A stretch of 64,000 nucleotides of DNA, from contig NZ_CP133016.1 in NCBI RefSeq assembly GCF_030866745.1, forward strand, positions 2,466,001 to 2,530,000, in the 5' to 3' direction. Every line of letters begins with the position of its first letter. The stretch's first letter is position 1. This DNA is from Sphingomonas flavescens. Its GTDB lineage: Bacteria; Pseudomonadota; Alphaproteobacteria; Sphingomonadales; Sphingomonadaceae. Under the pieces are notes generated by a model that was not told where the DNA came from, did no database searches, and was given only the letters and a program-made list of their open reading frames with translations. Position numbers and translations under genes: made by a program. Shown piece after piece: positions 1-64,000 of this stretch.

Positions 1-692
1 CCGTCCTGCTTGAATCCGAAGTCACCCTGAACCTTCTTCACCGCCGTGACGAGGTTGGGAGAGTAGGTGGTTGATGCTGCGTCAGGCTGCGCGCCGGGCT
101 TTGGTTCAGGAGCGGCCGGCAAATAGCCCACGCCGCTCAGGGCGGCCACGATCTGCGGCATGCGCGGGTCGCTTTGGCCAGGCTTGATCGGCTTGCCGTC
201 AGGGATCGGCTGATACTTTACCTTCGACGCGAGTTGGCCGAAGTGGATGTAGGCCTCGCCCAAAGCGCGATATTCATCCGTCTGCGGTGGCAATGTCGCG
301 AGCCAGCCCTTCACGTCACCTTTCTGCAAGGCCTGCTGCAGTCCCTGACGCACGTCGACCTTTTCGTGCGGCAGCGTGTAGACGTCGTGCAACTTGTTCG
401 GATCAGCATACCCATTGGCGAGGGCCGACGCATATTTTAGCGCTGCTTGTGTCAGCGCGGCGCCTTTTTCCCCGCCTTTGAGGAATAGATCCGGGTTCAA
501 GCCGTTCGCTGGCGCCGTGGCGATCGCGTCGCGGAGCTGCTTTTCCGTGTCGGATTTCCAAGCATCATCGATTTCGGGCGAAGCAGGTGCCGACGCGCTC
601 TGGTTGGACGTGTCCTGCACCGAGCAGGCGGTGAGGGCGGTGGTGCACAGGGCAAGGCCTAAGGCCGCGCCGCTCCAGGTTTTTATACTCAT
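1..692 (-). CDS. L,D-transpeptidase, YcbB/LdtD type (3' part beyond window edge)
   Basis: Incomplete gene: 230 codons from an ATG at 692 run off the left edge. Visible are a lipoprotein-type signal ending in LTAC at residues 20-23, a low-complexity linker, an alpha-helical scaffold region (PANGLNPDLF at 61-70) and the start of a peptidoglycan-binding repeat (AVKKVQGDFGFKQDG) at the edge. This is the layout of YcbB-type periplasmic L,D-transpeptidases, which make 3-3 peptidoglycan cross-links. The catalytic YkuD domain with its Cys would lie outside the window, so function is inferred from the scaffold only. The gene would follow astD on the same strand after a 60-base gap. Confidence 0.65.
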   Translation of the reverse strand, partial: MSIKTWSGAALGLALCTTALTACSVQDTSNQSASAPASPEIDDAWKSDTEKQLRDAIATAPANGLNPDLFLKGGEKGAALTQAALKYASALANGYADPNKLHDVYTLPHEKVDVRQGLQQALQKGDVKGWLATLPPQTDEYRALGEAYIHFGQLASKVKYQPIPDGKPIKPGQSDPRMPQIVAALSGVGYLPAAPEPKPGAQPDAASTTYSPNLVTAVKKVQGDFGFKQD

Positions 693-752
693 CGCCGCAA
701 AGAACGCCGCCGGGCCGCAAAGCGATCCACGGCCGTTACGCCTTGTCCCGTT

Positions 753-2180
753 TCAGTCTTCCTGAAAATTGGGGTCGGTCAGGCCTTCGCTGATGGTGGC
801 GCGGACCCGATCGCCCTCGACACTGGTGACAGGATAGGCGCAATAGTCGGCAGCGTAGAAGGCGCTTGGCCGGTGGTTTCCGGATAAGCCGACGCCCCCG
901 AACGGGGCATTTGAGGGCGCGCCGTTCGTCGGCTTGTTCCAGTTGATCACGCCCGCACGGACATTGGCCCAGAAGGTGTCGTAAAGCTCCGGACTTCCGC
1001 CGATGAGGCTTGCCGCCAGTCCGAACCGCGTGTTGTTCGCTTCGGCGATCGCCTGGTCGAATGTCTGCACGCGGATGACCTGCAGTACCGGGCCGAAGAT
1101 CTCCTCATCGGGGCGATCGCGAACGTCGGTGACGTCGATGAGGCCGGGGGTGAGGAAAGGCTTGTCCTTTTCCGGCCGGTCCAGCCGCGCGAGAGGCTTT
1201 GCGCCCTTCATCATCAGGTTGAGCCACAATTCCTGAACGTGGTCGGCGGCGGCATTGTCGATCACCGGGCCCATGAATGGGGCGGGTTCGGCGAATGGCT
1301 CGCCAAGGATCATTCGGTCGAGCAGTTTCCTGATCGCAGCGATCAGCTCGTCGGCCTCGTCTTCCTTGACGATCAGACGGCGCGCCGCCGTGCAACGCTG
1401 TCCGGCCGAGAGATAGGCCGACTGGACGACGAGCGCCGCCGTCGCTTCCAGTTCCTTGGCGTTCCACACCACCAGCGGATTGTTGCCGCCGAGTTCGAGC
1501 GCCAGGATCTTGTGCGGCATCTCGGCGAATTGCTTGTGCAGAGCCATGCCGACGCGCGCGGACCCGGTGAACAGCAGCCCGTCGATGCCCGGATCGCCGG
1601 CCAAGGCGCGGCCTTGATCAGGGCCGCCGATCAGCAAGCGAACGACACCCTCTGGAATCTTCGCTTCGTGGAAGCAATTGACGAGGAATTCACCGACCGC
1701 CGGCGTCTTTTCCGAAGGTTTGAAGACGACCGCATTCCCGGCGATCAGGGCAGGAACGATATGGCCGTTCGGGAGGTGTGCCGGGAAGTTATATGGACCG
1801 AGCACCGCAAGCACGCCATGCGGTTTGTGGCGGACGGTGACCTTGTTGCCCAGCGCAGCTTCCATCCGGCGCTGCGGGGTCCGCTCTGCGTAGGCGTCGA
1901 CTGAGATTTCGACCTTGTTGACGACGGCGCCGACCTCGGTCGTCGCCTCCCACAGCGGCTTCCCCGTTTCGCGCGCGATGAGCGTCGCGAAGTCAGCCTC
2001 GTTCTTGCGGACGACATTGGCGAACCTGCGTACGGCTTCGATCCGGTAAGCGTGCGAATGCGCGGCCCACTCCGGCCAGGCCGACCTCGCGGCAGCAACT
2101 TCGGTCGCGGCGCTACCGGCGCCACCTGACCACAGTTCCGCACCAGTGGCTGGCTCGTAGGAGGTTAGTGTCGCGCTCAC
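753..2180 (-). CDS. astD: N-succinylglutamate 5-semialdehyde dehydrogenase
   Basis: 475 aa, the usual AstD length. It oxidises N-succinylglutamate semialdehyde to N-succinylglutamate with NAD, step 4 of the arginine succinyltransferase (AST) pathway in the cytoplasm. Aldehyde dehydrogenase signatures are intact: the glutamate motif LELGGNNP and the cysteine motif SAGQRCTAARR, plus VLGPYNFPAHLPNGH typical of AstD. The GTG at 2180 is chosen because AGGGG precedes it and the product begins at the conserved MSATLTSYEP; a longer reading frame exists upstream but overlaps selO. It lies 31 bases after selO on the same strand, so the two are probably co-transcribed. The astA/astB genes are about 44 kb away. 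Confidence 0.93.
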   Translation of the reverse strand: MSATLTSYEPATGAELWSGGAGSAATEVAAARSAWPEWAAHSHAYRIEAVRRFANVVRKNEADFATLIARETGKPLWEATTEVGAVVNKVEISVDAYAERTPQRRMEAALGNKVTVRHKPHGVLAVLGPYNFPAHLPNGHIVPALIAGNAVVFKPSEKTPAVGEFLVNCFHEAKIPEGVVRLLIGGPDQGRALAGDPGIDGLLFTGSARVGMALHKQFAEMPHKILALELGGNNPLVVWNAKELEATAALVVQSAYLSAGQRCTAARRLIVKEDEADELIAAIRKLLDRMILGEPFAEPAPFMGPVIDNAAADHVQELWLNLMMKGAKPLARLDRPEKDKPFLTPGLIDVTDVRDRPDEEIFGPVLQVIRVQTFDQAIAEANNTRFGLAASLIGGSPELYDTFWANVRAGVINWNKPTNGAPSNAPFGGVGLSGNHRPSAFYAADYCAYPVTSVEGDRVRATISEGLTDPNFQED

Positions 2181-2211
2181 GTCCGCGCTGCCCCTGTCGT
2201 ACGCTGCGTTT

Positions 2212-3588
2212 TCAACGGTGCGGTGCATCCTGCTTGATTGCGGCCCCCATGCGCCGAATTGCCTTAACCTTGTTGTTAAACGCTTGCCAATCGTCACGCT
2301 CGGCAATGTCGGACCAGATTCGCTCCACCTCATCGATGGGCATGGAGCATGGCGCGGGATCGGACCAATATTCGTGCGTCGGCGGTATGCCGCGCCCCTC
2401 AAGCAATTTGGCGAGCGCGCGAAATTCTTCCGCAGGATATCGGTCAGCGCCCGGATCGCAGCCGCCGCGCCAGTCAAAGAAGACGCGGTCGATCGAGGCG
2501 GCCTTCGTCGCCAGCGCACGTATCAGCGCGCCAGCGACCGGTCGGTCGTTATCCCCCGCTACGATGCCGAGGCGGGCGACGAGCGCTTTCGTCAACTCAT
2601 CCTCGAAACGACTGCTCCATGACCCGAGCAGCTCAGAAAGCGCCGGCGCGGCGGCATTGATCGCCAGGCACCCAGCCAATTGCGCAATGTCCCAGTGAAT
2701 CGCTTCCGGTTGCCGTCCGAAAGCGTAGAGGCCGCCATGGTCGAAATAGGCGGCGGTGAATTCTGGATCCCAGAAGGGCGTGAATCGCCACGGACCATAA
2801 TCGAAGCTTTCTCCGGTGATGTTGATATTGTCGCTGTTGAGCACGCCGTGCACGAATCCGACAGCAAGGTAGGACGCGGCCAAAGTCGCGGTGGCCGAAC
2901 AGACGCGATCGAATAGCCGCGTGGCATTTCCTGCGTCGTCTTCGCCCGGTTGCGCGCCGTAAAGCTCGTCCAAGCAGTAGCGGGTCAACGCCTTCAAATT
3001 GTCGGCCTGACCGAAGAAGGCGAGGCGCTGAAAGGTCCCAATGCGGATGTGGCCATGGCTGAGCCGCGTCAGCACCGCCGACCGTGTGGGGGAGGGCTCA
3101 TCGCCACGCTCCAGCTCTTCGCCGGTTTCGAATAGCGCGAAGGTCTTCGACGTGTTGACGCCGAGCGCCTCGAGCATCTCGGTCGCCAAAACCTCGCGCA
3201 TTCCGCCCTTGAGCGTCAGGCGACCGTCAGCGTGGCGGCTGTAAGGCGTCTGGCCGGACCCCTTGGTGCCGAGCTCGAGCAGCCGGCCTTGGTCATCGCG
3301 AAACTGGGCGAAGGTGAAGCCGCGCCCATCTCCAATGTCCGGATTGTACACGCGAAATTGGTGACCGTGATATCGGAGCGCCAGCGGCTGCGGCAGATTG
3401 TCTGGCAGGGGCTCGAAGCGGCAGAAATGACTGGCCCAGCCAGCTTCATCCAGATCAAGACCGATCCGCTTCGCCCATCGGGTGTTGGCAAAGCGTATCG
3501 TGCATTGCGGGAAGTCGGCCGGCTGGACGGCGTCATAGAAATCCGGCCCAAGCGTCACGATTTTCGGGTCGGGTCGCGGGTCGGCCAT
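2212..3588 (-). CDS. selO: Protein adenylyltransferase SelO (YdiU family)
   Basis: 458 aa. SelO proteins have a kinase-like fold that binds ATP upside down and transfer AMP to protein Ser/Thr/Tyr hydroxyls; in E. coli this is linked to redox control. Family signatures visible are RYHGHQF near residue 80, the GTKGSGQTPYSR loop, GGMREVLATEMLEALG and the NSDNINITGESFDYGP active-site segment. The ATG at 3588 gives MADPRPDP; a TTG three codons upstream is also possible. It is immediately followed by astD (31 bases). The AMPylated substrate here is unknown. Confidence 0.88.
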   Translation of the reverse strand: MADPRPDPKIVTLGPDFYDAVQPADFPQCTIRFANTRWAKRIGLDLDEAGWASHFCRFEPLPDNLPQPLALRYHGHQFRVYNPDIGDGRGFTFAQFRDDQGRLLELGTKGSGQTPYSRHADGRLTLKGGMREVLATEMLEALGVNTSKTFALFETGEELERGDEPSPTRSAVLTRLSHGHIRIGTFQRLAFFGQADNLKALTRYCLDELYGAQPGEDDAGNATRLFDRVCSATATLAASYLAVGFVHGVLNSDNINITGESFDYGPWRFTPFWDPEFTAAYFDHGGLYAFGRQPEAIHWDIAQLAGCLAINAAAPALSELLGSWSSRFEDELTKALVARLGIVAGDNDRPVAGALIRALATKAASIDRVFFDWRGGCDPGADRYPAEEFRALAKLLEGRGIPPTHEYWSDPAPCSMPIDEVERIWSDIAERDDWQAFNNKVKAIRRMGAAIKQDAPHR

Positions 3589-3623
3589 AGGAAGCAAATG
3601 GGATCGTGCCGTGCCGGTTCCAA

Positions 3624-4253
3624 CTAGCGCACGAGCGCTTTCAGTTTCTCTATCGCCGACGAATCGGGCTCGTCGGGAGCGATCGTGCTGGCGAAATTTC
3701 CATTCCGATCGAACAGCAGCGCTGTCGCCGTATGGTTCATCTCCTTGCCCATCGCCGCGTGCGGCGTCGGCTCGGCGAAAATCCCGAACTGCTTTTTGAC
3801 TTGATCGATTTGGGCCTGATCGCCGGTGAGTCCGATGATCGGCGCGTTAAACAGGCTGGCATACTGGCCGACCTCTTTGGGTCCGTCATTCTTTGGATCG
3901 ATGGTGACGAACACAAGGCGCAGCGCCTGATCGTTGGCGGCTTCCCGGCGCAGTTTTACCAGTCGGGAAAGGGTCGTCGGGCAGACATCGCCGCATCGCG
4001 TGAAGCCGAAATAGATGGCGTAAGGTTTGCCGGCCAGCGCCTGACTGGAAAAGCTCTTCCCATTTCCATCGACGAGGGTGAACGGACCGCCGAAGCTTGC
4101 TGCTCTGCCCGACGCCGTCGTTGGAACCGACGCGGTCTGCTCACGCGGGATGAGGTATAGCGCCGCGGCACCGGCGGCCGCGATCGCGACAAGCACCCAC
4201 AGCAAGATACGCACGGTCCGGGCGGTCGATGTCTTGGAAACTTGCTCGGTCAA
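3624..4253 (-). CDS. SCO1/SenC/PrrC family copper chaperone
   Basis: 209 aa with one N-terminal membrane anchor (residues about 15-34) and a periplasmic thioredoxin-like domain. The copper-binding motif CxxxC is present as RCGDVCP (Cys87, Cys91) and the third ligand His is in MNHTA (His174). SCO proteins deliver copper to, or keep reduced, the CuA site of cytochrome c oxidase subunit II. No oxidase subunit lies nearby, so the partner is inferred from the family. It is on the same strand as selO-astD, 35 bases upstream of selO. Confidence 0.9.
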   Translation of the reverse strand: MTEQVSKTSTARTVRILLWVLVAIAAAGAAALYLIPREQTASVPTTASGRAASFGGPFTLVDGNGKSFSSQALAGKPYAIYFGFTRCGDVCPTTLSRLVKLRREAANDQALRLVFVTIDPKNDGPKEVGQYASLFNAPIIGLTGDQAQIDQVKKQFGIFAEPTPHAAMGKEMNHTATALLFDRNGNFASTIAPDEPDSSAIEKLKALVR

Positions 4254-4338
4254 CGGGAGTCCTTTCCGCAGGGCGCCCTAAACGTTTACTCTCTGGCAGC
4301 AACCGTCTGATACTCCGGCCTCAACCGGCGAGGATTTC

Positions 4339-4692
4339 ATGGCAAGCAGCGCACCAACATCCGCGAAAGACGATCCCTTTGCGGATCGTCGCGTTTATCC
4401 GCGGGTGCCGGTCGCCTTGCCCGCATTCCTGCAGGCGGACGGAAAGCGGCACTTCGTGCAGATCCTCGATCTGTCGGCCGGCGGCGCGAAACTGAACTGC
4501 TCGCAGAAATTGGCGTCCGGGACTGCCGTGGTGCTGGATTGTGGAACGCTGGGTCGCGGCGCGGTGGTTCGCTGGCAGAATGGTGACGCGCTCGGTCTCT
4601 GCTTTGACCGCGAACTCGATCCCCGCGACGTGACGGCGCTGGCAGAGCGATCACAGGCGTTGGCAGCCTTGATCAAGACACGCGAAAGCTGA
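4339..4692 (+). CDS. PilZ domain protein
   Basis: 117 aa, a single PilZ domain. The cyclic-di-GMP binding signature is present: RRVYPR (RxxxR) at residues 17-22 and DLSAGGAKL (D/NxSxxG) near residue 43. Single-domain PilZ proteins are receptors for cyclic-di-GMP that alter a partner protein. GAGG sits about 5 bases before the ATG. It is transcribed alone, divergently from the SCO gene. The two GGDEF-EAL proteins later in the window could make or remove its ligand; that link is inference. Confidence 0.85.
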   Translation: MASSAPTSAKDDPFADRRVYPRVPVALPAFLQADGKRHFVQILDLSAGGAKLNCSQKLASGTAVVLDCGTLGRGAVVRWQNGDALGLCFDRELDPRDVTALAERSQALAALIKTRES

Positions 4693-4816
4693 CCGCGCGC
4701 GTATTGCAAAGATTTCATGGGAACTTGCGGGAAGTCCCGGCGCTTGGTGCCTATGCTGCGGCGCACAATCAGGTCGAACTTACAGGATAGCCGGTTCAGC
4801 GCGAACTGATCCCGTC

Positions 4817-5047
4817 ATGAAAGTCATCCCCAAATTCCTTTGCCGCAGGATCGGCCATCGCCGGTCTTCGCGTGGCGCTTACCTCGATGAGCAAGAACAT
4901 CGCTGGCGTTCGGTGTGCCGGCGATGCGGCGTGCCGCTGCGCAAGCACGGTCTTCGCGGCTGGGAAGAGGTTCGGGCGGAGGAGGAAGAAATGGAGGCCC
5001 GAGCCGGAATCGAACCGGCGTGCAAGGATTTGCAGTCCTCTGCGTAA
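4817..5047 (+). CDS. Small CxxC protein, uncharacterised
   Basis: 76 aa. The first two thirds look like a genuine small protein: basic N-terminus, CRRIGH, then SVCRRCGVPL with a CxxC pair followed by a conserved-looking RGW, suggesting a half zinc ribbon. The last 19 codons run antisense into the tRNA-Cys gene, so the tail is dictated by tRNA sequence. No clear Shine-Dalgarno precedes the ATG. Function unknown. The real protein might start or end elsewhere. Confidence 0.5.
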   Translation: MKVIPKFLCRRIGHRRSSRGAYLDEQEHRWRSVCRRCGVPLRKHGLRGWEEVRAEEEEMEARAGIEPACKDLQSSA

Positions 5048-5065
5048 CCACTCCGCCATCGGGCC
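4992..5065 (-). tRNA. tRNA-Cys (GCA)
   Basis: Reading the minus strand, a full cloverleaf is present: acceptor GGCCCGA pairs with TCGGGCC, the anticodon loop is CTGCAAA with anticodon GCA, the T arm carries GGTTCGATTCC, and discriminator T is followed by an encoded CCA. Without CCA the gene spans 4995-5065. It is isolated from other RNA genes and lies antisense to the 3' end of the small CxxC ORF. Confidence 0.97.
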
Positions 5066-5212
5066 GGGGAGAGCGCGCGCTTTGGCGCGACCGTGCGGCT
5101 CAGGTCAACCCCGTCCCTCCCTTTGTCTTTCGATGAATGATGGTTGGCGCGGGTGGCGCTGGCCGATATGAGCCACCACATCGCCGGCCTTCGCGAAGCG
5201 CGCAGGTCGCGC

Positions 5213-5243
5213 TTGAACTTTAGGTGTGTTAGCGGCATATAAC
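5213..5243 (+). promoter_or_regulatory. Candidate promoter of pcm-tolC-popZ, possibly leaderless
   Basis: TTGAAC at 5213-5218 and CATATAAC at 5236-5243 give a -35/-10 pair with 17-19 base spacing. The gene start ATG is at 5248, so initiation 5-7 bases after the -10 would fall on or next to the A of ATG. No Shine-Dalgarno precedes the ATG, consistent with a leaderless mRNA. Seen by eye only. Confidence 0.4.
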
Positions 5244-5247
5244 AGTT

Positions 5248-5895
5248 ATGACGGTGCAGAGTCCGATCCCCGATTTCGCCGTGGCCCGCGAGGCGATGGT
5301 CGAAAGCCAGCTTCGCCCGCAGGGCGTGACCGATCCCGGCGTCCTTGACGCGATGGGGAAGGTCGCGCGCGAGAAATTCCTGCCGAGCCATACGCGGCCG
5401 CTGGCTTATGTCGATCGCGCCGTTGGGCTCGGCGGCAACCGCTTCCTCCCCGCGCCGGCGGTGCTTGGGCAATTGCTGACCCAGATGCGGCCTGAAGCGG
5501 GGCAAAGCGCTTTGGTGATCGGTGCAGGAACCGGCTATTCCGCGGCAGTGCTCACAGCGATTGGGCTGCGGGTCACGGCAATCGAAAGCGATGCGGAACT
5601 CATAGCGGCCGCAGGGCCGGGCGTGAGCCTCATCTCCGGCAATCTTGAATCGGGCTCTGCGAACGGCGGCTCGTTCGACCAGATCCTCATCGATGGCGCT
5701 GTCGAATATATTCCAGAAGCCATCATCGAGCAGCTGGCCGATGGTGGCCGGCTCGGGGCGGCACTGATCGACCGCGGAATCACGCGGCTGATCGTCGGGC
5801 GCAACGCTGGCGGGGCGTTCGGCTATCTTTCCATCGGCGATGCCGGAGTGCCGGCGCTGCCCGGTTTCACCCGGCGGCAGGCTTTCAGTTTTTAG
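5248..5895 (+). CDS. pcm: Protein-L-isoaspartate O-methyltransferase family protein
   Basis: 215 aa. Fold and motifs of PCMT: VESQLRPQGV near the N-terminus, the SAM-binding loop VIGAGTGYSAAVL (about residues 90-102) and the acidic IESD after beta-2. PCMTs methylate isoaspartyl residues in damaged proteins so they can be repaired. Short copies directly upstream of a TolC gene are common in sphingomonads and some have lost the classic substrate loop, so activity on isoaspartate is inferred. It is followed after 9 bases by tolC. No ribosome binding site is seen, and the promoter sits directly at the ATG. Confidence 0.82.
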   Translation: MTVQSPIPDFAVAREAMVESQLRPQGVTDPGVLDAMGKVAREKFLPSHTRPLAYVDRAVGLGGNRFLPAPAVLGQLLTQMRPEAGQSALVIGAGTGYSAAVLTAIGLRVTAIESDAELIAAAGPGVSLISGNLESGSANGGSFDQILIDGAVEYIPEAIIEQLADGGRLGAALIDRGITRLIVGRNAGGAFGYLSIGDAGVPALPGFTRRQAFSF

Positions 5896-5904
5896 GGGAC
5901 GAGC

Positions 5905-7413
5905 GTGGTTCGCAAGCTCATTTCGGGGGCGCTCATCGCTGCGCTCATGGCAGGAACGGCCAGCGCAGATACGCTGCGCGAGGCGCTGGTCTCGGCTTAC
6001 CAGACCAATCCGACGCTAAATTCGCAGAGAGAAACGCTGCGCGGAACTGACGCTACCGTCGCGATCGCCAAGGCCGCCGGCCGGCCGCAGGTGAGTGGAC
6101 AAGTTGGGTTGAACCGCAACCTTACGCGCAGCGGCGTGATCGCCCAGACCCAGGGAAATTCTCATAACATCAGCCTGAGCGGCGGCATCGACATAACCTA
6201 TCCGTTGTTCAACGGAGGTGCTGTCCGGAATAACGTGCGCGCAGCAGAAACGCGCGTCGAAGCGGGCAGGGCAACCCTGCGGGCGGTCGAAGGCGACGTG
6301 TTCACGCAGGCCGTGGCCGCGTACATGGACGTGATCCGCGACCGTGCGATCGTCGAGCTGAACCAGAACAACGTGAAGGTGCTCGACACGAACCTGCAGG
6401 CCACGCAGGACCGGTTTCAAATTGGAGATTTGACGCGCACCGACGTTGCGCAATCCGAAGCGCGTCTCTCGCTTGGTCGTTCGCAGCTGGCCACGGCGCA
6501 GGGCCGCCTGATCGGCAGCGAGGCCACCTACCGCCAGATCGTTGGTCATGCGCCGGGCGTACTGGCGCCGCCGCCGCCGCTGCCTCCGCTGCCAAAGACT
6601 GCCGACGAGGCGGTGCAGATCGCGCTCGCCAACAACCCGGACCTTGTGGCCATCAGTCGTCAGGCGGTTGCTGCCGGCTATGACGTGAATGTGGCGCGTG
6701 CAAGCCGCCTGCCCACCGTTGGCGCAGTCGCTTCAGGCGATTACGTCAACCAGATTACGGGTGGGACGAATGGTCTGAGCCGGGCCGGTACCGCCACTTC
6801 GATTGGCCTTTCCGCCAACATCCCCCTGTTTCAAGGCGGTCTACCTGCGGCGCGGATCCGTCAGGCGCAGGCACAGCAAGGCGCAGTGCTGGAACAGGTT
6901 GTTGGCACCGAACGCGCGGTGGTGCAGGCGGCAAGGGCCGCCTTCGCCAACTATGACGCGGCGCAGCGCGCGATCCAGGCAAATACTGTTGCGGTCCAGG
7001 CGAACCAGCTGGCGCTCGAAGGTAACCGTGCCGAGCAGGGCGTCGGTACGCGTACCATCATCGAAGTCCTGAACGCGGAGCAGGAATTGCTGAACGCGCA
7101 GGTGCTGCTCGTGACTGCCAAGCGCGATGCCTATGTGGCGGGTTTCCAGCTGCTCAACGCCATGGGTCAGGCACAGGCTCAATATCTGGGACTGGACGGC
7201 GGGCCGTTGTACGACCCGCTTGGCAACTATCGCACCGTTTCGAAGAACTGGAACGACTGGGCGAGTGATCCGCGTCATCCAACGATCTCCACCCGTACGG
7301 TGGCACCCGAGGAAATGCCGGCCGCGCCGATCGTGACTTCCGAGGTAGGAACACCGAGGATCGACCCGACCCCGCCAGTAATCACGACGGGCGTGACTCC
7401 GACCCCGCAATAA
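5905..7413 (+). CDS. tolC: TolC-type outer membrane efflux channel
   Basis: 502 aa. The N-terminal signal peptide ends at TASADTLREAL; two OEP repeats follow (about 25-220 and 235-425), each with the long periplasmic helices and strands of the TolC barrel, for example PLFNGGAVRNNVRAAE and IPLFQGGLPAARIRQA. The trimeric channel spans outer membrane and periplasm for type I secretion or RND efflux. The C-terminal 75 residues are Pro/Thr-rich. The start is GTG with AGGGGACG 6 bases upstream. It lies between pcm and popZ in a probable operon; partner pump genes are not adjacent. Confidence 0.92.
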   Translation: MVRKLISGALIAALMAGTASADTLREALVSAYQTNPTLNSQRETLRGTDATVAIAKAAGRPQVSGQVGLNRNLTRSGVIAQTQGNSHNISLSGGIDITYPLFNGGAVRNNVRAAETRVEAGRATLRAVEGDVFTQAVAAYMDVIRDRAIVELNQNNVKVLDTNLQATQDRFQIGDLTRTDVAQSEARLSLGRSQLATAQGRLIGSEATYRQIVGHAPGVLAPPPPLPPLPKTADEAVQIALANNPDLVAISRQAVAAGYDVNVARASRLPTVGAVASGDYVNQITGGTNGLSRAGTATSIGLSANIPLFQGGLPAARIRQAQAQQGAVLEQVVGTERAVVQAARAAFANYDAAQRAIQANTVAVQANQLALEGNRAEQGVGTRTIIEVLNAEQELLNAQVLLVTAKRDAYVAGFQLLNAMGQAQAQYLGLDGGPLYDPLGNYRTVSKNWNDWASDPRHPTISTRTVAPEEMPAAPIVTSEVGTPRIDPTPPVITTGVTPTPQ

Positions 7414-7428
7414 CGTTACTGCTTGGCC

Positions 7429-7851
7429 ATGCAGTCGCCAGGCCGTGAACCTTCGATGGAAGACATCCTTGCCTCGATCAAGAAAGTGATCGCGGAGGAG
7501 AAAGATTTGCGCGCGGCGCCGGCGCCTGAGCGAGTCGAGGAAGATTCCTTACCAGAGGATGTGGACGGCGACGACGTGCTTGAGCTCGACGAGCCGCTTG
7601 CACCACCCATCGACCTGGGTCCGCCGCTGGTTGATGAGCAAGCCGCTGGCCGGAGCCGCCAGCGACTGGAAGAGCTCCAAACCGTCGCCGCGACGGCCCC
7701 CCCCCCGCCGGCTGGCCCCAACCCCCTTGAAGAAATCATTCGCGGGATGCTCCGCCCGATGCTGAAGCAGTGGCTCGACGAGCATTTGCCGCAAATGGTC
7801 GATGAGCACGTGAAGCGCGAAATCTCCCGGATCACCGGACGCCCACTCTAA
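7429..7851 (+). CDS. popZ: PopZ family polar organising protein (DUF2497)
   Basis: 140 aa. The N-terminal signature PSMEDILASIKKVIAEE and the C-terminal helices PLEEIIRGMLRPMLKQWLDE ending in VKREISRIT are diagnostic of PopZ/DUF2497, with a Pro/Glu-rich spacer between. In Caulobacter PopZ forms a polar microdomain that anchors the ParB-parS centromere. The ATG at 7429 is preferred; a TTG two codons earlier is possible. A position between tolC and valS is common in sphingomonads. Confidence 0.85.
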   Translation: MQSPGREPSMEDILASIKKVIAEEKDLRAAPAPERVEEDSLPEDVDGDDVLELDEPLAPPIDLGPPLVDEQAAGRSRQRLEELQTVAATAPPPPAGPNPLEEIIRGMLRPMLKQWLDEHLPQMVDEHVKREISRITGRPL

Positions 7852-7888
7852 TCTTCCCGCTCTGCCGCGGGTTTGCTACGCCACCGGC

Positions 7889-9982
7889 ATGATTCAGTTC
7901 AAAATGCTCCTCGCCGTCGCAGCTTCCGCGCTTGCGACTTCCCCGCTCGTCGCCAGGCCGATGACCGCGGCCGACATGCAGTCGATGCACCGCGTCGGCG
8001 CGCCGGAAGTTTCGCGCGACGGGCGCTACGCGGTCTTCACGATCTCGGACACGGACTGGAGCAAGAACAAGCGAAGCAACACGCTACATCTGCTCGACCT
8101 GCGCCGCCCGGGTGCCGCGCCGATACCCATCAAGGGCGCGGAAAAGGCGCATGATGCGGTGTTCGGACCCGATGGTGCCCTTTACTTCCTAATGGCCGCT
8201 GGCGACCAGGATCAGCTATTCCGCATGCCTGTCGGCGGCTCGCCTGTGCAGATCAGTAACTTCAAGGGCGACATCAGCGGATTCCGGCTGGCGCCGAACG
8301 GGTCGACCGTGGTCGTCTGGGCTGATCGCGACCTTCGGTGCACCGACCTAGCCTGCGCCGGATTGCCGGCCAAGCGGCCGACCGGATCGGGCCGCACCTA
8401 TGACCAACTGTTCGTCCGGCACTGGGATACGTGGGCGGAGCCGGGCGTGAAGTCGCGGTTGTTCAGCTTCGCGGTTTCGGGCGGCAAGCTTGTCGGGAGC
8501 GGCACGCCGCTTACTGGGGCACTGGTCGGCGACACGCCGTCCAAGCCATTCGGGGGAGCCGAGGAGATTTCGCTCTCGCCCGACGGCCGCACCGTCTTCT
8601 TCACACTTCGGGAAGCGGGCCGGATCGAGGCCAAGTCAACCAACCTCGACATCTTCCAGGTGTCGGCGGACGGGTCCGCGGCGCCGATCAACCTGACCGA
8701 TGCGAACGACGGCACCGACACGTTGCCGACAGTCTCGCCGGACGGACGTACGCTGGCCTACGTCGCGATGGCGCGACCGACGTACGAGGCCGACCGCCAA
8801 GTGCTGCAACTGCGCGACCTCGCGACAGGCCAGACCCGCGCGATCACGCAAAAGTGGGATCGTTCAATCGACTCGATTGCCTGGTCGAACGATGGACGCT
8901 CGCTTTTCGTGACGGCCGGCGACACGCTCGAAGAACCGGTGTTCCGCGTCAACGCTTCGACCGGCGCGGTGACCCGCCTGACGGGCGACGGCCACTACGG
9001 GAACGTCCGTGTGTTGGCCGGTGGCGGCCTGCTCGCGACAATGAACAGCATCATGGCGCCGGATGACATCTACCGGATCGATGCCGGCGGCCGGAACGTC
9101 AAGCTGACCGACGTCAATCGCGAGTTGTTGGCGCAGCTCGACCCGGTCACCTTCCAGAAATTCAGCTTCAAGGGCGCCAACAATGACACCGTCTGGGGCT
9201 GGACTTTGAAGCCGGTGATGAACCGGCCACTGCCGATCGCCTTCCTGGTGCACGGCGGGCCGCAGGGCAGCTTTTCGAATAGCTGGTCGTACCGCTGGAA
9301 CCCGCGGCTGTTCACTGCGCCCGGCTACGCCGCGGTCAGCGTCGATTTCCACGGGTCGACCGGATACGGCCAGGCCTTCACCGACGCGATCAATCGGAAC
9401 TGGGGCGGTTGGCCGCTCGAGGATCTGCAGAAGGGCCTTGCCTACATCACTGCCAAGGACCCGCAGCTGGACGCGGCGAACGCCTGCGCACTTGGCGGAT
9501 CCTACGGCGGCTACATGATGAACTGGATCGAAGGCCGCTGGCCCGACCGTTTCAAGTGCATCGTCCAGCATGACGGCGTGTTCGATGCGCGGGCCATGGC
9601 CTACGAAACCGAAGAGCTATGGTTCGACGAGTGGGAGCATGGCGCGAAGGCCTATTACGAAGCTCCGGCCGAGTTCGAGAAGTGGAACCCGGTCAATTAC
9701 GTCCAAAACTGGCGGACGCCGCAGCTGGTGATCACGTCGGAAAAGGACTTCCGCATCCCCTACACGCAGGGCATCGCGGCCTTCACCGCATTGCAGCAGC
9801 GGAATATCCCCTCGCGGCTGCTGATCTTCCCGGACGAGAACCATTGGGTCCTGAAGCCGAAGAACTCGGTGCAGTGGTACGACGAGGTCTTCGGCTGGAT
9901 GGGCCGGTACATCGGCGGGCAGATGCCGGCGGTGCAGCCGGTTCCAACGCCGACGGCCAAGACCAAGCCCGAGCGTGGCTAG
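7889..9982 (+). CDS. S9 family (prolyl oligopeptidase-like) secreted peptidase
   Basis: 697 aa. A signal peptide (cleavage near LVARP, residue 22) is followed by a WD/PD40 beta-propeller (repeats such as SPDGRTVFFTLRE and SPDGRTLAYVAM) and a C-terminal alpha/beta-hydrolase domain. The nucleophile is the Ser of GGSYGGYMMNW at about residue 538; the His is in DENHWVLKP and the Asp in SEKDFRIPY. Members are periplasmic dipeptidyl or acylaminoacyl peptidases; specificity cannot be read from sequence. Its TAG stop shares the bases CTAG with the stop of the convergent GH5 gene. Confidence 0.88.
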   Translation: MIQFKMLLAVAASALATSPLVARPMTAADMQSMHRVGAPEVSRDGRYAVFTISDTDWSKNKRSNTLHLLDLRRPGAAPIPIKGAEKAHDAVFGPDGALYFLMAAGDQDQLFRMPVGGSPVQISNFKGDISGFRLAPNGSTVVVWADRDLRCTDLACAGLPAKRPTGSGRTYDQLFVRHWDTWAEPGVKSRLFSFAVSGGKLVGSGTPLTGALVGDTPSKPFGGAEEISLSPDGRTVFFTLREAGRIEAKSTNLDIFQVSADGSAAPINLTDANDGTDTLPTVSPDGRTLAYVAMARPTYEADRQVLQLRDLATGQTRAITQKWDRSIDSIAWSNDGRSLFVTAGDTLEEPVFRVNASTGAVTRLTGDGHYGNVRVLAGGGLLATMNSIMAPDDIYRIDAGGRNVKLTDVNRELLAQLDPVTFQKFSFKGANNDTVWGWTLKPVMNRPLPIAFLVHGGPQGSFSNSWSYRWNPRLFTAPGYAAVSVDFHGSTGYGQAFTDAINRNWGGWPLEDLQKGLAYITAKDPQLDAANACALGGSYGGYMMNWIEGRWPDRFKCIVQHDGVFDARAMAYETEELWFDEWEHGAKAYYEAPAEFEKWNPVNYVQNWRTPQLVITSEKDFRIPYTQGIAAFTALQQRNIPSRLLIFPDENHWVLKPKNSVQWYDEVFGWMGRYIGGQMPAVQPVPTPTAKTKPERG

Positions 9983-11703
9983 CGAACGCTGATCGTCCGC
10001 AGCTGGAGTCTGCCGCGAACGACGGCGAGCTTCAGCCGGTTGTCGCCACGTTGAAACAGCGTCGGCGGTAGCGTCAGCGTCTGCCAGCCAGTGGTCGCCT
10101 CTACGTTGAGGCGCAGCGTGGTGCCGCCGCCAATGTTGACGGTGAGTTCGGCAGGGGCTTCGGAGCCGAGGTCGAGGGAAACGGTTCGTTCTGCCTGTCG
10201 ATCGGCTTTGACTGTGTACTGCATCCATTCGCCTGCTTCGAAGGCAGTCACGTAAGGCTGACCCGCCTCGTCGCGAGCGATGTCGACGCCATCGTTGCGA
10301 TAGGTGCGGCCGTCATTCCATTCGACCCGCTCTCCGCCGGTCGTGACGTGGTAATTGGCATCGACCTTATCGAAATAGGCGACGCCCGGAGGCCCGAGGT
10401 CGTAGTCGACCGCGGCGATGGTCAGCGGCGCCGCGCGCAAGCGATGCGGCTTGAACGCGATTGCGCGATCGTCATGCGGTTGCCGGAACATCGCGTCGAT
10501 GACATCCGGGTGCACGATGTTGTTCGCGTAAGCTATGTCGTGATTGGCTAACGTAAGCATTGCCGCCCGCGCCTCGCTGGCAGTGGGCTTCGGACCCTTG
10601 CCGGTGAGATAGGCGACGACGCGCTTCCAGCCCGGATTGGGCACGACCTCGAGCGGATTGTTGAAACCGAGCTTCTTGAGCGGCCACCAGGCCCAGCCGA
10701 TCTTGTGCCGTTCGACGAGCTTGATCGCGTCCCGGTACCAGGCGTTCGAATTCTCGCCGCTCTCGCCGAGCCAGATCGGGCGGCCCGTCGCCTCGCGCAG
10801 TTTGAGGATGCCGTCGATCGAAGCATTGTCGTTGCGGTTCCAATATTTGTGGAAGCTGAGGACTAGCTTGCCGTCCCAGTCGGGCATGATGCCTGCATAA
10901 TTGTTGCCCCAGCAATTGCCCTCGATCACGATCAGGTGGTCGCGGTCGTGCTCACGAATGGCCGTCGTGATTTTCTTGTAGAGCGCGGTGATTGGCGCGT
11001 TCCTTTTGTCCTCGCAGCCGTGTCCGCCTCCGGGGCCGTCGAAGTCCCAATTGGGCTCGTTGAGGATGTCATAGCCACCGACCCACGGGTTGTTCGCGTA
11101 GCGGCGGGCGAGCTCGCGCCACAGCGCCACCGTGCGCCGCTGGTTTTCCGCGCTGTCCCACAGAGAGGGCTTGCTCGGGTCGCGGTCGGAGATGGCGAGG
11201 TCGGTGCCCTGGCCGCCCGGCGCGGCGTGTAAATCCAGAATCACCCACATGCGGTTGGCGGCGGCCCATTCGAGCAGGCGGTCGACCCGCCGGAAGCCAT
11301 CTTCGCGCCAGCGGTCCTGCCCGGCCGGCGCGTCAGTGTCGAGGAACAGTGCCTGATGCATGGGGAGGCGAACCGCGTTGAAGCCCCACCTTCCTAGGGC
11401 ATCCATGTCTGCTCGGGTCATGTGATTGTCGAGCCAGGCTTGCTGGAATTGATCCACGGCGTCCTGCCCGGCCAATGCGGCGAGCTTGCGATGAATGACG
11501 TGCTGCTGCCCTAGTTCGCCGAGGTTCAGCATATAGCCTTCCTGCAGCATCCAGCCGCCGAGACCCATGGCGCGAAGGATTACCGGCTTGCCGGTACCGT
11601 CGACGATCTCCTTGCCGCGAACGTCGAGAAAGCCCTCACGCGCGGTTGCCGCAGTGGAGCAGCCGATGGCTAGCAAAGCCGCGATCAGGCGCCGACCGAT
11701 CAC
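9979..11703 (-). CDS. Secreted GH5-type glycoside hydrolase with C-terminal CBM6/35-like domain
   Basis: 574 aa. A signal peptide (about 1-21) precedes a TIM barrel: MGLGGWMLQEG, NAVRLPMH, VILDLHAAPGGQ, the acid/base in YDILNEPNWDF (Glu216) and the nucleophile in WLGESGENS (Glu314), which is the GH5 clan-A pattern. After about residue 430 a beta-rich module (FEAGEWMQYTV, LDLGSEAPAELTV) resembles a CBM6/CBM35 carbohydrate-binding domain. Likely a periplasmic or exported endo-glucanase or mannanase; the substrate is unknown. A LacI-family-like operator lies 11 bases before the ATG, so control by a sugar-responsive repressor is likely. No partner sugar-utilisation genes are adjacent. Confidence 0.87.
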   Translation of the reverse strand: MIGRRLIAALLAIGCSTAATAREGFLDVRGKEIVDGTGKPVILRAMGLGGWMLQEGYMLNLGELGQQHVIHRKLAALAGQDAVDQFQQAWLDNHMTRADMDALGRWGFNAVRLPMHQALFLDTDAPAGQDRWREDGFRRVDRLLEWAAANRMWVILDLHAAPGGQGTDLAISDRDPSKPSLWDSAENQRRTVALWRELARRYANNPWVGGYDILNEPNWDFDGPGGGHGCEDKRNAPITALYKKITTAIREHDRDHLIVIEGNCWGNNYAGIMPDWDGKLVLSFHKYWNRNDNASIDGILKLREATGRPIWLGESGENSNAWYRDAIKLVERHKIGWAWWPLKKLGFNNPLEVVPNPGWKRVVAYLTGKGPKPTASEARAAMLTLANHDIAYANNIVHPDVIDAMFRQPHDDRAIAFKPHRLRAAPLTIAAVDYDLGPPGVAYFDKVDANYHVTTGGERVEWNDGRTYRNDGVDIARDEAGQPYVTAFEAGEWMQYTVKADRQAERTVSLDLGSEAPAELTVNIGGGTTLRLNVEATTGWQTLTLPPTLFQRGDNRLKLAVVRGRLQLRTISVR

Positions 11704-11713
11704 ATCGCCCTCC

Positions 11714-11727
11714 TGTGAACGTTCACA
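11714..11727. promoter_or_regulatory. LacI/GalR-family-like operator upstream of the GH5 gene
   Basis: TGTGAACGTTCACA is a perfect 14-base palindrome with the central CG typical of LacI-family operators. It sits 11-24 bases upstream of the GH5 start (minus strand), where a bound repressor would block transcription. No LacI-type regulator is encoded in the window. Confidence 0.6.
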
Positions 11728-11804
11728 CGACGCAGCATCGGCCTATCCTCGCGCGACCGCAAGGCCGGGTTGTCACTGTGGGGCGCCTTGGTTAGTCGCC
11801 GCGC

Positions 11805-14702
11805 ATGGCCGAACTCCCCAAAACCTTCGAACCCCGCGCGATCGAGGATCGCTGGTACGCGCACTGGGAAAGCACGGGCCTGTTCCGACCGCACCGGCCC
11901 GACGCGACGCCGTTCACGATCGTCATGCCGCCGCCCAACGTCACCGGCTCGCTGCACATCGGCCATGCGCTCGACAATACGCTGCAGGACATCCTGACAC
12001 GGCGCGAGCGGATGCGCGGCAAGGACGCTCTGTGGGTGGTCGGCACGGACCACGCCGGCATCGCCACGCAAATGGTCGTCGAGCGCAACCTGGAGAGCCA
12101 AGGGATCAAGCGCGCGGACATCGGCCGCGAAGCCTTTTTGCAGCACGTGTGGGAGTGGAAGGCTCAGTCGGGCGGCGCGATCACGCGCCAGCTTCGGCGG
12201 CTCGGCGCCAGCTGCGACTGGGCGAATGAGCGGTTCACGATGGACGAGGGCTTCTCGAAGGCGGTGATCAAGGTCTTTGTCGAGCTCTACAACCGCAAGC
12301 TGCTCTACCGCGCCAAGCGGCTGGTGAACTGGGACCCCAAATTCCAGACGGCGATCAGCGATCTCGAGGTCGAGAACCGCGAAGTCCCGGGACACATGTG
12401 GCACTTCAAATACCCGCTCGAAGGGGGTCAGACCTACACTTACGTGGAGAAAGATGCGGACGGAAACGTCACGCTTCGGGAAGAGCGCGACTATATCTCG
12501 ATCGCGACGACACGGCCGGAAACGATGCTCGGTGACGGCGCGGTCGCGGTGCACCCCGACGACGAGCGCTATCGGCCGATCGTCGGCAAACTTTGCGAGA
12601 TCCCGGTGGGTCCGAAAGAGCATCGGCGGCTGATCCCCATCATTACCGACGAGCATCCCGATCCGAACTTTGGGTCGGGCGCGGTGAAGATCACCGGCGG
12701 GCATGATCTGAACGACTATGGCGTGGCGCAGCGTAACGGGCTGCCCATGTACCGGCTGATGGATTCGACCGCGCATATGCGCAGCGACGGGCCGTCCTAT
12801 GCCGCGTCCGCCGAGCGCGCGCAGGCTATGGTCAGAGGGGAGCAAGTCTCGCCCGAGGAAGTCGATGCGCTGAACCTCGTTCCGGAAGCTTACCGCGGGC
12901 TCGACCGCTACGATGCCCGCAAGCAGGTCGTTGCGGACATCGACGCCGAAGGCCTGATGCTTCAGGTCGAGGATAAGATGATCATGCAGCCGTTCGGCGA
13001 CCGCTCGGGCGTGGTCATCGAGCCGATGCTCACCGACCAATGGTATGTCGACGCGGAAACGCTCGCCAAGCCGGCGATCGAAGCGGTTCGTTCAGGCAAT
13101 ATCGCTGTCGTGCCCGAAACCTGGAAGAAGACATGGTTTAACTGGCTGGAGAACATCCAGCCATGGTGCGTCTCACGCCAGTTGTGGTGGGGACATCGCA
13201 TTCCGGCTTGGTACGGTCCCGATAAGGATGACGAATCCTATCGCGAAATTGTGCAAGGCGGCGTCGGAAAAGCCAGAGTTTTCGTGTCCGAGAATGAAGC
13301 GGATATCCGCGCTGAAGCAGCGGCCTATTATGGCTTGGCTCCGGACCAGATCGTTCTCGAAGATTCGGATGAAGCGGGCGCTGCCGGGCTCCGTTGGTTG
13401 GACGAGCCAAATCCCTCGGTCGTCCTTTGGCGAGATAAAGACGTGCTGGACACCTGGTTCTCGTCCGCGCTGTGGCCATTCGCGACGCTCGGGTGGCCGG
13501 ACAACACGCACGATCTCCAGCGCCACTATCCGAACGACGTGCTGATTTCGGGCTTCGACATCATCTTCTTCTGGGATGCCCGCATGGCGATGCAGGGCTT
13601 CGAGTTCATGGGTGAGCGCCCGTGGAAGACGCTCTATCTCCATGGCCTCGTCCGCGACGCCAAGGGTCAGAAGATGTCCAAGTCGAAGGGCAATACGGTC
13701 GATCCGCTCGGCCTGATCGACCAGTACGGCGCCGATGCGCTGCGCTTCACGCTGGCGGCCATGGAAAGCCAGGGCCGCGACATCAAGCTCGATGAGAAGC
13801 GGGTCGAGGGCTACCGCAACTTCGCGACGAAGCTGTGGAATGCGGCGCGCTTCCTGCAGATGAATGGCGTGGGCGCGAGCGAGAGCATCGCGGCGCCTGA
13901 AGCTTCCCTACCGGTCAACCGTTGGATCATCGGCGAAGTGGTCGAAACGCTGGGCAAGCTCGACCGCGCGTTCGACGACCTGCGCTTCGACGACATGGCT
14001 AGCGCCATCTACCATTTCGTCTGGGGTACGTTCTGCGACTGGTACGTCGAGCTGATCAAGGGCGCGTTTGATGAGGAGACCAAGCGCGTCGCGGCCTGGG
14101 CGTTCGACCAGATCCTGGTGATGCTCCACCCGCTGATGCCCTTCATTACCGAGGAACTGTGGAACGCGAACGAGCGGCCATACGAACTGATCGTCGCTAA
14201 GTGGCCTGCGCCCGAGGCGTCCATAGACGCGGATGCAAAGGCCGAACTGGACTGGCTTGTTCGGCTGGTCGGCGAGCTGCGGTCGGCGCGGACCGAGCTC
14301 AATGTTCCGCCTTCGGCCAAGTTGCACCTGTTCGCTGCGGACGCATCTGAGGCGACTGCGGCGCGACTAGATCGACAATTTGCGACGCTGCAGCGGCTGG
14401 CGCGGCTGGAGTCGATCCAGCTCTCGACATTCGCCGGCGCCGGGGCGGCGCAGGTTGTCGTCGACGAAGCGACCTACGCGCTACCGCTGGAAGGCGTGAT
14501 CGATCTCGCGGCCGAACGCGATCGTCTGGCCAAGGGCGCGGCGGCGGCAGAAAAGGAACGCGACAGCCTAGCCGTGCGTCTGGGTAACCCGAACTTCACC
14601 GAGCGTGCGAAACCGGAGGCCGTCGAAAAGGCGCGGGCCGATCATGACGCGAAGGCGGCCGAGGCCGATCGTCTCCGCGCGGCGCTGGAGCGGCTCGGCT
14701 AA
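11805..14702 (+). CDS. valS: Valine--tRNA ligase
   Basis: 965 aa, normal for ValRS. Class I synthetase that charges tRNA-Val and edits threonyl-tRNA. HIGH is at residues 51-54 ([10 protein letters not shown]) and KMSKS at about 623-627 ([10 protein letters not shown]). The editing (CP1) domain shows [14 protein letters not shown], and the last ~60 residues form the coiled-coil arm that contacts tRNA. The ATG at 11805 gives the conserved [10 protein letters not shown]. It is divergent from the GH5 gene, followed after 12 bases by the MATE gene. The segment near 13.2-13.4 kb is somewhat richer in A/T than its surroundings. Confidence 0.97.
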
Positions 14703-14714
14703 CAGGAGCAGAGG

Positions 14715-16181
14715 ATGGCGAGCAGAGCCGGGGGCGCCCCGAAACGCGGCGACCTCACGCAGGGCAACATCGGCCCGACGCTGCTCAAGTTTGCGCTGCC
14801 GACGCTTGCCTCGTCGATCCTGCAGTCGCTGAACGGGACGATCAATTCGATTTGGGTCGGGCGGCTGCTCGGCGAGGGTGCGCTGGCCGCGACGTCCAAC
14901 GCCAACATGGTCATGTTCCTGCTGACGGCCTTCGTCTTCGGCTTCGGCATGGCCTCGACCATTCTCATCGGCCAATATTGGGGTCGGAAAGACGTCGACG
15001 AGGCGCGGCGGATCTTCGGCACCGCCATGGGCGCCTTCACCGTAGTCACTATCCTGGTCGGCATCGCCGGCTACTTCCTGGCGGGTTCGATCTTGAAGCT
15101 GCTCGGCACGCCGGGCGACGCCGCGAAGCTCGCGCTCGATTATCTGCAGGTCATCTTCCTCGCCATGCCGGCGCTGCTGCTGCTGACGCTAATGATGATG
15201 GCGCTGCGCGGGGCGGGGGACAGCCTGACGCCGCTATGGTTCATGATCATCGCTGTCGTGCTCGACAGTGGGCTCAACCCGTTCTTCATCCGCGGCTTCG
15301 GGCCGATCCCCGCGATGGGCATTGCAGGATCCGCTCTGTCCACGCTGGTCGGCAATTACGTCAGCATGATCGGGCTGCTGATCTACATATACGCGCGCGA
15401 CCTCCCGCTTCGGCTGCGCGGCGCGGAGTTGCGTTACCTCCTGCCCAAACCGGCTATTCTCAAGACGATCATCGTCAAAGGGTTTCCGATGGGCCTGCAG
15501 ATGGTCGTCATCTCCCTTTCCGCGCTCGCGCTGATCGGGATCGTCAATAGCGAGGGCGTCGATACGACCGCGGCCTTCGGGGTCGCGATGCAGCTGTGGA
15601 CCTATGTCCAGATGCCGGCGATGGCGATCGGCGCAGCGGTCAGCGCCATGTCCGCTCAGAACATCGGCGCAAGACTGTGGGACCGGGTCGGGCAAATCAC
15701 GAAGAGCGGCATCGTGTTGGTGCTAATCATCACCGGCGCGCTCATCGTGTTGCTGACGCTCGCAGACCGGACTGTGCTGGCGTTATTCATGGGCAGCGAC
15801 AGCCCCGCGCTGCCGATCGCGCGGCATATCCACATGCTGGCGACGTGGAATTTCCTGCTGTTCGGCGTGACCATGGTGCTGTTCGCGACCGTGCGCGCGA
15901 ACGGCGCGGTGTGGGCGCCACTGATCGTGCTTGGGATCGGACTGTTACCGGTGCGGTTCGGGTGGATCTTCGCGACCCGGGATTGGCTGGGCGCCGACGC
16001 TATCTGGCTAAGCTTCCCCGTCAGCTCGACCGCCAATGTCGCGATGGCGGCGCTATATTATTGGAAGGGCAATTGGCGGAAAGCGCAATTGCGGGCGGAG
16101 CAGGTGCCAAGCACGGACGAGTGCATCGAGCACGCCGAAGCAACGCGTGAGCCGGGCGGCGCGCTCAACCCGTCGGGTTAG
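14715..16181 (+). CDS. MATE family efflux transporter
   Basis: 488 aa with about 12 membrane segments in two similar halves. Typical MATE features are the opening LTQGNIGPTLLKFALPTLAS, the GRLLGEGALAA loop and MGIAGSALSTLVGNY. These inner-membrane antiporters export cationic drugs or metabolites using sodium or proton gradients. AGGAGCAGAGG lies just before the ATG. The 3' end overlaps the convergent lipid kinase gene by 17 bases. The substrate is unknown. Confidence 0.9.
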   Translation: MASRAGGAPKRGDLTQGNIGPTLLKFALPTLASSILQSLNGTINSIWVGRLLGEGALAATSNANMVMFLLTAFVFGFGMASTILIGQYWGRKDVDEARRIFGTAMGAFTVVTILVGIAGYFLAGSILKLLGTPGDAAKLALDYLQVIFLAMPALLLLTLMMMALRGAGDSLTPLWFMIIAVVLDSGLNPFFIRGFGPIPAMGIAGSALSTLVGNYVSMIGLLIYIYARDLPLRLRGAELRYLLPKPAILKTIIVKGFPMGLQMVVISLSALALIGIVNSEGVDTTAAFGVAMQLWTYVQMPAMAIGAAVSAMSAQNIGARLWDRVGQITKSGIVLVLIITGALIVLLTLADRTVLALFMGSDSPALPIARHIHMLATWNFLLFGVTMVLFATVRANGAVWAPLIVLGIGLLPVRFGWIFATRDWLGADAIWLSFPVSSTANVAMAALYYWKGNWRKAQLRAEQVPSTDECIEHAEATREPGGALNPSG

Positions 16182-17076
16182 GATCGCGCGGCGCGGCGAC
16201 CTCGATGCAGGCGTCGGCGATTTCGATGGTTACGGGTGTCTTGGCGACCAGCTCGCCATCGACGCTGATTTTCTGCGCGGGATGGGCGTCCAATTGCAGC
16301 TTGCAGCCGCGCCATTCGGTGACGGTCTGCTCCTTCGCGCTGAGCTTGAGAAGCGTCGCGAACCAGCTCCATGCCAAGCGTATTAGGCTGCGGCCGGTCA
16401 CGGCCTGGATGACGATGTCGCCGCTATCCAGCTCCTGGCTCTCGACTAGCTCGACCCCACCATGATGCGTTCCATTGGCGATCCGCGCCTCGGTCGCCCA
16501 CACGCGATGCCGCTTCCTCTCATCATCGGTGACTATCAGCCGGAATGGCCGGAACTTGAACGCCACGCGTACCGCCCACAGCATGTAGCCGAACATGCCG
16601 AGATAGCGCTTGAGCTTGTGGGGTACGGTGTCGGCGATCAGCGGCGACAGACCCAGCGCGGCTGCGTTTGCAAAATAGTCGCCGTCGATCATGCCGAGGT
16701 CGATCCGCCGACGCTGCCCGTTGGCGATCGCGTCGACGGCAGAGTCGAGATTGTCGCCGATGCCCAGGGTCTTGGCGAAACTGTTGGCGGTGCCCAGCGG
16801 CAGGATTGCGAAGACCGTGTCCTTGCCTACGAAAAAGTCGACGTTGGAGCTGAGCGACCCGTCACCGCCCCCGATGATGACCATTGGCGCCTTGGCGATC
16901 GCCGCTTTGACAGTCGGCTCCATTTCCTCCGGCTCGTGGACGGCGTGGCTATCGATCAACCGCACACCCGCAGCGGTCAGCTTGTCCCGTGCCTCTTCGA
17001 AGACGTCCGCGCCTCTGCGGCTCATCGCGTTAACGATGAGAATTGCCTCCTTCGGAAGATCAGCAGTTGCGGACAT
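16165..17076 (-). CDS. Diacylglycerol kinase-family lipid kinase
   Basis: 303 aa. The DAGK catalytic domain is clear: ILIVNAMSRRG at the N-terminus, the nucleotide loop IIGGGDGSLSSNVDF and ILPLGTANSFAKTLGI, then a beta-sandwich ending with KISVDGELVAKTPV. Bacterial members (YegS/DgkB/BmrU type) phosphorylate diacylglycerol or related lipids at the membrane. The ATG at 17076 is chosen over a longer frame because GTGAGGCGA precedes it and the product then starts at the conserved kinase fold. It is divergent from hemB by 68 bases. Confidence 0.85.
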   Translation of the reverse strand: MSATADLPKEAILIVNAMSRRGADVFEEARDKLTAAGVRLIDSHAVHEPEEMEPTVKAAIAKAPMVIIGGGDGSLSSNVDFFVGKDTVFAILPLGTANSFAKTLGIGDNLDSAVDAIANGQRRRIDLGMIDGDYFANAAALGLSPLIADTVPHKLKRYLGMFGYMLWAVRVAFKFRPFRLIVTDDERKRHRVWATEARIANGTHHGGVELVESQELDSGDIVIQAVTGRSLIRLAWSWFATLLKLSAKEQTVTEWRGCKLQLDAHPAQKISVDGELVAKTPVTIEIADACIEVAAPRDPNPTG

Positions 17077-17144
17077 TCGCCTCACAACAGGCGATGGCCC
17101 TTTTGGGTTCACCCGGACAGGAGAAAGACCTAGAGGCGCGGACC

Positions 17145-18137
17145 ATGACCGCTTCATATCCCGCCCTTCGCATGCGCCGCGGCCGCTCCAGCGGCTGGAT
17201 GCGTTCGATGCTTGCCGAGAACCGGCTTCATCCAAGCGATTTCATCTGGCCCGCGTTTATCTGTGATGGTCAGGATTGCGAGCAGCCGATCGGGGCGCTC
17301 CCCGCGGTCAGCCGCTGGAGCGTCGATCGCATCGGCGCCAAGGCGAAGGAAGCGGCTACCCTCGGCATACCCTGCATCGCACTGTTCCCCAACACGCCCG
17401 AGGGATTGCGCACCGAGCGCGCGGAAGAGGCGCTTAACGGAGGCAACCTCATCTGCCAGGCGATCAAGGCGATCAAGGATGCGGCGCCCGAGATCGGCGT
17501 GCTGACCGACGTCGCGCTGGATCCCTACACGGCGCACGGTCACGACGGGATCGTCGATGTGCAGGGTAACGTCATCAACGACGAGACCGTCGAGATCCTC
17601 GTCGAGCAGGCGCTGGTGCAGGCCGCGGCGGGGGCGGATATCGTCGCGCCGTCGGACATGATGGACGGCCGCGTCGCTGCGATCCGCGAGGCGTTGGAGC
17701 GCGAGGGGCATCAGAATGTCGCGATCATGGCCTACGCGGCGAAGTACGCCTCGGCTTTCTATGGACCGTTCCGCGATGCCGTCGGCTCGCGCGGGCGGCT
17801 GAAGGGCGACAAGCGCGGATATCAGATGGACCCGGCCAACATCGAGGAGGCCCTGCGCGAGGTTGAGCTGGACTTAGCGGAAGGTGCCGACTTCGTAATG
17901 GTGAAGCCGGGGCTTCCGTATCTCGACGTAGTCGCGCGGGTGAAGGACGCGTTCGGCGTTCCTACCTTCGCGTACCAGGTGAGCGGCGAGTATGCGATGA
18001 TCGAGCATGCCGCGGCTGCGGGCGCGGGCGATCGCGACGCGCTGATTCTCGAGACTTTGCTGGCGTTCAAGCGGGCCGGCGCGACCGGCGTCCTGACCTA
18101 TCACGCGCTCGACGCTGCCCGGCTTATCAATGGCTAG
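17145..18137 (+). CDS. hemB: Delta-aminolevulinic acid dehydratase (porphobilinogen synthase)
   Basis: 330 aa. It condenses two 5-aminolevulinate molecules to porphobilinogen in haem synthesis. The Schiff-base lysines are Lys200 (AYAAKYASAFYGPF) and Lys254 (VMVKPGLPYLD). The metal region reads DVALDPYTAHGHDG, without the three cysteines of zinc enzymes, so this is the magnesium-dependent type found in alphaproteobacteria. The ATG at 17145 gives MTASYPALRMRRGR, with AGAGG upstream; longer upstream codons would overlap the divergent kinase gene. The stop region overlaps the next gene by 8 bases. Confidence 0.96.
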   Translation: MTASYPALRMRRGRSSGWMRSMLAENRLHPSDFIWPAFICDGQDCEQPIGALPAVSRWSVDRIGAKAKEAATLGIPCIALFPNTPEGLRTERAEEALNGGNLICQAIKAIKDAAPEIGVLTDVALDPYTAHGHDGIVDVQGNVINDETVEILVEQALVQAAAGADIVAPSDMMDGRVAAIREALEREGHQNVAIMAYAAKYASAFYGPFRDAVGSRGRLKGDKRGYQMDPANIEEALREVELDLAEGADFVMVKPGLPYLDVVARVKDAFGVPTFAYQVSGEYAMIEHAAAAGAGDRDALILETLLAFKRAGATGVLTYHALDAARLING

Positions 18138-18714
18138 GATCGTCGCGCAGACCGAGCGGTTGCGGCTCCGGGAGTGGGATGCCGACGACGAAACACGCTT
18201 TTATGAGGTGATGAACCGCCCCGACGTGATGACCCATCTGGGTGGCGTCCAAACCCCGGAAGAATGGTGTGCGGCCTATCAGCGCGTGGTCGCTTTCCAG
18301 GAGGATTATGGCCACACCTTCTGGATCATGGAGGATGCGGATGGCTATCAGATCCTCGGCTTCTGCGGCATCAAGCGATCCAACGCCCCGGGCGCCGGCA
18401 GCCTGACGGGAAAGCATGAGATCGGCTGGCGGCTGCGGCCGGAGGCGTGGGGAAAGGGGCTCGCGAAGGAAGCTGCGATCGTCAGCCTCGATCTGGCGTT
18501 TGGGCAATTCGAGGCACCGGACGTCATTGCCACGACGCTGAAAGAAAATAGCGCGAGCCAGGGCCTGATGAAGCGGCTCGGCATGACCCGTCGTGAAGAC
18601 CTGGATTATATCGATACGCGGTTCGGACCGGAGATGAACCCGAGCATCGTCTATCTGATCTCGGCGGACGACTGGCCGGCCGCGCGCGTTGCCGCGCTCA
18701 AGCCGCTGGGCTAG
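18130..18714 (+). CDS. GNAT family N-acetyltransferase (RimJ/RimL type)
   Basis: 194 aa. It starts with the RimJ-type TERLRLREWDADDE and has the acetyl-CoA loop region RPEAWGKGLAKEA (motif A) followed by NSASQGLMKRLGM. Such enzymes acetylate small molecules or protein N-termini; the acceptor here is unknown. It overlaps hemB by 8 bases and is therefore probably translated with it. The C-terminal end is 1 base from the convergent GGDEF-EAL gene. Confidence 0.85.
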   Translation: MARIVAQTERLRLREWDADDETRFYEVMNRPDVMTHLGGVQTPEEWCAAYQRVVAFQEDYGHTFWIMEDADGYQILGFCGIKRSNAPGAGSLTGKHEIGWRLRPEAWGKGLAKEAAIVSLDLAFGQFEAPDVIATTLKENSASQGLMKRLGMTRREDLDYIDTRFGPEMNPSIVYLISADDWPAARVAALKPLG

Positions 18715-18715
18715 C

Positions 18716-20338
18716 CTACCAGCGGCGGTTCGCCTTCCGGGGCGCCTCGGTGTCGCGAACTTGCGGCGTTTCAGGCGTGGGCGGCGGCAGCGCTTCGTTG
18801 CCGCTCATTTCCAGGAAGCTGCGAACGGCTTCGGCGGAGATGGCGCGGCCGAACAGCCAGCCTTGCGCCTCCGAGCAGCCAAAGTCCGCGAGCGCATTGC
18901 GAATTTGTTCGGACTCCACGCCCTCCGCGGTGATCGGCACGTCGAGATTGTGGCCGAGCCCGGCGATCGTGCTGACGATGGCCGCGGTCTGCTCGCTCTT
19001 CACGATGGTCGTGATGAAGCTCTTGTCGATCTTGATGCGATCGAGAGGCAGGCGATTGACTTGCGCGAGGCTCGCGTAGCCCGTGCCGAAATCGTCGAGC
19101 GAGATGCTGACGCCGACATTCTTGAGGCTGCGGATGATGGTCAGGACCTGGTCGCGGTCTTCCAGTAGTGAGCCTTCGGTAATCTCGACTTCAAGGCGAT
19201 TGGCCGGGAAGCCCGATAGGCTCAGAAGGCGGAGGATCTGCTCGGCGAGCGTCGGGTCCCGGAACTGAATTGGCGACACGTTCACAGCGAGCCGAAGGTG
19301 GGGTGGCCATTCACGCGCTTCGTTGAGGGCGCGTTCGAAGACCGACATCGTCAGCGGAGCAATCAGACCGGTACGCTCGGCCGCCTCGATGAACGCCTCC
19401 GCTTCCTGCAGGCCGCGAGATGGCGAGCGCCAGCGAGCGAGCGCTTCGAAGCCGATGATCTGGCGCGTCTTGAGGTCCACCAGCGGCTGAAAGAACGGAA
19501 TAAACTCGCCGGATTTGATGCCGAGGCGAATGTCCTCCTCTAGCTTCAAACGCTCGGTCAGTTCGCGCTCAAGTTCGGCGTCAAACCAAGCGGCATTGTT
19601 TCGCCCAGCGCGCTTGGCCGCATAAAGTGCAACGTCGCTGCTGCGCAGAACGCCCTCATCGTCCTTGCTGGACGACAAATGTGCCAGACCCAGAGAGGCA
19701 GTGACCGTTATCTGCGCGCCCTCGACGAACATCGGTGTAGCGAGAGTCGACCGAATCTTCTCCGCGACGGCCTCCGCAGCTCGATCGTCCAGGCCTGGCA
19801 GAAGCACCGCAAATTCGTCGCCGCCGGTTCTGGCGCAGCAGGCGTTCGCCGGCGCCGATTTCTGGAGTATTTCGGCCAACCGAAGCAGAACCTTGTCTCC
19901 GGCCAAGTGGCCGTAGAGATCGTTCAGACGCTTGAAATGGTCGAGATCGAGCACGAGGAACACGCCATTGCGACCGCTCTCGAGCGCTTCACCGAGCGAC
20001 CGCATGAGTTCGCGGCGGTTGGCGAGTCCGGTGCCCGGATCGGTATTGGCGTTTCGCTGCGCGACGCGCTCGGCTTTTTCATAGGCGTCGAGCGCATTCT
20101 TCAGATCCTTTGATCGGCGCCAGCCGAACAGAATGATCGCAATATTCAAAATGAATGCGATTTTCAGGGTGTTCGCGGAGTCGGTCAGCTCCGCGCCGAG
20201 GAGCGCTGCCGGCAACACCTGACTGCCCAGCGCAACAAACAGCAACACCGCCGCCAGCGTTGCGCAGGTTGTGATGACATGGCTCCCGGCCATGCGAACG
20301 GTTTTGTTCTGAACCTTGCGCAATTGACTGAAGTCCAC
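18716..20338 (-). CDS. Membrane GGDEF-EAL protein (diguanylate cyclase/phosphodiesterase)
   Basis: 540 aa: two N-terminal membrane segments (about 20-48 and 56-74, ending ILFGWRRS), a short linker, a GGDEF domain with DLDHFKRLND and an intact GGDEF at 172-176, then an EAL domain with intact EAL at 298-300, VNVSPIQF, EITEGSL, DDFGTGYAS, IKIDKSF and AEGVE. Both active sites look complete, and there is no RxxD inhibitory site before GGDEF. It would make and/or hydrolyse cyclic-di-GMP at the inner membrane. A paralogue with the same membrane module lies at 24327-25916. The Pro-rich C-terminal tail after about residue 515 is unusual. Confidence 0.92.
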   Translation of the reverse strand: MDFSQLRKVQNKTVRMAGSHVITTCATLAAVLLFVALGSQVLPAALLGAELTDSANTLKIAFILNIAIILFGWRRSKDLKNALDAYEKAERVAQRNANTDPGTGLANRRELMRSLGEALESGRNGVFLVLDLDHFKRLNDLYGHLAGDKVLLRLAEILQKSAPANACCARTGGDEFAVLLPGLDDRAAEAVAEKIRSTLATPMFVEGAQITVTASLGLAHLSSSKDDEGVLRSSDVALYAAKRAGRNNAAWFDAELERELTERLKLEEDIRLGIKSGEFIPFFQPLVDLKTRQIIGFEALARWRSPSRGLQEAEAFIEAAERTGLIAPLTMSVFERALNEAREWPPHLRLAVNVSPIQFRDPTLAEQILRLLSLSGFPANRLEVEITEGSLLEDRDQVLTIIRSLKNVGVSISLDDFGTGYASLAQVNRLPLDRIKIDKSFITTIVKSEQTAAIVSTIAGLGHNLDVPITAEGVESEQIRNALADFGCSEAQGWLFGRAISAEAVRSFLEMSGNEALPPPTPETPQVRDTEAPRKANRRW

Positions 20339-20392
20339 TTCGTTGCCCCCGCGTCCTAGTGGCAGGAAGAAGTGAAAATTATCCTATCAGCG

Positions 20393-21046
20393 CTAGGCCG
20401 ACTGCTTCAGACGTTCTTCGACAAGGCGGATCGCGGCGGAAATTGCTCCGTCGGCGTCGAGGTCGCTGGTATCGAGCGTGATCGCGTCGCCAGCGGCCTG
20501 CAATGGCGCGACTTCGCGACCGGCATCACGCTCGTCCCGCGCATGGATGTCGGCCAGGACGTCGTCATAGTGCGCGTTCATCGAGCGCTGAAGCAGTTCC
20601 TTCAGCCTGCGCTGCGCGCGGACTTCCGCTGAGGCTGTAACAAACAGCTTCACATCGGCGTGGGGAGCAATGACTGTGCCGATGTCGCGGCCGTCAAGCA
20701 CTGCCCCGCCCGGCTGAGCGGCAAAATCCTGCTGTCGCTTTAACAGCGCAGTGCGAACGGATGGGTAGGCCGAGATCATGGAAGCGATTTTGGAGACTGG
20801 CTCACTGCGAAGTTCGGGATCGCCGGGATCGAAGCCGAGATCGTCGCAAGCGCGCAGCGCCTCGAACTCATTCCCTGCGTCTCCGCCCCAGCGCCACAGG
20901 TTCAACGCTACCGCGCGATAGAGCAGCCCGGTGTCCATGTGCGGGAGGCCGAAGCGATCGGCGAGCGCGCGTGCGATCGTTCCCTTACCGCTTGCGGCAG
21001 GGCCATCGACGGCAATGACCGGCGCCAGGTTGACCCTGTCCTTCAA
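20393..21046 (-). CDS. cmk: Cytidylate kinase
   Basis: 217 aa. It phosphorylates CMP/dCMP with ATP. The Walker A loop is VDGPAASGKGT near the N-terminus; HMDTGLLYRAVA and VLDGRDIGTVI are the CMP-binding signatures; the LID arginines are in RAQRRLKEL. The TTG at 21046 is proposed as start because GAGGAAG is spaced 5 bases from it; the next ATG upstream (21088) has no ribosome binding site and would crowd the divergent gene. In many bacteria cmk stands upstream of rpsA; here it points away from it. Confidence 0.93.
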   Translation of the reverse strand: MKDRVNLAPVIAVDGPAASGKGTIARALADRFGLPHMDTGLLYRAVALNLWRWGGDAGNEFEALRACDDLGFDPGDPELRSEPVSKIASMISAYPSVRTALLKRQQDFAAQPGGAVLDGRDIGTVIAPHADVKLFVTASAEVRAQRRLKELLQRSMNAHYDDVLADIHARDERDAGREVAPLQAAGDAITLDTSDLDADGAISAAIRLVEERLKQSA

Positions 21047-21166
21047 TGTCGCTTCCTCGCCCAAGGGCGCCAGCTTTGACAGGGGCATATGCCTATGGCA
21101 AGGCGCGCCGCCGATGGCAGGGCTCGGCCCGGCCCACCGAAAATTTGCATTGGAGTTCAAACCCTC

Positions 21167-21487
21167 ATGGTGAAACCCGAATGGGGCACCAAGCGCACTT
21201 GCCCCAAGTGCTCGACCCGCTTTTACGATCTCGGCAAGGACGATCCCGTCCATTGCATCGAATGCGGCACCGATTTCGTGCCGGACCCGGTCCTGAAGTC
21301 GAAGCAGCCGCTCGCCTTCGAAGCGGCCCCGACGGCCAAGCAGCAGCCGGCGCAGGATGACGAGCTGGCGGCGGACGATCTGGCGGTCGATGAAGACGCC
21401 GAAGTCAGCGCCGACGAAGAAGTCGATCTGGAGACGGGCGACGACGATTTGGGCGTCGAAACCGGCGGCGACGACGACGAAAATTGA
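21167..21487 (+). CDS. FYDLN-type acidic zinc-ribbon protein (TIGR02300 family)
   Basis: 106 aa. The N-terminal half has two CxxC pairs (CPKCSTRFYDLG and CIECGTDF) forming a probable zinc ribbon with the family-defining FYDL; the C-terminal half is a highly acidic run of Asp/Glu repeats. The family is confined largely to alphaproteobacteria and has no assigned function. The ATG at 21167 begins MVKPEWGTKRTC, the normal family start. It is divergent from cmk and upstream of tRNA-Ala. Confidence 0.88.
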   Translation: MVKPEWGTKRTCPKCSTRFYDLGKDDPVHCIECGTDFVPDPVLKSKQPLAFEAAPTAKQQPAQDDELAADDLAVDEDAEVSADEEVDLETGDDDLGVETGGDDDEN

Positions 21488-21573
21488 TTGATTGCGGCCG
21501 GGCGGAAGCCTGGCTGCGATATTCCCCCTTTTCCAGTCGGGGGAAGTTCGCCTAAGGGCGACATCCAGGACGT

Positions 21574-21649
21574 GGGGCCGTAGCTCAGCTGGGAGAGCGT
21601 CGCAATGGCATTGCGAAGGTCAGGGGTTCGATCCCCCTCGGCTCCACCA
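21574..21649 (+). tRNA. tRNA-Ala (GGC)
   Basis: Complete 76-base cloverleaf including encoded CCA. The acceptor GGGGCCG/CGGCTCC contains the G3-U70 pair that identifies tRNA-Ala, the anticodon loop is ATGGCAT (anticodon GGC), and the T loop is TTCGATC. It lies co-directionally 291 bases upstream of rpsA, with no strong terminator seen between them. Confidence 0.98.
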
Positions 21650-21940
21650 TCCTCCTCCCAACAGGATGAACTTGCCGCTTAAGCTCCTCTAAGCTAAGGC
21701 GCGCAGCGTCCGGCGGGCGATGACCCGCGGACAGCCCGTCTCTCTGGCGAGCGCGTACGGTGTTTCGGCTCGGCCGGCGCTGGGACGCGCTCTTTGCCAT
21801 GGGGCTGTCTGCAGCGAATACTCGACGGATGTCTCCTGCACATGGTGTGCCGGGGACAATGAACCAGGTCCGCATGTTGGAGCCCGCCATGGTGGCGCGG
21901 CGCGGCAGGCCGATTTGATATTACGAGAGACCACAATTTT
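21650..21940 (+). promoter_or_regulatory. rpsA leader with candidate hairpins
   Basis: Longest gene-free stretch in the window. By eye it holds a weak hairpin at 21677-21694, an imperfect 12-pair hairpin at 21830-21858 (outer TGTCTCC/GGGGACA, inner GCACA/TGTGC, loop TGG) and a 5-pair hairpin at 21885-21897 (CGCCA/TGGCG, loop TGG). Both later hairpins display the same apical CATGGTG. The rpsA start has only a weak GAGAGA ahead of it. A role in autogenous control by S1 is inference. Confidence 0.4.
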
Positions 21941-23677
<1,737 letters not shown>

Positions 23678-23687
23678 GTGTTTCAAT

Positions 23688-23717
23688 ATGCGGCGTTCCT
23701 TTCGGGGGACGCCGCAT
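23688..23717 (+). terminator. Hairpin after rpsA
   Basis: ATGCGGCGT and ACGCCGCAT form a perfect 9-pair stem, extended inward by TCC/GGG, 11 bases after the rpsA stop. No clear T tract follows, so termination may be weak or the stem may protect the 3' end. Confidence 0.55.
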
Positions 23718-23811
23718 GAAACCATCTTGCGTGGGACAGAATATCCTGACAGCGTGACGGTCAGGCGGCTCCGGGGGGCTTGGGGCCGGTGCATTCAATG
23801 CGGGGACGCCG

Positions 23812-24108
23812 ATGATCCGTTCTGAACTGGTGCAGAAGCTCTGCACCGATTTTCCCGACCTCACCCAGCGTGAAGTCGAAGGCGTCGTCAGCGCCATTTT
23901 CGATTCCATCACCGATCAGCTGGCCAAGGGCGGCCGCGTCGAGCTGCGCGGCTTCGGCGCCTTTTCCACGCGGAATCGCGACGCGCGCGTCGGCCGCAAC
24001 CCGCGGACTGGCGAGAGCGTGTCGGTCGATGCCAAGCGCGTGCCCTACTTCAAGCCGGGCAAGGAAATGCGCGAGCGGCTCAATCTTCAGGAAGTCACCG
24101 CGGAATAA
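23812..24108 (+). CDS. ihfB: Integration host factor subunit beta
   Basis: 98 aa, full length. HU/IHF fold with the DNA-intercalating arm containing [10 protein letters not shown] and the preceding [13 protein letters not shown]. It pairs with IHF-alpha to bend DNA at specific sites in replication, recombination and transcription. The ATG at 23812 starts [10 protein letters not shown], the usual IhfB N-terminus. It follows rpsA as in many proteobacteria; ihfA is not in the window. Confidence 0.96.
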
Positions 24109-24123
24109 CGGTTGACCCGCCGG

Positions 24124-24142
24124 CCCTGTCGAGTGGACAGGG
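24124..24142 (+). terminator. Hairpin after ihfB
   Basis: CCCTGTC and GACAGGG form a perfect 7-pair stem around a GAGTG loop, 16 bases past the ihfB stop and just before tRNA-Leu. The T-rich tract is poor (TGAGTGTTG), so it is a weak terminator candidate. Confidence 0.5.
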
Positions 24143-24150
24143 TGAGTGTT

Positions 24151-24236
24151 GCGGACGTGGCGGAACCGGTAGACGCTGGAGACTTAAAATCTTCTGCCCT
24201 TTGGGCGTGCGGGTTCGAGTCCCGCCGTCCGCACCA
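24151..24236 (+). tRNA. tRNA-Leu (TAA)
   Basis: 86 bases with encoded CCA. The acceptor GCGGACG/CGTCCGC, anticodon TAA in ACTTAAAAT, a long variable arm (TGCCCTTTGGGCGT) and T loop TTCGAGT identify a class II tRNA-Leu. It is co-directional with ihfB. Confidence 0.98.
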
Positions 24237-24326
24237 TCGAAGGTTAATGCCGCCCAGGCGTAGCAGGCCAATTATTTAACCCTTGTTCGCTAATGCTCGC
24301 GCTCACGTAGTCGTAGCGGGTCCTCG

Positions 24327-25916
24327 GTGAGCAAAGCGAACAATTCCAGGTTGATCAACGCGCGCCGCGACGTCGTCGTATTGGCGGTGCTCATCACGGC
24401 CGTGATGATGCTGATCTGGAACGGCAGTTCCTTCTTTCACCGGCTCAACATCGGTGGTGCGCAATTCGGCCCGCAAATCCGTCTGGCCAGTACGGCGCTG
24501 ACGCTGAATGTCGCTTTGATCCTGTTCGGCTGGCGGCGCTACGTCGACCTGCAGCACGAAGCTGAAATGCGCGCCGAGCATGAACGCCGCGCCGTCGTGC
24601 TTGCGACGACCGACACCATCACCGGGCTCTATAACCGCAAGGGTTTCGCGGATCGTGGGGGCGAACTCTGCGTGGAAGCGGCGGAGCGCGGCGATGAGAT
24701 GGTGGTGATCTCGTTCCAAATCCACCGGTTCAAGACGGTCAACGATCAGCACGGCTATGAAACGGGCGATCGATTGCTGAAGACGATCTCAGTGGCCTTG
24801 GCCGACGAGCTTGGGCCGGATTCGGTCCTCGCGCGGCTTAGCGGCGACGAATTCGCCGTGGCCTTGGCGCTTGCCGACGATCAGATCAGCCGCGCGGACA
24901 AGCTCGCCGAGAATGTGCTCAAGATTGTAACCAAGCCACTGCTGTTCGACGACAAGATCATTCAGGTCGGGGCGTTCGCCGGCATCGCATCGGCCAGAGG
25001 CGGCGACGTCCGCATTCCGGACCTGCTGCGACGCGCCGATATCGCGATGGACCATGCGCGTAGCGGCCGCACCGCGCGGCCGATCTGGTTCGATGCCGGC
25101 ATGGAGCGCGCACTGATCGCGCAATCGGAAATCGAGCAGGGGATCCGCGTCGGCCTCGACCACGGTCAGTTCGTGCCGTTCTTCGAGCCTCAGGTAGACC
25201 TATCGACTGGCCAGATCGTCGGGTTCGAAATGCTCGCCCGCTGGAACCATCCGTTGTCGGGGATGATCGGGCCGGACGTTTTCATCGCGGTGGCTGAGGA
25301 GATCGGTCTGATCGGGCGGCTTTCCGAGCATGTCATTGCCGAAGCGCTGCGTGAGGCGGCAAATTGGGATCCGTCGATCAAGATTTCGGTCAACATCTCT
25401 CCGTTTCAGCTCGCCGACGGCTGGCTGGCCCAGCGCATCGTCCGAACGCTCGCCGACACCGGATTCCCCGCCGAGCGCTTGGTCATCGAGATTACGGAAA
25501 GCTCCCTGTTTGCCGATATCGATCTGGCGCGGACGATCGTCACGAGCCTGAAGAACCAGGGTATCCGACTTGCGCTCGACGATTTCGGCACCGGCTTTTC
25601 GTCGCTTGCCCACCTACGCTCGCTGCCGTTCGACATCATTAAGATCGACCGCAGCTTCGTCACGCAGATCAATGCCAAGCGCGAGAACACGGCGATCGTG
25701 CGAGCCGTGAGCACCCTGGCAAAGGCGCTTCAGGTGCCCGTTTGCGTCGAGGGTATCGAGAACGAAGAATCCTATCGCACTGTCGTGCAGCTCGGCTGCG
25801 AAATCGGGCAGGGCTGGTACTTTGGTAAAGCGATGCCGGCCGAAGCGGCGCGGGAGATGCTCAACGCACGCGAGCGCAACAATGAGGTTCCCTTCCGCAG
25901 CGTAAGCGCAGGCTAA
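24327..25916 (+). CDS. Membrane GGDEF-EAL protein with degenerate GGDEF
   Basis: 529 aa, same plan as the protein at 18716-20338: two N-terminal membrane segments ending LILFGWRR, then GGDEF and EAL domains. The cyclase site is degenerate: SGDEF at 172-176, and the metal-binding DLD of the paralogue is replaced by FQIHRFK. The EAL site is EML at 299-301 with the catalytic Glu kept, as are VNISPFQL, EITESSL, DDFGTGFSS, IKIDRSF and VEGIE. It is therefore probably a cyclic-di-GMP phosphodiesterase with a regulatory GGDEF domain. Start GTG at 24327. TTAACC-like half sites resembling CtrA boxes occur at 24243-24284. Confidence 0.9.
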   Translation: MSKANNSRLINARRDVVVLAVLITAVMMLIWNGSSFFHRLNIGGAQFGPQIRLASTALTLNVALILFGWRRYVDLQHEAEMRAEHERRAVVLATTDTITGLYNRKGFADRGGELCVEAAERGDEMVVISFQIHRFKTVNDQHGYETGDRLLKTISVALADELGPDSVLARLSGDEFAVALALADDQISRADKLAENVLKIVTKPLLFDDKIIQVGAFAGIASARGGDVRIPDLLRRADIAMDHARSGRTARPIWFDAGMERALIAQSEIEQGIRVGLDHGQFVPFFEPQVDLSTGQIVGFEMLARWNHPLSGMIGPDVFIAVAEEIGLIGRLSEHVIAEALREAANWDPSIKISVNISPFQLADGWLAQRIVRTLADTGFPAERLVIEITESSLFADIDLARTIVTSLKNQGIRLALDDFGTGFSSLAHLRSLPFDIIKIDRSFVTQINAKRENTAIVRAVSTLAKALQVPVCVEGIENEESYRTVVQLGCEIGQGWYFGKAMPAEAAREMLNARERNNEVPFRSVSAG

Positions 25917-25940
25917 GCACTCTACGACCAGACGTTTTGG

Positions 25941-25957
25941 CGTCCCGTCGCGGGACG
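25941..25957 (+). terminator. Hairpin after the GGDEF-EAL gene
   Basis: CGTCCCG and CGGGACG form a perfect 7-pair stem with a TCG loop, 24 bases after the stop. No T tract follows, so its role as a terminator is uncertain. Confidence 0.4.
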
Positions 25958-25977
25958 TAGGGAGCCGCTTGCGCTCG

Positions 25978-26007
25978 ACGTGGTTTTTGACATGGTAAAG
26001 ACCACGT
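25978..26007. repeat. Inverted repeat upstream of a small membrane protein gene
   Basis: ACGTGGT (25978-25984) and ACCACGT (26001-26007) are perfect inverted copies 16 bases apart; TTGACA lies between them at 25987-25992. It could be an operator over a promoter of the 56-codon gene that starts at 26024, though no good -10 is visible. Confidence 0.35.
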
Positions 26008-26023
26008 TAGGAACTGTCCGACC

Positions 26024-26194
26024 ATGCAGCTTGCCCGGCCCGTAATCGCAGCCAATCCGCGCCAATTTGGCCGCGGACCGTTTCGCTGGGATCATCTGGT
26101 GCCGGCGCCTGCACGGCAGTTTTCTTCGGACCTTAAGCTGTTCGCGATGACTTTCGCTGCCGGCTTCCTGTTCGTGTCGATCCTGATCGGCTGA
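26024..26194 (+). CDS. Small single-pass membrane protein, uncharacterised
   Basis: 56 aa. A polar N-terminal half (ANPRQFGRGPFRWDHL) is followed by DLKLFAMTFAAGFLFVSILI, a single membrane helix at the very C-terminus, giving a tail-anchored topology. The amino-acid pattern (aromatic motif followed by DLKLF and a helix) looks like a conserved small protein rather than chance. It ends 3 bases from the stop of the convergent transporter gene. An inverted repeat lies upstream. Function unknown. Confidence 0.6.
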   Translation: MQLARPVIAANPRQFGRGPFRWDHLVPAPARQFSSDLKLFAMTFAAGFLFVSILIG

Positions 26195-26197
26195 GGA

Positions 26198-27475
26198 TCA
26201 GTCGCAGGCTTGGTGGAGCTTCCAGCCCAGCCAAGCGGAAACCACGCACATTGCCGCCACCAACAGCAGCTGACTTCCCGGTCCGAAGCCGAGGCTGCTG
26301 AGCCCGAATGCCAGCCCGGATCCGACGACCATCGCGCCGGAATTGACGATATTGTTGGCGGCGACAGTACGGGCGGTCTCCGACTGGTCGACGGTTGTGG
26401 TCAGGAAGGCGTAGAGCGGCACCACGAACATGCCGCCGGTTATCGAGATCGTCAGCAGCGCCAGGATCATGAGAGGCGCGCTCGGCTGGTAAAGGAAATT
26501 GCCGAGCGTGATCAGTTCGCCGTCCGCGTGGTCCGCCCAGCTCTGGGCCACGAAATAAAGGAACAGAACGCAAACGCCCATCGCCAGCACGGAACCCGGT
26601 GCGAACCGGGCCGACACCTCGCTCTTGAGCAGCCGGTTGATCAGGATCGAGCCGATCGCAATTCCGATCGAGAAAATGGCGATGAATAAGCTTGCCACAT
26701 GCTCGTCCGCGCCGAGGACGTTTTTGACGAGCGGCGGAAAGATGATGATCATCACCGCGCCGATGGTCCAGAAGAAGCTGATGGCGCAGATCGCGAGGAA
26801 CAGCCGCGGAATGTGCATGGTCCCGCTCACCAGCCGAACCGACGCACGAAAAATATGCCAGTCCGGTGGGCGGGCGTCGCTATGCGGGGGAGCCGAGGGC
26901 ACCTGACGTCCGGTCAAAAAGCCGACCGCGGCAATGATCACAGTAGCGGCGGCCGCAATCTTGGGGAAAGCGGCCAATCCGCCGGCCGCAATCGTGCCGC
27001 CCAAAATGGCGAGGTAGGTTCCTGCCTCCACTAGGCCCGTGCCGCCCAGCACCTCGTCCTTGTGCAGGTGCTGGGGAAGGATGGCGTATTTAATCGGGCC
27101 GAAGAATGTTGAATGGACACCCATGGCAAAGACTGCGGCGAGCATTAGCGGCACGCTTGCGAAAATCAGACCCGCGCCGCCGACCGCCATGATAATGATC
27201 TCGGCGAGCTTCACGATCCGAATGAGGTGTGCCTTGTCGCGAATGTCCGCCAGCTGTCCGGCGGCAGCCGACAAGAGAAAAAAGGGCAGGATGAACAGCC
27301 CCTGCGCGATCGCGTTGAACTGCGCTTCCTTCGTCGCGTCCGAATAGAGCTGATAGGTGACGAAAAGGACGACGCCCTGCTTGAACAGACTGTCGTTGAA
27401 CGCGCCGAGAAACTGCGTTGCGAACAGAGGCACGAACCGCCGCGCGCGGAGCAGATGGGTAACGTTCTGGATCAA
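26198..27475 (-). CDS. MFS transporter, LplT-like (lysophospholipid transport family)
   Basis: 425 aa with 12 predicted membrane segments. The N-terminal FATQFLGAFNDSLFKQ and the STFFGPIKYAILPQHL motif are typical of the LplT branch, which flips lysophospholipids across the inner membrane and is often fused or paired with an acyltransferase. No acyltransferase is adjacent, but the divergent neighbour is the phospholipid enzyme pgsA, which fits a lipid role. The start is TTG at 27475 with no strong ribosome binding site; an internal start cannot be excluded. Confidence 0.8.
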   Translation of the reverse strand: MIQNVTHLLRARRFVPLFATQFLGAFNDSLFKQGVVLFVTYQLYSDATKEAQFNAIAQGLFILPFFLLSAAAGQLADIRDKAHLIRIVKLAEIIIMAVGGAGLIFASVPLMLAAVFAMGVHSTFFGPIKYAILPQHLHKDEVLGGTGLVEAGTYLAILGGTIAAGGLAAFPKIAAAATVIIAAVGFLTGRQVPSAPPHSDARPPDWHIFRASVRLVSGTMHIPRLFLAICAISFFWTIGAVMIIIFPPLVKNVLGADEHVASLFIAIFSIGIAIGSILINRLLKSEVSARFAPGSVLAMGVCVLFLYFVAQSWADHADGELITLGNFLYQPSAPLMILALLTISITGGMFVVPLYAFLTTTVDQSETARTVAANNIVNSGAMVVGSGLAFGLSSLGFGPGSQLLLVAAMCVVSAWLGWKLHQACD

Positions 27476-27567
27476 GTTGAGGCGATTACTGCAATGAAGA
27501 GAGGAGCGAGGGCATAGCCAGCTTTGCCTGACGCGCCAAACCCTTCTAACGCTCGCGTCCGAAAACG

Positions 27568-28134
27568 ATGCTGTCGCTGCCGAACCTCCTCACGCTGTCC
27601 CGCATCCTCGCGGTGCCGATCCTCGTCTTCCTGCTGTGGCGGCCGGCACCGATCGATTACGCGATAACCTTCGTGCTCTACTGCCTGGTCGGCATCACCG
27701 ATTATTTCGACGGATATCTTGCGCGGGCCTGGGGCAGCATCTCGCGCCTTGGCCAGTTCCTCGATCCCATTGCCGACAAGATCATGGTGGTTGCAGTGCT
27801 GATCATGCTGATCTCCAGCCGCAAGGCGAACCCTATTCCCGAGATCGCGGGCCTGCACATCATCGCCGCGCTGATCATATTGCTGCGCGAGATCATCGTC
27901 TCTGGGCTGCGCGAATTTCTGGCATCGCTGCAGGTGTCGGTACCGGTCAGCGCGCTGGCCAAGTGGAAGACGACGATTCAGCTCATTGCGCTCGGGGCGC
28001 TGATCCTTGGCGGGGCAGTCCCGCACATGCCGTGGGTTCATACTGTTGGACTGGTCAGCCTGTGGGCCGCGGCTGCCCTGACGCTGATCACCGGCTACAG
28101 CTACCTGCGCACCGGTCTGCGCCACATGGACTAA
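27568..28134 (+). CDS. pgsA: CDP-diacylglycerol--glycerol-3-phosphate 3-phosphatidyltransferase
   Basis: 188 aa integral membrane enzyme that makes phosphatidylglycerol phosphate from CDP-diacylglycerol. The CDP-alcohol phosphotransferase motif DGx2ARx8Gx3Dx3D is exact: DG-YL-AR then eight residues, G, and D-PIA-D (about residues 50-72). MLSLPNLLTLSRILAVP is the classic PgsA N-terminus. It is divergent from the LplT-like gene and about 110 bases upstream of katG on the same strand. Confidence 0.95.
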   Translation: MLSLPNLLTLSRILAVPILVFLLWRPAPIDYAITFVLYCLVGITDYFDGYLARAWGSISRLGQFLDPIADKIMVVAVLIMLISSRKANPIPEIAGLHIIAALIILLREIIVSGLREFLASLQVSVPVSALAKWKTTIQLIALGALILGGAVPHMPWVHTVGLVSLWAAAALTLITGYSYLRTGLRHMD

Positions 28135-28190
28135 GCTGTAATCGATTTTGTGCGTCTGACTGAACGACTTTAATCGTTTCAGCCGTTTGA

Positions 28191-30473
<2,283 letters not shown>

Positions 30474-30482
30474 GCATTGATT

Positions 30483-30516
30483 GGCGCTCGGGCTGGCTCA
30501 GGCCGGTTCGAGCGCC
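30483..30516. terminator. Stem-loop between convergent katG and oxyR
   Basis: GGCGCTCG (30483-30490) and CGAGCGCC (30509-30516) form a perfect 8-pair stem with an 18-base loop. It overlaps the last codons and stop of oxyR and lies 9 bases after katG, so it could serve both genes. No T tract is visible on either strand. Confidence 0.4.
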
Positions 30517-31448
30517 GACACATCGACCCGTCGCATTTCAGGCGCGACGTCCCCCACAATCTGGCGAAGTGACGCCGCGAGCATCTGGAATTCGCTCTCG
30601 CGCGGGCTCGAGCGGCGCCAGATCAACGCGATCCGACGAAACGAATGCGCGGATTCCAGTGGTTTTGCATCCACGCCGGTTCCGGAAAGAATGCCGGCCT
30701 CGATCGCCATTCCCGGAATGAAGGTCAGGCCCAACCCATTGTCGACCATCTGCACCAAAGTGTGCAGCGACGTTCCCATCATCGCCGCCTGAGCGCGCAA
30801 ATCCGGCCGATTGCAGGCCGAAAGCGCGTGGTCTTTCAAACAGTGTCCATCCTCCAGCAGCAGAAGGCGATTCTCGTCGATGGTCGCGGCATCGATGACG
30901 TCTGCCGTCGGCGCTTCCCCGCGCGGGTAGGCGACGAACAACGGATCTTCGAACAACGCGACGCTGTCGATCTCCCCGCAAGGGAAGGGCAGGGCGAGCA
31001 GGACGCAATCGAGCTGACCGCGATGCAGCGCCTCACACGCGGCGCCGCTAGTCTCCTCGCGTAGGTAGAGTTTCAGCTCCGGCCACTGCTCGCGGAGGCG
31101 TGGCAGCATCGTTGGCAGGAGGAAGGGAGCGATGGTGGGAATGACCCCCATCCGTAGCTCACCGTGAAGAGGGCGTCCCTGCGCGCGCGCCAGTTCCGCC
31201 AACTCTTCGGTCTCACGGAGGACCTTGATCGCCTTGTCCGATATCTTCTCGCCGAGCGACGTGAAGCGCACAACGCGTCGCGTCCGCTCGACCAGCGTCA
31301 CGCCAAGCAATGTCTCAAGCTCGCGAATGCCTGCCGACAGGGTCGACTGCGTTACGAAGCAGGCATCGGCAGCCTTGCCGAAGTGACCGAGCCGCCGCAG
31401 CGCGACGAGATACTGAAGCTGCTTGATGGTGGGCAGGTGGACGATCAT
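30498..31448 (-). CDS. oxyR: Hydrogen peroxide-sensing LysR regulator OxyR
   Basis: 316 aa. An N-terminal winged helix-turn-helix (AADACFVTQSTLSAGIRELE, about 26-45) is followed by the LysR effector domain. The redox pair is present as GHCLKDHALSAC: Cys203 and Cys212, the same nine-residue spacing as Cys199/Cys208 of E. coli OxyR, which form a disulfide on oxidation. It should activate katG, which faces it. It is divergent from a small structured locus at 31.46-31.61 kb. Confidence 0.95.
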   Translation of the reverse strand: MIVHLPTIKQLQYLVALRRLGHFGKAADACFVTQSTLSAGIRELETLLGVTLVERTRRVVRFTSLGEKISDKAIKVLRETEELAELARAQGRPLHGELRMGVIPTIAPFLLPTMLPRLREQWPELKLYLREETSGAACEALHRGQLDCVLLALPFPCGEIDSVALFEDPLFVAYPRGEAPTADVIDAATIDENRLLLLEDGHCLKDHALSACNRPDLRAQAAMMGTSLHTLVQMVDNGLGLTFIPGMAIEAGILSGTGVDAKPLESAHSFRRIALIWRRSSPRESEFQMLAASLRQIVGDVAPEMRRVDVSALEPA

Positions 31449-31481
31449 TAATCGAAAAATCCAATCACACGGAGGGTGGTA

Positions 31482-31577
31482 ATGGACTTGAACGATTTAC
31501 GCGAGTCACCACATCCCATGTGCCTCCTCGGAGGCGCGCTGGCCGCCTTGCCCCCTGAGAAGGCCAGCGTTCAATAG
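31482..31577 (+). CDS. Possible 31-residue small protein divergent from oxyR
   Basis: ATG at 31482 is preceded by GGAGGG at an acceptable distance (5 bases), the best Shine-Dalgarno in the neighbourhood. The product begins MDLNDLRESPHPMCLLGG, contains one Cys and a short hydrophobic stretch, and stops with TAG at the base of a strong hairpin. It may be a translated small protein, a leader peptide or a chance frame in a structured RNA. Confidence 0.35.
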   Translation: MDLNDLRESPHPMCLLGGALAALPPEKASVQ

Positions 31578-31605
31578 GGGCGGGCACTCTCCCCAGGCCC
31601 GCCCC
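31577..31605. terminator. Strong GC hairpin between oxyR-divergent locus and TauE gene
   Basis: GGGGCGGGC and GCCCGCCCC form a perfect 9-pair stem with an 11-base loop. On the plus strand TAAAATCCTTT follows; on the minus strand, where it lies 9 bases past the TauE gene stop, TATTG follows. It is a good terminator candidate and could work for either strand. Confidence 0.65.
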
Positions 31606-31614
31606 TAAAATCCT

Positions 31615-32349
31615 TTAGCCAAAAGCACGGTAGAGGCCGAACAGGCTGATTATCGTCAGCAGCGCACCGACAAAGGTCAGCAACCGATCGGGATCGACCC
31701 GCTTGGCGATGGGGGCTCCAAAGGGAGCTGCGACCACGCCGCCGATCAGCAATCCCAGCGTCGCGGTGGTGAAGGCCGCCCAGCCAAGCGTCGCCAGGAA
31801 CGTCGCGCTGATTGTCACGGTCAGAAAGAATTCGGCGGTGTTGACGGTCCCGATCGTCTTGCGCGGGTTGCTTCCCTGGACGAGCAAGTTGGACGTGACG
31901 ATCCCGCCCCACCCGCCGCCGCCCGCGGCGTCGAGGAATCCCCCGATCAGGCCCAGTGGCGAGATAACCCGCGGCCGCCGCTCGGTATGGCGATGCATGA
32001 TCCCGCGGTAGAAAAGATAGATGCCAAGGATCGCGAGATAGCCGAGCACGAATGGTTTGGCGGTTCCGGCCGGTAAGGCAGTCAGCACATAGGCACCGAG
32101 GACACCCCCGATCACGCCCGGGATGACGATCTTGAAGAAAAGCCACCAGTCGACGTTGCGATGCGCGACGTGGCTGATCCCGGAAACCGCCGTAGTAAAG
32201 GTTTCCGCGGTATGCACGCCCGCGGACGCTGCTGCTGGCGGCATCCCCATGCTGATCAGCAGGGTGCTTGAAATCTGGCCGTACGCCATGCCCAGCGCGC
32301 CATCAACGAGCTGCGCGGCAAAGCCGATCAGGATGAATGGAAGGAGCAC
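31615..32349 (-). CDS. Sulfite exporter TauE/SafE family membrane protein
   Basis: 244 aa with about eight membrane segments in two repeats (IGFAAQLVDGALGMAYG and IGGFLDAAGGGGWGGI are the paired family signatures). TauE/SafE proteins export sulfite, sulfoacetate or other organosulfur anions. Start assigned to GTG at 32349; the next gene in the opposite direction is cysE, so a sulfur theme is possible but not proven. There is no ribosome binding site of note. Confidence 0.85.
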   Translation of the reverse strand: MLLPFILIGFAAQLVDGALGMAYGQISSTLLISMGMPPAAASAGVHTAETFTTAVSGISHVAHRNVDWWLFFKIVIPGVIGGVLGAYVLTALPAGTAKPFVLGYLAILGIYLFYRGIMHRHTERRPRVISPLGLIGGFLDAAGGGGWGGIVTSNLLVQGSNPRKTIGTVNTAEFFLTVTISATFLATLGWAAFTTATLGLLIGGVVAAPFGAPIAKRVDPDRLLTFVGALLTIISLFGLYRAFG

Positions 32350-32521
32350 CGACGGGTCGGCAACGATCGAAGGCAGGATGCGCGTCGCTCCAGCTGTGGC
32401 ATGTTCGTTTCGCCCAACGCCGGTCCGCCAACAAGGCTCCGACGCGCCGCTCGGCCCGCGCCCGCTGGTATTCGGCGCGTCGGCGACATAAATTAAACCG
32501 GAAGTTGAAGGACGTTTAAGC

Positions 32522-33208
32522 TTGTCGTCGAGCCTGATTGCTTATCTGGACTCCGTAAAGTCGCGCGACCCAGCTGCCCGTTCGCGGTGGGACGTGCTGT
32601 TCTATCCTGGGGTCACGGCCCTTGGGCTGCACCGTGTCGCGCATTGGCTATGGGAGGGGCGCCTGTTCTTCCTGGCCCGCCTCGTCAATCATTTGTCGCG
32701 TTTCCTGACGAGCATCGACATCCATCCAGGCGCGAAGATCGGCAAACGCTTCTTTCTCGATCATGGCTTCAGCGTGATCGGCGAGAGCGCGGAGATCGAC
32801 GACGACGTCACGATCTACCAGCACGTGACTTTAGGCGGGACCAATCCGACCACTGGGATCGGCGGAAAGCGCCACCCGACCTTGCGCTCCGGCGTCGTGG
32901 TGGGATCGGGCGCGCAGGTGCTCGGTCCGATTGAGGTCGGCGAAGGGGCGAAGATTGGCGCGAATTCTGTTGTGACCAAGAGCGTCGAGCCGGGTCAAAC
33001 GGTCGTTGGCATTCCGGCGAAGCCGGTCCCGATCGACGTCGTCCACTATAGTCCCGGGTTCATGCCTTACGGTACGCCGTGCGGCGAAGACGTTGACCCT
33101 GTCCGCGCCAAGTTGTGCGAGATGGAAGAGGACATCGGCAAGCTTCGGGCCGAGTTGCAAGCCCTGCGCGCTACGTCCCAGCCCCAGCCGAAGGTGAAGA
33201 GCGCTTGA
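32522..33208 (+). CDS. cysE: Serine O-acetyltransferase
   Basis: 228 aa. It makes O-acetylserine from serine and acetyl-CoA, the first step of cysteine synthesis. Left-handed beta-helix hexapeptide repeats run from about residue 70 to 160 ([20 protein letters not shown]), with the catalytic His in [11 protein letters not shown]. It lacks the long N-terminal domain of E. coli CysE, as in the short EpsC-type enzymes. The start is TTG at 32522. Its TGA overlaps the TTG start of the DUF2794 gene by 3 bases, so the two are translationally coupled. Confidence 0.92.
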
Positions 33209-33546
33209 GCATCATCGCGCCGTTCCCCCTGGCTTGGGACCGGCGCCCCGTTGCCACTTTCGATCGCAAGGAGCTGATGCGGATCCTCGATCTGTACGGC
33301 CGGATGGTCGCCGCCGGGCACTGGCGGGATTACGCACTGCGGATCGACCCTGACGTGGCCGTCTTTGCGGCCTTCCGCCGCCATTCGGAACGTCCCGAGG
33401 TGCGCATAGAAAAACGCCCCGCACTTCGGCTGAAGCAGGGGGCGTTCGCGTTGATCGGTGAACATGGTGCCGTGCTCAAGCGGGGCCAGGAACTAAACAA
33501 TATCCTGGCCCCGCTCGAGCGGCGGCTCATGCGGCTGATTGACTGA
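33205..33546 (+). CDS. DUF2794 family protein
   Basis: 113 aa. The family pattern is clear: [45 protein letters not shown] and a C-terminal [11 protein letters not shown]. It is a small soluble protein restricted mainly to alphaproteobacteria with no assigned function. The TTG at 33205 is chosen because it overlaps the cysE stop (TTGA) and AAGGTGAAG precedes it. The 3' end overlaps the convergent membrane protein gene by 20 bases. Confidence 0.85.
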
Positions 33547-34648
33547 TCGCCGGACGATCCAGGTTCGGCAACCGCTCTTGCAGCGTCGCCGGCAGCCGGG
33601 TGACGATCAGGCGGCGGGCCTGATGCCAGAAGGCCGATAGCAGCAGTAGCGCAGAACCAATGACGAGGAACGTCAGCGCGACGTTGAGCTCCACGGCGCC
33701 CACGCTCTTGAACAGCTCGATCAGCGCATAGAGCACATAAGCAAGCGCCGAGACCAGCAGCGCCCGGCGATCCACCGCCAACGCCGTCAGGCCGAACAGC
33801 ACGTACAGCGCAACGACCCCCAAGGCTTCGCCCGGACCGACGACGCCATTGTTCAGGCCCATCAGCGTGAAGATCGGGTGCGCGATCATCGGTGCGGCCA
33901 GCAGGTGCAGCCAGAAGGCGACGTCGGAACGACGGGTCAGCCGCGCGCGGTCCGACGCATCCCACCACATGGCGAACAGGAACACGCCGATGCCGAGCAG
34001 CAAGATGAAGCCAAGGATCAGGTTCTTGGCGCTCTCACTGTCGCCGGGCTGAACCACCGCGAGGACAATCGCGAGGAAAATGCCGGCGACGGCGGCGGCA
34101 CCCGCCGCGACGGTGATCGGCACGTGGAATCGGCGCCAATGAAGGTAAGCGCCGCCAGCCGCGACGAGCGCGCTGACGCCGCCGACCATCGCTGCCAGTG
34201 CTTCATTGTCGTTGTTGAACGAGGCGGGACCGATTAGCTGAACCAGCAGGAATGCGGTCGTGGCAAGTACGGACCCGACGAAGGCCAGCAACAGCAGGAT
34301 CGACGGCAGCGCCATCCGACGCCTGGCCGTGAAGTAGGTGGCCAATGCCCAGGCCGTGGCGGCGATAAACAGTGGCGCGAGGAAGCTCGGTCCACTCTCG
34401 CCATGTTCGGAGACGATCATGTGGGTCGCTTGACCGATGCTCTGACCGATCCAGCCAACCGCGATCAGCAGGATCGCCGCAGCGATCGAAACGAAGATAT
34501 CGTTGAAGCCGGTGATGAGCCTGAACTGCTCCTCGTCCGGAATTGCCGTTGAGCGTTGCGCTTCGACGTGCGCGCGCAGGGCGTCGGCGGCGCTCGCCGT
34601 AATCGCGCCGGATGCGACCGCATCGTCCAATTCCTGTTGTGAATACAT
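33527..34648 (-). CDS. Polytopic membrane protein, uncharacterised (DUF2157-like layout)
   Basis: 373 aa. A soluble N-terminal segment of about 50 residues (YSQQELDDAVASGAITASAA) is followed by about ten membrane helices and a short basic tail (RLIVTRLPATLQERLPN). The layout resembles DUF2157-type membrane proteins; no catalytic motif is seen. AGGAGGGCCCT directly precedes the ATG. A dyad of the GGTG-N16-CACC type lies 34 bases upstream, suggesting control by a YtrA-like GntR regulator that is not in this window. Confidence 0.75.
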   Translation of the reverse strand: MYSQQELDDAVASGAITASAADALRAHVEAQRSTAIPDEEQFRLITGFNDIFVSIAAAILLIAVGWIGQSIGQATHMIVSEHGESGPSFLAPLFIAATAWALATYFTARRRMALPSILLLLAFVGSVLATTAFLLVQLIGPASFNNDNEALAAMVGGVSALVAAGGAYLHWRRFHVPITVAAGAAAVAGIFLAIVLAVVQPGDSESAKNLILGFILLLGIGVFLFAMWWDASDRARLTRRSDVAFWLHLLAAPMIAHPIFTLMGLNNGVVGPGEALGVVALYVLFGLTALAVDRRALLVSALAYVLYALIELFKSVGAVELNVALTFLVIGSALLLLSAFWHQARRLIVTRLPATLQERLPNLDRPAISQSAA

Positions 34649-34681
34649 AGGGCCCTCCTGTTGGACGCAACTCTAGCGCTC

Positions 34682-34705
34682 GGTGTATTATCGTGTCAAT
34701 ACACC
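34682..34705. promoter_or_regulatory. YtrA/GntR-like operator dyad
   Basis: GGTGTATT and AATACACC are perfect inverted 8-base arms separated by 8 bases. This equals GGTG-N16-CACC, a spacing I recall being reported for YtrA-subfamily GntR repressors. It lies 34-57 bases upstream of the membrane protein gene start on the minus strand. Confidence 0.6.
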
Positions 34706-34788
34706 ATGGCGGACACGAATTGCGGGCGGTGGGATACGGCCTCGCTCGCGTGAGTTAAGGTCCGCAGACAGTTTTCAGGAGCGAATTC

Positions 34789-35172
34789 ATGGCCAAGGCA
34801 TCTACCGCCAAAAAGGACAGCAGACGAACCGAGAAAGAGTCGCGGAAGACGGGCACGTCCGTCGTTCGGGCGCGCGCAGCATCTGAGGATCGCCGCGAGA
34901 AGTCTTCGGAAGGTTTCGACGCAAGCGACGCGTTCATTAAATTGCTGCAAAGTCCGCTGGTGGCTGAACTTGTCGCCGTAGCTGCAACTGCTGCGCTGGC
35001 TGCGCTGGCGGAGAAGGGGTACTCAACCAACGGCAGCCGCCGTGGCCGTGCAGGCAATGCCGTCAAGGCGGCCGGCAAAGCGGCCGCCGCAGCAGTCGGG
35101 CGGCGGCTAAGCACTGAAATCGACGAGATTCGCGCTGCGGCGACGGCGTCTAGGGACGGCGCAGCAGCGTAA
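34789..35172 (+). CDS. Ala/Lys-rich protein, uncharacterised
   Basis: 127 aa. The N-terminal 40 residues are very basic and polar (Lys, Arg, Ser, Glu), resembling a nucleic-acid-binding or disordered tail; then PLVAELVAVAATAALAALAE forms a hydrophobic alanine-rich helix, and the C-terminus is again alanine-rich with EIDEIRAAA. No family is recognised. CAGGAGCGAATTC precedes the ATG, a good ribosome binding site. The 3' end overlaps rsmD (convergent) by 23 bases. Confidence 0.7.
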   Translation: MAKASTAKKDSRRTEKESRKTGTSVVRARAASEDRREKSSEGFDASDAFIKLLQSPLVAELVAVAATAALAALAEKGYSTNGSRRGRAGNAVKAAGKAAAAAVGRRLSTEIDEIRAAATASRDGAAA

Positions 35173-35679
35173 GTCGGGCGCGACCAACGTCACGGACGGT
35201 ATCGATGACCAGCGCGCCAGGGTCGACCTGATCGGCGCGGCTGGTCTCGATGCTCATCCAGCCGCCGGGTGTTAGCCAGTCTGCGGCAAGCACGGAGCTT
35301 ACGAGCGTGTCCGCGTGGCCCTGGTCGTAAGGGGGGTCGGCAAGGATTAAGTCGAATCTCTTGCCCCTCGGCAGGGACAAAGCGGAGCCAGGCAGTATCT
35401 CGACGTCCGCTCCGAGCTTGGCGGCGTTCCGGCGGATGACGCCTATCGCGACGGCATCTTTTTCGACAAAGGTCGTGGCCGCCGCGCCCCGGGACATCGC
35501 TTCGAATCCCAGCGCGCCACTGCCGGCGAACAGATCCGCCACTCGCAATTCGTCGAATCCGCCGAGGCGGCTGGCCAGCATTGAGAACAAAGTCTCGCGT
35601 ACGCGGTCGGCGGTCGGTCGTGTCGCTGGGCCTTGGGGCGCTTCGAGCGGACGACCACGCCAGCGCCCGGCGATGATCC

Positions 35680-35683
<4 letters not shown>
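35150..35683 (-). CDS. rsmD: 16S rRNA (guanine(966)-N(2))-methyltransferase
   Basis: 177 aa. It starts with the conserved MRIIAGRWRGRPLEAP and TRPTADRVRETLFSML; the SAM site is VADLFAGSGALGFEAMSRGA and the catalytic motif IV is DPPY (LILADPPYDQG). It methylates G966 in helix 31 of 16S rRNA. The start ATG overlaps the stop of the upstream pseudouridine synthase gene by 4 bases, so the two form a coupled RNA-modification pair. Confidence 0.95.
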
Positions 35684-36495
<812 letters not shown>

Positions 36496-36506
36496 GTGGG
36501 GTTCGG

Positions 36507-36944
36507 ATGCTGTTCGGGAAGCGTAAGCAGGTCGTCAAGCGGATCCTCATCGTCGAGGATGAGCCGCTGACGGCGTTCGACAACGAAAATACCCTTGCGG
36601 CCGAGGGTTATGAGATCGTCGCGACGGTCGATGACCTCGACGAAGCGCTCGACGTGCTGGAACGCGAACAGGTTGATCTCATCGTCAGCGACGTGCGTCT
36701 ACGTACGCAGAAATCCGGCATCGAGCTTGCCAAGACGGCCAAAGGAATGGGCGTTCCGACCCTTTTTGCTACCGGCCACGCCTATCCAGGAGCGGCTGAA
36801 ATCGCGGTCGGATGTTTGCTCAAACCCTATACGGAGCGGCAACTGTGCAAAGCGATTGCCTCCGTCGATCGGCATCTTCAGGGTGAAAAGGTCAAAAAGA
36901 CTAAAGGCCTCGAGCTGTTCGGTCGTGTCGACGAAGCGGAATAG
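36507..36944 (+). CDS. Single-domain response regulator
   Basis: 145 aa, one receiver domain and no output domain. Acidic pocket in ILIVEDEPLT, phospho-acceptor Asp in LIVSDVRLR (about residue 61), switch Thr in LFATGHAYP and Lys in CLLKPYTERQL. Related CpdR/DivK-like or stress-response receivers act by protein contact after phosphorylation by a separate kinase, which is not nearby. It is divergent from the pseudouridine synthase gene by 11 bases. Confidence 0.88.
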   Translation: MLFGKRKQVVKRILIVEDEPLTAFDNENTLAAEGYEIVATVDDLDEALDVLEREQVDLIVSDVRLRTQKSGIELAKTAKGMGVPTLFATGHAYPGAAEIAVGCLLKPYTERQLCKAIASVDRHLQGEKVKKTKGLELFGRVDEAE

Positions 36945-37008
36945 TCACCTCTAGCCAGCGCTTCCCCGGCTGCTAACATCGCTTCACTAGCGCCGAGGGG
37001 AGGAAACA

Positions 37009-38349
37009 TTGGCCACTGCATCACAGGAAGCCGGCGGCGGCTTCGTCGCGGGCATTCGGCCGTATCTTGAGCCGGCGCCTTTGACGGCGCTGTTTCTCGG
37101 CATCTCGTCAGGTTTTCCGTTCACGCTGCTGGCTGCGACACTCACGCAGCGGCTGTCCGAAGCGGGCATCGAAAAAAAATCGATCTCGGCGTTCGCGCTC
37201 GCGCTGCTGGTGTACAGCTTCAAATGGGCCTGGGCACCGCTGATCGACCGCATCAAGCTGCCGGGTTCGAAGACCTTCGGACAGCGCCGAACCTGGCTGT
37301 GGCTCGCGGCGTTCTTCGTTTCAGCCGCAGTCGTTGTGCTCGGCTCCGCCGATCCGACGAAAGACATTCAGTCCGTGGTCGTCGGTGCCTTGCTTCTCGG
37401 CTTCGCCGGCGCGACGTTTGACATCGTCATCGACGCCTATCGCATCGAGGTGCTGGAACCACGACAGCTCGGCGTCGGCTCCGGCATGTCGCAATATGGG
37501 TGGCGGCTGGGTGCATTTTTCGCGGCCTCGATCGCCTTGTTCGTTGCCGCCCGCAGCAACTGGACGATCGGCTATCTCGCCTGCATCCCGCTGGCCTTCA
37601 GCGGCCCGATCGCCTCGCTGTTCATGGGCGAGCCGGAGCGGCACCACGAGCCCAAGCCGGTCAAAGGCGCGCGTGCCCTGCTTGACGCTTTCTGGGGTCC
37701 GCTTGGCGACTTCCTGAAGCGCGAGGGCGCGCTGCTCGTCCTGTTGTTCGTGCTGATCCACAAGATCGGCGACACCATGGCCAATTTGATGATCCGCGAC
37801 CTGCTCGTCGGTCTCGGCTTCACCAAAGATGAAATTCTCTACGGGGACGTCTGGGTCGGTTTCTTCGCGCTGCTTGCCGGCATCTTCGTCGGCGGTGTGC
37901 TGTACGCGAAGATGGGCATGAAGCGTTCGGTGCTGGTCAGCCTCGTGCTGATGGCCATCTCCAACTTGAGCTTCGCCGGTCTCGCCGCGATGGGCCACTC
38001 GATGCCGATGCTCGCCTGGGCGGTTGGGTTCGAGAATTTCGCCAGCGGCATCGGTGGGGTCGTCGTGGTCGCCTACCTCTCCGCGCTCTGCAACCTTCGC
38101 TACACCGCGACGCAGTTCGCGCTGCTTTCGGCAGCAGCTGCAATCGTCGGCCGCTTCCTCACTGGCACCACCGCCGGGTCGCTCATCGAGAGCATGGGCT
38201 ACGTTAACTTTTACCTGCTGACGACGGTCATCGCGCTGCCTGGCGTGTTTCTCTACGCGTACATGCTGAAGGCGGGCCTGATCGACGAATCCATCGGCGA
38301 TGCAGGCACCGAAGGTGAGGGCGACGCCCGCGCGGAAGCCAAGGCCTAG
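37009..38349 (+). CDS. ampG: AmpG-like muropeptide MFS transporter
   Basis: 446 aa with 12-14 membrane segments. It has the AmpG opening LFLGISSGFPFTLLAATL, then FKWAWAPLIDR and DIVIDAYRIEVL, all characteristic of AmpG permeases that import GlcNAc-anhydroMurNAc peptides for cell-wall recycling; in some bacteria this signals beta-lactamase induction. The start is TTG at 37009 with GAGGGGAGG just upstream. Its end overlaps the convergent folC by 4 bases. A serine hydrolase of the beta-lactamase fold lies 3 kb away, but no AmpR is visible. Confidence 0.88.
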   Translation: MATASQEAGGGFVAGIRPYLEPAPLTALFLGISSGFPFTLLAATLTQRLSEAGIEKKSISAFALALLVYSFKWAWAPLIDRIKLPGSKTFGQRRTWLWLAAFFVSAAVVVLGSADPTKDIQSVVVGALLLGFAGATFDIVIDAYRIEVLEPRQLGVGSGMSQYGWRLGAFFAASIALFVAARSNWTIGYLACIPLAFSGPIASLFMGEPERHHEPKPVKGARALLDAFWGPLGDFLKREGALLVLLFVLIHKIGDTMANLMIRDLLVGLGFTKDEILYGDVWVGFFALLAGIFVGGVLYAKMGMKRSVLVSLVLMAISNLSFAGLAAMGHSMPMLAWAVGFENFASGIGGVVVVAYLSALCNLRYTATQFALLSAAAAIVGRFLTGTTAGSLIESMGYVNFYLLTTVIALPGVFLYAYMLKAGLIDESIGDAGTEGEGDARAEAKA

Positions 38350-39566
38350 TCGGGCAGCTCGTCGTTCGCGGCGAGCACCTGACCCGCGAGATAGAGAGAG
38401 CCTGCGATCAGCCTCGGGCCGGGAATCTGCCTCAGCGCAATTTCGACCGAGGGTGACGCTTGCCCGCCGAACTGTCTTGCCAGCGCGATTGGATCGTGGT
38501 GCGCGTGTTCGATCACCGGAACGAACGTCAGAGAAAGCGCATGCGGCTTCAGCGCATCGACGATGCTGGCCGCATCCTTGTTGGCCAGAATTCCAAGGAC
38601 AACGTGCATTGAGCCGCGCTCGGACAGCACGGCCGCAAGGGCTTCCGCGGCTTGCGCATTGTGCGCGCCGTCGATCCAGGTCGCGCCCAATTTAGTAAGC
38701 GGGCCGTCCTTTAAGCGCTGAAAGCGTGCCGGCCATTTTGCGCGAGTGATCGCCTCTCGGAAGGTGGCGTCTGACACGGACACGGCATTTTGCGCGCTAA
38801 GCATCTGCCACGCGAGACTTGCGTTTTGCCGCTGATGCGGCCCTTCCAAAGCTGGACGGAGTTCAGGATCGGAAGCCCAGTCGCGTCCTTCAAGGAGAAG
38901 CGTTGCGCCGCGGTCTCCCGCGACGCGGATGATTGCGGTTTCGGCTTCGGCTGATTGCGATAGACTGACCAACGGCACGCCGCGCTTAGCGATCGCGGCT
39001 TTCTCGGCAGCGATCTCAGCCATTGTCTCGCCGAGCAGCTGCTGATGATCGAGGCCGATGCTGGCGATGCCGGTCGCAACGGGCGCTTCGATGACATTGG
39101 TCGCGTCGAGACGCCCGCCCAACCCCACTTCGAGGACACAGGCATCAGCCGGCGTGCGAGTGAAGGCGAGAAATGCTGCGATAGTCGCGACTTCAAAGAA
39201 GCTCGGCTGAATATCGATGCCCGCGTCGATGACCTCGGTCAGCAGCTCGGCCAGCCAGTCGTCCTCGATCAGCCGACCGGCCACCCGGATACGCTCGTTG
39301 AAGCGAACTAAATGCGGACTGGTGAAGACGTGGACCGACTGTCCCGAGGCTTCGATCGCCGTACGCAGGAACGCTACGGTCGAGCCTTTGCCGTTGGTCC
39401 CGGCAACGTGGAACGTCGGCGGCAGTCGATCTTGTGGTCGGCCCAACCGGTCCAGCAGCGCGGCGACCCGCTCGAGCCCGAGCCGATCGCCGGCAGGCGA
39501 TGTCATCGAAAGCCGGTCTAACTGGGCTTGGACGCCCGGATGCACCGAGCGCGCGAAGTCGGCCAT
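38346..39566 (-). CDS. folC: Bifunctional dihydrofolate/folylpolyglutamate synthase
   Basis: 406 aa. It adds glutamate to dihydropteroate and to folates using ATP. The P-loop is FHVAGTNGKGSTVAFLR (about residues 52-68), followed by FTSPHLVRFNERIRV and LEVGLGGRLDATNV; the C-terminal ligase domain includes WIDGAHNAQAAEAL. Its ATG shares one base with the accD stop (TAATG), so translation is coupled to accD. Confidence 0.94.
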   Translation of the reverse strand: MADFARSVHPGVQAQLDRLSMTSPAGDRLGLERVAALLDRLGRPQDRLPPTFHVAGTNGKGSTVAFLRTAIEASGQSVHVFTSPHLVRFNERIRVAGRLIEDDWLAELLTEVIDAGIDIQPSFFEVATIAAFLAFTRTPADACVLEVGLGGRLDATNVIEAPVATGIASIGLDHQQLLGETMAEIAAEKAAIAKRGVPLVSLSQSAEAETAIIRVAGDRGATLLLEGRDWASDPELRPALEGPHQRQNASLAWQMLSAQNAVSVSDATFREAITRAKWPARFQRLKDGPLTKLGATWIDGAHNAQAAEALAAVLSERGSMHVVLGILANKDAASIVDALKPHALSLTFVPVIEHAHHDPIALARQFGGQASPSVEIALRQIPGPRLIAGSLYLAGQVLAANDELPD

Positions 39567-40423
39567 TAGGCGGCCTTCCTGTCCTCCGGCGAGAGGTAAG
39601 CGACGAGCAGGGCAAGCTTTTCCTTCAGGTCGCCGCGCCAGACGACCATGTCGATCATGCCGTGCTCCAGCAGATACTCGGCGCGCTGGAAGCCCTCGGG
39701 CAATTTCTCACGGATCGTCTGCTCGATCACTCGCTGCCCGGCAAAGCCGATTAACGCCCCTGGCTCGGCAATCTGCACGTCGCCCAGCATCGCGTATGAC
39801 GCCGTGACGCCTCCGGTGGTCGGGTCGGTCAGTACGACGATATAGGGCAACCCCGCCTCGCGCAGCTCCGCCAGCGCGACCGTTGTGCGCGGCATCTGCA
39901 TCAGGCTGAGGATACCTTCCTGCATCCGCGCGCCGCCCGCGGCCGTGAACAGGATGTACGGCGCCTGATCGGCAATAGCCGCGCGCACGCCCGCGACGAA
40001 CGCCGCGCCAACGGCAATGCCCATCGACCCGCCCATGAACCCGAAGTCCTGGACGCCGATGACTACTTTTTGCCCGTCGAGCTTGCCGCGCGCATTCACC
40101 AGCGCATCTCGCTCACCATTCGCGGCGCGCGCGGCTTTCAGACGATCCGTATAGCGCTTCGTATCGCGGAAGCGCAGCGGATCCTCGCGAACCTCCGGTG
40201 CTGGCAACAACTCATATTGCGCGGCATCGAACAATTGCTCGAACCGGGTCGTCGGGCCGATCCGGTCGTGGAAGTTGCAGCGCGGGCAGACGCTATAATT
40301 TTCTTCCCATTCCTTGACGAACACCATCGTCCCGCAGCGCTTGCACTTGTGCCACAGGTTTTCGGCGGTCTGCCGCTTGGGCAAAAAGGGGATGCCGTTG
40401 CGAACCCGGTCCAGCCAACTCAT
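39566..40423 (-). CDS. accD: Acetyl-CoA carboxylase carboxyltransferase subunit beta
   Basis: 285 aa. The N-terminal zinc ribbon has two CxxC pairs (CKRCGTM and CPRCN); the carboxyltransferase core shows [28 protein letters not shown] and [13 protein letters not shown]. With AccA (58824-59765) it transfers carboxyl from biotin to acetyl-CoA in fatty-acid synthesis. The ATG at 40423 gives [14 protein letters not shown] and has GAGGAA upstream; codons further upstream overlap pyrF. It is followed directly by folC, the common accD-folC order. Confidence 0.97.
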
Positions 40424-40439
40424 GCGATGTTCCTCTAAT

Positions 40440-41126
40440 TCAGGCGGGCATCTGCGACAGGCCCGCCGCGATGTCCACAATCGCCTGTGCGGGGTCCGCC
40501 GCTTCCGTGATCGGACGGCCGATGACCAGCACCGACGCGCCATCGTCGAGCGCTTGCTCCGGCGTGACAACGCGCTTCTGATCGCCAGCCGGTCCTCCGC
40601 TTGGCCGAATTCCGGGCACGACAAAAAAGCCCGATGGCCACTCAGCGCGCGCAGCGCCAACCTCAGCGCCGGAGCAGACGATACCGTCGACACCTGCGTC
40701 GCGGGCGATCCATGCCAGCCGCGCCACCTGGTCGGCAGGCGACCGTTCGATCCCGAGATCATTCAAGTCGCCGGCGTCGAGGCTGGTGAGCAGCGTCACC
40801 GCAACGACCTTCGTCTCCGGAGGCGCGGCCCGCTTCGCCGCACTCAGCATTTCGCGCCCACCGGCCGCGTGCACAGTCAGGATCGCCGGTCGAAGTGGCG
40901 CCAGGGCCGCGACGGCTTTTGCGACGGTATTCGGGATGTCGTGTAACTTCAGGTCGAGGAAGATGGGCAGTCCAAACTCTGCGATGCGCGCGACGCCCGC
41001 GGGCCCGTTGGCCGAAAAGAATTCCAGCCCGACCTTCAACCCGCCCGCATGCCTTTTGACCGCCTCGGAGATGTCCTGCGCACGCCTAAGGTCCGGCGTA
41101 TCGATGGCGACATAGATCGGGTTCAT
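40440..41126 (-). CDS. pyrF: Orotidine 5'-phosphate decarboxylase
   Basis: 228 aa TIM barrel that converts OMP to UMP, the last step of de novo pyrimidine synthesis. The catalytic Lys-Asp array is in [13 protein letters not shown]; the phosphate-binding end has VPGIRPSG and [11 protein letters not shown]. It lies between lapA (4-base overlap upstream) and accD (16 bases downstream), so it is probably in one operon with lapA, accD and folC. The trpFBA genes that often separate pyrF and accD in this group are absent here. Confidence 0.96.
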
Positions 41127-41413
41127 GCGACGGGCGTCTCGGCTGAATCAGCAACGGGCTCTGGCGTCAGCGCCGCGACCCGGTTCCGCTCCAATGCGTC
41201 GACACGGCGGTCAAGCGACCAAATCCGCGCGCGCAGAATCAGCCAGGTCGGAAGGAATCCGACCAGGAAGATGATCAGCATTAGGACCGGCAGTTTGACG
41301 TCGGCCTGAATATCGCCCCAGAGATTGAGGGTGACGGCGGTCCAGTTACGGCTTGCGAAGAGCGCGATCAGTACCGCGATCAGGACCCAGAAAAGGGTCT
41401 TCAGAAATTGCAT
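41123..41413 (-). CDS. LapA-domain (DUF1049) membrane protein
   Basis: 96 aa with two membrane helices (about 5-20 and 42-62, LPVLMLIIFLVGFLPTWLI) and a C-terminal coiled segment RIWSLDRRVDALERN. In E. coli LapA works with LapB to regulate lipopolysaccharide synthesis through LpxC turnover; many sphingomonads make glycosphingolipids instead of LPS, so the role here is open. Its stop overlaps the pyrF start by 4 bases; it is the first gene of the lapA-pyrF-accD-folC run. Confidence 0.85.
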   Translation of the reverse strand: MQFLKTLFWVLIAVLIALFASRNWTAVTLNLWGDIQADVKLPVLMLIIFLVGFLPTWLILRARIWSLDRRVDALERNRVAALTPEPVADSAETPVA

Positions 41414-41564
41414 GGTGGGTCATTTAGGCCAGCCGTGCGTTGAAGGCCAGCCGCGAGGCATTCCACCGCGCAGGCGAGTCGCTTCGTCGCAAGCGAGCAA
41501 TCGCGGCGTTGAGAGGGCGAGGCCCCACAGCCACAACCATTTCCGGGTGGGGAGAAGAGTAGTT

Positions 41565-42851
41565 TTGCAAAAGGCACATAAGTACGGTCTCGGCGCGTTC
41601 GTGCTGTTGATGGGCGCGTCGCTGCTGGCGATGCGGCCGCATCCGGCCGAACCAGTTTCGCCAAAGCCCACCGCGGCCCATCTCAAGCTTGCAGCCCTCT
41701 CGACCGATGCGCGGCGAGATGTCGACTATCGCCTGCTGGACGCGCGTCTTCGCCAGCTGATCACCAAGCCGACGATGGTCGGCCTTGCGGTCGGCGTCGT
41801 TGAGAACGGCCGAATCACCTTCCTGAAGGGCTACGGCGAAACCGCCGCCGGCTCGGGCGATCCCGTTACGCCGGAAACCGTGTTTCGCTGGGCGTCCTGC
41901 TCGAAGGGGGTCGCGGCGACAATGGTCGCCAAGCTCGCCGAGCAGGGCAAGCTCGACCTCAACGCTCCGGTCGCGAATTACGCCCCGGACTTGAAGCTGC
42001 CGGCAGGCAACGAATATCGCGCCACCGTCGGCGACGTGCTCTCCCACCGCGTCGGCCTCTATCGCAACGCCTTCGACAACAAGCTCGAAGAGGGGCAGGA
42101 TCCGAGCATGTTGCGCGCATCGTTGTCGCAGCTCAACGCCACCTGCCAGCCCGGTACTTGCTGGTCCTACCAGAACATTGCTTACGATTCTTCGAGCGAG
42201 ATCGTCTCGCGGCTTACCGGCATGCCGTACGAGCAGGCGGTTAAGCGCATGCTCTTCGATCCGATCGGCATGACGAGCGGCAGCGTCTCGATGAACGGAT
42301 TGTTGTCGAACAAGAGCTGGGCGCGCCCCCACAGCGTCGGGCGGCGCGAGCTGCCCATGGTCGATACCTATTACAAGGTACCTGGCGCCGGCGGCATCAA
42401 TAGCAACATCAAGGACATGTCGCTCTGGATGCTCGCGCAGATGGGCGAAATGCCCGACGTCGTCGACAACAAGGTGCTCGACACCATCCACGCGCCCTAC
42501 GTCGTCACCCCGACCGAGCGCGGGCGCATGCGCAAGTTTCTCGAGCGGCTGGGTACGGCCTGGTACGGCTACGGCTGGCGAAGCTACGATTATGCCGGCC
42601 ACCGCATCGTCGGCCACCGCGGGGGCATCAACGGCTATCGCTCGCTGATCCTCTTCGATCCGGCCAAGAAGAGTGGTGTCGTCGCGCTGTGGAACAGCAA
42701 TACCAGCCAGCCTGGCGGCGTCGAGTTCGAGGTGATGGACATGCTCTATCACCTCCCGTTTCGCGACTGGCTCGAACTGAACAAGAGTCCTGCGCAGTCG
42801 GTTGCAGCTTCGGATGCCGAACCCGAAAACGGCGGTGGCGACCGCTCGTAG
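41565..42851 (+). CDS. Serine hydrolase, class C beta-lactamase/penicillin-binding fold
   Basis: 428 aa. An N-terminal membrane or signal segment (GLGAFVLLMGASLLAM) is followed by a beta-lactamase-like domain: SxxK as WASCSKGVAAT, Tyr-x-Asn as SYQNIAYDS and the third box HRGGINGYRS. These enzymes include EstB-type esterases, D-amino peptidases and class C lactamases; the SCSK and HRGG boxes favour an esterase or peptidase over AmpC. The start is TTG at 41565 with GGGGAGAAG upstream; longer upstream codons read into lapA. It ends 1 base before the convergent lipoprotein gene. Confidence 0.83.
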   Translation: MQKAHKYGLGAFVLLMGASLLAMRPHPAEPVSPKPTAAHLKLAALSTDARRDVDYRLLDARLRQLITKPTMVGLAVGVVENGRITFLKGYGETAAGSGDPVTPETVFRWASCSKGVAATMVAKLAEQGKLDLNAPVANYAPDLKLPAGNEYRATVGDVLSHRVGLYRNAFDNKLEEGQDPSMLRASLSQLNATCQPGTCWSYQNIAYDSSSEIVSRLTGMPYEQAVKRMLFDPIGMTSGSVSMNGLLSNKSWARPHSVGRRELPMVDTYYKVPGAGGINSNIKDMSLWMLAQMGEMPDVVDNKVLDTIHAPYVVTPTERGRMRKFLERLGTAWYGYGWRSYDYAGHRIVGHRGGINGYRSLILFDPAKKSGVVALWNSNTSQPGGVEFEVMDMLYHLPFRDWLELNKSPAQSVAASDAEPENGGGDRS

Positions 42852-42852
42852 C

Positions 42853-43350
42853 CTAGCCGCCGATCCGTCTTTGAATGGCCGCTACCCGCGCGGCCTGCCG
42901 AGTTCCGATAGCCCCGACCACATCCGCGGCCTGCTTGATGGCTTCGAAATCAGCGGGCGCGATCCCGCCCTTGTTTTGCAGCGCACTCGCCGCAATCGCA
43001 TCGATATCGCCCGCCGCGCGGGCCGCTGGCTCGCGAGCGGCAACCGCCGCGCTTAAAGCCTGCTGGGCAGCGATCCAGCTCTCGCTGCGTGGGGCACCTG
43101 CGGTGGCAGCTAATCGTTCAGCCTGGTCGGCCGCCTTATCGAATGCGCCGCTACCGCCCTGTGCCTGACCGACCAGCGCGGCAAGCCTGTCAGCCAGCTC
43201 GGACGATATCGGCCTGTCGTTCAGTGGCCGCGCAACCGGCAAACGCGGATCGATAGTCTCGGCGGGCCGCGGCTGCAGAGACGGGTAGGGGCCGCCCGGC
43301 GCGCTGCAGGCAGTCACGATGAGGATCGGCGAAAGGATTACACGGCGCAT
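42853..43350 (-). CDS. Lipoprotein, uncharacterised
   Basis: 165 aa. The signal ends in a lipobox-like VTACSAPGG (Cys15), then a Pro-rich linker of about 35 residues and an alanine-rich all-helical domain with heptad-like spacing (ELADRLAALVGQAQ, DKAADQAERLAATA). No family is recognised; similar alanine-rich lipoproteins are common near sphingomonad envelope genes. It is followed by no gene on its strand until lapA. Confidence 0.7.
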   Translation of the reverse strand: MRRVILSPILIVTACSAPGGPYPSLQPRPAETIDPRLPVARPLNDRPISSELADRLAALVGQAQGGSGAFDKAADQAERLAATAGAPRSESWIAAQQALSAAVAAREPAARAAGDIDAIAASALQNKGGIAPADFEAIKQAADVVGAIGTRQAARVAAIQRRIGG

Positions 43351-43400
43351 CGGCGCCGATGTCTAAATGTCCTGCTCTGACCTGACAATGAATTGGAGCG

Positions 43401-44630
43401 TTACTCGCCCAGACGAGGCTTCCAAAGCACCGGCGCGTACGCCACGAGGAAGAGCAACAGGGCGGCGCCCCAAGCCGAACCCGCAACGTCCATTCCGATC
43501 CGATAATCGATGAGGGTGAGCGAAGCGCTGACGCGCAAGACTGCGCCAACGGTGACGAGCACGTACAGCGTGATCGTCGCGGTGTTCGCTTTAAGCTCTC
43601 GTGCGGTGTGGCCAAGACTGGCGCGGGTCATCACCGCCAGGATCGTCGTCGCCATCGCGCCCGCCGTCAGCGCGTGAACGGCCGCGCTACGGGGAACGTA
43701 ACTCATCAAGCTCAATCCGAGCAAAGTCAGTCCGATCGGCAGCCACGCGTAACCGACGTGCAGGATGAAAACGAGCGGATCCGCAAGCGTCCGGATACCG
43801 CTCCACCGGGCCAGTCTCACGGCCTGCAGGACCGCCGCGAGCAGAACCAGCATTCCAGTCGGTGCTTCCGCCGGACCACTCAGCCAGGCGAGTAGCGCGA
43901 TTGCCGTGGTGCCGATTACGGCCCTGTCGAATTTGCCGGGCTGGGTCGGCAGATTGTCACGACGGTCGCGCTTCACCATCCAGTTGCGGGTGAACGAGGG
44001 AATAATCCGCCCCCCGATCAGCGAGATGAGCAGCACGACGATCGCAATTGCCATCTGCCACCCAAGATCACTCGATGAGATCATCCCCGCCGCGGCGAGA
44101 TAATCGAAGGCGTTGGCGACAGCGAATAGCAGGACCATGCCAACGACAGGCGCATTGCGATTGTTTGCCGAAAGCACCTCGCGGGCGGCGAGCAGGCCCA
44201 AGGTCAGAAAGAAGCCGACGTCTAGAATGGCGCAGGGCCATAGACCGGTGAAGGTTGAGAATAGCAGCGCCAGCCGCGCCGCGACCCATAGGCCGAACAA
44301 TCCGGCCAGTGGCCAGCCGGCAATTGGCAGCCGACCGGTCCAGTTCGGGATCGCTGTCAGCAGGAAGCCGGCAATCACTGCTCCCACGAAGCCGAACAGC
44401 ATTTCGTGCCGGTGCCAGGCCAACGCACCAATGGCGGCGGGGATAGTGATGGCTCCCGACAACGACAGCAGCCAAATAGTGAGAGCGATTACAGCCCAAG
44501 CGGGTCCGCCGAAGAAGAATGGGCGAAAACCACCGCGAAAAAAAGGATGCGCCGCCGCCATCCGCCGCCGCCGCAACGCGAGCATTTGCTCGCCGCGCGT
44601 CACCGTCCCGCTCAATCGTAGCACTGACAT
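43401..44630 (-). CDS. nnrS: NnrS family membrane protein
   Basis: 409 aa with about 12 membrane helices. The family signature HPFFRGGFRPFFFGG opens the protein, and WHRHEMLFGFVGAVIAGFLL with several conserved His follows; NnrS is a haem- and copper-containing membrane protein linked to tolerance of nitric oxide. No denitrification or NO-responsive genes are nearby, so it is an orphan here. The ATG at 44630 is used; an internal Met near residue 24 is also possible. Confidence 0.88.
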   Translation of the reverse strand: MSVLRLSGTVTRGEQMLALRRRRMAAAHPFFRGGFRPFFFGGPAWAVIALTIWLLSLSGAITIPAAIGALAWHRHEMLFGFVGAVIAGFLLTAIPNWTGRLPIAGWPLAGLFGLWVAARLALLFSTFTGLWPCAILDVGFFLTLGLLAAREVLSANNRNAPVVGMVLLFAVANAFDYLAAAGMISSSDLGWQMAIAIVVLLISLIGGRIIPSFTRNWMVKRDRRDNLPTQPGKFDRAVIGTTAIALLAWLSGPAEAPTGMLVLLAAVLQAVRLARWSGIRTLADPLVFILHVGYAWLPIGLTLLGLSLMSYVPRSAAVHALTAGAMATTILAVMTRASLGHTARELKANTATITLYVLVTVGAVLRVSASLTLIDYRIGMDVAGSAWGAALLLFLVAYAPVLWKPRLGE

Positions 44631-44706
44631 GCGCGGGCACTAATCGGAGCCTATGCGGACACCCAATACGTAGAACCCCTGAACAGGCTTGAACGGAAAG
44701 AGAAAA

Positions 44707-44783
44707 TGGCGCGCCCGGAACGATTCGAACGTCCGACCCTCAGATTCGTAGTCTGATGCTCTATCCAGCTGAGCTACGGGCGC
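44707..44783 (-). tRNA. tRNA-Arg (ACG)
   Basis: On the minus strand: acceptor GCGCCCG/CGGGCGC, D arm GCTCAGCTGGATAGAGC, anticodon loop CTACGAA (anticodon ACG), T loop TTCGAAT, discriminator G and encoded CCA. It reads CGN codons after A34 deamination. It stands alone between nnrS and a small gene. Confidence 0.98.
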
Positions 44784-44874
44784 GCGGGGTGCCGGAAACC
44801 GGCAGGGGCGCGACATAGGAGAGGGTTTGGATCGGCGCAACCCTCATCATCTAAGGGGTCGCGCGAAGCGAGAC

Positions 44875-45051
44875 TTAGCTGGCGATCGCAATGTCAGGAG
44901 CGAACACTGGACCAGGGCAGGCGACAGCCCGCTGAGCAAAATCTTCGGCTAGCTTGCTGTGCCAGGCGCGCGCCGTTTCGGTCATCGCCCGCTGCGCCGC
45001 CATCCGCTCTTCAACCGCCCGGCGGCGGTAATAACGCTCGTTGGACTCCAC
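44875..45051 (-). CDS. Small helical protein, uncharacterised
   Basis: 58 aa from a GTG at 45051 with GGAGGGG 5 bases before it, the reason for preferring this start over an ATG 51 bases upstream. Sequence NERYYRRRAVEERMAAQRAM then ARAWHSKLAEDFAQRA is a highly charged alpha-helical hairpin seen in small sphingomonad proteins of unknown function. A TTAACCAT sequence, the CtrA half-site consensus, lies 51-58 bases upstream at 45102-45109. Confidence 0.65.
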   Translation of the reverse strand: MESNERYYRRRAVEERMAAQRAMTETARAWHSKLAEDFAQRAVACPGPVFAPDIAIAS

Positions 45052-45287
45052 TTGCCCCTCCGCTCCGCACCGGCAGACCATCGCCCCCGAATGGCTAAAC
45101 AATGGTTAATATCCACAAGCCCGAAAAACCGATTGTCGCGCTCCCGAAACGGTTCCTCGCGGTTCGTCCCGCGTTGAAACAGGTGCGTGTCGCCAGAGTG
45201 ACACCCGGAGCGCAAACACGGATCGTCGATGAAACCTAACGATTCGACGCTCGTTGATGGTTCGAAATGGTTTCGAAGGAACACACG

Positions 45288-45542
45288 ATGCTTAGTCCGA
45301 TCGAGTCTCGCCGGCCGGCATTCAACCCGAGTTCGCGGGGATATCACGCCGTCTATCATGATGGTGAAGTGAATCACTGTCCCGGCTGCGGTCGCACGCA
45401 TTGGATCATTGGCCGCTTGTCTGCCGAATGCGCCTTCTGCTCGACCGCGTTGCCACTCAAGGATGCGCTCACCAACGGTCCGGCGTCGGCGCCGGTCTTC
45501 TGGAGCGGAACGCGGCGGACTTACACCGACCTCGCCGCCTAA
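45288..45542 (+). CDS. Small zinc-ribbon protein, uncharacterised
   Basis: 84 aa. A CxxC pair in HCPGCGRTHWIIG and a second in ECAFCSTALPL, 16 residues apart, form a probable zinc ribbon; flanks are polar. Similar small proteins occur in sphingomonads but no function is known. The ATG at 45288 has AAGGAA 7 bases upstream; an ATG 21 bases earlier is less well placed. The 236 bases upstream, shared with the divergent small gene, show only a CtrA-like half site and no other clear element. Confidence 0.7.
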   Translation: MLSPIESRRPAFNPSSRGYHAVYHDGEVNHCPGCGRTHWIIGRLSAECAFCSTALPLKDALTNGPASAPVFWSGTRRTYTDLAA

Positions 45543-45570
45543 GCCTCGTCAAATTAGCGATATTCGCGTC

Positions 45571-45597
45571 ACGCGTCCGGACTATACTCGGACGCGT
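45571..45597 (+). promoter_or_regulatory. Hairpin over the start codon of a secreted protein gene
   Basis: ACGCGTCCG (45571-45579) and CGGACGCGT (45589-45597) are perfect 9-base inverted arms with a 9-base loop. The second arm contains the first two bases of the GTG start at 45596, so the folded RNA would hide the start. It might instead end the upstream transcript (no T tract). Confidence 0.5.
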
Positions 45598-45937
45598 GAA
45601 GCGACTCTGGCTCTCCGTAACCGCTGTCCTGATCGCATCTCCCGCAGTCGCGGGCGGCGCGTCGGATTTCATGCTCGTCAACGGCACCAGCGTGCCCTTA
45701 ACCGATCTTTCGATCACGCGGGCGGGCTCGTCGGACTGGAAGTCGCTCGGCCCAGCACCGTCGGCAGGGGCGCGGACCTCTCTAAAGTTTAAGGATCCGG
45801 ATTGCGCGTTCGATATTCGCGCCAACGTTCAGGGAGCCGGGCAGACGACCTGGACCGGCGTCAATCTGTGCGGCGCGAAATCCGTGACACTGAACCGCGA
45901 CGGTTCGGCAGGCGCGTGGGTCGATTACGACCAGTGA
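45596..45937 (+). CDS. Secreted protein, uncharacterised
   Basis: 113 aa. Signal peptide MKRLWLSVTAVLIASPAVAG, then a small beta-rich domain: FMLVNGTSVPLTDLSITRAG, DWKSLGPAPSAGART, FKDPDCAFDIRANV, a second Cys in VNLCGAKSVTLNRD and a C-terminal WVDYDQ. The two cysteines may form a disulfide. The pattern is shared by short exported proteins of sphingomonads with no known role. The start GTG lies in the stem of a perfect hairpin. The last 77 bases overlap a convergent gene. Confidence 0.7.
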   Translation: MKRLWLSVTAVLIASPAVAGGASDFMLVNGTSVPLTDLSITRAGSSDWKSLGPAPSAGARTSLKFKDPDCAFDIRANVQGAGQTTWTGVNLCGAKSVTLNRDGSAGAWVDYDQ

Positions 45938-46202
45938 CGTCGTGACGGCGTAACGGGGCACGCTGGGATGCGGTCGCGATTGCCGGCTCTGGCGGACGAA
46001 CGCTGTCCAGCAACTTCCCTCCGGCAATGAAGACGACGCCCGTGCAAGCCAGGGCCAGCACCCACCCGCCATATCCCGGATAGGCGTCGAGGTAGAGCCG
46101 GCCGCGCTCCACCGCGCCAAGCGCAATGGCATAGATCACCAGCCACGCTTCGGTGCGTGTCTTGATCTGGAAGAGGCGACCGATCTTTTTCAGCATACCC
46201 AT
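45861..46202 (-). CDS. Small membrane protein, uncharacterised
   Basis: 113 aa. LKKIGRLFQIKTRTEAWLVI opens the protein, then one or two membrane helices (AIALGAVERGRLYLD and VLALACTGVVFIAG) to KLLDSVRPPEP at about residue 72. The remaining 40 residues are basic and low in pattern, and lie mostly antisense to the secreted protein gene; homologues as I know them end near KLLD, so the tail may be a recent extension. The ATG at 46202 is used; another lies two codons later. Confidence 0.65.
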   Translation of the reverse strand: MGMLKKIGRLFQIKTRTEAWLVIYAIALGAVERGRLYLDAYPGYGGWVLALACTGVVFIAGGKLLDSVRPPEPAIATASQRAPLRRHDVTGRNRPTRLPNRRGSVSRISRRTD

Positions 46203-46282
46203 CGTTAACGGTTGAACGCCGTAACGACGGTTTTGAGCCGGAAATTTCTTACTGGATAGCGTTAAAATGGAATTAAGAAGAA

Positions 46283-46295
46283 TCCCGTTCCGGGA
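46283..46295 (-). terminator. Terminator of the ast operon
   Basis: Directly after the astB stop, TCCCG/CGGGA form a 5-pair stem with a GAA loop on the minus strand, followed by TTCTTCTTAATT. The short stem plus T-rich tail is a plausible intrinsic terminator. Confidence 0.55.
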
Positions 46296-47546
46296 CTAAG
46301 CGAGCTCCTGCAGGGAGAGCGCATCCAGCAACCTCAGTCGTGCCTCCACGACCTGCGCGACAAGCGCCGGCTGCTGAAGATCGGCGTGATGAATTTCGTC
46401 CGGCCAGTAGCGGGTCACAACCTTCGCTAGAGCATCCAGCTTCGCTTCATCAGCCAGAAAGCGCGGGTCGACCGAAGAGGGGTCGGCCACCACGCGCAGG
46501 CGTAGGCAAGCCGGTCCGCCACCGTTCGCCATCGACTGTCGCACATCGACGACTTCCACTCGACGAATTGGACCGTTGCCGGCCAAGTGGCGTTGCAGCC
46601 ATCCCCAGACCGCAGGAGTTTCTTGCGCTTCAGCCGGGACGACGAGTGTCGGTTCGCCGTCGGGGGTCGTCAGCAGCTGGGCATTGAACAGGTAAGATCG
46701 GATCGCCTCCTCAAGGGACACTTCCGCTGCCGGCACTTCGACATATTCAAAGCCGGGCACCAACTTCTGGAGTTTGGCGACTAGCGAGTTCTTGTCGGCA
46801 AAAGCGAGTTCGTGGGCAAACAGGACCCGCTCATTCGCGACAGCAACGACGTCGTTGTGGAACGCACCAGCTGCGATTGCCTGTTCTGACTGCTCAGCAA
46901 AGAGCGTGCGTTCGGGGTTTAGCCCATGCCGCCGAGCGATCGCCTTCGACGCTTCCAGATGCTGCCGCGCAGGATAGGCGCCGCCTGAGACGCCGTAGAC
47001 GAAAACCTCGACCCCCGGTTCGCCGTGGCTCGCGCAGAGCCGCATATGATTGGCCGCCCCTTCATCGCCAAAGGCCGGAGGAACCGGAGCATGCACCGCA
47101 AATTCCGCGACCGCGAACGCGAGCTGCAGTTGAGCGAGGGTCGCCGGCCATTCGTGGCTTCGGTGTGGCATTGTCTTTAAATTGGCGACGGTGAGGTGGC
47201 AGCGTCGGTCGGCCGTGTCCGGCGATGGCGACACGGTCGCCGCATTGGCTGCCCACATTGCCGACGCCGACATCGCATTCGCTGCGAGCACGGGGTCTGC
47301 ATCTTCAAGGGTGGTGCCGAGCGCTTCCAGCCAGGTGCGGTTCGGGCGTGGGTGTGGAACGAACAGTCCCTGGACCAAGCCCAGCGTCAGGTTCGCGCGC
47401 ATTTTCTCCAGCCCCTGGAGCGCAGCAGCACGAGGTCGCGAAACTTCCCCGGCGTTCCGCGCAGACGCGAGGTTGCCGAGGCTGAGACCCGCATAGTTGT
47501 GGCTTGGCCCGACGATCCCATCGAAATTGATTTCACGCAGCGGCAT
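46296..47546 (-). CDS. astB: N-succinylarginine dihydrolase
   Basis: 416 aa, slightly under E. coli AstB (447). It removes two ammonia molecules and CO2 from N-succinylarginine to give N-succinylornithine, AST step 2. The family N-terminus INFDGIVGPSHNYAGLSLGN is exact; the Cys near the C-terminus in GGGPACLRLRVV and the His pair in FHNDVVAVAN and NLKTMPHRSHEW belong to the guanidino-modifying fold. It starts 4 bases after astA in the same operon. Confidence 0.96.
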   Translation of the reverse strand: MPLREINFDGIVGPSHNYAGLSLGNLASARNAGEVSRPRAAALQGLEKMRANLTLGLVQGLFVPHPRPNRTWLEALGTTLEDADPVLAANAMSASAMWAANAATVSPSPDTADRRCHLTVANLKTMPHRSHEWPATLAQLQLAFAVAEFAVHAPVPPAFGDEGAANHMRLCASHGEPGVEVFVYGVSGGAYPARQHLEASKAIARRHGLNPERTLFAEQSEQAIAAGAFHNDVVAVANERVLFAHELAFADKNSLVAKLQKLVPGFEYVEVPAAEVSLEEAIRSYLFNAQLLTTPDGEPTLVVPAEAQETPAVWGWLQRHLAGNGPIRRVEVVDVRQSMANGGGPACLRLRVVADPSSVDPRFLADEAKLDALAKVVTRYWPDEIHHADLQQPALVAQVVEARLRLLDALSLQELA

Positions 47547-47549
47547 GCG

Positions 47550-48566
47550 TCAGCGATCCGCCAGCCACACGGTATCGCCTGGCTTGGCGCCGAGCATCGC
47601 CTGCGCTTCTGCGTCGATCGAGACCTGCCCGCCGCCGCAGTCCGCGACCCGGCCGTAGCAGGCAACGAAATCCGCCAGCTGTCCGCAGGCGATCATCATC
47701 GTCTTGCCATATTCGGCCGGCTCGTCGGCCAGTGTGGCCTGCGAGCACTCACGGATCGTGCGAATGTTGTCGGTGCGCGCGGTGACGGTTGGGCCGCCGT
47801 CGAAGACGTCGACATAGCTGTCCCACACGAAACCTTCGGTCTCCAGCATCTTAAGGGCAGCGCGGCCAGTCGGATGGGGCTGACCGATCACGGCCCGCGC
47901 ACTTTCCGGAAGCATCGAGACATAGATCGGCGTCTTCGGAAACAGATCGGCGATGAATTGCGTGCCGTGCACGGCGTTGAACTCGTCGGCCTCGGGAAAG
48001 GTGAGGCCGAAGAAACGTCCGCCCAGCGCGTCCCAGAAGGGCGCATTTCCAGCCTCGTCCATCACGCCGCGGAGCTCGGCGAGAACGGTGTCGCCAAACC
48101 GTTTCCGGTGCGCCTTGATGAACAGGTAGCGCGACCGCGCCAGCAACATTCCCAGCCCGCCGGCGCGCTCCTGCGGGTGCAGGAACAGGCCGCCGACCTC
48201 ACTCGACCCTTCGAGGTCGGTCGTTAGAGTGAGGGTCTGGTTGCGGAAGGTCCGGCCGAGCTCAGCGCTCTTCTGCGTGAGGGTCGAGATCAAGTAGCTG
48301 TAGAATGGCGACTCGCTGCCGACAGCGCCGAACACCTGGCAGGTCCCAATGATCTGCTTGTCCGCGACGCGCTCCAGCATGAAGATGTACAGGTCGTCGC
48401 CCGGTGTATTGCCCGCCCGGTCGAACCCCGCGGCGCTCCGCGCAAGCTTCCGCTCTAGAGTAGCCTTTTCGGCAGGCAGATTGGTGAAGCCACCACCCGT
48501 GAGTTTCGACAGATTGTAAAAGGCGCGCAGGTCGCTTTTGCGGGCTGCTCGGATCCGGCAGCTCAT
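47550..48566 (-). CDS. astA: Arginine N-succinyltransferase
   Basis: 338 aa, normal length. It transfers succinate from succinyl-CoA to the alpha-amino group of arginine, AST step 1. RIRAARKSDLRAFYNLSKL opens it; FRNQTLTLTTDLEGSSEVGG, LFLHPQERAGGLGMLLARSR and GTQFIADLFPKTPIYVSMLP are conserved AstA stretches on a GNAT-like fold. The ATG overlaps the stop of the upstream M20 hydrolase gene by 4 bases (ATGA). Confidence 0.97.
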   Translation of the reverse strand: MSCRIRAARKSDLRAFYNLSKLTGGGFTNLPAEKATLERKLARSAAGFDRAGNTPGDDLYIFMLERVADKQIIGTCQVFGAVGSESPFYSYLISTLTQKSAELGRTFRNQTLTLTTDLEGSSEVGGLFLHPQERAGGLGMLLARSRYLFIKAHRKRFGDTVLAELRGVMDEAGNAPFWDALGGRFFGLTFPEADEFNAVHGTQFIADLFPKTPIYVSMLPESARAVIGQPHPTGRAALKMLETEGFVWDSYVDVFDGGPTVTARTDNIRTIRECSQATLADEPAEYGKTMMIACGQLADFVACYGRVADCGGGQVSIDAEAQAMLGAKPGDTVWLADR

Positions 48567-49762
48567 GACCGCGCCAGGCGTAGGATGGTCAAGGCACTAA
48601 GGGCGGCCCGCTCGGCCAGGCTCTCGACGATCAGATATTCCTCCTCGCTGTGGATCTTGCCGCCGCGTACACCCATGGTGTCCACGACGGGCACCCCGCA
48701 TGCGGCAATGTTGTTGCCATCACATACGCCTCCGGATGGCTGCCAGGCGATCGTCTGACCAAGATCGCTGCCAGCTTGTTTCACAATGTTGAAAAGGCCT
48801 TCGGCATTCGGATCGAGCGGCTTGGGCGGTCTACCGAACCCGCCATGAATTTCGATCGCGACTTCATGTTCCGCACGGACCATCGCGACCGACCCGTCGA
48901 TGATCGATCTGGCGCGCGCTTCGTCTTCGGGTGTCGCCGGTCGCATGTTGACCCGGAGCAGTGCGAAGTCGGGCACCACGTTGTTTGGGCTGCCACCTTC
49001 CATACGTGCGGGATTGATGCTGAGCCGCGGGCCTTTCGCCTTCGCCAGCCGCAGCGCGAGATCGGCGGCCGCAAGCAGGGCGTTGCGGCCGTCTTCCGGG
49101 TTCCGGCCAGCGTGCGCGGAACGTCCCCGAATGACGAAGTCGAAATTGCCGCTGCCGGGCCGCGCGCCAGCGAGCGTGCCGTCGGGCAGCGCAGCCGGCT
49201 CATAAGTGAGGGCAGCTTTCTTTCCTCGGGCGGCGCGCGTCAGGAGGGGGCCGGAAGACAGCGACCCGACTTCCTCATCGCTGTTAAGCACAACCTCGTA
49301 GCCGAAGTTCCGTGCGAACTCGGTTGCTTCGACCGCCTGCAACGCGGCCAACATCACGGCGATGCCGCCTTTCATGTCGGCGACGCCAGGGCCATTCAGC
49401 ACTCCATCGTCCAATCGGCGGGTCGTCTGGAAGGCGTGGTCGGCGCCGAAGACCGTATCCATGTGCCCCGTAAAAAGCAGCTGTACCGGCGCTTCGGGCC
49501 GAACAGTCAGATGCAAATGCTTGCCGTGCTCGATTTCGAATGCTTTGCCGGCCGCATCGACGCCGGTGACTGGAGCCGGCTCCTCCGGCATCAGCGATCC
49601 GGGAAGCACGGAAAATGCATCGGTGAGCAAGTCGGCCATCGCTCGCAAGCCGGCAAGATTACGCGACCCGCTGTTCACCGCTGCCCACGCCAGAACCTGA
49701 TCCAGCATAGGTTCCGCCGCCGCGCGTTCGACGGCCTGCTCTTCTACTGCCGTTAGCCCCAT
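48563..49762 (-). CDS. M20 family zinc amidohydrolase, candidate succinylglutamate desuccinylase substitute
   Basis: 399 aa, first gene of the ast operon. M20 (ArgE/DapE/CPG2) metal ligands are visible: His-x-Asp in FTGHMDTVFG, Asp in GVADMKGG, Glu-Glu in NSDEEVGS, and His in GKIHSEEEYL; the dimerisation lid has GRSAHAGRNPEDGRNA. CPG2-like members cleave N-acyl-glutamate bonds. AST step 5 cleaves N-succinylglutamate, done in E. coli by the M14-type AstE, which is not in this window. The position and the 4-base overlap with astA suggest this enzyme does that step; this is inference. It could also be an N-acetylornithine or peptide deacylase. Confidence 0.85.
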   Translation of the reverse strand: MGLTAVEEQAVERAAAEPMLDQVLAWAAVNSGSRNLAGLRAMADLLTDAFSVLPGSLMPEEPAPVTGVDAAGKAFEIEHGKHLHLTVRPEAPVQLLFTGHMDTVFGADHAFQTTRRLDDGVLNGPGVADMKGGIAVMLAALQAVEATEFARNFGYEVVLNSDEEVGSLSSGPLLTRAARGKKAALTYEPAALPDGTLAGARPGSGNFDFVIRGRSAHAGRNPEDGRNALLAAADLALRLAKAKGPRLSINPARMEGGSPNNVVPDFALLRVNMRPATPEDEARARSIIDGSVAMVRAEHEVAIEIHGGFGRPPKPLDPNAEGLFNIVKQAGSDLGQTIAWQPSGGVCDGNNIAACGVPVVDTMGVRGGKIHSEEEYLIVESLAERAALSALTILRLARS

Positions 49763-49874
49763 GCGGGAGCCCTAGCCGTGCCCTGCGCCGAACACCACAC
49801 CGTGCAATTGTTCATGTGCTCGAATACGGTCCTCACGCATCTCTCTCGCGTCAGCTGCGTTCCGCAGGACAATC

Positions 49875-51290
49875 GTGGACCAGCAAACTTCCTCCTCATC
49901 CCGCGCACAAGTGTCGGACGGGCTGCCGATCCCGCGTCGATACTGGTCGATGCTCAGCATCTGGCTGGCGCTTACCATGGCCGTCCTCGATGGCGCGATT
50001 GCGAACGTCGCGCTGCCGACGATCGCGCGGGAACTGGGCGTCTCGCCAGCCGCCTCGGTGTGGGTCATCAATGCGTATCAATTGACGATCACCGTGCTGC
50101 TGCTTCCCCTGGCTGCGCTCGGTGATCGCATCGGTTACAAGCGGGTTTATCTGCCCGGCCTCGCACTCTTCACGCTTGGGTCGGTCGGCTGCGCAATGGC
50201 GGGAAGTCTCGCGCAGCTGATTGCGTCGCGCGCGTTCCAAGGGATCGGCGCGGCCTGCATCATGAGCATGAACGCGGCGCTGGTCCGCGCGACCTATCCT
50301 GCGAAGCTGCTGGGACGCGCCATCGGCTATAACGCCATGGTGCTGTCGATGGCCGCGGCAGCCGGACCGACACTGGCTGCGCTGATCCTGGGCGTTGCTT
50401 CCTGGCCGTGGCTGTTCCTGATCAATCTGCCGATCGGTGCCGCCGCGCTGGTCGTCGGAAGCAAGGCACTGCCGGGAATGCGGGGCCATGGCGAGGCCTT
50501 CGATTGGGGCTCGGCCCTTTTGAGTGCGGCGATGATGGGCTGCGTTGTTTTTGGCGCTGAGGATTTTGCCCGCGAAGGGCGCGTCGGATCACTGGCGCTC
50601 GTCGCTGTAGGTTTGACGGCCGGCGCCGTCTTGGTGCGGCGGGAGTGGCGCGATCCCAAGCCGCTCATTCCGCTAGACCTGCTGCGAATTCCGATCTTCA
50701 GCCTCTCGATCGCAACCTCGGTGATGAGCTTCGCAGCCCAGATGCTGGCCTATGTCGCCTTGCCATTCATGCTGCAGAGCGTGCTCGGCCGATCGGTGAT
50801 CGCGACCGGCTTGTTGATGACGCCTTGGCCGATTGCCGTCGGAATCGCCGCAAGCTTTGCCGGGCGACTGGCGGACCGGGTCAATGCCGGCCTGTTGGGC
50901 GGTGTCGGCCTTGTCATCTTCGCCCTCGGTCTGCTCTCCTTGTCGCTGCTGGGCAGCTCACCTGACAATGTTGATATCGCGTGGCGAATGGCTGTTTGCG
51001 GGCTCGGCTTCGGGATCTTCCAGTCGCCGAACAATCGGACCATCGTCAGTGCTGCGCCCAAGGCTCGATCGGGGGCGGCGGGCGGGATGCTGGCGACGGC
51101 GCGGCTGCTCGGCCAGACCACGGGCGCGGTAGCTGTCGGTGCGGCATTTCACGGTTCTGGCGTCGGTGCGGCACCGCGATTGATGCTGGCGGCATCGATC
51201 GTGGCTCTGGTCGCGGCTGGGTTGAGCCTCGCTCGACTCCGCGTGAACCCGCCGGGACGCGTGGCCATCTATAAGCCGATCATCGACTAG
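49875..51290 (+). CDS. DHA2-type MFS multidrug transporter (EmrB/QacA family)
   Basis: 471 aa with 14 predicted membrane helices, the DHA2 number. Motif D1 near helix 1 (LDGAIANVALPTIARELG), motif A GDRIGYKRVYLPGLALF and the helix-5 region AAAGPTLAALILG are typical. It would export drugs or metabolites with proton exchange. No membrane fusion gene adjoins it, although a TolC channel is at 5905-7413. The start is GTG at 49875 with CAGGA upstream. It is divergent from the ast operon. Confidence 0.86.
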   Translation: MDQQTSSSSRAQVSDGLPIPRRYWSMLSIWLALTMAVLDGAIANVALPTIARELGVSPAASVWVINAYQLTITVLLLPLAALGDRIGYKRVYLPGLALFTLGSVGCAMAGSLAQLIASRAFQGIGAACIMSMNAALVRATYPAKLLGRAIGYNAMVLSMAAAAGPTLAALILGVASWPWLFLINLPIGAAALVVGSKALPGMRGHGEAFDWGSALLSAAMMGCVVFGAEDFAREGRVGSLALVAVGLTAGAVLVRREWRDPKPLIPLDLLRIPIFSLSIATSVMSFAAQMLAYVALPFMLQSVLGRSVIATGLLMTPWPIAVGIAASFAGRLADRVNAGLLGGVGLVIFALGLLSLSLLGSSPDNVDIAWRMAVCGLGFGIFQSPNNRTIVSAAPKARSGAAGGMLATARLLGQTTGAVAVGAAFHGSGVGAAPRLMLAASIVALVAAGLSLARLRVNPPGRVAIYKPIID

Positions 51291-51332
51291 GCGGGGCTTT
51301 CATCGCCGAAACGCCTTCGCTAGCGCAGCAGG

Positions 51333-51857
51333 GTGACCGCGCTCGACATCTTCGTCTTCCTCCTGCTGTTCGGCGGCGGTGCCGTCGGCTTCGTGCGCGG
51401 CTTCGTGCACGAGGTCGTGTCGCTGTTTGCCTGGGTCGTCGCGATCGCGATGCTCAAGCTATTTCACACGCAGTTGTGGACCGGACTGATCAACAGCTTT
51501 CATTGGGACAACGCGGCGGCGGCGGTGTTGGCCTTCGCCATCCTCTTCATTCCGAGCTTCCTGCTGGTGAAGCTGCTGGCGCGGTCGATCGGCGGGCGGA
51601 CGCGGCGGCACGCGTTGCTCGGGCCGTTCGACCGGGTGCTCGGTGGCGGCTTCGGCGCGCTCAAGGGGCTACTCGGCGCGACCCTGTTCTTCCTTCTCGC
51701 CAACCTTGCCACTGATATGGTCTACGGCCCGCAGTCCGACCGGCCGGAGTGGATGACCAAGTCCCGCACCTATCCGCTGCTGAACGCGAGCGGGCGCGGC
51801 ATCGTCGACTGGGTGCAGGCGCGGCGGCTCAAGCCCAATAAGGTTGGCGAACAATGA
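51333..51857 (+). CDS. cvpA: CvpA family membrane protein
   Basis: 174 aa with four membrane helices. FLLLFGGGAVGFVRGFVHEV and the FDRVLGGGFGALKGLLGATL motif identify CvpA, named for colicin V production and more generally needed for envelope integrity. The start is GTG at 51333. Its TGA overlaps the cysS ATG (ATGA, 4 bases). Elsewhere it often precedes purF; here it leads a coupled operon with cysS, an IscU-like gene and kefB. Confidence 0.9.
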   Translation: MTALDIFVFLLLFGGGAVGFVRGFVHEVVSLFAWVVAIAMLKLFHTQLWTGLINSFHWDNAAAAVLAFAILFIPSFLLVKLLARSIGGRTRRHALLGPFDRVLGGGFGALKGLLGATLFFLLANLATDMVYGPQSDRPEWMTKSRTYPLLNASGRGIVDWVQARRLKPNKVGEQ

Positions 51858-53227
51858 TCAGGCTTCACGACACCCTTGCGCGGGAGAAGCGCGAGTTCAT
51901 CCCGCAAGACCCGAAGCGGATCACCATGTATGTGTGCGGACCCACGGTCTACGGCCGTGCGCATATCGGGAATGCGCGTCCGTACGTGGTCTTCGACACG
52001 CTGGCGCGGCTGATCCGGCGGGAATTTGGCGAAGACAGCCTGGTCTACGCGCGGAACATCACCGACGTCGACGACAAGATCATCGCTTCTGCGGCTGCAG
52101 AAGGCGTCGACCCCTCAGTCATCACTGCGCGGTACGAGGACCACTTCCTTGATGACATGCGCGCGCTCGGCGTGCGCGATCCGGACATCGCCCCGCACGC
52201 GACGCGCGAGATCGCCGAGATGGTGGCGATGATCGGGCGGTTGATCGAGCTTGGCCACGCCTATGCCGCGGAGGGCCATGTGCTGTTCTCGGTGCCGAGC
52301 GACCCTGATTATGGCGCGCTGAGCAAGCGCGACCGCGACGCGATGGTCGCCGGTGCGCGCGTGGAAGTTGCCCCTTACAAGCGCGATCCTGCTGACTTCG
52401 TGCTGTGGAAGCCCAGCACCGAAGGCATGATTGGCTGGGATTCGCCATGGAGCCGGGGGCGGCCCGGCTGGCATATCGAATGCTCGGCGATGATCCGCGC
52501 CCATCTGGGCAAGACAATCGACATTCACGGCGGCGGACTCGATCTCATCTTCCCGCACCATGAGAACGAGATCGCGCAGAGCCGCTGCGCGCACGGTGGG
52601 GCCCCGCTGGCGCGCTACTGGGTGCACAACGGCTTCGTCGACATGGGCACGGAGAAGATGTCGAAGAGCCTCGGCAACATCATCACGCCGGGTGAGCTTC
52701 TGGCACAGGGGCACAAGGGCGAGACGCTGCGGCTGGCCCTGCTGAGCGCGCATTATCGCCAACCGCTGGCTTGGAGTGAGCGCCTCTTGGAAGATGCCGA
52801 GACAATACTACGAAAGGCGACCGACGCGCTTCGCTTTGAGGAGACTTTTCCAGCAGTTCAACCTGAGACCAGATTCATCTCACTCCTAAAAGATGATCTA
52901 AATACGCCAGGGGCATTGGATTATATTCGGGTGAAAACGCGAAAGGTTAGAGCGCTTGCGAGCGCCCAATCTTTTGGATCGCCATTTAGCGCTTACAGAA
53001 TCTCGGGCGCGGAGTTGTTGTCGGCGTTCGAGATGCTTGGCATTGATCGGCAAAGCATATTAGGCACATTAGACGAAGATCAGGAAATCACGGACCTGAT
53101 TCAACTAAGAGATGCAGCCAAGGCCAGCCGAGATTTCGCGACGGCCGATCGCATCCGCGACGAGTTGAAGGCGGACGGCATCGTATTGGAAGACGGCCCG
53201 GGCGGCACCACTTGGCGTCGTGGATGA
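51854..53227 (+). CDS. cysS: Cysteine--tRNA ligase
   Basis: 457 aa. Class I synthetase: zinc Cys28 in MYVCGPTVYG, HIGN at 37-40, EKMSKSLGN at about 267-275, and HHENEIAQSRCA with the other zinc ligands. It charges tRNA-Cys. From about residue 310 (52780) to 420 the gene changes character: ATA, CTA, TTA and AGA codons become frequent, and the protein departs from the usual C-terminal helical region before returning to the normal AKASRDFATADRIRDEL near the end. A replaced segment is possible. Start and stop both overlap neighbours by 4 bases. Confidence 0.96.
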   Translation: MIRLHDTLAREKREFIPQDPKRITMYVCGPTVYGRAHIGNARPYVVFDTLARLIRREFGEDSLVYARNITDVDDKIIASAAAEGVDPSVITARYEDHFLDDMRALGVRDPDIAPHATREIAEMVAMIGRLIELGHAYAAEGHVLFSVPSDPDYGALSKRDRDAMVAGARVEVAPYKRDPADFVLWKPSTEGMIGWDSPWSRGRPGWHIECSAMIRAHLGKTIDIHGGGLDLIFPHHENEIAQSRCAHGGAPLARYWVHNGFVDMGTEKMSKSLGNIITPGELLAQGHKGETLRLALLSAHYRQPLAWSERLLEDAETILRKATDALRFEETFPAVQPETRFISLLKDDLNTPGALDYIRVKTRKVRALASAQSFGSPFSAYRISGAELLSAFEMLGIDRQSILGTLDEDQEITDLIQLRDAAKASRDFATADRIRDELKADGIVLEDGPGGTTWRRG

Positions 53228-53646
53228 GTGCGCAGCTTTACACCACGGACATCCTACGCCTGGCGGCCTCTTTACAGGAGCCGCGACAACTTGACCGCGA
53301 GGACGGGCGCGCCGAGGTCCGTTCGCCCACCTGCGGCAGCCGGATCTGGATGAGCGTTCAGCTCGACGACGATCGCCGGGTCGAGCATGTCTCGATGCAG
53401 GTGCACGCCTGCGCCTTCGGCCAGGCCTCCGCCGCGCTGGTCGAGCGCCATTGCCGCGGACGCGATCACGATCAGGTTTCCGAGGCGATGTTGGCGTTGA
53501 GCCGCTGGCTGGCGAACGAGCATAACGAAATCGACCACTGGCCCGGCATTGCCGTGCTTGAGCCTGGACGCGGAACCAGCGGCCGGCATGGGGCCATCCT
53601 GCTTCCGTTCCGCGCCTTGCTGGCTGCGATGGAAGACGCGCGTTGA
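53224..53646 (+). CDS. IscU/SufU-like iron-sulfur scaffold protein
   Basis: 140 aa. The NifU/IscU N-domain pattern is seen in SPTCGSRIWMSV (Cys37) and MQVHACAFGQASAALV (Cys63). The Asp after the first Cys is replaced by Ser, and the third ligand Cys is missing: the matching region reads SGRHGAILLPF, keeping only His122. Cluster binding may therefore differ from true IscU. It overlaps cysS and kefB by 4 bases on each side, so it is translated in one run with them. Its role beside cysS may concern cysteine or sulfur use; that is inference. Confidence 0.78.
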   Translation: MSAQLYTTDILRLAASLQEPRQLDREDGRAEVRSPTCGSRIWMSVQLDDDRRVEHVSMQVHACAFGQASAALVERHCRGRDHDQVSEAMLALSRWLANEHNEIDHWPGIAVLEPGRGTSGRHGAILLPFRALLAAMEDAR

Positions 53647-55475
53647 CGACACCGGCCGAGACCGCGCAGGCGACGACCGCAATCCTCGAAAGCGGTGCGA
53701 TCCTCCTTGGCGCGGCGCTGGTTTTCGTGACGGTATTTCGTCAGCTCAAGCTCGGCGCGACCTTGGGCTATATCGTCGCTGGCGCGCTCATCGGGCCGCG
53801 GTTGCTGGGGCTGATCAAGGACCCCGAGCAGCTCACCAGCGTGACCGAGATCGGTATTGCGCTGCTGCTGTTCATCGTCGGGCTCGAATTGAAGCCGAGT
53901 CGTCTCTGGCGCTTGCGGCGGGATATCTTCGGTCTTGGTCTCATCCAGGTGGTGGCCTGCGGCATCGTGCTCAGCTCCCTGCTTTATTTCGCCCTCGGCA
54001 TCTCGCCGCAGGCCGCGCTGGCGATAGGTTTGCCGCTGGCACTGTCGTCGACCGCGCAGGTGTTGCCGATGCTGCGCGCGGACAATGAGTTGAACACGCC
54101 GCAGGGGGAACGAGCGTTCTCCGTGCTGTTGTTCCAGGACCTGGCGATCGTGCCGATGATCACCATCATCGCGGCGATGGCGCGGACGCCACCGGACCCG
54201 GGCGCGCCGGTCGGGTGGATGCTGGCGCTCTATACGTTGGCGGCCGTGATCGGGCTGGTGATCGTGGGGCGCTTCTTGCTGAACCCGTTGTTCCGACTGG
54301 TCGGCCGTCTGGGCGAGCGCGAGCTGTTCGTGGTCGCAGGCCTGTTTACGGTCGTGGGCGCTTCCGCGGTCATGCACAGCCTGCACCTTTCGGTGCCGCT
54401 GGGCGCCTTCGTTGCGGGCGTGATGCTCGCCGAGTCGCCGTACCGGCATGAGCTGGAGGCGGACGTCGAGCCGTTCCGTTCGATCCTCCTTGGCCTGTTC
54501 TTCCTGTCGGTCGGTATGCTGCTCGACCTCGGCATGATTGCCGAGCGGCCGCTATTCGTCCTCGGCATCGCGGCCGCGGTGATCTCCACCAAGACCGCGC
54601 TGATCAGCCTGATTGCGCGAGGCTTTCGTGCAAGCTGGCCGAATAGCGTCAGGCTTGGGCTGCTTCTCAGCCAGGCTGGCGAGTTTGGCTTCGTTCTGTT
54701 TGCGCAAGCAACCAATGCGCAGTTGATTGAACGAGAGGCCGCCTCACTGTTCGGTGCCGTCGTAACGCTATCCATGGCGACGACGCCGTTCCTGATGCGC
54801 TTCATCGACTTTCTTGAGCGGCGCGAGGAGACCCGCGTCGACCTCGACGGTCCAGAGAAATCGCCCGAGACGAGTGCGATCGTCGTTGGCTACGGCCGTT
54901 TCGGGCAGACGGTCGCCCAGATGATGATGGCGAAGAGCATCGGCGTAACGCTCATCGACAAGAAGCCGGGGCAAATCGAGCTTGCCGGCGAATTCGGCAC
55001 GAAGGTCTATTACGGCGATGGAGTCCGGCTGGACCTCCTCCGGACCGCGGGTGCTGAAACCGCGCGTGTGATCGCATTTTGCAACGATAACAAGGATGGC
55101 GATCTAAGCGCAGAAGCTTTGCGCGCGGTGCTAAATGCCTTCCCCCAGGCAGCTGTCATGGTTCGCGCATACGATCGCCTGCACCTCATTGAGCTGGACC
55201 GACTCGACCTAGCTTTCGCTGAGAGAGAACTTTTCGAGAGTGCCGTCGCGATGGGCCGCGCCGCGCTGAAGGCGAACGGCATTCCTCTTGGCGAGATCGA
55301 CCGCGTCGAGCGGGAATACCGCGGGCGCGACTGCGAGCGGCTCGAGCGTCAGGCGGCCTCAGGCGACATCCGCGCCGGTTGGGAGCGCGCGTTCGCGCCC
55401 GACCGCGCACTTGACGATGAAGACGGCGGGCCTAGCCCCGATCCGCAGCCAGGAACGTCTCCAGTTCCACAATGA
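53643..55475 (+). CDS. CPA2 cation:proton antiporter with TrkA-N domain (KefB/KefC type)
   Basis: 610 aa. About 12 membrane helices (residues 15-385) with the CPA2 signatures LGYIVAGALIGPRLLGLI and LPLALSSTAQVLPML, then a RCK/TrkA-N domain from about 415 with the nucleotide loop IVVGYGRFGQTVAQMM. KefB/KefC export potassium in exchange for protons and are gated by glutathione adducts; no KefF/KefG partner is adjacent. The start is TTG at 53643, overlapping the previous stop. The last 44 bases overlap the convergent aroK. Confidence 0.9.
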   Translation: MTTPAETAQATTAILESGAILLGAALVFVTVFRQLKLGATLGYIVAGALIGPRLLGLIKDPEQLTSVTEIGIALLLFIVGLELKPSRLWRLRRDIFGLGLIQVVACGIVLSSLLYFALGISPQAALAIGLPLALSSTAQVLPMLRADNELNTPQGERAFSVLLFQDLAIVPMITIIAAMARTPPDPGAPVGWMLALYTLAAVIGLVIVGRFLLNPLFRLVGRLGERELFVVAGLFTVVGASAVMHSLHLSVPLGAFVAGVMLAESPYRHELEADVEPFRSILLGLFFLSVGMLLDLGMIAERPLFVLGIAAAVISTKTALISLIARGFRASWPNSVRLGLLLSQAGEFGFVLFAQATNAQLIEREAASLFGAVVTLSMATTPFLMRFIDFLERREETRVDLDGPEKSPETSAIVVGYGRFGQTVAQMMMAKSIGVTLIDKKPGQIELAGEFGTKVYYGDGVRLDLLRTAGAETARVIAFCNDNKDGDLSAEALRAVLNAFPQAAVMVRAYDRLHLIELDRLDLAFAERELFESAVAMGRAALKANGIPLGEIDRVEREYRGRDCERLERQAASGDIRAGWERAFAPDRALDDEDGGPSPDPQPGTSPVPQ

Positions 55476-55980
55476 TCGCATCGACCACGTCCTTGTGGGC
55501 GCCGTCACCGCTTTTCACGTGGATATGCGCCTCCTCGTAAGATGGGCGGCGTTCCTGCGACAGGCGTTCGAGAACGGCCTTCGGGTCACCGGTGCGGAGC
55601 TGCACGCGGGTATCGCGGCGTGAGGTGCGTTCGGTCAGGACGTCGACCGGAGCATCGAGCCAGACCGTTATCGCGCGCTGGTTCAGCAGTTCGCGGGTGC
55701 GCGGATCGACATAGGCCCCGCCGCCGGTTGCGATGACGCGGACTTCGCCTTCGATCAATCGAGCCACCAGTCGACGTTCGCCGTCTCTGAAGTCGCGCTC
55801 GCCGTAACGCTCGAACACCTCGGCGGCCGGGAGCCCTGAGGCATCCTCGATTGCCGAATCGCTGTCGACGAAAGACACACCTAAGCGCTTGGCCAGGCGG
55901 CGCCCGACCGTCGATTTGCCAACCCCCATAAGTCCCACCAGCACGACGGGCCGGTCGAGACGCTTCGACAATTCGGTCAC
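55432..55980 (-). CDS. aroK: Shikimate kinase
   Basis: 182 aa. Walker A GLMGVGKS at 16-23, shikimate-binding FVDSDSAIED, RDGERR and GGGAYVDPRTRELL, and a lid arginine in the RTSRRDTRVQL region. It makes shikimate 3-phosphate in aromatic amino-acid synthesis. The start is GTG at 55980. aroB, which usually follows in alphaproteobacteria, is not present; instead aroK runs convergently into kefB with a 44-base overlap. Confidence 0.95.
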   Translation of the reverse strand: MTELSKRLDRPVVLVGLMGVGKSTVGRRLAKRLGVSFVDSDSAIEDASGLPAAEVFERYGERDFRDGERRLVARLIEGEVRVIATGGGAYVDPRTRELLNQRAITVWLDAPVDVLTERTSRRDTRVQLRTGDPKAVLERLSQERRPSYEEAHIHVKSGDGAHKDVVDAIIVELETFLAADRG

Positions 55981-56027
55981 CGTTAAGGGCTATACAGCGG
56001 CGCGCGCGCTGGGCAAAAGCCGCGTCC

Positions 56028-56174
56028 ATGCCGCGGATACTCATTCCCATAGTCCTGGTGCTTGTTGTGCTGGGTGTGCTGTTCTTCCTGTCGACGCTGC
56101 CGAAGGAGCAGCCGACCAAGCCGATCGAGGTTCAGGTCACGCCGGGCGCAGGCACTGGGGGCAATGCTCATTAA
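56028..56174 (+). CDS. Small membrane-anchored protein, uncharacterised
   Basis: 48 aa: an N-terminal helix ILIPIVLVLVVLGVLFFLS anchors the protein, then a short periplasmic tail LPKEQPTKPIEVQVTP and a Gly-rich end. The tail pattern (K-P-I-E-V) looks designed, not random. The frame overlaps the following secreted-protein gene by 11 bases, which suggests coupled translation. It is the first gene of a probable operon ending with xerD. Function unknown. Confidence 0.6.
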   Translation: MPRILIPIVLVLVVLGVLFFLSTLPKEQPTKPIEVQVTPGAGTGGNAH

Positions 56175-57894
56175 GCCCGTCTGGCTGGCATCCGCGGCGC
56201 TGCTGCTGGCGCTGCCCGCGCTCGCGCAACAGGCGAACGTAACGCAGCCGGCGCCGGCTGCGACGCCATCGACGCCCGCTCCCGTCCGCCAGGCCGCTCC
56301 GGCGGAATCGGGTGGCGATGAAAGCGCGGTTGAAGAGGTCGCGGCCGTGAACATTCCGCCGCCGGTGCCGCCGATCGAATATCCTGGGTGGGCACGCCGC
56401 GATCCGTGGTCGGTCGGCGCGATTTCACCACAAGCCGCGGGGCTTACCGACGACGCTTGGGGCGGCGCCAATGGACCATTTCTTTCGACATTGATGCGGC
56501 GGATGCGTGCCCCGCTCGCGTCGCGCTGGGCGCACATCGCCCTTCGAGACGCCCTGCTGGCCAAGCTTCATGCGCCCGTGAATGTCAATCCGATCGACTG
56601 GACGGCCGAGCGGGCCTGGCTGCTGCTGCGGATGGGCGAAGCGGACGCGGCGCGGATGCTCGTTGCCGGCGTCGACGTCGACCGCTTCACGCCAAAGATG
56701 ACGCAGGTGGCTGTCCAGACTGCCCTGGCCAGCTCGGACCCGTCGGCCCTGTGTCCACTGGAAGATGGCATGCGGAAGGCCGAGCCGGGCGTGCTACGTT
56801 TGGTGCAGGCAATGTGTGCGTCGCTGGCTGGACAGCCGGAATCGGCGTCAGCGACAATCGATCAGGCGCGGCGTTACGGTCGGATCGGCGGGATAGACCT
56901 TGCGCTGGCGGAGAAGGTTGTCGGGGCCGGCGCGAACGGCCGGACCACGACACTCGAATGGGATCCAGTAGACTCGCTCACAGCCTGGCGTTTTGGGCTC
57001 GCTACCGGCACCGGTGCCGTCCCGCCGGACCGTCTGATCAACGCCGCGTCGCCGCAGCTGAGGGCTTTCCAGGCTCGGGCACCCATGCTGACCGCTCAGC
57101 AACGGCTGCCGTCGGCCATGATCGCGGCTGGGATGGGTGTGTTCTCCTCTCAGTCGATGGTCGATCTTTACTCATCCATCTACGATGCCACGGATCCTGA
57201 CGACCTTCCCGGCAGTGACGCCTGGCAATTGCGTCTCGCGTACGTCGCCAAGGATCCCGGCGCGCGTACGGCAGCGATCCGCAAGCTGTTGGGCACCGGC
57301 AAAGGCCGATACGACAAGGAAGGCGCGCGTGCGCTGGTCGCCCGCGCGGCGTCGATGGTCCGCCCGGACGCCAAGCTTGGCAAGGATGCCTGCGATCTGA
57401 TTTCCGCGATGCTTGCGGGCGGCTACGATCAAGCGGCCGCGCGATGGATTCCGATCCTCGATGACCTCGACGACGAAGCGAACGACCGCTGCTGGGCGAT
57501 GCTGGCTCTGGCCGCGCCGAATGTGGCGGAAGTCACCGCGCGGCGCGTCAACGCCTTCATTAAGCGCGACAACAGCCGCGATCACGTCCGTAGCGCCTTG
57601 CTGGTCGCAGGCCTTGCAGGGCTCGGGCGGCTGAACGCCGAGACCGCCAACTCGATCAACCGGAGCAACGGACTAGGTCTGGGCCACGTGACGAACTGGA
57701 CCAGAATGATCGACGCAGCCGCAGCGCGCGGGCAGGGGGGCACCGTACTTGTGCTGACCGGAACGGGCTTTCAGACGCCTGCGTACGACAGGATTCCGGC
57801 GTCGCATCTGTTTCACGCCGTGTCGGCGCTTGGGAAAACCGGGCAGGGCTTCACCGCCCGGATGATCGCCGCCGAGGCCCTGTCAAGGACGTGA
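56164..57894 (+). CDS. Large exported helical-repeat protein, uncharacterised
   Basis: 576 aa. Signal peptide LASAALLLALPALAQQ, then a Pro/Ala-rich linker of about 50 residues and a long alpha-helical domain without recognised motifs; repeated pieces such as RAWLLLRMGEADAARMLVAG and LISAMLAGGYDQAAARWIPI resemble TPR-like helical pairs. The ATG at 56164 is chosen because the signal peptide starts there; the frame is open further upstream inside the small-protein gene. The stop overlaps the GTG of xerD by 4 bases. It is a conserved-looking sphingomonad protein of unknown role, probably periplasmic. Confidence 0.75.
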   Translation: MLIKPVWLASAALLLALPALAQQANVTQPAPAATPSTPAPVRQAAPAESGGDESAVEEVAAVNIPPPVPPIEYPGWARRDPWSVGAISPQAAGLTDDAWGGANGPFLSTLMRRMRAPLASRWAHIALRDALLAKLHAPVNVNPIDWTAERAWLLLRMGEADAARMLVAGVDVDRFTPKMTQVAVQTALASSDPSALCPLEDGMRKAEPGVLRLVQAMCASLAGQPESASATIDQARRYGRIGGIDLALAEKVVGAGANGRTTTLEWDPVDSLTAWRFGLATGTGAVPPDRLINAASPQLRAFQARAPMLTAQQRLPSAMIAAGMGVFSSQSMVDLYSSIYDATDPDDLPGSDAWQLRLAYVAKDPGARTAAIRKLLGTGKGRYDKEGARALVARAASMVRPDAKLGKDACDLISAMLAGGYDQAAARWIPILDDLDDEANDRCWAMLALAAPNVAEVTARRVNAFIKRDNSRDHVRSALLVAGLAGLGRLNAETANSINRSNGLGLGHVTNWTRMIDAAAARGQGGTVLVLTGTGFQTPAYDRIPASHLFHAVSALGKTGQGFTARMIAAEALSRT

Positions 57895-58787
57895 CGCCCG
57901 ACGACCGCGCCCTGGTCGACCGGTTTCTCGACATGATGGCAGTGGAGGCCGGCTCGTCGCGTCACACGCTGGCGGCCTATCGTAACGACCTCGAACGGGC
58001 GGCGGAGGATGCCGGTGTGCTTGGCGACGCGAACACCGAGAAGCTCCAGCAGCTGGGGGCCAAGTGGAGTGACCTCGCGCCGTCGACCGTTGCCCGCCGC
58101 TCAGCAGCGCTCCGCCGCTTCTACGGGTTCCTGATCGACGATGGGCTGCGCAAGGACGATCCTTCGGCTGCGCTGCCGCGCCCCCGCCTCGAACGGCCGC
58201 TTCCCCGTATTCTGGATACCGCGGAAGTGGAGCGAATGTTTGCAGCTGCCGAGGATCGCGCGGCGAGCGGGGAGCCGAACGGGTTGCGAAACCTCGCGTT
58301 ACTCGAACTATTATACGGATCGGGCCTGCGCGCTACCGAGCTTGTCAGCCTTCCGCGCGTAGCGGTTCGGCCAGACCAGCCCTTTCTAATGGTGCGCGGT
58401 AAAGGATCGAAGGACCGTTTGGTGCCGATCTCCACGCGGGCGCAAGCTGCTGTCGCGAATTGGCTGGAGATCGCGCCGGGCGGCCGCCCCTGGCTTTTCG
58501 CCAGTGGCAAGTCGCACCTCAGCCGCGTGCGCCTGTTCCAGATCGTCCGTGCCATGGCAGCCGACGCAGGCATCGCGCCCGAACGCGTCAGCCCACACGT
58601 GCTGCGTCATGCTTTCGCAACCCACCTCCTTTCCGGCGGCACGGATCTCCGGGTCCTGCAGTCGCTGTTGGGGCACGCCGACATCGCCACGACGCAAATT
58701 TACACCCATGTCGACAGTGCCCGGCTGGTCGAGCTCGTCAACACCCGGCACCCGCTGGCGACGCGCAATCGCCAACCGCCGCGTTGA
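57891..58787 (+). CDS. xerD: Tyrosine recombinase XerD
   Basis: 298 aa. N-terminal SAM-like domain, then the catalytic domain with Arg147 (SGLRATELV), Lys171 (VRGKGSKDR), His236 and Arg239 (SPHVLRHAFATHLL), His262 (LGHADIATT) and nucleophile Tyr271 (QIYTHVD): the full R-K-H-R-H-Y set. With XerC it resolves chromosome dimers at dif during division. The start is GTG at 57891. It is the chromosomal housekeeping type, not an integrase of a mobile element, judging by length and by its operon and the neighbouring accA. Confidence 0.93.
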   Translation: MTPDDRALVDRFLDMMAVEAGSSRHTLAAYRNDLERAAEDAGVLGDANTEKLQQLGAKWSDLAPSTVARRSAALRRFYGFLIDDGLRKDDPSAALPRPRLERPLPRILDTAEVERMFAAAEDRAASGEPNGLRNLALLELLYGSGLRATELVSLPRVAVRPDQPFLMVRGKGSKDRLVPISTRAQAAVANWLEIAPGGRPWLFASGKSHLSRVRLFQIVRAMAADAGIAPERVSPHVLRHAFATHLLSGGTDLRVLQSLLGHADIATTQIYTHVDSARLVELVNTRHPLATRNRQPPR

Positions 58788-58823
58788 CGGCCACCGCAGC
58801 TTGCGCCTACCCGCCCGCTCCAC

Positions 58824-59765
58824 ATGCTGAATTATCTCGATTTCGAAAAACCGATCGCCGAGCTGGAAACCCGCGTGGCGGAGCTGCGCGAAACCGCCAG
58901 CAGCTCCGACATCGATATCGATGCGGAGGTCGGCAAGCTCGAGGTCAAGGCCAACAAGCTGTTGCGCGACACCTATGCGAAGCTGACGCCGTGGCAGAAG
59001 GCGCAAGTCGCGCGCCATCCAGACCGGCCGCACTTCAAGGATTACCTCGGGGGAATCGTTGACGAATTCCTCCCGCTGGCTGGCGACCGCGCCTTCGCCG
59101 ATGATCCGGCAATCATCGGTGGCCTGGCGAGGATCGACGGACGCCGCGTGATGATCCTGGGGCATGAGAAGGGCGACGACACGGCGACGCGCCTCAAGCA
59201 CAATTTTGGCATGGCCAAGCCCGAGGGTTACCGCAAAGCGATACGGCTGATGCAGCTGGCGGACCAATTCGGCATCCCCGTCGTGACGCTTGTCGACACC
59301 CCGGGCGCCTTCCCGGGCGTACAGGCCGAGGAGCGCGGGCAGGCGGAGGCGATCGCCCGCTCAACCGAAGAATGCCTGAAACTTGGCGTTCCGATGGTAG
59401 CCGTCGTTGTTGGTGAGGGTGGATCGGGTGGCGCGGTCGCAATTGCGTCGGCCAACCGTGTGCTAATGTTCGAACATGCTGTCTATTCCGTCATTTCGCC
59501 CGAAGGCTGCGCGTCCATCCTTTGGCGAACGGCCGACAAAGCTGCCGATGCGGCGGAAGCGATGAAGATCACTGCCGCCGACCTCCATGCGCTCGGCGTC
59601 GTCGACCGTGTCGTCGATGAGCCTCTGGGGGGCGCGCATCGCGATCGCGACGCGGCAATCGGCGGACTGAAAGGTGCGCTCATCGAAGAATTGGACGGCC
59701 TCTCGGCTCTCAACAGCGATGAACTCCGCAAACAGCGCCGCGCGAAGTTTCTCGCCATAGGCTAG
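58824..59765 (+). CDS. accA: Acetyl-CoA carboxylase carboxyltransferase subunit alpha
   Basis: 313 aa. [18 protein letters not shown] is the AccA N-terminus; the core shows [39 protein letters not shown] and [18 protein letters not shown]. It pairs with AccD (39566-40423) to carboxylate acetyl-CoA. It starts 36 bases after xerD on the same strand, so it may be partly read from the same transcript. Confidence 0.97.
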
Positions 59766-59838
59766 AGCAGGCCGGAACCCGCTTCAGTCATTCTCCGTTC
59801 AAAATTTGCGCGCTTTATCGGCGCGAGAGCGAGGGACT

Positions 59839-61296
59839 ATGGCTGTTTTGCGTAAGAAACTGCTTCTGTTTGCCGCGGCGTCTTTGGCGCTCACGCCGGC
59901 CGCCGCGCAGCAACTCCGCTATCTTGATCCCCGCGACGTAGCCGAAGCCCAGCGCGACAACGCCCAGCTCGTACAGGACTTGGGCGGTGCCGAAACCGGA
60001 CCGCGCGCGGCTTACGTCACGAGCATCGGCAGACGAGTCGGCCAATTTTCCGGCGTCGCCAATCCTAATCAAGCCCTTCACTTCACGACGCTAAATTCCG
60101 CGGTCGAAAACGCGCTGTCCGTTCCCGGAGGCTACGTCTACATCACGCGCCAGTTGCTGGGCCTGATGAATGACGAGTCCGAGCTGGCCTTCGCGCTCGG
60201 TCATGAAGTCGGTCACGTTGCGGCCAACCACGCCCACATCCGGGAACAATATGCGCAGCGCAATCCGCTCGGGGTCTTCGGTGCCATCGTCGGCGCGATC
60301 TTCGGCGGAGGCTTCTCCGATATTCTGTCCGCGCGTTCCCGCATGGACCTGCTCAGCTTCTCCCGGGATCAGGAATATCAGGCAGATACCCTGGGACTGC
60401 GCTACATGCTCATGGCCGGCTATGATCCAGCCGGTGCTGCCGGCGTGCTGGGAGCGCTCACGCGGCAGAGCCGGCTTTCGGCGCTGGTCCAGGGACGCAC
60501 CAACCGCCAGACTCCGGAGTGGGCGAGCACTCACCCACTTAGCGAAAATCGGATGCAGCGCGCCTTGGCTGAGGCGCGGGCGACAGGCCGGCTAGGGACG
60601 GGCATTCGCAACCGCGATGTCTATCTCAACCAGATCGAAGGCGTCTTTGTCGACGATGACCCCGCGCAAGGCGTAATCGATGGCGCGACCTTCACACACC
60701 CGGATCTGCGCATCCAGTTCACGGTGCCGCAGGGCTACCTGATGTCCAACGGCACCGATGCCGTTACCGTTTCTGGATCGGCGGGGAAGGCGCAGTTCAA
60801 GGGCGGAGCGTTTCGCGGGAATCTCGACGACGCAGTATTGCTGGCATTCAGGGGACTTACGCAGGGTACCGCGAACTACCCCGTGCCGCCGCCACGACAC
60901 GTCACCATCAACGGCATGCCGGCAGCGGTCACGACGGCGCGCTTTAACGGGGAGTCCGGGCCGATCGACGCCAGCGTCGCCGCCTATCAGTGGGAACCGG
61001 GCCGAATCTACTTCTTCGTGATGATCACGCCGGGCGGCTACGGGATTGGCCCGTTCGCCCCAATGATCAACTCACTCCGCAAGATCACCCCGGGCGAGGC
61101 TGCAGCAATCCGCCCGCGGGTCATCCACGTCGAAACTGTACGTCCTGGCGATACGCTTCAGTCGTTGAGCGCCCGCATGGCTTACCGGGATTACAGGCTC
61201 GAGCGGTTCCTCTCGCTCAACGACCTCAACCCCGGCAGCCGGTTGGCGCCAGGGCAAAAAGTCAAACTCATCGTCTACGGGTCGCGCCGAAGCTGA
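59839..61296 (+). CDS. M48 metalloprotease with TPR-like region and C-terminal LysM
   Basis: 485 aa. Signal peptide ending TPAAAQQ, then an M48 domain with HEVGH (zinc His122, Glu123, His126) and the third ligand Glu in DQEYQADTLGL. The C-terminus carries a LysM repeat (VRPGDTLQSLSARM to NPGSRLAPGQKVKL) that should bind peptidoglycan. BepA-type periplasmic M48 proteases look after outer-membrane assembly; the LysM addition is a common alphaproteobacterial form. The ATG at 59839 has GAGGG upstream and starts the signal peptide cleanly. Confidence 0.88.
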   Translation: MAVLRKKLLLFAAASLALTPAAAQQLRYLDPRDVAEAQRDNAQLVQDLGGAETGPRAAYVTSIGRRVGQFSGVANPNQALHFTTLNSAVENALSVPGGYVYITRQLLGLMNDESELAFALGHEVGHVAANHAHIREQYAQRNPLGVFGAIVGAIFGGGFSDILSARSRMDLLSFSRDQEYQADTLGLRYMLMAGYDPAGAAGVLGALTRQSRLSALVQGRTNRQTPEWASTHPLSENRMQRALAEARATGRLGTGIRNRDVYLNQIEGVFVDDDPAQGVIDGATFTHPDLRIQFTVPQGYLMSNGTDAVTVSGSAGKAQFKGGAFRGNLDDAVLLAFRGLTQGTANYPVPPPRHVTINGMPAAVTTARFNGESGPIDASVAAYQWEPGRIYFFVMITPGGYGIGPFAPMINSLRKITPGEAAAIRPRVIHVETVRPGDTLQSLSARMAYRDYRLERFLSLNDLNPGSRLAPGQKVKLIVYGSRRS

Positions 61297-61305
61297 TGCG
61301 CCCGC

Positions 61306-61494
61306 TTAGGACGGCATGTGTTCGTTAGCGGCGTTGCCGAGCTTGCCCCACATGCCACCGACGCCACCGCCCATCGACTGAAGTCCCGTCATCATCGCGA
61401 TGACGATCAGGGCGGCAATCAGTCCGTATTCGATCGCAGTCGCTCCGCGCTCATCGGCGCGCAGCTTGCGCAACATTGTCCGGATAGCGATCAC
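61306..61494 (-). CDS. Flp/Fap-type pilin
   Basis: 62 aa prepilin of the tight-adherence (Flp) type IVb class: a basic leader RTMLRKLRADERGATAIEYG with the G/A cleavage region before ATAIEYG, then a hydrophobic helix LIAALIVIAMMTGLQSM and a short tail. TadV-type peptidase would cleave it. GAGGAGGGTGGC directly precedes the GTG at 61494. No tad/cpa assembly genes are adjacent, so it is an orphan copy. TTAAC half sites occur upstream at 61544-61549 and 61567-61573. Confidence 0.9.
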   Translation of the reverse strand: MIAIRTMLRKLRADERGATAIEYGLIAALIVIAMMTGLQSMGGGVGGMWGKLGNAANEHMPS

Positions 61495-61560
61495 GCCACC
61501 CTCCTCTGGTCCACGTCCACATTGGCCGTTTATCCCAGCCAGAGTTAATAACTCTTCGGG

Positions 61561-62355
61561 CTATAGGGTTAACGCACCTGCAGGCTTGTCGGCAGCCCAA
61601 GCGGCGAAATGCAGAATTTCGACGGTTTCAGTCGTTCGACCGTCGCGACCGGCCGCGGAAAAGCTCGTCGCTGCGGCGGTGCGGCCCGCCCTTCTGATGA
61701 AATGTGGTCGGGCCGCTAGCACATTGGTCAGCCCCATGGCGCGCAGGTCGCGCACGAGACCTTCAATAGATTGGTATGAAAGGTTGACGCGGTCGATATC
61801 GACGACCGGGTTAGCGAGGCCACTCTCGGCAAGCAGAGAGGAGAGCGCCGAAGGTTCTATCCGAGGGTGAACATGAGGAGCTGCAGCGCCCGTCGCCTCA
61901 TCCGCCGCCCGCATGGCCTCCCTCAAACGCGGAAGCGTTTCGCCGCCCGCCATCGCGCCGATGAGCAAACCCCCAAGGCTCAGCGCATAGCTCGTCAGGC
62001 GTAAGGCCAGCGGCAGATCGTTCACCGTATCAAGGGTGCCCACCGAGACGATTAAATCGTAACCTTGCTCCGGCGGGAGCCAAGCATCCTCGATTACCGC
62101 GGAGCCTCCGGCGGCATCGGCAAAAAGGGCGCCGGGATCGAGGATTTGAACGTCCGGTCCGAGCGCCCGTAGGCGCTTTGCCCAGGTCGGATCGGGACAT
62201 CCGATTAGAAGCGCGCGTTCAAACTGCCGTTGCATGAGTTCGATCCGCTCAAGGCAATCGGCGAATGCGCGTTCATATAGGAAAAGTTCGACCCCCGATC
62301 GCGCCGCCCGATCGCGTCGCATCGCCCGGATCCTCATATCGAACAGTTCGGCCAT
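61561..62355 (-). CDS. SAM-dependent methyltransferase, BioC/NDUFAF5-like
   Basis: 264 aa. RMRIRAMRRDRAA-type basic opening (MRIRAMRRDRAARSG) and SAM fold with ERALLIGCPDP, VQILDPGALFAD and YDLIVSVGTLDTVNDLPLAL, then VNLSYQSIEGLVRDLRAMG, a pattern found in BioC-like methyltransferases and the mitochondrial complex I factor NDUFAF5. The acidic SAM loop is weak (GCPDP instead of GxGxG), so activity is uncertain. The ATG at 62355 is chosen: upstream codons have no ribosome binding site and would overlap divergent comF. Substrate unknown. Confidence 0.75.
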   Translation of the reverse strand: MAELFDMRIRAMRRDRAARSGVELFLYERAFADCLERIELMQRQFERALLIGCPDPTWAKRLRALGPDVQILDPGALFADAAGGSAVIEDAWLPPEQGYDLIVSVGTLDTVNDLPLALRLTSYALSLGGLLIGAMAGGETLPRLREAMRAADEATGAAAPHVHPRIEPSALSSLLAESGLANPVVDIDRVNLSYQSIEGLVRDLRAMGLTNVLAARPHFIRRAGRTAAATSFSAAGRDGRTTETVEILHFAAWAADKPAGALTL

Positions 62356-62397
62356 GGCGGCGCTTGTGCAGGTCGTGCGCTCGGGCGACAAGAAGGC

Positions 62398-63135
62398 ATG
62401 TTGTGGGCTGGCTTGAAGACATCCGCACGCGTGATCCTCGACTTCGCGCTGCCGCCACGCTGTGCGGGTTGCGGGACGATCGTCGGCGACGTGCACAGCT
62501 TTTGCCCGGACTGCTGGAAGCAGGTCGAATTTCTCGGCCACACCGGTTGCCAGACCTGCGGGATGCCCTTGCAATCCACTGAGCAGGCAACGTGCGCCCG
62601 TTGTTTGGCGCACGCTCCGAAGATTGCCCGGACGCGTGCAGCGGTCGCCTATGGAGATTTGACGAGGGGCCTCGCGATCCGCCTCAAATATGGACGCAAG
62701 GTCGCCATCGCTCGCACCATGGCGCGGTTCATGGCTCCGCTGGTGGGCGACAGTGAGAACGAGCGCCTTCTTGTTCCGGTCCCGCTTCATCGCACGCGCC
62801 TTTGGTCACGGGGATTCAACCAATCGGCTCTGGTGGCAAAAGAGTTGTCGCGCCGCTTGGGCATCGACGTGCAGCCGGCCGCCCTTCGCCGCACTCGACG
62901 CACTCCGCCGCTGAAGGGGATGACCGCGAGCCAGCGCAAGAAAACCGTGTCTGGAGCTTTTTCGATCGCTGATGAGGCCAGGATTAGGGGGAAAACGATA
63001 ATCCTCGTCGACGATGTGCTGACCACTGGCAGCACGGCCGAGGCATGCGCGCGAACACTGCAGCGGGCGGGTGCGGCGCGGGTGGAACTGGTCAGTTGGG
63101 CACGTGTGGTGAAACCTTCGCAGTTGATGCGTTGA
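62398..63135 (+). CDS. comF: ComF family phosphoribosyltransferase-like protein
   Basis: 245 aa. An N-terminal zinc finger (PPRCAGCGTIVG, FCPDC, CQTCGMPL and CARC) is followed by a phosphoribosyltransferase domain with ILVDDVLTTGSTAEACART. In competent bacteria ComF helps DNA uptake; in many alphaproteobacteria no other competence genes exist near it, and its role is open. It is divergent from the methyltransferase and 38 bases before grxC. Confidence 0.9.
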   Translation: MLWAGLKTSARVILDFALPPRCAGCGTIVGDVHSFCPDCWKQVEFLGHTGCQTCGMPLQSTEQATCARCLAHAPKIARTRAAVAYGDLTRGLAIRLKYGRKVAIARTMARFMAPLVGDSENERLLVPVPLHRTRLWSRGFNQSALVAKELSRRLGIDVQPAALRRTRRTPPLKGMTASQRKKTVSGAFSIADEARIRGKTIILVDDVLTTGSTAEACARTLQRAGAARVELVSWARVVKPSQLMR

Positions 63136-63173
63136 GTGCTCTGCCTAAATATCCACGGAAAGGGAGCGAGCGC

Positions 63174-63431
63174 GTGCCGGTTGTCGAGATCTATACGAAG
63201 GGCTTCTGTCCGTACTGCTGGCGGGCGAAGGAACTGCTGGATGCCAAGGGTATCGAGTTCCGGGAGATTTCGGTTGATTTTGGTGGTCCTGACAAGCAGG
63301 CGATGGTCCAGCGTGCGCGCGGCCGCACTACGGTGCCACAAATCTTTATCGACGATCGGCATGTCGGCGGCTGCGATGACTTGATGGCGCTTGATCGCGC
63401 CGGCAAGCTCGACGAGCTTCTCGCCGCCTGA
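63174..63431 (+). CDS. grxC: Glutaredoxin 3
   Basis: 85 aa. The dithiol active site is Cys12-Pro-Tyr-Cys15 (KGFCPYCWRAK), the TVP loop is RTTVPQIFI, and GGCDDLMALD closes the fold, the GrxC pattern. It reduces disulfides and glutathionylated proteins with glutathione. The GTG at 63174 gives the canonical N-terminus and has AAAGGGAG 7 bases upstream. It is followed after 3 bases by the nitrilase gene. Confidence 0.95.
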   Translation: MPVVEIYTKGFCPYCWRAKELLDAKGIEFREISVDFGGPDKQAMVQRARGRTTVPQIFIDDRHVGGCDDLMALDRAGKLDELLAA

Positions 63432-63434
63432 CGG

Positions 63435-64000
63435 ATGACGCGCGTCGCGGTCTTTCAGCCGACTACGGGAATCGATCCGGCCGCCAATACCGCTGCGCTT
63501 GTAAAAGCGATTGAAAAGACTGCCGCTGGCGGCGGCACGATGCTGTTTACGCCTGAGATGTCGGGCCTGCTCGATCGCGATGCGAAACGGGCGTCTAGCG
63601 CCTTGAGAGAGCCGGAACGCGATGAGGTGCTATCGGCCTGTCGGGACGCGGCGGCGAAGCACGGTCTCTGGCTGCATATTGGATCGCTCGCGGTCCTCAC
63701 CAGCAATGGGAAGGTAGCCAACCGGGCTTTCGTAATCGACGCGGCCGGCGAAATACGGGCAACCTACGACAAGATTCACTTGTTCGACGTGGACTTGCCC
63801 ACAGGTGAGAGTTGGCGCGAGTCCAATGTGTATGCCGCCGGTGACCGAGCAGTCGTTGTCGACGACACGCCCGTCGGAAGGCTCGGGCTGACGATTTGCT
63901 ACGATCTCAGATTCCCCGATTTGTTTGCGCGGCTGGCCGAGGCTGGAGCCGACTCCATTGCCGTCCCGGCCGCATTTACGGTCCCAACGGGCATGGCGCA
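63435..64000 (+). CDS. Carbon-nitrogen hydrolase, Nit1/NitFhit type (3' part beyond window edge)
   Basis: 188 codons visible, then the window ends. The nitrilase triad is present: Glu in FTPEMSG, Lys in YDKIHLFDVDLP and Cys in LTICYDLRFPD. The HLFDVD and CYDLRFP spelling is that of Nit1-like deaminated-glutathione amidases, a repair activity, and a location next to grxC fits a thiol-related role. The missing 3' part should hold the rest of the catalytic domain. ATG at 63435. Confidence 0.85.
   Translation, partial: MTRVAVFQPTTGIDPAANTAALVKAIEKTAAGGGTMLFTPEMSGLLDRDAKRASSALREPERDEVLSACRDAAAKHGLWLHIGSLAVLTSNGKVANRAFVIDAAGEIRATYDKIHLFDVDLPTGESWRESNVYAAGDRAVVVDDTPVGRLGLTICYDLRFPDLFARLAEAGADSIAVPAAFTVPTGMA

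Follow-up and report, generated by a model that had tools for sequence, protein, structure and literature searches.

Among the closest described counterparts of the locus analyzed here is OxyS, the peroxide-linked RNA of enterobacteria (Rfam family RF00035). The birth of a small RNA (sRNA) from ahpC mRNA, as considered below, would parallel the origin reported for a peroxide-responding RNA. Within the window, the 64,000-nucleotide stretch of Sphingomonas flavescens DNA under analysis, the gap between oxyR and a tauE gene resembles OxyS in that it adjoins oxyR and would be transcribed away from it, with a predicted RNA of about 117 nt (versus about 110) and three hairpins. It differs in that its parent gene would be ahpC, in a sphingomonad, that its promoter appears eroded and that it does not match the OxyS model. 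Indeed, the Rfam OxyS model gave no match up to an E-value of 10 in 31430-31640, and no Rfam family reached its threshold in this stretch, either in a search of the whole window or in one at a low threshold. Two alphaproteobacterial hairpin sRNAs gave full-length but sub-threshold matches, namely, ar14 (RF02344), against the window at 19.8 bits (E 0.04-0.06), and CcsR1 (RF02791), against the unit of genome G065 at 20.6 bits (E 0.004 in a short stretch, 0.51 in a larger search). Since these scores lie far under the gathering scores of 58.8 and 65.3, respectively, and the CCUCCUCCC loops are absent here, membership in either family was rejected. Among the matches listed from the open-access literature, none described a small RNA next to oxyR in a sphingomonad.

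A second counterpart is the ahpC(-ahpD) unit that lies divergent from oxyR in sphingomonads, both ends of which are homologous to the window gap, whereas its coding DNA is lost in the window. The resemblance to OxyS thus has a concrete basis, because a peroxidase unit divergent from oxyR would have kept both of its ends. The initial annotation had likened the gap to OxyS in position and shape, and this likeness stands, with an evolutionary reason behind it, except that it does not extend to the Rfam model. The divergent position and the homology to a divergent ahpC promoter would fit such an RNA, and three hairpins do fold, the length of about 117 nt being an estimate. The idea seems right in kind as to origin, any function being putative.

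Homology of the gap to ahpC-ahpD units

The genes around the gap are as follows:

30498..31448, minus strand: oxyR, LysR-type regulator (Pfam HTH_1 and LysR_substrate)
31615..32349, minus strand: tauE/safE (Pfam TauE, 125.8 bits)
28245..30473, plus strand: katG, catalase-peroxidase, convergent with oxyR (NCBIfam cat_per_HPI, 1048.7 bits)

As initially annotated, oxyR and tauE bound the gap, which spans 31449-31614 (166 nt). The best NCBIfam model for the regulator was OxyR PRK11151 (233 bits, below its cut-off of 329), and its translation contains C203 and C212, which sit where a redox pair would be expected, given the role of the corresponding cysteines in E. coli OxyR.

When 61 genomes were searched with the DNA of the gap, 20 gave matches, the window genome among them. 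The best relative is G035, where it matches as two pieces about 600 nt apart: window 31402-31510 is 82% identical over 109 nt to a region that is followed there by ahpC, and window 31530-31606 is 78% identical to the hairpins behind ahpC. The order in G035 is leftward oxyR, rightward ahpC, three hairpins and rightward ahpD. The ahpC gene (181 aa, Pfam AhpC-TSA) lies between the two matching pieces, and ahpD, behind the hairpins, carries a CMD domain. The three hairpins directly follow the ahpC stop, and TTTTT comes after the last of them, a stem of the GGGGCGGGC...GCCCGCCCC type; this stem recurs in the window but leads into TAAAATCC instead. No close AhpC was found in the window genome (2.66 Mb, 99.95% complete), where the best match showed 31% identity (20.4 bits) and none of the 8 AhpC/TSA-family and 2 CMD-family matches lay in the gap. 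Because both ends are homologous and the genome lacks a close ahpC, we read the gap as two joined ends of such a unit, that is, as a scar left by loss of the ahpC-ahpD peroxidase operon that was once divergent from oxyR (probability about 0.88). The gap can accordingly be divided into the following features:

31449..31468, no strand assigned: near-palindrome adjoining oxyR, similar in G035, G084 and other relatives; a probable OxyR site
31478..31483, plus strand: putative former ahpC -10 element, GGTAAT (TATAAT in G035 and G084)
31482..31577, plus strand: 31-codon open reading frame (ORF), judged spurious
31488..31497, plus strand: TTGAACGATT, motif shared with the promoter region of divergent ahpC genes
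31498..31521, plus strand: putative junction zone of the lost ahpC (and ahpD) coding DNA, from alignment with the G035 ends and G084, the breakpoint being placed within it approximately
31522..31535, plus strand: hairpin 1, from the ahpC 3' region
31537..31569, plus strand: hairpin 2, with CCCCC in its loop
31577..31605, plus strand: hairpin 3, putative former ahpC terminator stem, GGGGCGGGC...GCCCGCCCC
31606..31613, plus strand: tract after hairpin 3, TAAAATCC (TTTTT in G035, G030, G033 and G091)

Under the scar reading, loss of the ahpC and ahpD coding DNA would have brought the start and end of the unit together. The left half would be the shared oxyR/ahpC regulatory region, kept at least partly because oxyR needs it, and the right half would be the hairpin-terminator region formerly behind ahpC, now left behind tauE, whose transcription its hairpins may in addition keep apart from oxyR. 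For this right half, the fallback first proposed, an untranslated spacer with a terminator, is nearly correct. That tauE now adjoins the hairpins would follow from the loss of ahpD as well; tauE adjoins ahpD in G005 (locus L018). Intermediate states exist, as judged from G014, where ahpC is kept with tauE directly behind, and from G005, where tauE, ahpD and ahpC stand in a row, while G084 shows the same promoter-hairpins-tauE arrangement as the window. At L115 and other ahpC-bearing loci, strong hairpins with a terminator lie between ahpC and ahpD, which would point to weaker expression of ahpD than of ahpC. The KatG of G035 is only 66% identical to that of the window, though its OxyR is 85% identical (G084 KatG, 87%), and the katG beside oxyR in G035 may have been replaced or be foreign.

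Promoter, hairpins and strand

The promoter initially proposed, TTGATG/CATTAA, falls within the first oxyR codons, and homology to the ahpC units places the likely promoter further right. A consensus scan of 31000-32000 returned no promoter-like and no terminator-like site. At the homologous position the window reads GGTAATGGACTTGAACGATTT versus TATAATGGACTTGAACGATTT in G035, so that the first two consensus bases of the -10 element are missing. At least 5 of the 6 consensus bases of a -10 hexamer are matched at 16 of 25 loci with ahpC, at 3 of the five ahpC-less remnants known at the time of this comparison and at 12 of 37 others. As 9 of the 25 ahpC-bearing loci likewise have no hexamer of 5/6 matches, -10 quality fails to separate the classes, and GGTAAT alone is no proof of a dead promoter. 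The sequence TTGAACG, just behind the -10 element, is found at 19 of 25 loci with ahpC and 7 of 42 without.

The GGAGGG and ATG reported for the 31-codon ORF are indeed present (31471-31484; 33 codons if read from a GTG), and they are what would speak for a small protein. A coding role is otherwise unsupported: the ATG overlaps the -10 element, upstream of the expected start site, the frame after MxLND and the stop are not conserved in G084 or G035 (by eye), and the 33-codon form matched no Pfam or NCBIfam family. A small protein is thus extremely improbable and was rejected.

The three perfect stems lie exactly where they had been annotated. The first, drawn with a 2-nt loop, is instead given 7 pairs and a 4-nt loop by RNAfold, and the TAAAATCCTTT pointed out behind the third is no U-tract. 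The plus strand of 31470-31619 folds at -71.6 kcal/mol (z -4.49), with none of 200 shuffles equally stable; the minus strand of 31449-31598 gave a z of -1.13, and shorter minus-strand pieces over the hairpins gave -2.9 to -3.1. Ten hairpin elements could be aligned, and their RNAalifold consensus retains hairpins 2 and 3, with double changes in 5 of 19 consensus pairs, and lacks hairpin 1. The stem of hairpin 3 recurs in G035 and in most of the ten. The loop of hairpin 2 may pair with the 5' arm of hairpin 3, a weak suggestion from 13 elements picked by hand (shuffled P 0.03 with strict pairing, 0.05 with wobble). Two further ideas were rejected. A dispersed repeat is excluded by the exact outer-stem pattern, which the 2.66-Mb genome contains only once, and the C-run of the terminator loop is unsupported as a selected pairing site (p 0.70), CCCC loops being found in 3 of the 18 perfect-stem terminators that follow ahpC versus 9 of 75 others across 80 named loci, and in 0 of 9 terminator-like sites of the window.

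It could be argued that the hairpins were kept for the minus strand, as a tauE terminator or as an insulator before oxyR. Stem 3 lies only 9 nt behind the tauE stop, and the last hairpin of G008 and G092 lies next to the end of a minus-strand gene judged TetR-like by eye. If only energy is considered, the minus strand of the window element is the lower (-56.7 versus -53.8), and minus-strand z-scores are substantial in the window (-4.0, versus -5.3 for plus), G035 (-4.4 versus -5.7), G008 (-3.7 versus -4.9) and G092 (-3.7 versus -6.8). However, the plus strand scores better in all eight elements compared, narrowly in G086 (-2.6 versus -2.2) and widely in G084 (-5.3 versus -0.6) and G065 (-4.5 versus -1.9), and the minus strand of the window has no U-tract. 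Such a role is not required either, since the tauE match starts 59-71 nt from oxyR in 10 of 42 loci lacking ahpC and a scan found no perfect-stem hairpin at any of these 10. It also leaves the kept promoter motif unexplained, and we consider it somewhat improbable as the reason for which the hairpins persist.

Gain and loss of ahpC across the genus

A search for OxyR in 71 genomes of the genus gave a match in 70, and 67 readable oxyR loci were counted, omitting G005, G026 and G027 (distant matches only) and G082 (no match). With ahpC called at >50% identity in about 1.5-2.0 kb read per locus (391 nt for G083), the gene lies divergent from oxyR at 25 of the 67 loci and is absent there at 42. 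Its presence or absence requires at least 19 changes on an OxyR tree of 66 sequences in which many forks are weak, G010 having been left out because its oxyR is broken in two frames. At this locus (L016), oxyR and tauE both appear fragmented across reading frames, possibly because of an assembly error. Whole-genome searches of eight ahpC-less genomes besides that of the window, several of them incomplete, returned nothing above 41% identity or 69.5 bits.

Both the promoter motif and the hairpins are kept at 6 of the 42 ahpC-less loci, namely, the window, G084, G065, G086, G008 and G092, which form three groups of two; this state requires 4 changes on the OxyR tree. Hairpins are found downstream at 6 of 7 motif-bearing loci versus 1 of 35 without the motif (Fisher 9e-6, with sister species counted singly and hence not independent). 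A perfect-stem scan of all 42 loci that ignores the motif gives 5 of 7, as it misses a wobble pair in G086, which was scored by RNAfold. A mixture of recent and old deletions would account for this association more simply. At the seventh motif locus, G088 (L158), the ahpC start MLTVGDKIPD runs into ahpD (YAKDLRLN...), which by its translation is an internal deletion that fused the two genes, the presumed old promoter still having a gene to serve. In the one motif-less case, G089 (L146), hairpins of the ahpC type lie beside oxyR with their U-tract intact; downstream of them lies an apparent toxin-antitoxin pair (translations, by eye).

The window and G084 have a similar junction, which favours descent from a single deletion. 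The OxyR protein tree groups G084 with the ahpC-bearing G035, although holding the window genome (G000) and G084 together was not rejected (p-AU 0.44 for rpsA and 0.16 for oxyR). The order of the three species was not settled by rpoB, valS and rpsA, rpoB having no match in G084 and valS only a 96-residue piece there.

Candidate RNAs from former ahpC transcripts

Firing of the old promoter would yield a non-coding transcript estimated at about 117 nt (about 31490-31606), which would start from the former ahpC promoter and run into the three hairpins that once followed ahpC. Such an RNA could be a functional, OxyR-induced, OxyS-like sRNA of about 115 nt that selection has kept in the window species. 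In its favor, motif and hairpins co-occur among the ahpC-less loci, as counted above, and hairpins 2 and 3 fold in both the window and G084 (z -5.3 for each element) despite differences at 0.55-0.64 of four-fold sites in oxyR, tauE and katG. The two genomes, however, are identical at only 42 of 83 hairpin positions and 17 of 25 positions of the operator block, only one of two folded segments of G084 forms hairpin 1, and the terminator U-tract is lost in both genomes. Because the -10 element and the U-tract are eroded, the RNA of the window is probably weak or dying, with little defined product to be expected, and a functional sRNA in this species is unlikely.

Sister pairs elsewhere conserve both ends over the spacer. 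Between G065 and G086 the operator-promoter block is identical at 46 of 46 positions, the spacer at 19 of 32 and the hairpins at 62 of 71, and their first 49 nt are identical while 0.41 of four-fold oxyR sites differ; 18 other within-class pairs, chosen by hand, show 2 to 18 mismatches in these 49 nt. Between G008 and G092 the corresponding values are 28 of 29 (motif block), 26 of 73 and 70 of 84. In the first 240 nt upstream of oxyR in these two (L159 and L160), the spacer is almost unalignable and there is no ahpC. Such patterns resemble what would be expected if the promoter and the hairpins were constrained and the spacer free, and G008/G092 is the clearest candidate in the set for a free-standing RNA. 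On the other side, the ahpC-bearing G014 shows only 4 differences from each of G065 and G086 over these 49 nt, so that clade has a slowly evolving promoter in any case, and its conservation may be a clade habit. The retention of base pairs between G065 and G086 (25 of 27 kept with 7 changes) is not significant in a conditional test (P 0.12), and recombination of a short promoter stretch is a possible source of the identity.

We propose only tentatively, as an idea less probable than not, that where ahpC was lost its mRNA has repeatedly become an independent sRNA of about 110-190 nt, under OxyR control and kept by selection, with G065/G086 and G008/G092 as the strongest cases and the window as a weakened one. 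The survey shows very frequent gain and loss of the peroxidase gene next to oxyR in this group. For the open question of how small RNAs originate, the remnants offer a natural test: the genus contains loci with ahpC, loci without it that keep both ends and loci without it that keep nothing, and with three states in one genus the step from peroxidase mRNA to sRNA can be tested by comparing transcripts. If the proposal is true, these would be convergent OxyS-like RNAs caught at different ages in one sphingomonad genus.
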